Part shown: positions 1 to 36,931 of the stretch, in pieces
How the letters are laid out: each line of letters begins with the position of its first letter
Numbering within the stretch: the first letter of the stretch is position 1
Assembly: GCA_902168115.1 (NCBI GenBank)
Contig: CABHPB010000134.1
Location: 1-36,931 of the forward strand
DNA from: an uncultured Methylopila sp.
GTDB taxonomy: Bacteria; Pseudomonadota; Alphaproteobacteria; Rhizobiales; Methylopilaceae
Reading direction: 5' to 3'
Length of the DNA: 36,931 nucleotides
Program-made: the position numbers and the translations under genes
Notes under the pieces: generated by a model
Databases searched by the model: none
Seen by the model: only the letters and a program-made list of their open reading frames with translations
Told to the model about the DNA's origin: nothing

Positions 1-42
1 AAGCCATCCCCACCCTTACCCTCCCCTTGGCAAGGGGAGGGA
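1..42. repeat. REP-like palindromic repeat, copy 1
   Basis: A 42-base stretch identical to 2641-2682. It holds a near-perfect palindrome (CCCTCCCCTT-GG-CAAGGGGAGGG) preceded by an ATCCCCACCCT tail. The window begins inside or at the edge of this copy, just before birA. Palindromes of this kind are scattered between genes in many Hyphomicrobiales genomes. No birA promoter is obvious in the 67 bases before its start. Confidence 0.8.
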
Positions 43-67
43 TGCGGCAGGCGTCCCGTCTGCCGTC

Positions 68-865
68 ATGAGCTTCGTCCTCGGCCCGGCCGCGCGGGAG
101 GCGGGGCACGACCTCGTCGCCTACGACACCGTCGGCTCGACCAACGCGGAGGCCATGGCGCTTGCGCGCGAGGGACGCGCGCCGGTCTGGGTCGCGGCGC
201 GCGCGCAGACGGACGGGCGCGGCCGGCGCGGCCGGGCCTGGTCGACCGAGCGCGGCAATCTCGCGGCGAGCTTCGCCACGGTGACGGCGGCGAATCCCGC
301 GCTTGCGGCGACGCTCGGTTTCGTCGCGGGCCTCGCGCTCGAGCAGGCGCTGCGCGAAACCGCGGCCTCGCTCTCGCCCCGCACCGCGCGGCCCGAGCTC
401 AAATGGCCGAACGACGTGATCGTCGACGGCGAAAAACTCGCCGGCATCCTGCTCGAGGCCGACCAGATGCCCGACGGCCGGCTCGCGGTCGTGGTCGGCG
501 TCGGCGTCAACGTCGTCTCCGCGCCGGAAGGGCTGCCATATCCTGCGACCTCGCTCGCCGCGCGCGGCGACCGGACGAGCGCGGAGGAGCTGTTCGAGGC
601 GCTGGCGGAGAACTTCGTCACCTGGTTCGACACCTGGGAGGACGGGCAGGGCCTGCCCGCCATCCGCAAGGCCTGGATGGCGCGCGCCGCGGGCCTCGGC
701 TCGCAGGTGACGATCGACATGGGAACCCGCGTCCTCAAGGGCCGCTTCGAATCGCTCGACGAATCCGGGCGCCTCGTGCTCCGCGCGCCGACCGGGATCG
801 CGACCGCGGTCTCGGCGGGGGACGTCTATTTCGGCAATGCGGCCTCGGTCCGCGTGGAAGGCTGA
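68..865 (+). CDS. birA: Biotin--[acetyl-CoA-carboxylase] ligase (class I BirA)
   Basis: Activates biotin with ATP to biotinyl-5'-AMP and transfers it to the biotin carboxyl carrier protein of acetyl-CoA carboxylase and other carboxylases in the cytoplasm. The 265-aa product carries the biotin/AMP-binding loop GRGRRGR (residues 50-56), the KWPNDV catalytic motif (112-117) followed by EKLAGILLE, and a C-terminal SH3-like part (about 215-260). There is no N-terminal helix-turn-helix domain, so this is the enzyme-only class and not a repressor of biotin genes. Six bases separate it from rnj, which suggests co-transcription. In this order birA usually follows the nuo operon, which would lie just left of the window. 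Confidence 0.95.
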   Translation: MSFVLGPAAREAGHDLVAYDTVGSTNAEAMALAREGRAPVWVAARAQTDGRGRRGRAWSTERGNLAASFATVTAANPALAATLGFVAGLALEQALRETAASLSPRTARPELKWPNDVIVDGEKLAGILLEADQMPDGRLAVVVGVGVNVVSAPEGLPYPATSLAARGDRTSAEELFEALAENFVTWFDTWEDGQGLPAIRKAWMARAAGLGSQVTIDMGTRVLKGRFESLDESGRLVLRAPTGIATAVSAGDVYFGNAASVRVEG

Positions 866-871
866 AGCCGC

Positions 872-2536
872 ATGGCCAACGACCTCGTCTTCGTCCCGCT
901 CGGTGGAGTGGGCGAAATCGGCATGAACATCGGCCTCTACGGCTATGGCGAGGGGCGCAAGCGCCGCTGGCTGATGGTCGACTGCGGCGTGATCTTCGGC
1001 GATCCGGCCTGGACGCCGGGGATCGACCTGATCCTGCCCGACATCCGCTTCGCCAAGGGCCTGAAGGGCTCGATCGAGGCGTTGGTGCTGACCCACGCCC
1101 ATGAGGACCATTTCGGCGCGGTGCTGGATCTCTGGCCCGAGCTGAAGTGCCCGGTCTACGCCACGCCCTTCGCGGCGGCGCTGCTCGAGGCCAAGCGCGC
1201 CTCGGAGAAGGGCGCGCCCAAGGTCGAGGTGCGCGAGGTCCGCCAAGGCGGCCGCTTCAAGGCGGGGCCGTTCGAAGTCGAGTTCGTGCCGGTCGCCCAC
1301 TCGATCCCGGAATCGAACGCGCTCGCGATCCGCACGCCCGCCGGCATGGTGGTCCACACCGGCGACTGGAAGATCGATCCGACGCCGGTGATCGGCCTGC
1401 CGACCGACGAGACGCGCATGCGCGAGCTCGGCGAGGAGGGCGTGTCGGCCGTCATCGGCGATTCGACGAATGCGCTCCGGGAGGGAAAGTCGGCGTCCGA
1501 GTCGGAAGTCGCGGCGAGCCTTGCCGAGCTCATCAAGGGCGCGAAGGGCAGGGTGGCCGTCACGACCTTCGCCTCGAACGTCGGGCGCCTGCGCGCGGTC
1601 GCGGACGCGGCGCTCGCCGCCGACCGGCAGGTGGTGATGATCGGCCGCGCCATGCGCCGCGCCTCCGACGTCGGCCGCATGCTCGGCTATTTCGACGGCA
1701 TCCCGGAATTCCTCGAGCCCAACGCCTACGGCTACCTGCCGCGCGACAAGGTCGTCGCGCTGATGACCGGCAGCCAGGGCGAGCCGCGCGCCGCGCTCGC
1801 GCGCGTCGCCGAGGGCTCGCATCCGGAAGTGACGATCGCCTCGGGCGACCGCGTGATCTTCTCCTCGCGCGCCATTCCCGGCAACGAAAAGGCGGTCGGC
1901 CGCGTCATCAACGGGCTGATCGCTGGCGGCGCCGAAGTCATCACCGACCGCACGCACTTCGTCCACGTCTCCGGCCATCCGCGCCGCGAGGAGATCGCGA
2001 TGCTCTATGGCTGGCTGAAGCCGGCCCTCGTCGTGCCGGTGCATGGCGAGGAGCTGCACATGCACGAGCACGCAGACTTCGCGAAGGAGATCGGGGTCAA
2101 GAAGGTCGCGCGCGTCGGCGACGGCCAGATGATCCGCATCGCCGGCGGCGAGCCGTCGATCGTCGACGAGGTCGAGACCGGCCGGGTGCTGAAGGACGGC
2201 AAGGTGCTGGTGCCGCAGTCCGACGCCACCATCGGCGAGCGCCGCAAGCTCGCCTTCGCGGGCGTGGTCTCCGTCGCGGTCGCGATCGACCAGACCGGAG
2301 CGGTCGCAGGCGACCCAGAAATCCGCTTCACCGGCCTTCCCTCGCGCGACGATGAGGGCGAGCCGATGTTCGACGTCATCCGCGACACTGTGCTCGACTG
2401 CCTCGACGGCCTGCCGCGCCCCAAGCGCCGCGACGCCGGCGCGGTGGCGACCGCGATCGAGCGCGCGATCCGCGGCGAGCTCAACATGGTCTGGGGCAAG
2501 AAGCCGGTCTGCCACGTGGCGGTGATCGCGGTGTGA
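872..2536 (+). CDS. rnj: Ribonuclease J
   Basis: A metallo-beta-lactamase/beta-CASP ribonuclease with 5'-to-3' exo- and endonuclease activity in RNA decay and rRNA maturation. The 554-aa protein shows the zinc-binding motif THAHEDH (residues 74-80; His75, His77, Asp79, His80), a later histidine motif near VHTGDWKID, the beta-CASP region around residues 220-370 with HVSGHP, and a C-terminal domain. The length matches the RNase J family (about 550-560 aa). The start ATG is 6 bases after the birA stop. It is followed by paired palindromic repeats rather than a clear terminator. Confidence 0.95.
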   Translation: MANDLVFVPLGGVGEIGMNIGLYGYGEGRKRRWLMVDCGVIFGDPAWTPGIDLILPDIRFAKGLKGSIEALVLTHAHEDHFGAVLDLWPELKCPVYATPFAAALLEAKRASEKGAPKVEVREVRQGGRFKAGPFEVEFVPVAHSIPESNALAIRTPAGMVVHTGDWKIDPTPVIGLPTDETRMRELGEEGVSAVIGDSTNALREGKSASESEVAASLAELIKGAKGRVAVTTFASNVGRLRAVADAALAADRQVVMIGRAMRRASDVGRMLGYFDGIPEFLEPNAYGYLPRDKVVALMTGSQGEPRAALARVAEGSHPEVTIASGDRVIFSSRAIPGNEKAVGRVINGLIAGGAEVITDRTHFVHVSGHPRREEIAMLYGWLKPALVVPVHGEELHMHEHADFAKEIGVKKVARVGDGQMIRIAGGEPSIVDEVETGRVLKDGKVLVPQSDATIGERRKLAFAGVVSVAVAIDQTGAVAGDPEIRFTGLPSRDDEGEPMFDVIRDTVLDCLDGLPRPKRRDAGAVATAIERAIRGELNMVWGKKPVCHVAVIAV

Positions 2537-2561
2537 AAGGCGGGCAAGGTCCTCACCGGAT

Positions 2562-2682
2562 CCCTCCCCTTGCAAAGGGGAGGGTAGGGTGGGGATCGGG
2601 CCGGATATGGCGTCGCGCGCAAGCGTCGAGCTCGATCCTGAAGCCATCCCCACCCTTACCCTCCCCTTGGCAAGGGGAGGGA
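2562..2682. repeat. Inverted pair of REP-like palindromes (BIME-like)
   Basis: Two REP-like units in opposite orientation. The unit at 2562-2596 is a palindrome followed by TAGGGTGGGGAT. The unit at 2646-2681 is the mirrored tail ATCCCCACCCT followed by the palindrome, and it lies in the 42-base block identical to 1-42. About 49 bases separate them, so the tails face each other, as in bacterial interspersed mosaic elements. They fill most of the 270-base gap between rnj and mce. The rest (2683-2806) shows only a degraded right arm of another intergenic repeat (about 2770-2790). Confidence 0.8.
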
Positions 2683-2806
2683 GCTTGAAACGCTAGCGCC
2701 GTGACTGCGCGCCTCGGACGCAGTCCTTTGGACGGCTCCACACCCTGAGAGCCGTAGTGTAAGGCTTCGGCTCGGCCGGGATGACGGCTGTTTCCGGGAG
2801 AGTTTC

Positions 2807-3211
2807 ATGATCGGCCGCCTGAACCACGTCGCCATCGCGGTGCCGGACCTCGAGGCGGCGACCGCCGTCTATCGCGACACCCTCGGCGCCAAGGTGACCC
2901 CCGCGACGGACGAACCGGCGCACGGCGTGCGGGTCGTGTTCATCGAGCTCCCGAACACCAAGATCGAGCTGCTGGAGCCGCTCGGCGAAAAATCGCCGAT
3001 CCAGGCCTTCCTCGACCGTTCGCCGGCCGGCGGCATCCACCATGTCTGCTATGAGGTCGACGACATCCTCGCCGCCCGAGACCAGCTGAAGCGCGAGGGC
3101 GCGCGGGTGCTCGGCGACGGCGAGCCGAAGATCGGCGCGCACGGCAAGCCGGTGCTGTTCCTGCACCCCAAGGACATGCTCGGCACGCTCGTGGAGCTCG
3201 AGCAGGCCTGA
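2807..3211 (+). CDS. mce: Methylmalonyl-CoA epimerase
   Basis: Interconverts (2S)- and (2R)-methylmalonyl-CoA in propionyl-CoA assimilation; in many methylotrophic alphaproteobacteria it also serves the ethylmalonyl-CoA pathway. The 134-aa VOC/glyoxalase-fold protein has two beta-alpha-beta-beta-beta modules. Candidate metal ligands are His7 (LNHVAIAV), Glu55, His79 (GGIHHVCYEV) and Glu130 (GTLVELEQ). The length is typical. It sits between rnj and the DUF1467 gene as in other Hyphomicrobiales, so the position is ancestral rather than a sign of a local pathway cluster. Confidence 0.92.
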   Translation: MIGRLNHVAIAVPDLEAATAVYRDTLGAKVTPATDEPAHGVRVVFIELPNTKIELLEPLGEKSPIQAFLDRSPAGGIHHVCYEVDDILAARDQLKREGARVLGDGEPKIGAHGKPVLFLHPKDMLGTLVELEQA

Positions 3212-3237
3212 ACGGCCTCGGTCAAGACACCGTCAGA

Positions 3238-3368
3238 ACGTCATCGCCGGGCTTGCGAAGTCGGATTTTTCCGGCTTCGCCTTTAAGGTGGGGAACCCGG
3301 CATCCGGGTCGCCGCCGGCAATCCATCTGAGCAAGGGGATGGATGCCCGGATCAAGTCCGGGCATGAC
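3238..3368 (+). repeat. Composite intergenic repeat, copy 1
   Basis: A roughly 130-base element. The left arm CGTCATCGCCGGGCTTG is followed by a 10-bp hairpin, GCGAAGTCGG-attttt-CCGGCTTCGC (3255-3280). The right arm is a palindrome with stem TGCCCGGA and loop TCAAG (3344-3364), ending in CATGAC. Copy 3 (21628-21755) is the same element reversed. Copy 2 (5348-5487) shares both arms but has a different middle. Confidence 0.8.
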
Positions 3369-3394
3369 GCATCCCATGTGCGGAGTTCGCTTTC

Positions 3395-3718
3395 ATGCTT
3401 TCGGCGATCAGCTGGGCCGCGGTCTATTTCGTGATCTGGTGGACGACGCTGTTCGCCGTGCTGCCCTTCGGCGCGCGCACGCAGGTCGACGACGGCGACA
3501 TCGCGCCGGGCACGGAGCCGGGCGCGCCGTCGCGCGCACGAATGGGGCGCCTGTTCCTGATCACCACCGTCGTTTCGGCGCTCGTCTTCGCAGCGCTCTA
3601 CGCAGTCATAACGCAGAACCTCTTCGGGTTGGACGACATCCCGTTTCTGCCGAGATTCGAAAAGGTTACGTCCAACGACGGGCAAACGTCTTTTGCGCAA
3701 ACCAGTTTTGACTTGTGA
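3395..3718 (+). CDS. DUF1467 family small membrane protein
   Basis: A 107-aa protein of unknown function. It has two probable membrane helices, about residues 5-25 (ISWAAVYFVIWWTTLFAVL) and 53-75 (LFLITTVVSALVFAALYAV), joined by an acidic loop, with a hydrophilic C-terminal tail. DUF1467 proteins almost always lie between mce and proS in Hyphomicrobiales, and this position plus sequence supports the call. The extreme C-terminus is low in hydrophobicity and its coding sequence runs into AT-richer DNA. No function is inferred. Confidence 0.85.
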   Translation: MLSAISWAAVYFVIWWTTLFAVLPFGARTQVDDGDIAPGTEPGAPSRARMGRLFLITTVVSALVFAALYAVITQNLFGLDDIPFLPRFEKVTSNDGQTSFAQTSFDL

Positions 3719-3850
3719 ATACAGGATATTGATCGGGTGATCGAATTCAACGGATTTACTTAGATTTAAAGTGATCAGTCGTCCTCTTCAAACACCAGAG
3801 CAGGCGGCGCGACGATTGCGCCCTGCCGCCTGGTACTGGGGGACTGGCGT

Positions 3851-5326
3851 ATGTTTCGTTCGCGCAAGACCAGCGACATGCTGGCCAAGCTCGCCGCGCT
3901 CGACCGCGTCCAGGCGGTCATCGAGTTCGATCTCGACGCCAAGGTTCTCCACGCCAACGACAATTTCCTGAACGCGCTCGGCTATCGGCTCGACGAGATC
4001 GTCGGGCGCCACCACGCGATGTTCGTGGAGCCGGCCTATGGCCAGAGCGCCGAATACCGCGCGTTCTGGGATCGGCTGCGCCGCGGCGAATTCCAGGCGG
4101 CGCAATTCAAGCGATACGCCAAGGACGGTCGCGAGGTCTGGATCGAGGCCTCGTACAATCCGCTGCTCGACGAGCACGGCAAGGTCTACAAGATCGTCAA
4201 GTTCGCGACCGACATCACCCGCCAGAAGGCCGAGGACGCCGACCGCGCCGGCCAGATCGCCGCGATCCGCAAGGCGCAGGCGGTGATCGAGTTCACGCTC
4301 GACGGCGTCATTCTCGACGCCAACGACGCGTTCCTGGCGGCGGTGGGCTACCGGCTCGACGAGATCAAGGGCGAGCATCATCGCAAGTTCGTCGACGCCG
4401 CGACCGCCGCGAGCGCGGAATATGCCGCCTTCTGGGCGGCGCTGAAGCGCGGCGAGTACCAGGCGGCGCAGTACAAGCGCTTCGGAAAGGGCGGTCGCGA
4501 GATCTGGATCCAGGCCTCCTACAACCCGATCTTCGACGCCTCGGGGCGTCCCTACAAGGTCGTGAAGTTCGCGACGGACGTGACCGAGCAGGTGACGCTG
4601 CTGAGCCGGCTACGCGCCATGATCGACCAGAACTTCGGCGAGATCGACAAGGCGCTCGACCTGTCGAACCTGCAGTCGAGCAACGCCACCGGCGCGGCCG
4701 GGGCCGCCACGCAGAACGTGCAGGCGATCGCGGCGGCGTCCGAGGAGCTCGCGGTCTCGATGAGCCAGATCGCCGACTCCATGTCGATGTCGCGCGAAGC
4801 GACCGACAGCGCGGTCGAGCACACGATCGCCGCCGACGGCTTCACCAAGCGGCTCGGCGATGCGGCCGCCTCGATGGGCGGCATCGTCAGCCTGATCCAG
4901 GACATCGCGGCGCAGATCAACCTGCTGGCGCTCAACGCGACCATCGAATCCGCGCGCGCCGGCGAGGCGGGCCGCGGCTTCGCGGTCGTCGCGCAGGAGG
5001 TCAAGAACCTCGCCGGGCAGGCGGGTCGCGCCACCGATCAGATCAGCGCCGAGATCGCGGGCGTGCAGACCGTCGCGAACGACGTCGTCGCAACGCTCGG
5101 CCAGATCCGCGAGGCGGTCGAGGTGATGCGCGAACATGTCTCGACCACCACCACCGCGATCGCCGAACAGCGCTCCGTGACGCAGGAAATGTCGTCCTCG
5201 ATGCACGGCGCGGCCGGCTCGGTGTCGGAGATCTCCAGCAACATCACGGCGATCTCGGCGGCCGTGGCGCAGGTCAACGCGGCGGTGTCGACGACCCGCG
5301 AGGCCGCCGCGGTTCTGGCGCGCTAG
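3851..5326 (+). CDS. Soluble methyl-accepting chemotaxis protein with two tandem PAS domains
   Basis: A cytoplasmic chemoreceptor-like protein of 491 aa. Two PAS domains (about 20-128 and 141-250) are close copies of each other: both have VIEF..D..(V/I)L.AND, GYRLDEI.G.HH, AEY.AFW, GE(F/Y)QAAQ(F/Y)KR and (V/I)KFATD(I/V)T. A coiled signalling domain follows, with the conserved hairpin tip [17 protein letters not shown] near residues 355-375. No membrane span or signal peptide is present, so the input is probably intracellular (redox, haem, flavin or ligand). No CheA/CheW genes are nearby. It interrupts the usual DUF1467-proS adjacency, which points to insertion in this lineage. The ligand is unknown. 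Confidence 0.9.
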
Positions 5327-5347
5327 CGCGCCTCTGACCGCTCCGAG

Positions 5348-5487
5348 CCGGCATCGCCGGGCTTGACCCGGCGATCCATCGAGCGCCCGGCAAAGCCAGA
5401 CGCTCCCGACTTCGGCTATTGGCGGGAAACTCGGAAACGTCTCAGTTCTTTAGGGGGTGGATGCCCGGATCAAGTCCGGCCATGACG
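5348..5487 (+). repeat. Composite intergenic repeat, copy 2 (diverged middle)
   Basis: The left arm holds ATCGCCGGG-CTTGA-CCCGGCGAT, a 9-bp stem with a CTTGA loop (5353-5375). The right arm is GATGCCCGGATCAAGTCCGG followed by CCATGACG, to about 5487. It matches copy 1 at both ends while the roughly 70 bases between are different. One base of the right-arm stem is mismatched (GGCC in place of GGGC). Confidence 0.7.
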
Positions 5488-5545
5488 TCGCTTCTGGGAC
5501 TGACGGGACGCGCGCCGAGGCGCGGCGTTCGACCGACGTTCGGGC

Positions 5546-5577
5546 AAAAAAAAGCAAGGCCGGAGCCTTGCGTTTTT
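5546..5577. terminator. Bidirectional intrinsic terminator
   Basis: The hairpin GCAAGGC-cgga-GCCTTGC (5554-5571) has an A8 run on its left (5546-5553) and GTTTTT on its right. Read on the minus strand it is followed by eight T residues, so it is strongest for a minus-strand transcript. On the plus strand it could end the chemoreceptor message, 220 bases after its stop codon. Confidence 0.75.
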
Positions 5578-5743
5578 GAAGGTCATCTTGTGCCCACTTC
5601 GATCCAGGCCGCGAGCGGTGCGGGACTTCGGCGCCGGATCGTGAGCGGCTGCGGTATACCGCGCCGCGAATGGACATCCTCCCAAGACTTGAGCCGTCGA
5701 TTTGAGCCGGAGAGGCAACGTCTCCGGCCGGCCCTTTGTTATG
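5546..5743 (-). ncRNA. Candidate small RNA (unidentified)
   Basis: A possible minus-strand transcript of about 200 nt is bounded by promoter-like hexamers GTGACA (5773-5778) and TAGTCT (5750-5755), 17 bases apart, and by the terminator whose minus-strand side has T8. It would begin near 5743 and contain a stable GCCGGAGA/TCTCCGGC hairpin close to its 5' end. A short Arg-rich frame starts inside it after GGGAGG but does not look like a real protein. It could not be assigned to a known RNA family by eye. Confidence 0.35.
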
Positions 5744-5945
5744 CCGGCGAGACTAGACGCAATTTTTTCTGTTGTCACCTCATTGTGCAGCGGGCGCCGA
5801 AATTTGAGGCGCACGTCCGCGGGCGCTGAAGGCTTGGTCTTCCGGGCCTGAGGCCCTTGTGTCCGGGCGGCCTTTCGGCTTGTGTGCCCGCGCTTCAGGC
5901 GGGCCGGACCGAACCCGGATTCGCCGCAATTCCGGACGGATCCGA

Positions 5946-7271
5946 ATGCGCCTTTCCCGTTATTTCCTGCCGATCCTGCGCGAGGCCCCGAAAGAGGCCG
6001 AGATCGTGTCGCACCGCCTGATGCTGCGCGCCGGCATGATCCGCCAGGAGGCGGCCGGCATCTACGCCTGGCTGCCGCTCGGCCTGCGTGTGCTGAACAA
6101 GATCTCCGACATCGTCCGCGAGGAGCAGAACAGGGCGGGCGCGATCGAGTGCCTGATGCCGACGATCCAGCTCGCGGACCTGTGGCGCGAGAGCGGGCGC
6201 TACGACGCCTACGGCGCGGAGATGCTGCGCATCAAGGACCGGCACGAGCGCGAGATGCTGTTCGGCCCGACCAATGAGGAGATGATCACCGAGATCTTCC
6301 GCGCGGGCGTGCGCTCCTACAAGGACCTGCCGAAGAACCTCTATCACATCCAGTGGAAGTTCCGGGACGAGCGGCGGCCGCGCTTCGGCGTGATGCGCTC
6401 GCGCGAGTTCCTGATGAAGGACGCCTATTCCTTCGACCTCGACCAGGCCGGCGCGCGCGTCTCCTACAACCGCATGGTCGTGGCTTATCTTCGCACCTTC
6501 GCCCGCCTCGGCATGAAGGCGATCCCGATGCGCGCCGACACCGGCCCGATCGGCGGCGACCTTTCCCACGAGTTCATCATCCTGGCGAAGACCGGCGAGA
6601 GCGCCGTGTTCTGCCACAAGGATTTCCTCGACTTCGAGGCCCCGCCGGCTGACGTCGACTTCGATGACGCGGACGCGCTGCAGGCGATCGTGGACAAGTG
6701 GACGAGCCTCTACGCCGCGACCGAGGAGATGCACGACGAGGCCGCCTTCGAGGCGATCCCTGAGGCGAACCGGGTGTCCGCGCGCGGCATCGAGGTCGGG
6801 CACATCTTCTATTTCGGGACCAAGTATTCCGAGCCGATGAAAGCGGTCGTCGCAGCGCCCGACGGCAAGATGGTCCCGGTCCACATGGGCTCGTACGGCA
6901 TCGGCCCGTCGCGCGTCGCGGCGGCGATCATCGAGGCGAGCCATGACGACGGCGGCATCATCTGGCCGGAGGCGGTCGCCCCGTTCCGCGTCGGCCTCGT
7001 GAACCTCAAGCCCGGCGACGCTCCTTGCGACGCCGCCTGCGAAGACCTTTACGCCAGGCTCGAGGCGGCCGGCGTCGACGTGCTCTACGACGACACCGAC
7101 GAGCGGCCGGGCTCCAAGTTCGCGACCATGGACCTGATCGGCCTGCCGTGGCGGCTGGTGGTCGGCCCGAAGGGGCTCGCCAACGGTCAGGTGGAGCTCA
7201 AGCAGCGCGCCGGCGGCGCGGCGGCCGAGAGCCTTTCGCCGGAAGACGCGCTGCAGCGCATTCTCGGCTGA
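5946..7271 (+). CDS. proS: Prolyl-tRNA synthetase (short, editing-domain-less type)
   Basis: Charges tRNA-Pro with proline. The product is 441 aa, against about 570 in E. coli. The class II core is intact: motif 2 ([20 protein letters not shown]), TNEE before it, motif 3 with GSYGIGPSR, and a C-terminal anticodon-binding domain (about 340-440). The large insertion (INS) editing domain is missing, as is usual for alphaproteobacterial ProRS; mischarged Ala-tRNA-Pro is then normally cleared by a free-standing deacylase. The start was chosen at the ATG giving [13 protein letters not shown], the conserved N-terminus; an upstream in-frame ATG at 5859 would add 29 unconserved residues. Confidence 0.95.
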
Positions 7272-7302
7272 GGGCGGGGCGCAGCCGCGCGATCCCGCCG
7301 CC

Positions 7303-7403
7303 GCCGTCGTCCCGGGCCTCTTCCGGGACCCGGCGTCGCCGACGGCGCCGGACTGATGCTGACGTTGCGGAAATGGATCCCGGCGCGCCGGCCGTGATGA
7401 CGG
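7303..7403. repeat. Intergenic repeat with hairpin after proS
   Basis: Contains GTCCCGG-gcctctt-CCGGGAC (7309-7329), then ATGGATCCCGG and a GTGATGACG end. The right end resembles the right arm of the composite repeats at 3238 and 5348, but with other stem bases. It may serve as the proS terminator, although no T run follows the hairpin. Confidence 0.45.
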
Positions 7404-7421
7404 CGGCGCTTTCGCTCCGCG

Positions 7422-7467
7422 TTCACGACAAATTCAGTAATTCAATAAAATATATAGATTGATATTC
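7422..7467 (+). promoter_or_regulatory. AT-rich promoter/operator region for the sulfurtransferase gene
   Basis: A strikingly AT-rich island in GC-rich DNA. It holds TTCACG (7422-7427) and TAAAAT (7446-7451) 18 bases apart, tandem AATTCAGT/AATTCAAT repeats between them (7431-7446), and an inverted repeat TCAAT-N11-ATTGA (7442-7462) over the -10 region. The arrangement suggests a regulated promoter. The regulator is not identifiable by eye. Confidence 0.5.
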
Positions 7468-7524
7468 GGCGCGCTGCGGGCACGATCCGGTCATCGGGTT
7501 TCGATGGCCGGGAGGGCCTCAGAC

Positions 7525-8445
7525 ATGAACGTGCGATCGGGGATTTGGGGCGTGGCGCTGGCCGTCGCGCTCGGCGGGACGGCGGCCGCGGAGGGCGGGC
7601 CGCTCGTCACCGCCGACTGGGTCGCGGACAATCTGAAGAACCCGAAGGTGAGGGTCTTCGAAGTCAGCGTCGATCCGGGCGTCTATGAGCGCGGCCATGT
7701 GCCGGGCGCGGTCAACATCCGCTGGCATTCCCAGCTGGTCGATCCGACCCGGCGCGACGTCGCCTCCCGCGAGAGCCTGCAGAAGCTGCTCGCCGAGGCC
7801 GGCGTCGACAAGGACACGACGATCGTCCTCTACGGCGACAACAACAACTGGTTCGCCGCCTGGGGCGCCTGGGTGCTGGAGGCCTACGGGCTCGGCGAGC
7901 GGGTCAAGCTGCTCGACGGCGGCCGCAAGCTCTGGGAAGCCAAGGGCCTGCCGCTCGACACGACGACCCCGGAGGCGGCGAAGGGTTCGGTCGAGCTCGC
8001 CCCGCTCAACGCCAAGCTCCGCGCCCGGCTCGGCGACGTGCTGAAGGTCGCCGAGGGCGACAAGGGCGTGACGCTCGTCGACATCCGCTCGGCCGACGAA
8101 TATTCGGGCAAGATCTTCGCGCCGGAGGGCTCCAAGGAGCTGTCGATCCGCGCCGGCCACGTGCCGGGCGCCAAGAACGTGCCGTGGTCGAAGGCGGTGA
8201 ACGCCGACGGCACCATCAAGCCGAAGGGGGAGCTGAAGAAGCTCTACGCCGAGGCCGGGATCGACGGCTCCAAGCCGGTGATCGTCTACTGCCGCATCGG
8301 CGAGCGCTCGAGCCACACCTGGTTCGTGCTGTCCAAGGTGCTCGGCTACGAGGTGAAAAACTACGACGGCTCGTGGACGGAGTACGGCAACTCTGTCGGC
8401 GTGCCGGTGGCGAACCTCGCCGGGACGGTCTGGCAGGGAAAGTGA
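7525..8445 (+). CDS. Exported thiosulfate/3-mercaptopyruvate sulfurtransferase (double rhodanese)
   Basis: Transfers sulfane sulfur from thiosulfate or mercaptopyruvate to a thiol or cyanide acceptor through a cysteine persulfide. The 306-aa protein has two rhodanese domains: an inactive N-terminal one (about 25-155) and a C-terminal one with the active-site loop CRIGERS (Cys256-Ser262). The start was chosen at the ATG after GGGAGG because it gives a clean signal peptide (MNVRSGIWGVALAVALG, cleavage near AAA-EGG), placing the enzyme in the periplasm. An upstream ATG at 7459 would bury that signal. It is followed 83 bases later by a YeeE/TsuA-type transporter gene on the same strand, suggesting a thiosulfate uptake and handling unit. 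Confidence 0.88.
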   Translation: MNVRSGIWGVALAVALGGTAAAEGGPLVTADWVADNLKNPKVRVFEVSVDPGVYERGHVPGAVNIRWHSQLVDPTRRDVASRESLQKLLAEAGVDKDTTIVLYGDNNNWFAAWGAWVLEAYGLGERVKLLDGGRKLWEAKGLPLDTTTPEAAKGSVELAPLNAKLRARLGDVLKVAEGDKGVTLVDIRSADEYSGKIFAPEGSKELSIRAGHVPGAKNVPWSKAVNADGTIKPKGELKKLYAEAGIDGSKPVIVYCRIGERSSHTWFVLSKVLGYEVKNYDGSWTEYGNSVGVPVANLAGTVWQGK

Positions 8446-8528
8446 GACGTGACTGACGGGCGAAGCTGGGTCGATGGGCATGACGGCCTTTTGCCTGCGT
8501 CTGCAGTCTTCGCCGCGTCGATGACCGA

Positions 8529-9746
8529 ATGACCTTGCAGGTCGATCAGCCGCCGCGCCTCGCGCCCGCGCTTGTCGCCGCGCTCGTCCTCGCGGGCATC
8601 GCCGTCGGCGCTTACGCGCTCTCCGCGACGCCGGGAACGGGCGGGCGGCAAGCCTTCGCGTTGCTCGCCGGCGCCGCCTTCGGGATCGTCCTGCAGCGGG
8701 GGCGGTTCTGCTTCCTGTGCAACCTGCGCGACCTCGTCCGCGAGGGGGATCCGCGCGGCGCGCTCGCGATTCTCGTCGCGCTCGCCGCGGGCGCGATCGG
8801 CTACGCCGCGATCTTCGGCGCATGGCTGCCGAACCCGTTCGGCGGCCGCCTGCCGCCGACGGCGCATATCGGACCGGCGGGACCTGCGCTCGCGCTCGCC
8901 GCCTTGGTCTTCGGCGTCGGCATGTCGATTTCCGGCTCGTGCCTGTCGGCGCATCTCTACCGGCTGGGCGAGGGCTCGCCGACCTCGCCGTTCGCTCTGA
9001 TCGGCGCGCTGGTCGGCTTCACGCTCGGATTTGCAAGCTGGAACGCGGTCTATGTGGTCGCGATCGCAGAGGCCCCGCCCGTCTGGCTGCCGGCCCATCT
9101 TGGCTATGGCGGCTGGCTGGTCGCGACGCTCGCCGCCCTTGCGACGCTCGCCGCGCTCGTCCTGTCGCGCAGCCGGCCGGTCGGGGCGGAGCCGGTTCCG
9201 CTCGCGCCGTCCGGCGTGACGCACGCGATCCTCGTGCGGCGCTGGCCGGCGGTTCCTACGGGCCTGCTCGTCGGCGCGATCGCGACGCTCTACTATGTGC
9301 GCGTCGCGCCGCTCGGCGTCACCGCGGAGCTCGGCAGCGCGGCGCGCACCGCCGCCGCCCGGGGCGGCCTGCTGCCCGAGACCCTGCACGGCCTCGACGG
9401 CCTTCGCGGCTGCGCCACGGCGATCAAGGAGACGCTGCTCTCCGACAACGGCCTGTTCGTGCTCGGCCTCGTCGCGGCGAGCTTGGCGGCGGCGCTCGTC
9501 TCCGGACGGTTCGCGCCGGCGGCGCCGACCCTCGGCCAGGCGGCGAGGGGCCTCTTCGGCGGCGTCCTGATGGGATGGGGGGCCATGACCGGCCTCGGCT
9601 GCACGGTCGGCGTCCTGCTCTCGGGAATTCACGCCGGCGCGCTGTCGGGCTGGATCTTCCTCGTCTGCTGCGCGGCGGGCGCGCTGGCGTCGGACGCGCT
9701 GCTGCGCCTTCGCGCGGCACCCGACCGCGCCACCGGCCCGGCCTGA
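8529..9746 (+). CDS. YeeE/YedE (TsuA-type) thiosulfate or sulfur-compound transporter
   Basis: A 405-aa inner-membrane protein with about nine or ten hydrophobic helices, arranged as two repeats of the sulf_transp family. The family's pore cysteine motifs are present: GRFCF (Cys61), SGSCLSAHLYRLGEG (Cys138) and GLGCTVGVLLSG (Cys358). In bacterial TsuA/YeeE such cysteines relay thiosulfate through the membrane, so thiosulfate import is the best guess; other reduced sulfur species are possible. An extra cysteine pair partner, Cys64, lies near Cys61. The gene follows the exported sulfurtransferase and probably shares its AT-rich promoter. No TsuB/YeeD-type small protein follows. Confidence 0.85.
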   Translation: MTLQVDQPPRLAPALVAALVLAGIAVGAYALSATPGTGGRQAFALLAGAAFGIVLQRGRFCFLCNLRDLVREGDPRGALAILVALAAGAIGYAAIFGAWLPNPFGGRLPPTAHIGPAGPALALAALVFGVGMSISGSCLSAHLYRLGEGSPTSPFALIGALVGFTLGFASWNAVYVVAIAEAPPVWLPAHLGYGGWLVATLAALATLAALVLSRSRPVGAEPVPLAPSGVTHAILVRRWPAVPTGLLVGAIATLYYVRVAPLGVTAELGSAARTAAARGGLLPETLHGLDGLRGCATAIKETLLSDNGLFVLGLVAASLAAALVSGRFAPAAPTLGQAARGLFGGVLMGWGAMTGLGCTVGVLLSGIHAGALSGWIFLVCCAAGALASDALLRLRAAPDRATGPA

Positions 9747-9819
9747 CGGCCGCCGAGCGCATGGAGTGCCCCAATCGCCGGATCGGAGCCCTCGACGTCA
9801 GTCCGCGGTCGGTCGGAGG

Positions 9820-10107
9820 CTACCGGCCGGCGCCGGTGGTCGGCGCGGAGCTGTTCTCGCGCGGCTCCGGCATGCGTCCGTCCCGCATCTCTTCGGACGC
9901 GGTCGAACGATCCGTCGCGACGGAGCCGGTGGTGAGGCGCTGTTCGCCCGAACGGGTGGTCATGGTGCTGTCGCTGCCGCCGGTGACATGACCGGTGTTG
10001 TTGGTCCCGCCGGCCTGGCCCTTGCCGTCGACCGGCCCGGACTGCGCCATGGCGGCGCCGATCGGCGCGAGCGATGCGATCAGAACGGCTGAAACAAGCT
10101 TTCTCAT
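9820..10107 (-). CDS. Small secreted low-complexity protein
   Basis: A 95-aa protein with a clear signal peptide (MRKLVSAVLIASLAPIGAAMA, cleavage before Gln22). The mature part of about 74 residues is rich in Gly, Ser, Thr, Asn and charged residues and has no predicted fold. The start is preceded by TGAGGT six to eleven bases upstream. It follows the Met-rich small protein in the same direction with a similar layout (AMAQ cleavage site, Gly/Thr/Ser-rich body), so the two may be distant relatives. A hairpin separates them, so it probably has its own promoter. Function unknown. Confidence 0.65.
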   Translation of the reverse strand: MRKLVSAVLIASLAPIGAAMAQSGPVDGKGQAGGTNNTGHVTGGSDSTMTTRSGEQRLTTGSVATDRSTASEEMRDGRMPEPRENSSAPTTGAGR

Positions 10108-10225
10108 TGTAATACCTCAATCTTATTGTTTTTTGCGAGCCGCAAAGGCGCTCGTGAGGACAGTGTCCGGGGCGCGCGATCGTTCCATCACTTCATGGGT
10201 CGCACGCGCCGGCCGCGAAATGAAA

Positions 10226-10252
10226 CGCCCCGCCAGGCGAGCTGGCGGGGCG
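10226..10252 (-). terminator. Hairpin downstream of the Met-rich protein gene
   Basis: An 11-bp perfect stem CGCCCCGCCAG/CTGGCGGGGCG with a 5-base loop. Read on the minus strand it is followed by only a short TTT, so it is a moderate terminator or a 3'-end protecting hairpin for the gene at 10277-10585. Confidence 0.55.
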
Positions 10253-10276
10253 CTTCGGTGCGGATTGCGAAGAGGC

Positions 10277-10585
10277 TTACTTGCCGGAGCCCGTTGTCGG
10301 CGTCTCGCTGTGGCCGCGAAGGTCCTTGGCCTGACTGTCGGACGAGCCGGCGGAGGTCGGCTTGTCGTTCTTCATCTCCATCGAGCCGGACGACCCCTTC
10401 ATCTCGCCGCCCTTCATCTCGCCGGGCGTGCCCTTGCTCTCCGCCCCGGAGGCCGGACCGGCGCCCGGCTCGGAGCCGGTTGTCGCATTGTTCTCCTTGC
10501 CGGTGGCCTGCGCCATCGCGAAGCTCGTGGACGCGGCCAGGATCGCAGCGGCGACGCCAGTCGTGAAAGTGTTTTTGAAAGTCAT
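10277..10585 (-). CDS. Small exported Met/Lys/Glu-containing protein (MrpX-like candidate)
   Basis: A 102-aa protein with a signal peptide (cleavage at AMA-Q near residue 25) and an unstructured mature part. Its centre is a Met-rich block: EMKGGEMK (56-63) and MEMK (69-72), with Met57, 62, 69 and 71, set in Gly/Ser/Lys. The start ATG follows an excellent AGGAGG; an in-frame ATG upstream at 10621 would spoil the signal. In Azospira a periplasmic Met/Lys/Glu-rich peptide, MrpX, is oxidised by hypochlorite and re-reduced by the molybdoenzyme YedY1. Here such an enzyme gene lies directly upstream on the same strand, and a sigma-F-type promoter precedes this gene. Assignment as MrpX is inference from composition, context and promoter; other Met-rich roles (copper binding) are possible. 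Confidence 0.6.
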   Translation of the reverse strand: MTFKNTFTTGVAAAILAASTSFAMAQATGKENNATTGSEPGAGPASGAESKGTPGEMKGGEMKGSSGSMEMKNDKPTSAGSSDSQAKDLRGHSETPTTGSGK

Positions 10586-10787
10586 AGTTCCTCCTGAGAA
10601 TTTTTCTGCGCAGACGCGCATGTTTTATCCGGATATGTCGAAAGACATAGCCGTCAGCATGTTTGAATCGATGCGCTCTTCACCGGCGCAGCGTGTCCAA
10701 TGACCACTGATACGGAGGTAACCGCGTATCGGTTACGCAATCGGCGGAAAATAATTCGAATATTTATTTGGAACTTTTTCTTGCCAA
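10586..10787. other. Intergenic region upstream of the Met-rich protein gene
   Basis: Besides the sigma-F-type promoter it holds two palindromes: GTAACCG-N5-CGGTTAC (10718-10736), which includes the -35 element, and TATGTC-gaaa-GACATA (10634-10649) in the leader. The end at 10740-10787 is AT-rich and forms the tail of the molybdoenzyme operon. No T-run terminator is evident there. Confidence 0.5.
10711..10736 (-). promoter_or_regulatory. Sigma-F-type (ECF) promoter of the Met-rich protein gene
   Basis: On the minus strand GTAACC (10731-10736), 16 bases, then CGTA (10711-10714). The Caulobacter sigma-F consensus is GTAACC-N16-CGAA, so this matches nine of ten positions with exact spacing. Transcription would start near 10705, leaving a leader of about 120 bases. 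A second such element lies at 12477-12502. Confidence 0.6.
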
Positions 10788-11564
10788 TCAGATTCCGGCG
10801 TACCAGGCGTAGCCGTTGTCTTCCCAATAACCGCCATTGCCGCCACCGACGTCCGCGTAGCTCGCGACCGCCTCGATCCGCATGACGTATTTCGCCATCT
10901 TGTAGCCGAGCTGGCGCTCGACCCTGAGGCGCAGCGGCGCTCCGTGCGCGACCTTCAGCGGCTCGCCGTTCATCTCATAGGCGAGGATCGTCTGCGGATG
11001 GACCGCATCGACGAGATCGACGCTCTCGTAGTAGCGCACCGGCGATCCGTCGTCGGCGTTCTCCATCGTGTCGGCGCAGTGGAACACGACGTAGCGCGCC
11101 TCAGGCTTCAGCTTCGCGCGCTCGATCAGCGCGGCGAGGGGCGCGCCGGTCCACTTGCCGATGCAGCTCCAGCCCTCGACGCAGTCGTGCCGGGTGATCT
11201 GGGTGCGCGACGGCATCCTGCGCAGATCATCGAGCGAGAGGTCGAGCGGCGTCTCCACAAGTCCGTCGACCTTGAGCCGGAAGCCCTCGAAATTCTTCGC
11301 CGCCAGCGCCTTGTAGTCCTCGTCCACCGGATCGATCGTGCCGTTCGGCTTGAACCAAGGCGAGATGTCGGCCTCGGCGAACTCGCGCGCGAGGGTCTGC
11401 TGCGTCAGCATCAAACGCTGGACGAACTGGCTGGCGTCCTCGCCGGCGTCGAGCGTGCGGCGAAACCACGGGATCTGTCCGAGCTGGTCGCAGCCCGCGA
11501 GCAGCGAGGCGCCGGCGGCGGTTGCGCCCATCAGGACGGCGCGGCGGGTCGGAAGCCGGCTCAT
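10788..11564 (-). CDS. Periplasmic molybdopterin-dependent oxidoreductase (YedY1/MsrP-like)
   Basis: A 258-aa sulfite-oxidase-fold protein. The N-terminus has a Tat-type twin-arginine stretch (TRRAVLMGATAAG) ending in a lipobox, LLAGC (Cys25), so it is probably a Tat-exported lipoprotein. The molybdenum-liganding cysteine is in RHDCVEGWSC (Cys128). Its start ATG overlaps the stop of the cytochrome b gene (ATGA), so the two are translationally coupled. YedY/MsrP enzymes reduce methionine sulfoxide in the periplasm, and YedY1 of Azospira does so for the MrpX peptide. The cytochrome partner and the neighbouring Met-rich protein support a repair role; sulfite or other S/N-oxide chemistry cannot be excluded. 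Confidence 0.82.
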   Translation of the reverse strand: MSRLPTRRAVLMGATAAGASLLAGCDQLGQIPWFRRTLDAGEDASQFVQRLMLTQQTLAREFAEADISPWFKPNGTIDPVDEDYKALAAKNFEGFRLKVDGLVETPLDLSLDDLRRMPSRTQITRHDCVEGWSCIGKWTGAPLAALIERAKLKPEARYVVFHCADTMENADDGSPVRYYESVDLVDAVHPQTILAYEMNGEPLKVAHGAPLRLRVERQLGYKMAKYVMRIEAVASYADVGGGNGGYWEDNGYAWYAGI

Positions 11565-12412
11565 GCGACGTCTCCGGGCGTCCGCTCGATCCGGAACCAG
11601 CCTGTCAGCATGCCGCGCAGGTTGTTCCAGAAGCCGGACGCCACGACCATCGCCACATGCACAAGGACGAACAGCACCAGCAGGTTTGCGAGAACGAAGT
11701 GGATCGTCCGCGCCGACTGCCTTCCGCCGAACAGGTCGAGCACGAAAGGCGCTGCGGCGTTGAAGCCCGGCGACAGCGCGAGCCCGGCGAGCAACTGCAG
11801 GGGCAGGAGGACGAGGACGACCACGAGATAGGTCAGCTTCTGCAGGACGTTGTAGCGCGTGGCCTCTTCGCCCTTCGGGAACCGGAAGCTGAGATGCTCG
11901 ATCACGCTCGCGCCGATGTGGCGCAACTGGCCTCCGGTCGGAACCAGCCGCCTCCTGAGCTGGCCGCTGGCGAGCCCGTAGGCGAGATAGACGAGTCCGT
12001 TCAGCACGAAGACCCACGCGAAGAAGAAGTGCCAGCTCCGGCCTTCCGCGAGGCTCTGGTAGCCCGGCAGCGTCGCCCATGACGGAAAACCCCGCCCGAC
12101 GCGCTCGCCGTCGGCGTCGTTCGAAGCGCCGAGCACGCCGGTCGTGTCGAAGCTCTTGCCGAAGACCGTGGTGACCCCGCGCGGCGGCTCGGCCTCCGTC
12201 GCGGTCATAGAGACAAGCGGCGCATCGAAGGTCGAGACCTCGCCCCAATAGAGCGCGGGGTGGGCGTTGAAGATCTGAAGGCCGCTCAGCAGCAGCACCG
12301 CCAGACAGACGACGTTGACCCAGTGCGAGATGCGGATCGTCGCCGGATGCCGGAACACCCAGCGGAAGCCCGCCGGGCCGGCGTCCTCGTCGCTTGTCTC
12401 GGTCGAGACCAT
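11561..12412 (-). CDS. Membrane cytochrome b (YedZ1-like / cytochrome b561-type electron donor)
   Basis: A 283-aa integral membrane protein with four main hydrophobic helices. Candidate haem-ligating histidines lie in RISHWVN (helix 1), SWHFFFAW, IHFVLAN and LVHVAMV. A periplasmic loop of about 70 residues follows the first helix. It belongs to the cytochrome b/b6 domain family and would pass quinol electrons to the co-transcribed molybdoenzyme, with which it overlaps by four bases. It is not an MsrQ-type (ferric-reductase-like) protein by sequence, which fits the YedZ1 rather than the MsrPQ arrangement. The start is preceded by GGAG. Confidence 0.82.
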   Translation of the reverse strand: MVSTETSDEDAGPAGFRWVFRHPATIRISHWVNVVCLAVLLLSGLQIFNAHPALYWGEVSTFDAPLVSMTATEAEPPRGVTTVFGKSFDTTGVLGASNDADGERVGRGFPSWATLPGYQSLAEGRSWHFFFAWVFVLNGLVYLAYGLASGQLRRRLVPTGGQLRHIGASVIEHLSFRFPKGEEATRYNVLQKLTYLVVVLVLLPLQLLAGLALSPGFNAAAPFVLDLFGGRQSARTIHFVLANLLVLFVLVHVAMVVASGFWNNLRGMLTGWFRIERTPGDVA

Positions 12413-12476
12413 CAAACCACTCCGGACCGACCGGCGGCTGCGCCGTCGTCTGGTTAAGTCGGATATCTCTGCGGCA

Positions 12477-12502
12477 TTCGTTCCGGCCCGCACGTTCGTT
12501 AC
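12477..12502 (-). promoter_or_regulatory. Sigma-F-type (ECF) promoter of the cytochrome b/molybdoenzyme operon
   Basis: On the minus strand GTAACG (12497-12502), exactly 16 bases, then CGAA (12477-12480). This matches the sigma-F consensus GTAACC-N16-CGAA in nine of ten positions. It lies 65-90 bases before the cytochrome b start, in the 125-base gap after the upstream gene, so the pair can be transcribed separately from that gene. Confidence 0.6.
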
Positions 12503-12537
12503 GCGGATACCGCGCGCCGGAGCCTTGGCGACCGCCC

Positions 12538-13224
12538 TCACATCGGCGGAACGACGCCGTCCTTGCCGACCGCGACAACCCTGGCGCTCAGCTTCTCGCC
12601 GTCGCGCGTCGTGATCGAGAACACCGGCGCGCCCTTCACGAGGATCGACTTGTCCGCCTTCTCGAAGGTCACGATCGGCGCCGTCGGCGGCACCTTGATC
12701 GTCTTCGACTGGCCATTGTCGTAGGTCACCTCGATCGTCTTCTCGCCGCCCGAACCGCTGCTCGACTTCACCGCGCCATTGGTCATCGCGCTCTTGGTCG
12801 TCGCGCCGCCGGCCTTTGGCGCCTTGACCGTTCCGTTGGTCATGGCGCTCTTGGTGGTGGAGCCCCCGCCGGCCGCAGTGGTGTCGGCGATCTCGTCCCA
12901 GGGGTAATGGCCCTCGCCGGTGCCCCTCATCGCTTCGGGGAAGATCACCACCTCGAGCGCGACGGGCGGGTTGTCGCCCTTTGTGGCCGTGCCGATGAAC
13001 TTGCCGTCCTCGACCTGGTCGAGGCTCGACTTCACGACGTTGAGAAAACCGGTCTCGGGCTTCAGCGCGATCTCCTGCGTCGCGCCGTCCTTCGTCTTCA
13101 CGGTGACGGAGCTGTCCGTCGCGCTTTCGATGGTTCCGCGCACGCGCACCAGCTCGGGCGCGGCCTGCGCCGCCGTCGCGAGCGCGAGGACGCCGGCGGC
13201 CGCGAGCATCGTCAGTCGGATCAT
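12538..13224 (-). CDS. Secreted protein of unknown function with an internal duplicated segment
   Basis: A 228-aa protein with a signal peptide (MIRLTMLAAAGVLALATAAQA, cleavage near residue 21). Residues 24-100 look like a small beta-barrel (VRVRGTIESA.DSSVTVKTKDG), and residues 160-228 form a second beta-rich part. Between them a Gly/Ser/Thr/Lys linker carries a near-perfect duplication, TTKSAMTNGTVK (123-134) and TTKSAMTNGAVK (142-153). No catalytic motif or cysteine is evident. The start ATG at 13224 gives a clean signal peptide; an upstream in-frame ATG (13308) is less likely. It precedes the cytochrome b/molybdoenzyme pair on the same strand and may belong to the same envelope function. 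Function unknown. Confidence 0.75.
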   Translation of the reverse strand: MIRLTMLAAAGVLALATAAQAAPELVRVRGTIESATDSSVTVKTKDGATQEIALKPETGFLNVVKSSLDQVEDGKFIGTATKGDNPPVALEVVIFPEAMRGTGEGHYPWDEIADTTAAGGGSTTKSAMTNGTVKAPKAGGATTKSAMTNGAVKSSSGSGGEKTIEVTYDNGQSKTIKVPPTAPIVTFEKADKSILVKGAPVFSITTRDGEKLSARVVAVGKDGVVPPM

Positions 13225-13534
13225 CGGGTCTGTCCTCCATGCCTTCCTTCGAACTGAACATGGAGCGCGATGTCGGCGAGGCCATTGAATTGCGCGCAAT
13301 GCGTCCATTGCGGTCGCGCGGAAGGCCGAGTTCTCAGGGGAAGGCGACCAGCGGGCGCTGGTTCGCGCCGCCCCGAGCCTTCAATATGCGGCCTCAGGTC
13401 GGCCGGGCGCCGATTCGAAAGGCGTGCCATCCGGCGCGCCACCTTGGTTACGACGCAATTCGAAGGCTTAGACGGTCGCGTGGCGGCCGGCGCGCTGCCG
13501 ACGTCCCATCCTCAACAGAGCGTTCGCCGCCTCG
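13225..13534. other. Divergent intergenic region between the secreted protein and lolC
   Basis: A 310-base region that must hold promoters for the minus-strand gene at 13224 and possibly for lolC. It contains a perfect 12-base palindrome, ATTGCGCGCAAT (13289-13300). A minus-strand GTAACC at 13446-13451 has no CGAA at the right distance, so it is not counted as a sigma-F promoter. No coding sequence is supported. Confidence 0.5.
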
Positions 13535-14824
13535 ATGTCCCACGCAGACGCTCAAGCCGACGCCGCCGGCGGCACGAAGCCCTTCGCAGGTTTCGAATGG
13601 CTGATCGCGGGCCGCTACCTGCGCGCACGCCGCAAGGAGGGCTTCATCTCCGTCATCGCCGGCTTCTCCTTCCTCGGCATCATGCTGGGGGTGGCGACGC
13701 TGATCATCGTGATGGCGGTGATGAACGGCTTTCGGACCGAGCTGCTGAACAAGATCCTCGGCATCAACGGCCATGTCGTCGTGCAGCCGCTGGACGGCCC
13801 GCTGACCGACTACGAACAGGTCGCCGACCGGCTCTCGAAGGTGTCGGGCGTCAAATTCGCGATCCCGCTGGTCGAGGGTCAGGCGCTCGCCTCCTCGCCG
13901 GCCGCCTCGAACGGCGTGCTGGTGCGGGGCCTGAGGGCGCAGGACCTCGGCAAGCTGCAGCTGGTCGCCAAGACCATCAAGGAAGGCACGCTCGAAGGCT
14001 TCGACGAGGCCGGCGGCATCCTGATCGGACGGCGCCTCGCCGACCAGCTCGGCGTGCGCGCCGGCGACACGATCTCGCTGGTGACCCCGCGCGGCGCCGT
14101 GACCCCGATGGGCGTCACGCCGCGCATCAAGGGCTATCAGGTGCAGGCGATCTTCGAGATCGGCATGTCCGAATACGACGCCGCCTTCGCCTTCCTGCCC
14201 TTCGCGGAGGCGCAGGCCTATTTCAACCGCGAGAACGACGCCTCCTCGATCGAGGTCTATCTCGACCATCCAGATCGGGTGGACGAGTTGAAGCCGGCGC
14301 TGGAAAAGGCGGCCGGACGCGAGACCTGGATGGTCGACTGGCGGGCGCGCAACAAGACCTTCTTCTCCGCGCTCGAGGTGGAGCGGAACGTGATGTTCCT
14401 GATCCTGACCCTGATCGTGCTGGTGGCCGCGCTGAACATCATCTCCGGCCTCATCATGCTGGTGAAGGACAAGGGCCGCGACATCGCGATCCTGAGAACC
14501 ATGGGCGCGACCAGCGGCTCGGTGATGCGCATCTTCCTCATCACCGGCGCCTCGATCGGCGTGGTCGGCACGCTCGCGGGCTTCGCGCTCGGCATGATCG
14601 TGTGCTGGAACGTCGAGTCGATCCGCGCCTTCCTCGCCTATCTCACCGGCACCGAGCTGTTCTCGCCCGAAATCTATTTCCTGAGCCGCCTGCCGGCCGA
14701 ACCGAACCTGCGGGAGACGGCCTCGGTCGTGCTGATGGCGCTGGTGCTGTCGGTGGTCGCCACGCTCTATCCGTCGTGGCGCGCGGCCCGGCTCGATCCG
14801 GTCGAGGCGCTGAGATACGAATGA
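13535..14824 (+). CDS. lolC: Lipoprotein-releasing ABC transporter permease (LolC/LolE family)
   Basis: Inner-membrane subunit of the Lol transporter that extracts outer-membrane lipoproteins and hands them to LolA. The 429-aa protein has a cytoplasmic N-terminus ([20 protein letters not shown], family signature), a first membrane helix (about 43-68), a large periplasmic domain (about 70-280), and three C-terminal FtsX-type helices (about 285-415). Only one permease gene is present, so the complex is presumably a homodimer of this subunit with LolD, as in other alphaproteobacteria. Its stop overlaps the lolD start (ATGA). Confidence 0.93.
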
Positions 14825-15543
14825 CCGACGTGGCCGATTTCGACCAGGACGCGCAGAACGACGCCGAGGCGCCGCTGCTCGTGCTCGACCGCGTCGAGCG
14901 CCGCTACCGCCAGGGCGAGAGCACGCTCGATGTGCTGGCCGGCGCCTCCGCCACGCTTCACGCCGGCGAGGTCGTCGCGCTGATCGCGCCGTCGGGCGCC
15001 GGCAAGTCGACCCTGCTCCACGTCGCCGGCCTGCTGGAGCGACCGGACGGCGGCGAGGTGTTTCTCGACGGCGAGCCGACCGTCGGACTCTCGGACGACG
15101 CCCGCACGGCGCTGCGCCGCAACCATGTCGGTTTCGTCTATCAGTTCCACCACCTGCTCCCCGAGTTCTCGGCGCTGGAAAACGTCGTGGTGCCGCAGCT
15201 CATCCGCGGGCTCTCGCGCAAGGAGGCGAGCGAGCGGGCAGGGGAGCTGCTGTCCTATCTCGGCCTCGGCGCCCGGCTCGGGCATCGCCCGGCGGAGCTT
15301 TCCGGCGGCGAGCAGCAGCGCGTCGCCATCGCCCGCGCGGTCGCCAACGCCCCGCGGCTGCTGCTGGCCGACGAGCCGACCGGCAACCTTGATCCGGTGA
15401 CCTCGGCCTATGTGTTCCAGACCCTGACGACGCTGGCGCGCGCTTCGGGTCTTGCGGCGATCGTCGCGACCCACAACCTCGATCTCGCCGCGACGCTCGA
15501 CCGCCGCATCACGCTGCGCGACGGCGTGCTGGTCGACGCCTGA
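14821..15543 (+). CDS. lolD: Lipoprotein-releasing ABC transporter ATP-binding protein
   Basis: The ATPase that drives lipoprotein release with LolC. The 240-aa protein has Walker A (APSGAGKST), a Q-loop in [18 protein letters not shown], the ABC signature [14 protein letters not shown], Walker B ([12 protein letters not shown]) and a switch histidine (VATHNLDLA). The N-terminal 20 residues are acidic and unconserved. It overlaps lolC by four bases and must be translated with it. The next gene, a 36-codon frame, has its own promoter, so the lol operon probably ends here. Confidence 0.95.
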
Positions 15544-15606
15544 CGCGCGTCGTTCCGAAAATTAACGATGTTCAGCCATGCGGACGCGCCGGGGCGAAAC
15601 CGGCGC

Positions 15607-15643
15607 TTGACACTTGCGATCAGGAAGGGAACAAATACCGAAC
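15607..15643 (+). promoter_or_regulatory. LexA-box promoter (GAAC-N7-GAAC) upstream of a 36-codon gene
   Basis: TTGACA at 15607-15612 is followed by a perfect alphaproteobacterial LexA box, GAACAAATACCGAAC (15629-15643), which covers the place where the -10 element should be. Binding of LexA there would block RNA polymerase, so the downstream gene should be induced by DNA damage. The box is 22 bases before the start codon. Confidence 0.75.
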
Positions 15644-15665
15644 ATAAGGGGACAGGAGGCAGGCA

Positions 15666-15776
15666 ATGGACATCGAACGCATTCGCGACTGGGCGCTCGG
15701 CATGGCGGAACTCGGGGCCGTCGCGGCCTTCATGGGCGCGGTGTTCGTGTGGGCCGACGCCGTCATGCGGGTCTGA
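15666..15776 (+). CDS. Small single-span membrane protein under a LexA box (candidate SOS peptide)
   Basis: A 36-aa frame whose start is 6 bases after a perfect AGGAGG (15654-15659). The N-terminus (MDIERIRDWALGM) is charged and amphipathic. Residues about 14-33 (AELGAVAAFMGAVFVWADAV) form one membrane helix, and the protein ends VMRV. The strong ribosome site, the consensus -35 and the LexA operator make it a real gene although it is very short. In Caulobacter a 29-aa LexA-controlled membrane protein, SidA, stops division after DNA damage; this one resembles it in size, topology and control, with no claim of sequence homology. It lies between lolD and dnaE, and dnaE might also gain transcription from the same promoter. 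Confidence 0.72.
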   Translation: MDIERIRDWALGMAELGAVAAFMGAVFVWADAVMRV

Positions 15777-15857
15777 GCAATCCTGTGGACGGGCGCCCGG
15801 GCGAAGGCGCGGGCGGGCGGTTTCGACTAGTGTCCGGGTGGGACAAGGGAGGCGCGC

Positions 15858-18800
15858 GTGGCCGAGATCGAGGGACTGAAGGCTGATCCCGGCTTCATCC
15901 ATCTCAACCTGCGCTCATCCTATTCGCTGCTGGAAGGCGCGCTGAAGGTCGCGCGCATCGCCGACCTCGCCAAGGCCGACCATGCGCCGGCCGTCGCTCT
16001 GACCGACGACAACCTGTTCGGCGCGCTGGAGTTCTCCGACAAGCTCGCGGGCGCCGGCGTGCAGCCGATCGTGGGCCTCACGCTGCGGGTCGACTTCAAG
16101 GACCGCGAGCAGCGCTCCGGCCGGCCGGTGCGCGACGAGGGACGGCCGGCGATCGTGCTGCTGTCCTCGGCCGAGGCCGGCTACCGCAACCTGATGGCGC
16201 TTTCGAGCCACGCCTTCCTGACGGGGGAGGGCGACGGCGCGCCGTTCGTGTCGCCCGAGGATCTGGAGCGATACCGCGACGGTCTTCTCGCGCTGACCGG
16301 CGGCCCGGACGGCCCGATCGACCGGGCGCTGTCGGAGGGCGCCGAGGACGTCGCGGCGGCGCGGCTGTCGCGGCTCCAGGACCTTTATGGCGACCGGCTC
16401 TATGTCGAGCTGCAGCGCCATGGCCTCGCCGGCGAGAAGGCGATCGAGGGCGCAGTCGTCGCTCTCGCCTACGACCGCGGCCTGCCGCTGGTCGCGACCA
16501 ACGGCGTGCGCTTCGCCGGGCGGGCCGACCACGAGGCGCACGACGCGCTGATCTGCCTCGCCGAAGGGCGCGTGCTCGCCGAGACCGAGCGGCGGCAGAT
16601 GTCGGCCGAGCACTACTTCAAGACCCGCGCGGAGATGGCGGCGCTGTTCGCCGATCTGCCCGAGGCGCTCGAAAGCACGATCGAGATCGCCCGCCGCTGC
16701 GCCTATCGCCCGCGCACCATCAAGCCGATCCTGCCGCGCTTCGCCGTGGGCCAGGACGAGGCGGCGGAGCTGCGCGGCCAGGCGGTGGCGGGCCTGAAGG
16801 CGCGGCTGGAGTCGCACGAGCCGGCGCCGGGGCTCTCCGTCACTGATTATGAGGCGCGGCTCGACTTCGAGCTCGGCGTCATCGAGCGCATGAAGTTCCC
16901 GGGCTACTTCCTGATCGTCTCGGACTTCATCAAGTGGGCGAAGTCCCACGACATCCCGGTCGGGCCGGGCCGCGGCTCGGGCGCCGGCTCGCTCGTCGCC
17001 TACGCGCTCACCATCACCGACCTCGACCCCTTGCGCTTCGGGCTGCTGTTCGAGCGCTTCCTCAATCCCGAACGCGTGTCGATGCCGGACTTCGACATCG
17101 ACTTCTGCCAGGACCGGCGCGAGGAGGTGATCCGCTACGTCCAGGAACGCTACGGGCAGGACCGCGTGGCGCAGATCATCACCTTCGGCACGCTGCAGGC
17201 GCGCGGCGTGATGCGCGACGTCGGGCGCGTGCTCGAAATGCCCTACGGGCAGGTCGACAAGCTCTGCAAGCTGGTGCCGCAGAACCCGGCCAACCCGGTG
17301 ACGCTGAAGCAGGCGGTCGCGGACGAGCCGAAGCTTGAGGAGGCGCGCGCCGCCGACCCGACGGTCGGACGCATGCTCGACATCGCGCTGAAGCTCGAGG
17401 GGCTCTATCGCCACGCCTCGACCCACGCCGCCGGCATCGTGATCGGCGACCGGCCGCTGCACGAGCTCGTGCCGCTCTATCGCGACCCGCGCTCCGACAT
17501 GCCGGTCACCCAGTTCAACATGAAGTGGGTCGAGCCGGCGGGGTTGGTGAAGTTCGACTTCCTCGGCCTGAAGACGCTGACGACGCTGACCACCGCCGTC
17601 CATCTGCTGAAGCGCCGCGGCGTCGAGCTCGATCTCGGAAAGATCCCGATCGACGACGAGAAGACCTACGCCATGCTGTCGCGGGGCGAGACGGTCGGCG
17701 TGTTCCAGCTGGAAAGCGCCGGCATGCGGCGGGCGCTCGCCGAGATGAAGCCGGACCGCTTCGAGGACATCATCGCCCTCGTGGCGCTCTACCGGCCGGG
17801 CCCGATGGCCAACATCCCGACCTATTGCGTGCGCAAGCACGGGCTGGAAAAGCCCGACTATCCGCATCCCAAGCTCGAGCCGATCCTCGGCGAGACGTTT
17901 GGGGTCATCATCTACCAGGAACAGGTGATGCAGACGGCGCAGTCGCTCGCGGGCTACACGCTCGGCGAGGCCGACATGCTCCGCCGCGCCATGGGCAAGA
18001 AGATCCGCGCCGAGATGGACGCCCAGCGCGAGCGCTTCGTGTCGGGCTGCGTCGAGCGCCAGATCGGCAAGGGCGACGCCTCGACCATCTTCGACCTCTT
18101 GGCGAAGTTCGCCGACTACGGCTTCAACAAGAGCCACGCGGCGGCCTATGCGCTGGTCGCCTACCAGACCGCCTATCTGAAGGCGAACCACCCGGTCGAG
18201 TTCCTCGCTGCCTCGATGACGCTCGACATGGGCTCGACCGACAAGCTGGCGGAATTCCGGCAGGAGGCGGTGCGGCTCGGCATCGAGGTCCGTCCCCCTT
18301 GCGTCAACCGCTCCGACGTCGCCTTCGACGTGCTTGAGGGCGAGATCCTCTATGCGCTCTCGGCGCTGAAGGGCGTCGGCGGCTCGGCGGTGGCGGGGCT
18401 CGTGGCGGAGCGGAAGGAGCGTCCGTTCGCCAGCCTCAACGACTTCGCGCGCCGGATCGACGTGCGCCAGTTGCCGAAGCGCGCGCTCGAAAGCCTCGTC
18501 CAGGCCGGCGCGCTCGACGCGCTCGTGCCGGACCGCGCCCGCGCGCTCGCCTCGGTCGAAAGCGTCATGGCGATGGCGGCGCGCACCAAGGGCGGGGAGG
18601 CGACCGGCCAGTCCGACTTCTTCGGCGCCTCCGACGAGCCGATCCGGCCCGCGCCGCACGAGCCCTGGACCGCAGGCGAGCGCCTCAAGAAGGAGTACGA
18701 GGCGGTCGGCTTCTTCCTCTCCGGCCATCCGCTCGACGACTATGTCGGGCTGATGGACCGGCTCCGCGTCAAGCGCTACGCCGAGTTCGCGGCGGCCGTG

Positions 18801-19286
18801 AAGCAGGGCGCGACCGCGGGCCGGCTCGCCGCGACCGTGCTGTCGCGGCAGGAGCGCAAGACCAAGACCGGCAACCGCATGGGCGTCGTGACGCTCTCGG
18901 ACCCGACCGGTCACTACGAGGCGGTCATTTTCTCCGAGGGGCTCGCGCTCTACCGCGACCTGCTGGAGCCCAACACGCCCGTCATCGTCTCGGTCTCGGC
19001 CGCGCTCGAGGGCGACGACGTCCGGGTGCGGCTCGAGACGGTGGAGCCGCTCGACAAGGCGGCGGAGCGCCACCAGAAGTCGGTGCGCGTGTTCCTTAGA
19101 TCGCCCGAGCCGTTCGAGGCGCTGTCGCGGCGGCTCGAACAGGGCGACGGCGAGGTCTCGCTCGTCATGCTGCTCGACGCCGGGGCGGAGGTCGAGATCC
19201 GGCTGCCCGGAAAATACCGGGTCTCGCCGCAGATCGCGGGCGCGCTGAAGACGGTGCCCGGCGTGGTCGACGTCGTCGCGGCCTGA
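15858..19286 (+). CDS. dnaE: DNA polymerase III subunit alpha
   Basis: Catalytic subunit of the replicative polymerase. The 1142-aa protein begins with a PHP domain (FIHLNLRSSYSLLEGALKV), followed by the palm with the catalytic aspartates in PDFDIDFCQ (Asp411, Asp413, Asp415), the fingers with RPGPM, the tandem helix-hairpin-helix region near residue 830-900, and an OB-fold domain (about 970-1060). The length and PHP sequence are those of DnaE1, the replicative copy, not the error-prone DnaE2 (ImuC). The start is GTG, 6-11 bases after GGGAGG. It stands alone, with the LexA-controlled small gene just upstream and the rpsB promoter downstream. Confidence 0.96.
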   Translation: MAEIEGLKADPGFIHLNLRSSYSLLEGALKVARIADLAKADHAPAVALTDDNLFGALEFSDKLAGAGVQPIVGLTLRVDFKDREQRSGRPVRDEGRPAIVLLSSAEAGYRNLMALSSHAFLTGEGDGAPFVSPEDLERYRDGLLALTGGPDGPIDRALSEGAEDVAAARLSRLQDLYGDRLYVELQRHGLAGEKAIEGAVVALAYDRGLPLVATNGVRFAGRADHEAHDALICLAEGRVLAETERRQMSAEHYFKTRAEMAALFADLPEALESTIEIARRCAYRPRTIKPILPRFAVGQDEAAELRGQAVAGLKARLESHEPAPGLSVTDYEARLDFELGVIERMKFPGYFLIVSDFIKWAKSHDIPVGPGRGSGAGSLVAYALTITDLDPLRFGLLFERFLNPERVSMPDFDIDFCQDRREEVIRYVQERYGQDRVAQIITFGTLQARGVMRDVGRVLEMPYGQVDKLCKLVPQNPANPVTLKQAVADEPKLEEARAADPTVGRMLDIALKLEGLYRHASTHAAGIVIGDRPLHELVPLYRDPRSDMPVTQFNMKWVEPAGLVKFDFLGLKTLTTLTTAVHLLKRRGVELDLGKIPIDDEKTYAMLSRGETVGVFQLESAGMRRALAEMKPDRFEDIIALVALYRPGPMANIPTYCVRKHGLEKPDYPHPKLEPILGETFGVIIYQEQVMQTAQSLAGYTLGEADMLRRAMGKKIRAEMDAQRERFVSGCVERQIGKGDASTIFDLLAKFADYGFNKSHAAAYALVAYQTAYLKANHPVEFLAASMTLDMGSTDKLAEFRQEAVRLGIEVRPPCVNRSDVAFDVLEGEILYALSALKGVGGSAVAGLVAERKERPFASLNDFARRIDVRQLPKRALESLVQAGALDALVPDRARALASVESVMAMAARTKGGEATGQSDFFGASDEPIRPAPHEPWTAGERLKKEYEAVGFFLSGHPLDDYVGLMDRLRVKRYAEFAAAVKQGATAGRLAATVLSRQERKTKTGNRMGVVTLSDPTGHYEAVIFSEGLALYRDLLEPNTPVIVSVSAALEGDDVRVRLETVEPLDKAAERHQKSVRVFLRSPEPFEALSRRLEQGDGEVSLVMLLDAGAEVEIRLPGKYRVSPQIAGALKTVPGVVDVVAA

Positions 19287-19375
19287 ACAGGCCGCCTTTT
19301 GGGCCGAGGCGCCGGGCGTGTGGCGCCCGTGCCGTGAGTTCCGGCGATCTCGGGGCGTTTGATCGCCCGCGAAGG

Positions 19376-19406
19376 CTTGCCTTTTGGGCGCCGGGGCGCC
19401 TATAAG
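19376..19406 (+). promoter_or_regulatory. Predicted housekeeping promoter of the rpsB operon
   Basis: CTTGCC (19376-19381) followed by TATAAG (19401-19406), the best housekeeping-type match in the 231 bases between dnaE and rpsB. The spacing from TTGCCT to TATAAG is 18. It would leave a leader of about 105 bases before rpsB, long enough for feedback control by S2, though no specific structure was recognised. Confidence 0.5.
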
Positions 19407-19517
19407 CCGCGCCATCTCACACGCGGGATCTGCGGCGATAACCAAGCCGTTCCGGCGCGAGGGCCCGATGAGGGGCCCTGGCGACGCCCGCGGAGGCTTC
19501 CGGAGAAAGACGACACC

Positions 19518-20558
19518 ATGGCTCTGCCCGATTTCACCATGCGCCAGCTGCTCGAGGCCGGCGTGCACTTCGGCCACCAGGCGCACCGCTGGAACCCGAA
19601 GATGTCGCCGTACATCTTCGGCGCCCGCAACAACATCCACATCATCGACCTCGCCCAGACCGTGCCGATGCTGCATCGCGCGCTGCAGGCCGTGAGCGAC
19701 GTCGTGGCGGCCGGCGGCCGCGTGCTGATCGTCGGCACCAAGCGCCAGGCCGCGGACGTGGTCGCCGATTCGGCGCGCCGCTCCGCGCAGTACTTCGTGA
19801 ACTCCCGCTGGCTCGGCGGCATGCTGACCAACTGGAAGACCATTTCGGGCTCGATCCAGCGCCTGCGCAAGCTCGAGGAGATGCTCGCCGGCGAGGCCCA
19901 CGGCTTCACCAAGAAGGAGCGCCTCACTTTGTCGCGCGAGCGCGACAAGCTCGAGAAGACGCTCGGCGGCATCAAGGACATGGGCGGCCTGCCCAACCTG
20001 ATCTTCGTGATCGACACCAACAAGGAGCAGATCGCCGTCCAGGAGGCCCGTCGTCTCGGGATCCCGGTCGCCGCGATCCTTGACACCAATTCCGATCCGG
20101 AAGGCATCACCTATCCGATCCCGGGCAATGACGACGCCGGCCGCGCGCTCGCGCTCTACGGCGACCTGATCGCCCGCGCCGCCATCGACGGCATCGGCCG
20201 CGGCCAGGGCGACAGCGGCGTCGACCTCGGCGCCCAGGAAGAGCCGACGCTCGAGCCTGCCGTCGCCGAGACCGCCGTCGTCGCGTCGACCGACGGCGTC
20301 GTCGAGGCGCCCGAGGAGGCCTTCGAGCTGCTCGCCGCGCCGCGCGGCGCGCCGGACGATCTGTCCAAGCTGTCCGGCGTCGGCCCGCAGCTCGAGCAGA
20401 AGCTCAACGAATACGGCGTCTTCCACTACTGGCAGCTCGCGGCCATGTCGGCCGACGACATCAAGAAGGCCGACGCGGAGCTCAAGCTCAACGGCCGCTT
20501 CGAGCGCGAGGGCTGGGCCGCGCAGGCCCGCGAACAGCTCGCCGTCCTCGCGGCTTGA
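19518..20558 (+). CDS. rpsB: 30S ribosomal protein S2 with a C-terminal helix-hairpin-helix extension
   Basis: Small-subunit ribosomal protein. Residues 1 to about 225 are a standard S2 ([45 protein letters not shown]). The protein continues to 346 aa, about 100 more than E. coli S2. An acidic Ala/Glu/Val linker (about 230-275) leads to a compact C-terminal domain (about 280-340) with [22 protein letters not shown] split over two helices, the pattern of helix-hairpin-helix domains that bind nucleic acid. Such extensions are known in Hyphomicrobiales S2. The start is the ATG giving [15 protein letters not shown]; an earlier in-frame ATG (19359) is rejected. Confidence 0.95.
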
Positions 20559-20570
20559 CGTTTCGTTCCT

Positions 20571-20632
20571 CCGTCACGTTTGTGACGGAACCATCGGTTT
20601 TGTTTCGCGTCGCCCGGTCCTCCGGGCGACGC
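20571..20632 (+). promoter_or_regulatory. Two hairpins between rpsB and tsf
   Basis: The first is CCGTCAC-gttt-GTGACGG (20571-20588). The second is an 11-bp perfect stem GCGTCGCCCGG-tcct-CCGGGCGACGC (20607-20632), ending 19 bases before the tsf start. Neither has a proper T tract, so they more likely tune processing or partial read-through from rpsB into tsf than end transcription. Confidence 0.55.
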
Positions 20633-20651
20633 CACTTTGTTCGAGGATGAT

Positions 20652-21578
20652 ATGGCAAACATCACCGCCGCCATGGTGAAGGAGCTTCGCGAGAAGACCG
20701 GCGCCGGCATGATGGACTGCAAGAACGCGCTGAACGAGACCGCCGGCGACATCGAGGCCGCGGTTGACTGGCTGCGCAAGAAGGGTCTCGCCAAGGCCGC
20801 CAAGAAGGCCGGCCGCACCGCGGCCGAGGGCCTCGTCGCGGTCGCGGCCGAGGGCGGCAAGGCGGTCGCCGTCGAGGTCAACTCCGAGACCGACTTCGTC
20901 GCCCGCAATCCCGAGTTCCAGGAGATGGTCGCCGCCATCGCGCAGGTCGCGCTCAAGATCGGCGACAATGTCGAGGCGATCCTCGCGGCCTCCTATCCGG
21001 GCGGCGGCACGGTCTCCGAGAAGATCCAGGCGACGGTCGGCAAGATCGGCGAGAACATGACCCTGCGCCGCGCGCAGGCGATCTCGGTGCCGAACGGCGT
21101 CGTCGGAACCTACGTTCACGCCCCGGTCGCGCCGGGCCTCGGCAAGATCGCCGTGCTCGTCGCGCTCGAGTCCGAGGGCAAGGCGGACGCGCTCGCCGGC
21201 GTCGGCAAGCAGGTCGCCATGCATGTCGCGGCCACCAACCCGGCCGGCCTCGACGCCGCCTCGATCGACCCCTCGGTCATCGAGCGCGAAAAGGCCGTGC
21301 TCGCCGACAAGGCGCGCGAGGGCGGCAAGCCCGAGCACGTCATCGAGAAGATCGTCGAGAGCGGCATCAAGAGCTTCTTCAAGGAGGCGACCCTCCTCGA
21401 CCAGCCCTTCGTGCACGACACGTCCAAGACCGTCGCCCAGGCCGTGAAGGCCTCCGAGGGCGACGCCGGGGCCCCGGTGAAGGTCGCGGGCTTCGTCCGT
21501 CTCGCGCTCGGCGAGGGCGTCGAGAAGGAAGAGAGCGACTTCGCGGCCGAGGTCGCGGCGGCGTCGGGCGTCAAGTAA
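20652..21578 (+). CDS. tsf: Elongation factor Ts
   Basis: Nucleotide exchange factor that recycles EF-Tu. The 308-aa protein has the N-terminal UBA-like domain with [17 protein letters not shown] (signature) and a core domain with [10 protein letters not shown] and MHVAATNP. The length is normal for alphaproteobacteria. The start is the ATG giving [17 protein letters not shown], after CGAGGATGAT. It follows rpsB by 93 bases containing two hairpins. Confidence 0.96.
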
Positions 21579-21627
21579 GACGCCGCGTTCGCCGGTGGGC
21601 GCCCGAAGCGGCGCGACCTCTCCGCTC

Positions 21628-21755
21628 GGTCAGGCCCGGGCTTGACCCGGGCCTCCATCCCTGGCGATGGAGTGCCGGCGGGAACCTGGATGTTTCCGGG
21701 CTCCCTCAAGACGCGAAGCCGGAACCTTCCGGTTTCGCAAGCCGGCGATGACGAA
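21628..21755 (-). repeat. Composite intergenic repeat, copy 3
   Basis: The same element as copy 1 but reversed. Its CCCGGG palindrome is AGGCCCGGG-CTTGA-CCCGGGCCT (21632-21654), and the other hairpin is GCGAAGCCGG-aacctt-CCGGTTTCGC (21713-21738). It occupies most of the tsf-pyrH gap, inside an essential gene run. The pyrH start lies 35 bases after its end. Confidence 0.8.
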
Positions 21756-21789
21756 ACTCCCAGCACCCCACCGCGAGGATCCCCCGAAG

Positions 21790-22512
21790 ATGGACGCAAA
21801 GCCGCTCTATCGCCGGGTCCTCGTGAAGGTGTCGGGCGAGGCGCTGATGGGCCCCGAGCCCTTCGGCCTGCACCAGCCGACCGTCGAGGCGATCGCCGAC
21901 GACCTTGCGGCGACGCACGCGCTCGGCGTCGAACTTGGCGTGGTGGTGGGCGGCGGAAACATCTTCCGCGGCATGCAGGTCTCGTCCAGCAAGGGCGTCG
22001 ACCGCGCGACCGGCGACTACATGGGCATGCTCGCCACCGTGATGAACGCGCTCGCGCTCAACGCGGCGGTCATGCGGCGGGGCGTGCAGTCGCGAGCGCT
22101 GTCGGCGCTCGACATGCCGGCCGTGTGCGAGACCTACACGCGCCCGCGCGCGCTCGCCCATCTCGACCGAGGCCGCATCGTGATCTTCGCGGCCGGCACC
22201 GGCAATCCGTTCTTCACGACCGACACCGCCGCCGCGCTGCGCGCGATCGAGACCGGCTGCGAGGCGCTGCTGAAGGCGACCAACGTCGACGGCATCTACA
22301 CCGCCGATCCGAAAAAGGACGCGAGCGCGACCCGGCTCGAGCGTCTGACGCATGACGAGGTCATCCAGAAGGACCTCAAGGTGATGGACACGGCGGCCTT
22401 CGCGCTTGCGCGCGAGAACAGCCTTCCGGTAATCGTCTTTTCCATTCACGAGCCCGGCTCGATCCAGGCGGCGGTCTGCGGCGGAGCACGCGCGACCACC
22501 GTCGCGAGCTGA
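21790..22512 (+). CDS. pyrH: Uridylate kinase (UMP kinase)
   Basis: Phosphorylates UMP to UDP with ATP; the bacterial hexameric enzyme is unrelated to eukaryotic UMP/CMP kinase. The 240-aa protein of the amino-acid kinase fold shows [18 protein letters not shown] at the N-terminus, [10 protein letters not shown], the [20 protein letters not shown] region, [19 protein letters not shown] and [15 protein letters not shown]. The start was chosen at ATG 21790, matching the family N-terminus; in-frame ATGs at 21748 and 21667 would read out of the repeat. It begins a close-packed pyrH-frr pair. Confidence 0.95.
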
Positions 22513-22550
22513 AGAGGCGGCCCCCAACCGCCCGTCAAAGGGAGCCCCAC

Positions 22551-23111
22551 ATGGCCGGTCAGTTCGACCTCGAAGACATCAAGCGCCGCATGACCGGCGC
22601 CGTCGCCTCGCTCAAGACCGACCTCGCGGGCCTTCGCACGGGGCGCGCCTCGGCGAACCTGCTCGACCCGATCCACGTCACGGCCTACGGCGCCGAGATG
22701 CCGCTGAACCAGGTGGCGACCATCAGCGTGCCGGAGCCGCGCATGCTGAGCGTGCAGGTGTGGGACCGCTCGATGGTCAACGCCGTCGACAAGGCGATCC
22801 GGGAGGCCAATCTCGGCCTCAACCCGATCACCGAGGGGCAGCTGATGCGCATTCCGCTGCCCGAGCTCAACGCCGAGCGCCGCAAGGAGCTCGTCAAGGT
22901 CGCGCACAAATACGCCGAGAACCAGAAAGTCGCCGTCCGCCATGTGCGGCGCGACGGCCTCGACGTGCTGAAGAAGGCCGAAAAGGACGGTGACGTCAGC
23001 GAGGACGAGCATAATAAGCTCGCCGAGCAGGTCCAGAAGGCGACGGATGCGGCGGTGGCCGAGATCGACCAGGCGCTCGCCGCCAAGGAAAAAGATATCC
23101 TGCAGGTGTGA
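22551..23111 (+). CDS. frr: Ribosome recycling factor
   Basis: Splits post-termination ribosomes together with EF-G. The 186-aa protein is the full family length and has the L-shaped fold's markers: [28 protein letters not shown], the GLNP..EG.L.RIPLPEL segment, ERRKELVK and VRHVRRDG. It lies 38 bases after pyrH, with AAAGGGAGC before the start, and is the last translation-factor gene of the run. Confidence 0.96.
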
Positions 23112-23265
23112 TAGATTGCGCGCGTCGCGGGTCGCGCGCCGGCGTCGCGCGGCTCCGCGCGGGTCGGTCGGCCGCGGTGCGTTGTAAGCGGCGGACCCCC
23201 GACGGGTCCATGAACGGGACTTGTGAGCGGGACTTGCGCGACATGCATCTCCGGGCCGCTGCGCG

Positions 23266-24042
23266 ATGACGCCGACCAACCTGCCGCGATGGACCGACGA
23301 AGCGCCCGAGCCCGGCGTGCCGGAAGCGCCGCCGCGTCATGTCGCGATCATCATGGACGGCAACGGCCGCTGGGCCGCGGCGCGGGGACTGCCGCGCCTC
23401 GAGGGGCATCGCCGCGGCGTCGACGCGCTCAGAAAGGCGATCCGCGCGGCGCACGAGCTCGGCGTCCGGCACCTCACGCTCTACAGCTTCTCGGTCGAGA
23501 ACTGGTCGCGCCCGGCCGAGGAGGTCACCGACCTCATGAACCTGCTGCGCCTGTTCATCCGGCGCGACCTCGCCGAGCTGCACAAGGCCAACATCCGTAT
23601 CCGCGTCATCGGCGAGCGAGGCAACCTGCCGCCGGACATCCTCGGCCTCCTCGTCGAGGCCGAGACGACGACGCGCGCCAACACCGGGCTCGACCTCGTG
23701 GTCGCCTTCAACTACGGCGCGCGGCAAGAGATCGTCTCCGCGGTCCGCCGGATCGCCGAGGCCGCGCGCGACGGCAGGCTCGATCCGGCGCAGATCGACG
23801 CCGGCCTGTTTTCGGACCATCTCGACACCGCCGACATCCCCGATCCGGACCTCGTGATCCGCACCAGCGGCGAGTTGCGGATCTCGAATTTCCTCCTGTG
23901 GCAAAGCGCTTACGCGGAGTTCGCGTTCCTTCCCATGCACTGGCCGGACTTCGACAAGCAGGCCTTCGAGGAGGCCGTCGCGAGCTATCGCTCGCGGCAG
24001 CGGCGCTATGGCGGACGCCTCGCGGCGCGGGCCGGCGCGTGA
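23266..24042 (+). CDS. uppS: Isoprenyl transferase (undecaprenyl diphosphate synthase)
   Basis: Condenses farnesyl diphosphate with isopentenyl diphosphates to make the C55 lipid carrier for peptidoglycan and surface polysaccharides. The 258-aa cis-prenyltransferase has the catalytic Asp31 in [33 protein letters not shown], and the C-terminal RTSGE(L)[12 protein letters not shown](F) pyrophosphate-binding region. The first 22 residues are a Pro-rich unconserved tail. Its stop overlaps the GTG start of cdsA (GTGA), so the two are translationally coupled. A 154-base GC-rich gap separates it from frr. Confidence 0.95.
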
Positions 24043-24896
24043 ACGAGGCGCCCGCCGCCGCGGGCCGGCGAACGTCGGAGCTTGCGGTCCGGACCGTGTC
24101 CGGCCTCGTGATGATCGCCGCCGCGCTCACCGCGGCCTGGGCGGGCGGACTCGCCTTCGCGGCGTTCTGGACGCTGGCCGGCGTCGCTGTCGGGGTCGAA
24201 TGGGCCTGGCTGGTCGCTTCCGAGCCGCGCGAACGGCGGCTGAGCGCCTGGCTCGTGGCGGCGACGCTGTTGGTCGCGGGCGTGACGCTCTGGCTCGGGG
24301 TGTACCTGCCGACCGCGCCGTTCGTGGCGCTTGCGATCGTCGTTGGTGGGACTGGCGTCGTCGCGCTCTCGGCGCGGCCCGATCCGTTCGCCTCGCTCGC
24401 GATTCCCTATGGCGCCGCGGTCTTCGCCGGGGCGATTCTCCTGCGGCGCGACCCGCAGGACGGGCTGCTCGCGACGGTCTGGCTGTTCGCCGTGGTCTGG
24501 GGCACCGACATCGCGGCCTTCTTCGCCGGCCGCACCTTCGGCGGGCCGAAGCTCGCCCCGAAGATCTCGCCGAAGAAGACGTGGTCGGGCGCGATCGGGG
24601 GAACCGTCGCGGCGGTGGCGGCCGGCGTCGGCGTCGCGGCCTGGGCCGGGGCGCCGAACCTCTGGCCCGTCGGACTGATCGCGCTCGCCTGCTCGGTCGC
24701 GGTCGTCGTCGGGGATCTCGTCGAATCGGGGATCAAGCGCGTCTACGGCGCGAAGGATTCGAGCAAGCTCATACCCGGACACGGGGGATTGATGGACCGG
24801 CTCGACGGCTTCCTGTTCGCGGCGACGCTCGCCGCCGCCGTCGGGCTCGCGCGCGGCGGCTTCGACGCGGCGGGGCAGGGGCTTCTGCGATGGTGA
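24039..24896 (+). CDS. cdsA: Phosphatidate cytidylyltransferase
   Basis: Makes CDP-diacylglycerol from phosphatidic acid and CTP, the branch point of phospholipid synthesis, in the inner membrane. The 285-aa protein has about eight hydrophobic segments and the CdsA signature: [14 protein letters not shown] (from residue 175) and the C-terminal GDLVES.IKR...KD(S)SK.IPGHGG.MDR.D block, whose last aspartate is near residue 251. The start is GTG 24039, overlapping uppS; a longer frame to the left is the other frame of uppS. Its stop lies inside the start of dxr (7-base overlap). Confidence 0.94.
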
Positions 24897-26083
24897 ACGC
24901 TGCGGAACGGCGGACCGTCACCGTCCTCGGCGCCACCGGCTCGGTCGGCGGCGCGACGGTCGACCTGCTCGAACTCCACGCCGAGCGCTTCGAGGTCGAG
25001 GCGGTCGTCGGACGGCGCGACGCCGCTGCGCTCGCCCAGACCGCGATCCGGCTCGGCGCGCGCCGGGCGGTTCTCGCGGACGAGTCGCAAGGGCCGGCGC
25101 TGATCTCCGCGCTCGCGGGATCGGGCGTCATCGCCTCCGCCGGCGACCAGGCGGTGATCGACGCCGCGGCGATTCCCGTCGACTGGACCATGGCCGCGAT
25201 CGCAGGCGCGGCCGGCCTTGCGCCGACCGTCGCGGCGGTCAGGCGCGGCGGCGCCGTCGCGCTTGCGACCAAGGAGTGCCTCGTCTGCGCGGGCGCGGCC
25301 TTCATGGCCGAGGTCGCGCGCTGCGGGGCGAGCCTGCTGCCGGTCGATTCGGAGCACAACGCGCTGCTCCAGGCGCTCGGCGGCCAGAGCGTCGACGACG
25401 TCGAGACGATGACGCTGACCGCCTCCGGCGGGCCGTTCCGCACCTGGAGCGCCGAGCGCATCGCCGAGGCGCGACCCGAGGACGCGCTGAAGCACCCGAC
25501 CTGGTCGATGGGCGCCAAGATCACGATCGATTCGGCGACCCTGATGAACAAGGGCCTCGAGCTCATCGAGGCGCATCACCTTTTCGCCATCGGGGCGGAC
25601 CGGCTCGACGTGCTGGTGCACCCCCAGTCGGCGGTGCACGGGCTGGTCACCTTCAAGGACGGCGCGGTCACCGCCGGGCTCGGGCCGCCCGACATGCGGG
25701 TTCCGATCGCGCACACGCTCGGCTTTCCCGAGCGTATTGCGACGCCCGCGGCGCGGCTCGACCTCGCCCAGCTCGGGAGCCTCACCTTCGAGGCGCCGGA
25801 CCTCGTCCGCTTCCCGGCGCTGCGGCTCGCGCAGGAGGCGCTCGCCGACGGCGGCGCCGCGCCCACCGTGCTGAACGCGGCGAACGAGGTGGCGGTGGCG
25901 CTGTTCCTCGCCCGGCGCATCGGCTTCATGGAGATCCCGCGGATCGTCGAGGAGACGCTCGGCGTCGCGCTCAGGGGGCGCTCGGCCGCCCCCGCCAGCG
26001 TGGAGGACGCGCTCGCCCTCGACCGCGAGGCGCGCCGCATCGCCTCGGAGCGCTTGCCCGTCGCGCAGTTTCGGGCTCACTAG
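24890..26083 (+). CDS. dxr: 1-deoxy-D-xylulose 5-phosphate reductoisomerase
   Basis: Second step of the MEP isoprenoid pathway: converts DXP to 2-C-methyl-D-erythritol 4-phosphate with NADPH. The 397-aa protein has an N-terminal nucleotide fold (VTVLGATGSVGGATVDLL), ALATKECLV, the metal ligands Asp153 and Glu155 in PVDSEHNALLQAL, the flexible SGGPFRTW loop, and HPTWSMGAKITIDSATLMNK. It starts inside the end of cdsA, so the uppS-cdsA-dxr genes are tightly coupled. It provides the isoprenoid precursors that UppS elongates. Confidence 0.95.
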   Translation: MVNAAERRTVTVLGATGSVGGATVDLLELHAERFEVEAVVGRRDAAALAQTAIRLGARRAVLADESQGPALISALAGSGVIASAGDQAVIDAAAIPVDWTMAAIAGAAGLAPTVAAVRRGGAVALATKECLVCAGAAFMAEVARCGASLLPVDSEHNALLQALGGQSVDDVETMTLTASGGPFRTWSAERIAEARPEDALKHPTWSMGAKITIDSATLMNKGLELIEAHHLFAIGADRLDVLVHPQSAVHGLVTFKDGAVTAGLGPPDMRVPIAHTLGFPERIATPAARLDLAQLGSLTFEAPDLVRFPALRLAQEALADGGAAPTVLNAANEVAVALFLARRIGFMEIPRIVEETLGVALRGRSAAPASVEDALALDREARRIASERLPVAQFRAH

Positions 26084-26138
26084 AATTCGCCGCAAAGCGC
26101 CATGATCTTCAGGCGTCCGGGCGAGATCGAGGAACGAG

Positions 26139-27290
26139 ATGTCCTTCCTGAATGAAATGTGGGCGGCCGGCTGGTCGGCCGGGGCGTACATCGTTCCCTT
26201 CCTCTTCGTCCTGACGGTCGTGGTGTTCTTCCACGAGCTCGGCCACTTCCTCGTCGCGCGCTGGTGCGGCGTGAAGGTCGAGGCGTTCTCGATCGGCTTC
26301 GGACCGGAGCTGTTCGGCTGGAACGACCGGCGCGACACCCGCTGGCGGCTCGCGGCGATTCCACTCGGCGGCTACGTCAAGTTCGCCGGCGACGAGAACG
26401 TGGCGAGCGCCGCGCCGGACCCGGAGGCGCTTGCGCGCATGAGTTCGCAGGAGCGGCGCAGCACGTTCTATTTCGCGCCGCTGCCGGCGCGCGCGGCGAT
26501 CGTCGCGGCCGGCCCCTTCGCCAACTTCCTGCTCGCCATCGCGATCTTCGCGGGAATCTTCATGTTCGTCGGCCGCGCCATCACGGACGCGGCGGTCGAC
26601 CAGGTCGATCCGGGCAGCGCCGCGGAGGCCGCCGGCTTCAAGCCCGGCGATCTCGTGATCGCGATCGACGGCGTGAAGATCGCCTCGTTCAGCGACATGC
26701 AGCGCATCGTCGAGGTCAGCGCTGACACGCCGCTGAAGGTGACCGTGGAGCGCGGCGCCCAGCAGGTCGACCTGACCGCCACGCCGAAGCTCAAGGAGAT
26801 AAAGGACGCCTTCGGCAACAAGCTCCGGATCGGCCTGCTCGGCATCAAGCGCTCGACCAATCCGCAGAACGTGCGGATGGAGAAGTACGGGCCGATCGAC
26901 GCCGTCGTCGCAGGCGCGCAGGAGACCTGGTTCCAGATCGCGCGCACCGGCGCCTATCTCGGGCGGTTGGTGGTGGGCCGGGAATCGGCCGACCAGATCG
27001 GCGGTCCCATCCGGATCGCGAAAACGTCAGGCGATTTTGCCACGCTCGGCTTCGTCGCGCTGCTCAGCCTCGCGGCGATTCTCTCTGTCTCGATCGGCCT
27101 GCTGAATCTCGTGCCGATTCCCCTTCTCGACGGCGGACACCTGCTTTTCTATGCGTTCGAGGCCGTCCGCGGCCGCCCGCTCGGGCCGCGCGCGCAGGAA
27201 ATCGGCATGCGGATCGGACTGGCCTTCGTGCTGGTCCTGATGATTTTCGCCACTTGGAACGACATCGTTCACCTTTCCTCCCTAGGCTGA
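26139..27290 (+). CDS. rseP: Site-2 zinc metalloprotease RseP
   Basis: An intramembrane protease that cuts anti-sigma factors and remnant signal peptides. The 383-aa protein has the zinc motif HELGH (His32, Glu33, His36) in the first membrane helix, a periplasmic PDZ domain (about 140-225; PGSAAEAAGFKPGDLVIAID), and the C-terminal NLVPIPLLDGGHLLFY motif with the third metal ligand. Only one PDZ domain is clear, against two in E. coli. It lies between dxr and bamA in the conserved order, so it is a core envelope gene. Confidence 0.95.
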   Translation: MSFLNEMWAAGWSAGAYIVPFLFVLTVVVFFHELGHFLVARWCGVKVEAFSIGFGPELFGWNDRRDTRWRLAAIPLGGYVKFAGDENVASAAPDPEALARMSSQERRSTFYFAPLPARAAIVAAGPFANFLLAIAIFAGIFMFVGRAITDAAVDQVDPGSAAEAAGFKPGDLVIAIDGVKIASFSDMQRIVEVSADTPLKVTVERGAQQVDLTATPKLKEIKDAFGNKLRIGLLGIKRSTNPQNVRMEKYGPIDAVVAGAQETWFQIARTGAYLGRLVVGRESADQIGGPIRIAKTSGDFATLGFVALLSLAAILSVSIGLLNLVPIPLLDGGHLLFYAFEAVRGRPLGPRAQEIGMRIGLAFVLVLMIFATWNDIVHLSSLG

Positions 27291-27465
27291 TCACAAGGCG
27301 GCGTGGCAGAGCGGCAACGGCTCGGCCCATTCGTCCGCCCGGCGTTGAGTAGCGAGTTTGCACGTGCGTCAAAGTTCGATAGAAGCGGACAGGGTCGCTC
27401 CGCGGTTTTCCACGGCGTTCGCCATGGGAGATGACGCGGGTAACGGCACGGGGGTCCGTCTGCCC

Positions 27466-29958
27466 ATGATGCGTATGGTTCGAGTTTTCGGGCGGCTTGC
27501 GCTTGCCTCGTCGGTCGCCCTGGGCGCCCTGACGGCAGGAGCGGGATTCGGAGCTCCCGGGGTCTCGCAGGCTTATGCACAGAGCGGTGGCATCACCGTT
27601 CGTGGCAACCAGCGCGTCGACGACGAGACCGTCCGTTCCTACTTCACCGGCCGTGGCCCGCTGACGCAGTCCGTCGTCGACGAGGGCATCCGCGGCCTGT
27701 ACTCCTCGGGCCTGTTCTCCGACGTGAAGGTCAGCCGCGTCGGCGGCGGCATCGTCGTTACGGTGTCCGAGAACCAGGTGATCAACCGCGTCGCCTTCGA
27801 GGGCAACCGCAAGGTCAAGGACGCGGTTCTGGCCGCCGAGGTGCAGTCCAAGTCGCGCGGGCCGTTCAACCCGGCCGTCGTGCAGGCCGACGCCCAGCGC
27901 ATCCAGGACATCTATCGCCGTTCCGGCCGCTATGAGGTCAAGGTCGAGCCGAAGACCATCTCGCAGGCCAGCGGCCGCGTCGACCTCGTCTTCGAGATCA
28001 ACGAAGGCGAGAAGACCAAGATCGCCGGCATCAATTTCGAGGGCAACGCCAACATCTCGTCCGGCACGCTGCGGGACCAGATGTCGACCACCGAGTCGAA
28101 CTGGCTGAGCTGGCTCAAGACCTCGGACGTGTATGATCCGGACCGGATCAACGCGGACCTCGAGGCGATCCGCAAATACTACCTGAACCACGGCTATGCC
28201 GACTTCCGCGTCGTCTCGGCCAACGCCTCGCTCGACCAGTCGGGCAACGCCTTCACGGTCAACATCGTCGTGGAGGAGGGCCAGAAGTATAAGTTCGGCG
28301 CCGTCGACGTTGAGTCGAGCGTGCCGGACGTCGACGGGGCGACGCTCCGCGGCAAGATCAAGTCTTCGCCGGGTTCGACCTACAACGCCTCCGAGATCGA
28401 CAAGACCGTCGAGGCCATGTCGCTCGACCTCGCCTCGCGCGGCTACGCCTTCGCGCAGGTCCGTCCGCGCGGCGACCGCAACACGGCGGAAGGCTCCATC
28501 GGCGTCGTGTACGTCGTCGAGGAAGGTGCCCGCGTCTATGTCGAGCGCATCAACGTGCGCGGCAACACCCGCACGCGTGACTACGTCGTGCGCCGCGAGT
28601 TCGATATCGGCGAAGGCGACGCCTACAACCAGGTCTTCATCGACCGTGCGGAACGTCGCCTGAAGGCCCTCGGCTTCTTCAAGACCGTCAAGATCGGCAC
28701 CGAGCCCGGCTCCTCGCCCGACCGCGTCATCGTGAACGTGGACGTCGAGGATCAGGCGACCGGCGAATTCTCCGTGGCCGGCGGCTACTCGACCCAAGAC
28801 GGCGTCATCGGCGAAGTCGCGCTCGGCGAGCGCAACTTCCTCGGCCGCGGCCAGTACGCCCGCATCGCGGCGCAGTTCGGCCAGAACGTGTCGGGCTTCG
28901 ACTTCTCCTTCACCGAGCCGTACTTCCTCGGCAGCCGCGTCTCCGCCGGCGTCGACCTGTTCGTGAAGAAGCGTGACGAGACCGACTACACCTCGTACAA
29001 GCTCGACACCTATGGCGGCGGCCTGCGCTTCGGCCTGCCGATCACCGAAGACATCTCGATCGGCGCCCGCTACCAGGTCTATCAGCAGGACCTCGACATT
29101 CCGGGCGAGTTCGAGCAGCTCTACATCCGCGGCCTCAACCCGAAGAACACCGGGCCCGGCGACGGCCAGAAGCACCTCAGCAACAAGCTGATCGTGAACC
29201 CGGACCGCGCCTCGGCTGCGATCTTCGAGTCCGAAGGCAAGCGCCTGACCTCGCTCGCCGGCCTCTCGCTGATCTACAACACCCTCGACAACCCGCAGGC
29301 GCCGACGCTCGGCTTCTACGGCGAGCTCAAGGGCGACGTGGCGGGTCTCGGCGGCGACGCCAAGTTCGTCCGCACGACCTTCGACGGCCGCTACTACCAT
29401 CCGCTGGGATGGGAGAACCTGATCGGCATGCTCCGCGTGCAGGCCGGCAACATCAAGGCGTTCGGCAAGGACGACCTGGCGGTGCTCGACCACTTCGCGG
29501 GCGGCCCGGACCTCGTCCGCGGCTTCGAGCCCCAGGGCTTCGGCCCGCGCGACGTGACGCGCTGGATCAACCGCGGCCCGAACCGCCTCAGCAAGTACGG
29601 CGGCGGCAGCCCGAACAACGACCCGCTCGGCGGCACGACCTATTATGGCGGCAGCGCCGAGGTCCAGTTCCCGATCTTCGGCCTTCCGAAGGAGATCGGC
29701 CTGAAGGGCGCCCTGTTCGCCGACGCCGGCTCCGTGTTCGACTACGAGGGCGTCCAGAGCCTTCGCGTCGCTCCGGGCAAGAAGGGCGTGCTGACCGTGA
29801 ACGCCGAGGACGAGAACAAGATCCGCTCCTCGGTCGGCGCCTCGCTGCTCTGGCAGTCGCCGCTCGGCCCGATCCGCTTCGACTTCGCCAAGGTCCTGTC
29901 CAAGGCCAAGTACGACGAGACGCAGGTGTTCCGCTTCTCTGGCGGCACGCGCTTCTGA
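27466..29958 (+). CDS. bamA: Outer membrane protein assembly factor BamA
   Basis: Central subunit of the machine that inserts beta-barrel proteins into the outer membrane. The protein of about 830 aa has a signal peptide (cleavage near AYA-Q, residue 38), five POTRA domains (about 41-400; the first begins ITVRGNQRVDDETVRSYF), and a 16-strand Omp85 barrel to a terminal Phe (SGGTRF). The VRGF motif of lid loop 6 is present (PDLVRGFEPQGFGPRD). The start was chosen at ATG 27466, where the signal peptide begins after a basic run; in-frame ATGs at 27358 and 27424 would add unconserved residues. A strong terminator follows. Confidence 0.95.
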   Translation: MMRMVRVFGRLALASSVALGALTAGAGFGAPGVSQAYAQSGGITVRGNQRVDDETVRSYFTGRGPLTQSVVDEGIRGLYSSGLFSDVKVSRVGGGIVVTVSENQVINRVAFEGNRKVKDAVLAAEVQSKSRGPFNPAVVQADAQRIQDIYRRSGRYEVKVEPKTISQASGRVDLVFEINEGEKTKIAGINFEGNANISSGTLRDQMSTTESNWLSWLKTSDVYDPDRINADLEAIRKYYLNHGYADFRVVSANASLDQSGNAFTVNIVVEEGQKYKFGAVDVESSVPDVDGATLRGKIKSSPGSTYNASEIDKTVEAMSLDLASRGYAFAQVRPRGDRNTAEGSIGVVYVVEEGARVYVERINVRGNTRTRDYVVRREFDIGEGDAYNQVFIDRAERRLKALGFFKTVKIGTEPGSSPDRVIVNVDVEDQATGEFSVAGGYSTQDGVIGEVALGERNFLGRGQYARIAAQFGQNVSGFDFSFTEPYFLGSRVSAGVDLFVKKRDETDYTSYKLDTYGGGLRFGLPITEDISIGARYQVYQQDLDIPGEFEQLYIRGLNPKNTGPGDGQKHLSNKLIVNPDRASAAIFESEGKRLTSLAGLSLIYNTLDNPQAPTLGFYGELKGDVAGLGGDAKFVRTTFDGRYYHPLGWENLIGMLRVQAGNIKAFGKDDLAVLDHFAGGPDLVRGFEPQGFGPRDVTRWINRGPNRLSKYGGGSPNNDPLGGTTYYGGSAEVQFPIFGLPKEIGLKGALFADAGSVFDYEGVQSLRVAPGKKGVLTVNAEDENKIRSSVGASLLWQSPLGPIRFDFAKVLSKAKYDETQVFRFSGGTRF

Positions 29959-29994
29959 TCTGTCCGCCCGCGGGCGCATACTCTAGCTTGAGAG

Positions 29995-30023
29995 CGGGCG
30001 ACGGACATCCGTCGCCCGTTTTT
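29995..30023 (+). terminator. Strong intrinsic terminator after bamA
   Basis: A perfect 10-bp stem CGGGCGACGG-acat-CCGTCGCCCG followed by TTTTT, 37 bases after the bamA stop and 26 bases before the next start. It should end the rpsB-bamA run, so the lpxD-like gene needs read-through or a promoter embedded near the terminator. Confidence 0.85.
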
Positions 30024-30048
30024 CGTTACCCTCATCCATCCGAGGCCA

Positions 30049-30939
30049 ATGTCAGAGCCGCGCTTCCTGGTCCCCGCGACGTCGCTCGATCTCCCGGCGC
30101 TGCTGGCGCTGACGGGCGCGCGGCTGGTCGGGACGGAGCGGACGCTCGAGGTGACGGGGGTCGGCTCTCTGGAATGGGCGGGCCCTAGCGACGCCGTGTT
30201 CGCCGAGGACCTGTCGGCCGCGCCCGACAGGCGCGCGGCGCTGGCCGCGACGGACGCGGGCCTCTGCATCGTTTCGCCGTCCGAGGCCGAGTTCGCGCCG
30301 GCGACCGCCGTCGTGCTCGCGAGCGATCATCCGCGGCGCGCCTTTCTTGCGATCGCAGGCGCGCTGTTCCCGGCGGCGCTGCGCCCGACGGGCCTGTTCG
30401 GGCCGGGGATCGCAGCGGGCGCCTCGGTCCATCCCGAAGCGCGGCTCGAGCCTGACGTCTGCGTCGATCCGGGAGCGGTGATCAGCCCGGGCGTCGAGAT
30501 CGGGCGTGGGGCTGTGATCGGCGCGAACGCCGTGCTCGGGGCCGGCGTCAGGGTCGGCCGCGACAGCGCGATCGGCGCAGGCTCGGTCGTCGCCAACGCG
30601 CTGATCGGCGACCGCGTCGTGATCGAGCCGAACGTCGCGATCGGAGGCGAGGGGATGGGCGCCCGCGGCGAGCCGTCGCTCGGTCGGGTGGTCGTCCAGG
30701 ACGACGTTGCGATCGGCGCCAACGCCGCCATTTGCAGGGGCCGCGACCGGGACACCATCGTCGGCGAGGCAAGCCGGGTCGACGCGCTTGCGCGCATCCC
30801 GCACGACGTCGTCATCGGACGCGGCTGTCTGGTCTATGGCGGGATCGCGCTCGCCGACGGCTCGACGATTCCGGATTTCTCGATCTGCGGCCTTTCCGGC
30901 GACGCGCGCCGGCGGCCGATCAAGGATGTTCAAGCATGA
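30049..30939 (+). CDS. lpxD: Shortened LpxD-like UDP-3-O-acyl-glucosamine N-acyltransferase
   Basis: Standard LpxD adds the second acyl chain to UDP-3-O-acyl-glucosamine in lipid A synthesis. This 296-aa protein has the N-terminal uridine-binding domain (about 1-100) and a left-handed hexapeptide beta-helix (about 108-285) with [14 protein letters not shown] and the catalytic-type histidine His252 in [12 protein letters not shown]. It then stops after [27 protein letters not shown]: about two or three coils and the C-terminal helices (40-60 residues) of normal LpxD (340-355 aa) are missing. The Asp-Asn pair before the histidine reads Asp-Ala, and IDRG reads ICRG. It overlaps fabZ by four bases (ATGA). 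Either a reduced enzyme or one with a changed role. Confidence 0.75.
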
Positions 30940-31427
30940 GCGAAGACGTGACCGCGGGCGCCGCGACCGAGGCCGGGCCCAAGACGCTGCTGGCGGCCGA
31001 CATCATGAAGGTCCTGTCCTATCTGCCGCACCGCTACCCGTTCCTGCTGGTGGACCGGATCGAGGACATCGACAGCGACCTGTCGGGCGTCGGCGTCAAG
31101 AACGTGACCTTCAACGAGCCGCACTTCCAGGGCCATTTCCCGGCCGCGCCCGTGATGCCGGGCGTGCTTCTGGTGGAGGGCATGGCCCAGACGGCCGGTT
31201 GCATGTGCATCGCCGCCCAGACCGCCAAGGCCTCGCCGAAGCTCGTCTACTTCATGACGATCGACAAGACGAAGTTCCGCAAGCCGGTCGTCCCCGGCGA
31301 CGTGGTGCGCTACCACATGACCCAGATCAAGAAGCGCGCGAACATGTGGTGGTTCCGCGGCGAGGCGAAGGTCGACGGCAAGATCGTCTGCGAGGCCGAG
31401 ATCTCGGCCATGATCGTCGACAGCTGA
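30936..31427 (+). CDS. fabZ: 3-hydroxyacyl-[acyl-carrier-protein] dehydratase FabZ
   Basis: Dehydrates 3-hydroxyacyl-ACP in fatty acid elongation. The 163-aa hot-dog protein has [12 protein letters not shown] (31-42), the catalytic His67 in [12 protein letters not shown] and Glu81 in [12 protein letters not shown], 14 residues apart as in E. coli FabZ. The N-terminal 20 residues are a variable tail. Its start overlaps the lpxD-like stop. In this order lpxA, lpxI and lpxB normally follow; here a terminator comes 20 bases after the stop. Confidence 0.94.
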
Positions 31428-31446
31428 TCGCGTAGGCAAAAGAAAA

Positions 31447-31475
31447 CGCCCGGGTCGAGGACCCGGGCGTTTCTT
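31447..31475. terminator. Bidirectional terminator between fabZ and gltA
   Basis: A perfect 10-bp stem CGCCCGGGTC-gag-GACCCGGGCG with TTTCTT on the right and an A-rich run (AAAAGAAAA) on the left. It serves convergent transcripts: fabZ on the plus strand and gltA on the minus strand. Confidence 0.85.
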
Positions 31476-31498
31476 CGATATCGGCGATTTCCCGCTGT

Positions 31499-32836
<1,338 letters not shown>

Positions 32837-32902
32837 TCGCCAAAGCCTTTCGCTAAACTGCGGGTCGCGCCCATACGTCCGGCTGCGAAACTCCCGTCGA
32901 AA

Positions 32903-32949
32903 GGGTCTCGTTCCACGCCGGGATAATGGTCCCGCGAGACCCTACTATA
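32903..32949 (-). promoter_or_regulatory. gltA promoter -10 and adjoining inverted repeat
   Basis: On the minus strand TATAGT (32944-32949) is the only good -10 element upstream of gltA. Directly after it an interrupted inverted repeat, GGGTCTCG-CGGGA / TCCCG-CGAGACCC (32903-32942), spans the expected start site. The stem has 13 pairs, a 6-base loop and an 8-base one-sided bulge. It could be an operator or a 5'-leader hairpin; the -35 element is poor, which would fit activator control. Confidence 0.5.
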
Positions 32950-33010
32950 GTTTTGCTGCGGTGCAATCTTGAGCGCCGCTATCGGCTCACGAGATTTCGC
33001 CGGCGCCGGG

Positions 33011-34450
33011 TCAGGCGGCGCGCGACGGCGCGGCCTGATCGGCGATGCGGCCAAGACTTTCCTCGCGTCCGAGCGCGACGAGGACGTCGAAGATGCCGGG
33101 CGAGGTCTTGCGGCCGGTGAGCGCGGCGCGCAATGGCTGCGCGACCGCGCCGAGCTTGACGCCGGCGTCCTCGGCCACCGCCCGGACGATCTCCTCCGCG
33201 CCCTCCGCTGTCCACGGATCGAGCGCCGCGAGGCGCTCGGACAGCGCCCCGAGCAGGACGCGGGCGTCGGCGGTGAGAAGCGCCTCGGCCGCGGGCTCCA
33301 CGGCGAGCGGGCGGTCGTCGAGCAGGAACCGAGCGCCGTCAAGCAGTTCGGCCAGCGTCTTCGCGCGTTCCTTCAGGCCGGGCAGGGCGACCGCGAAGGC
33401 GTCCCAGCGGCCGGTCGCGTCGAGCTTGGCGGCGGCGTCCTCTCCGCCCGGCAGGTAGCGCAGCGAGGCCTTGAACGCGGCGAGCAGCTCGTCGTCGGGC
33501 GTCGCGCGCATGTAATGGCCGTTGAGGTTCTGGAGCTTGGCCTGGTCGAACCGCGCGGCGGACCGGCCGACGTCGCCGATGTCGAACCATTCGACGGCCT
33601 GCTCGGTCGAGAAGATCTCGTCGTCGCCATGGCTCCAGCCGAGCCGGGCGAGGTAGTTGCGGAGCGCCTCGGGCAGGAAGCCCATCTCGCGATAGGCCTC
33701 GACGCCGAGCGCGCCGTGGCGCTTGGAGAGCTTGGCGCCGTCGGGCCCGTGGATCAGCGGGATATGCGCCATCTTCGGCACGCTCCAGCCGAGCGCCTGA
33801 TAGATCTGCGTCTGCCGCGCCGCGTTAGTCAGATGGTCGACGCCGCGCACGACGTGGGTCACGCCCATGTCGTGGTCGTCGACGACGACTGCGAGCATGT
33901 AGGTCGGCGTCCCGTCGGAGCGCAGCAGCACGAGGTCGTCGAGATCCTTGTTGGGGATGACGACGCGGCCCTGCACGAGATCGTCGATCACGGTCTCGCC
34001 CTCGGTCGGGGCCTTGAGGCGGATCGCCGGCGAGACTCCGGCCGGCGCCTCGGAGGCCGGACGATCGCGCCAGCGGCCGTCATAGCGCGGCGGGCGGCCT
34101 TCCGCCTGGGCGGTCGCGCGCATCTGCTCGAGCTCTTCGGCGCTGGCGTAGCAGCGATAGGCGCGCCCGTCGGCCAGCATCTGCTCGACGGCCTGGCGGT
34201 GCCGGTCGGCGCGCGCGAACTGGAAGGTCGGCTCGCCGTCCCAGTCGAGGCCGAGCCACTTCAGCCCGTCGAGAATGGCGTCGATCGCGCCCTGCGTGGA
34301 GCGCGCGCGGTCCGTGTCTTCGATGCGCAGCAGCATCTTGCCGCCGAGCGACTTGGCGAACAGCCAGTTGAACAGCGCCGTGCGCGCCCCGCCGATGTGC
34401 AGGAAGCCGGTGGGGGAAGGCGCGAAGCGTGTGACGACGGTCTCGGTCAC
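33011..34450 (-). CDS. gltX: Glutamyl-tRNA synthetase
   Basis: Charges tRNA-Glu. The 479-aa class I synthetase has the HIGH-type motif in [18 protein letters not shown] (His18-Gly21) and KLSKR at 240-244, plus an alpha-helical anticodon domain. The start was chosen at GTG 34450, which gives the family N-terminus ([14 protein letters not shown]); the ATG further upstream (34549) would add 33 residues, including a Pro/Ala-rich stretch, and overlap the comEC start on the other strand. It is divergent from comEC with about 97 bases between, the usual arrangement in this order. Confidence 0.94.
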
Positions 34451-34547
34451 GTCGGGCGTCCGTCTGAAAAAGGGAGCGGGTAGCGCGGCGGCTGGCCGCG
34501 CGGGCGCGACCGTGTAGCATGACGCGCGGACGGGGGAAAAGACGCCC

Positions 34548-36863
34548 ATGGCGCGCGGTCCAGAGCGTGCGAGGCCGAGGGTCGGCGCGATCGGCGCGCC
34601 GGCGGGCGCGCGCGCGGACGGCGCATCCCCGACGCGGCTCGCCTCTTCCTCGCGCGACTGGCTGCTGGCGCGGCTCGCGGAGGAGGCCGAGGCGGGCCGG
34701 CCGGCGCTTTGGCTGCCGGTCGCCGTCGGGATCGGCGTCGCCGTCTATTTCGCAGCGGCGCGGGAGCCGGCGCTTTGGGCCGCGACCGCTGTCTTCGTCG
34801 CGACTGCCGCGCTGGTCGTCGCCCTGCGCCGGCGTTTCGTCGCGCTCGGGCTCGCTCTCGCGCTCGCCGGCGCCGCAGGCGGCTTCCTCGCCGCCAAGAC
34901 GGCGACCTTGCGCGCGGACGCGCCGCTCCTCCAGCGAACGGTGAGGGCGGAGGTCGTCGGACGCGTCCTGTCGGTCGAGCCGCGCCAGCAGGGCCGCCGG
35001 CGGGTGACGCTCGCCGTCGAACGCTTCGGATCGATGGACGACGGGGAGGGGCCGCGGAAGGTGCGTGTGACGCTCGGCGCCAGGCCGGCCTTCTCCGCCG
35101 GCGACCGAGTCTCGCTCACCGCCTGGTGGCGTCCGCCCGACGGGCCGGTGCGCCCCGGCGGCTACGACTTCGCGCGCGTCGCCTATTTCCAGGGGCTCGG
35201 CGCCAGCGCCTTCGCGCCCTCGAACGTGAAGGCGCTCGGCCGCGCGGACAGCGAAGGGTTCTGGAGCGATGCGTCGGCCGCGCTGGAGCGGCTGCGGGAA
35301 CGGCTGACGGCACGCATCTCGACCGCGATCGGCGGGCCGGAAGGAACCGTCGCCGCAGCCCTCGTCACCGGCGTTCAGGGGCCGATCCCCCAGGCGACCG
35401 AGGATGAACTCCGCGCGGCGGGCCTCAGCCACATCCTGTCGATTTCCGGGCTCCACATGGCGCTGATCGCGGGCACGCTGTTCTGGCTCGCCCGGGCTGC
35501 GTTCGCGCTGTTTCCCGCGATCGCGCTGCGCTGGCCGATCAAGGGGCTTTCCGCCGCCTTCGCGCTCGCCGGCGCGACCTTCTACCTCGCGCTCTCCGGG
35601 GCCGAGGTCGCGACCCAGCGGTCCTACGTGATGATCGCCATCGCCTTCCTCGCGATCATCTTCGGCCGGGCGGCGATCTCGGCGCGCAATCTCGCGCTTG
35701 CGGCGCTCCTCGTGCTGGTCTGGACGCCCGAGGCGATGCTCGGCCCGAGCTTCCAGATGTCGTTCGCCGCGGTGGCGGCGCTCGTCGCCTGGTTCGAGAC
35801 CCGGCGGGACCGTCCCGCCGCCCCGGCGCTGGAGACCGCCGCGGCGCGCTTCTGGCGCGGCGCGACCACCGCCTGCGTGCTCGCGGTGATGACGACGCTG
35901 ATTGCAGGGCTCGCGACCGCGCCCTTCGCCGCCTATCACTTCCACCGCGTCACGCCTTATGCGCTCGCCGGCAACGCGCTGGCGACGCCGCTCCTCAGCC
36001 TGATCGTCATGCCGAGCGTCGTCGGCGGCCTGATGTTCGCCCCGCTCGGGCTCGACGGCGTCTGGTGGGACCTGATGGGGCTCGGCCTTTCGGGCGTGCT
36101 CGCCGTAGCGAAGGCCGTCGCGTCCTGGCCCGGCTCGGAGCAAAACGTGCTGGCCTTCGGGCAGGGCGCGCTGTCGCTGTTCGCTTTCGGGATCGTGTGG
36201 CTCTGCCTCTGGCGCACGGCGCTGCGATGGGCGGCCGTTCCGGTCCTCGCGGCGGCGCTCGCGCTGGCGGCGTTTCCGGCGCGGCCGGACCTCGTGATCG
36301 ACGCCGGCGGACGCTCGCTCGCCGCGCGCGGCCCGGACGGCCGGCTGCAGCTCGTCGCCGAGAAGCCGACGAGCTTTTCGGGCCGGGTCTGGCTCGCCGC
36401 CGACGCCGCGACGCCGCCGCAGAAGGGCGCGGCGAGCGACGTGCGCTGCGACGACTACGGCTGCACCGCGCCGCTCTCGGGCGGCGGGATCGCCTCGCTG
36501 GTCAACGACGCGCGCGCCTTCGACGAGGACTGCCGGATCGCCGCGCTGATCGTCACGTCGCTGAAGGCGCCGGCGGCCTGCGCGGAGACCGCCGCGGTGA
36601 TCGACCGCGACGCGCTCGACGCGACAGGGTCGCTCGAGCTCACACGCCACGACGCCGCCTTCCGCGCCGTCCCAGCGCGCGACCCGTCCGGCGCCCGGCC
36701 CTGGGAGCGCCGCGGCTCGGGCCCCCCGCCGGAGCAAGCGCTACGGCTGGTCTTCGCGCCGAAGACGGCGTCGTTGCCGATGGCCTTCGAGCGGCCGGTC
36801 AATCCGACCGACGAGGACAGTGCGGAGCCTGCGTCTTCAGACGATGACGGCGTTGGGGATTGA
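34548..36863 (+). CDS. comEC: ComEC/Rec2 family DNA-uptake channel protein
   Basis: Inner-membrane channel for import of single-stranded DNA during natural transformation. The 771-aa protein has N-terminal helices (about 55-115), a periplasmic DUF4131 OB-like domain (about 130-240), and the competence core with [17 protein letters not shown] (from about residue 293), [14 protein letters not shown] and [19 protein letters not shown]. The C-terminal part (about 575-771) starts like the beta-lactamase-like domain ([16 protein letters not shown]) but lacks HxHxDH, as usual in alphaproteobacterial ComEC. The stop is 16 bases before adapter sequence, and the acidic tail looks like a natural end, so the gene is probably complete. 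lexA normally lies beyond it. Confidence 0.92.
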
Positions 36864-36879
36864 AGCGCGCTCCCTCCCC

Positions 36880-36931
36880 CTGTCTCTTATACACATCTGA
36901 CGCTGCCGACGATCTACTCTGTGTAGATCTC
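36880..36931. other. Illumina Nextera adapter read-through (artifact)
   Basis: CTGTCTCTTATACACATCT (36880-36898) is the Tn5 mosaic end used in Nextera libraries. It is followed by GACGCTGCCGACGA (36899-36912), the read-1 adapter complement, an eight-base index TCTACTCT (36913-36920), and GTGTAGATCTC (36921-36931), the start of the P5 complement. These 52 bases are not genomic; the real sequence ends at about 36879. Confidence 0.97.

Follow-up and report, generated by a model that had tools for sequence, protein, structure and literature searches.

We found that a 36-codon gene lying directly upstream of dnaE in an uncultured Methylopila sp. is probably a diverged orthologue of sidA, repressed by LexA, whose product would, upon DNA damage, hold FtsW, FtsI and FtsN of the divisome in an inactive state. 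The window, that is the whole stretch of DNA that we analysed, has a length of 36,931 nucleotides. This kind of system is already known: SidA of Caulobacter is described as a 29-aa SOS-induced inner-membrane peptide with FtsW and FtsN as interaction partners, and it is believed to keep FtsW, FtsI and FtsN inactive (PMC4211646). Loss of lexA in Caulobacter is reported to lead to filamentation via sidA (PMC12700426).

The locus and the peptide frame

The gene (15666..15776, forward strand) encodes the 36-aa peptide MDIERIRDWALGMAELGAVAAFMGAVFVWADAVMRV, which contains a single hydrophobic stretch with a maximal 17-residue hydropathy mean of 1.9. The ORF sits between lolD, ending at 15543, and dnaE, starting with GTG at 15858. 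All neighbouring genes are on the forward strand. A lolC/lolE-like gene for a lipoprotein-release permease (13535..14824, ORF of 429 aa, named by eye) is followed by lolD (14821..15543). The latter encodes an ABC ATPase with the Pfam domain ABC_tran, for which TIGR02211 (LolD) was the best NCBIfam match, at 249 bits and thus under the curated cut-off of 307.75. On the other side lies dnaE (15858..19286), encoding the replicative DNA polymerase III alpha subunit (TIGR00594, 1184 bits). Among the named loci compared, the nearest relatives of this DnaE came from two Rhodobiaceae, an Anderseniella and a bacterium without classification, which is consistent with the presumed order, Hyphomicrobiales, though no proof of it. 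The 36-codon ORF, its single helix and the Shine-Dalgarno AGGAGG (15654..15659, forward strand), six bases before the ATG at 15666, had been described in an earlier note on this DNA and can be read directly from the sequence. No Pfam or NCBIfam family matched the window peptide above its cut-off.

The earlier note had proposed to check conservation and ka/ks of the frame in relatives. Homologues were detected in all 13 searched genomes of the genus, each beside dnaE (single-sequence search, E up to 0.63). The pooled pN/pS was 0.177 for 24 within-clade pairs, two of them having no synonymous difference and L001, L014 and L113 each entering two pairs; dN/dS between the window peptide and its closest relative was 0.17. 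Judged by these ratios, the peptide frame is under purifying selection. Near relatives share the core E-L-x-S/A-V-x-x-F ... W-A-D. Homologues are mostly 28-40 aa long, and some in other orders reach 47 aa.

When the order was searched at E<=0.5 with a profile built from 19 peptides, 168 of 297 genomes gave a match. Since this count includes chance hits, we checked the adjacency of dnaE. DnaE adjoined the match in 19 of the 28 loci of the single-sequence search (E<=1), in 25/25 further loci of the profile search and in 20/20 regions hand-picked lower in the profile list, which gives 64 of the 73 loci fetched by peptide searches. Taking one locus per genome left 51 genomes from 13 families (L029-L041 are second copies of counted genomes, and the search with dnaE was the source of L054 and L055). 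The other nine single-sequence matches had no DnaE beside them and were dropped as unrelated helices in long ORFs. In family f44, several genomes of one genus had 2-4 short-ORF matches, one of them with an internal stop; both f44 loci that were fetched (L066, L067) are beside dnaE.

The operator and LexA in the genome

The earlier note had also pointed to a perfect GAAC-N7-GAAC at 15629..15643 (forward strand), and we confirmed this from the sequence (GAACAAATACCGAAC). LexA binding to it is predicted. The pattern GAACN7GAAC occurred twice in the window, with a mean of 1.14 in shuffled sequences and at least two sites in 32 of 100 shuffles. The count is thus at chance level, so the box in the window taken alone proves nothing. 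Genome-wide there were 74 sites, compared with 47 for the pattern read backwards. The second site of the window (5527..5541, reverse strand) lies between a chemoreceptor-like and a prolyl-tRNA-synthetase-like gene; no gene with a matching start was seen at it, and it is probably due to chance.

Conservation was informative. A perfect box was located at most 120 nt upstream of the peptide start in 43 of the 51 order genomes (11 families), while shuffled upstream regions gave a mean of 0.3 genomes with such a box and a maximum of 2 (200 dinucleotide shuffles, 48 of the 51 genomes). Because it precedes homologous peptides in 43/51 genomes, we regard the box as real. The absence of frame or operator from relatives, which the earlier note had named as part of the grounds for giving up its claim, is not what we observed. 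A box with one mismatch was present in 6 further genomes, and no good box was seen near the start in the remaining two, both of family f44 (L066, L067), one of which has a perfect box farther upstream. These 8 of 51 members lacking a perfect box count against the main reading. One of the 43 (L018) was counted for another GAACN7GAAC, which lies 1 nt from the start; the box that aligns with the others has one mismatch in this locus. At L056, L067 and L071 DnaE adjoins according to tblastn, but a perfect box is missing from the 120 nt before the start at each of these loci. When 19 loci were aligned on DNA, they had the box (or its one-mismatch form), the start codon and the peptide core in common.

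The promoter was less clear. TTGACA, the presumed -35 element, is found at 15607..15612 (forward strand), and the operator lies where the -10 element would be, as the earlier note had proposed. That position, 17 nt after TTGACA, reads AACAAA, which agrees with the consensus in 3/6 bases, and a sigma-70 scan with its built-in thresholds reported no promoter in 15480-15920; an overlap of the operator with the -10 region is therefore plausible but weak. The distance from the end of TTGAC to the perfect box was 13-18 nt in 14 of 43 loci (13 from the family of the window), 2-5 nt in 18 and 36 nt in 1, and no TTGAC was seen in 10. Since this spacing varies, promoter layout differs between families.

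Other box arrangements were also observed. Seven f35 loci (L045, L048-L053) carry an inverted second box, GTTCN7GTTC, starting 18 nt after the first, which suggests a double operator. Caulobacter, some Brevundimonas and L071 of the order have degenerate boxes in tandem, with GAAT or CAAC as the second half-site, and the gene is plainly present (L197, L209, L182, L183, L071). According to a 2022 review, the operator is the direct repeat GTTCN7GTTC, which related bacteria have as well (PMC9578287).

We further examined 19 hand-picked boxes out of the 74 in the genome and submitted five ORFs to a family search. Boxes preceded an imuA-like gene (36.2 bits, below the cut-off of 150), ruvC (103.2 bits, cut-off 100.65) and a partial yifB/comM-like ORF (143.8 bits, cut-off 362); of the other two ORFs, one was BioC-like (L264) and one gave no match (L265). 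imuA, ruvC and yifB/comM are SOS genes. The first two are named among the SOS genes of Caulobacter (PMC12700426). The genome has two recA copies of full length (L275, L276), in an assembly with a stated contamination of 3.73%, and a box also precedes one of them. Together with the conservation of the operator, the boxes before these genes back the predicted LexA control of the peptide gene.

No lexA was detected above the cut-off in the draft assembly of the window, and this counts against the main reading. The LexA DNA-binding domain was above the cut-off in 12/12 further members of the genus, although in G008 it is split into two pieces, one of which contains a stop. Five of these genomes (G001, G002, G003, G006, G012) have lexA 21-22 kb downstream of the peptide gene, five have it on a different contig, and in G007 and G008 hundreds of kb separate the two genes. 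The window is a whole contig, and its end (36863..36931) is reached 21.2 kb past the peptide gene, just beyond a comEC-like gene. Given the 21-22 kb spacing in relatives, lexA may have been lost past the contig end.

Relation to SidA

The earlier note had compared the peptide with SidA in size, topology and control and had claimed no sequence homology. We are able to go further, since the Caulobacter gene in the corresponding place before dnaE is sidA itself and the profiles of the two families are related; homology to SidA can therefore be claimed.

A 29-aa ORF before dnaE in Caulobacter zeae matched the SidA model NF033228 with 72.5 bits (cut-off 35), and a Phenylobacterium peptide reached 69.3 bits. 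These were the only two scanned peptides above the cut-off; Brevundimonas (20.5 bits) and Asticcacaulis (18.3 bits) fell below it. In C. zeae (L209) the order is lolC/E-like gene, lolD, a nucleoside hydrolase gene on the reverse strand (PF01156), sidA and dnaE. This order agrees with the published tags for sidA (CCNA_02004, PMC10769358), the nucleoside hydrolase (CCNA_02005, PMC3667746) and dnaE (CC1926, PMC1839093), C. crescentus itself being absent from the loci compared. The window gene likewise lies directly upstream of dnaE within a lolC/E-lolD-dnaE segment, with a LexA-type operator in front at which binding is predicted.

The window peptide gave no match to NF033228 at E<=10, and so falls short of the 35 bits of this equivalog model, and 19 members from the order gave none at E<=1. 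Homology thus rests on profiles and position, the SidA models being without a match, which counts against the main reading. Using hhalign, we compared the order family (37 peptides) with the Caulobacteraceae family (25 peptides) and obtained a score of 27.1 (probability 91). A third set of 17 peptides from other groups, picked for their place before dnaE, bridged both at 34.0 and 25.1. In none of the three comparisons did any of 150 column shuffles reach the observed score (maxima 15.5, 17.0 and 13.6). As controls, 66 hydrophobic FtsW windows (six sequences each) were compared with the order family and gave a maximum of 14.45, and the reversed SidA profile scored 7.3. Measured against the shuffles and the FtsW controls, the two families are homologous at the profile level.

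The window peptide resembles SidA in being a tiny single-helix membrane peptide, in its GAACN7GAAC-type operator, in its place directly 5' of dnaE with lolD nearby, and in the related profile with an S/A-V-A-x-F core. It differs in length (36 aa vs 29 aa) and in having no match to the curated model. The nucleoside hydrolase gene found between lolD and sidA in C. zeae is missing from the window, and the window has one perfect box, whereas C. zeae and Caulobacter sp. D5 have two degenerate ones.

Outside the order, profile searching gave mostly noise. Four weak matches, in f51 and f47, gained weight only from their place directly before dnaE. DnaE was found in 281/290 genomes of the class. Among 60 upstream regions of dnaE, hand-picked among the matches listed, a recognisable peptide was present in 18, a count that is partly circular, like those for the named genomes below, as many peptides were in the HMM alignments (exceptions include L111 and L240); the 42 regions without it count against the main reading. 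Family f90 has the peptide MARWVREMLSLASCGGFVWMAWQAALLAY, of 29 aa, behind two boxes. The CtrA of f90 is 88-94% identical to Caulobacter CtrA, compared with at most 87% elsewhere (approximate values). Comparison of f90 DnaE with named genomes gave 80 loci. We detected the peptide in 57 of the 58 closest (DnaE identity 64-90%, two being contigs of one MAG), mostly titled Brevundimonas, Caulobacter, Phenylobacterium, Asticcacaulis or Caulobacterales. Of the 22 remaining loci 5 had it, namely two Maricaulis, an Oceanicaulis, a Parvibaculum and a Rhodobiaceae MAG.

Proposed action, alternatives and meaning

Its homology to SidA, its position and its operator make it most likely that the window gene acts as SidA does. 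The gene would be a diverged sidA orthologue in its ancestral place before dnaE, and LexA bound at 15629-15643 would block the promoter. DNA damage would lead to a RecA filament and self-cleavage of LexA, and the promoter would become free. The 36-aa peptide would then insert into the inner membrane with a single helix, the charged N-terminus probably facing the cytoplasm, and contact the FtsW/FtsN part of the divisome. FtsW, FtsI and FtsN would be held inactive and septation would wait for repair, with possible read-through into dnaE. In this scheme the binding of LexA, the orientation of the peptide in the membrane, the arrest of division and the target are inferred. Regarding the target, mutations of Caulobacter FtsW that suppress SidA are reported at A31, F145 and 246 (PMC4211646). 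The FtsW of this genome has the same residues at A31 and F145 and, as a point against, Ser instead of Ala at 246. The agreement at A31 and F145 speaks weakly for a SidA-like target, because FtsW is conserved anyway.

A LexA-controlled membrane peptide might also do another job, such as DinQ-like membrane toxicity, or act on a target other than FtsW. The sequence is far diverged from SidA, and E. coli DinQ is described as a SOS-regulated toxic single-helix peptide (PMC3567139); with SidA's locus and a related profile on the other side, we consider this explanation rather improbable.

The operator might instead serve dnaE, so that LexA would tune the replicative polymerase and the ORF would be a leader peptide or the first cistron of a SOS-induced dnaE operon. 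The gap to dnaE is 81 nt, a terminator scan found none in 15480-15920, and at loci with a gene other than lolD upstream the peptide is still found with dnaE (L028, L045, L051, judged by eye). The RNA of the gap upstream of dnaE folded no better than shuffles. The conserved amino-acid sequence with a membrane helix is unlike a typical regulatory leader, and the Caulobacter gene at the same place is a proven division inhibitor (PMC4211646), so that we give this explanation a slightly smaller chance still. Because of the short gap and the lack of a detected terminator, co-transcription of the peptide gene with dnaE is possible, and damage might therefore raise DnaE too.

A chance ORF behind a chance box, for which only the chance-level frequency of the box in the window would speak, is refuted by conservation (perfect box in 43/51 genomes, pN/pS of 0.18, homologues in 13/13 genomes of the genus) and is extremely improbable.

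The diverged sidA orthologue that we favour can be set beside other inhibitors. YneA and SosA are larger proteins with extracellular parts. These proteins, of Bacillus and Staphylococcus respectively, are described as SOS-induced division inhibitors, and it is this activity that is proposed for the window peptide; for YneA, an interaction with FtsW is reported (PMC13396833). DidA of Caulobacter is a damage-induced single-helix divisome inhibitor (PMC4211646), and it differs from the window peptide in having 71 aa, in being SOS-independent, in interacting with FtsN and in lying at another locus. Our literature search, which was partial and leaves novelty uncertain, found no account of a sidA gene in front of dnaE beyond Caulobacterales and no SOS division inhibitor for the order of the window. 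The 2022 review mentions SidA for C. crescentus (PMC9578287).

On a broader and tentative view, to which we give somewhat less than even chances, SidA would be no speciality of Caulobacter but one branch of an ancient checkpoint of alphaproteobacteria, in which a LexA-controlled one-helix peptide is encoded before the replicative polymerase gene, damage stops septation and read-through may raise DnaE; the SOS division inhibitor of the order would be this peptide. If this is true, a large bacterial order would gain a candidate gene for its SOS division checkpoint, at a predictable place before dnaE. The wider family, with dozens of divergent members, would mark the residues that are likely to touch the divisome, and such members would make the FtsW/FtsN mechanism testable across species.
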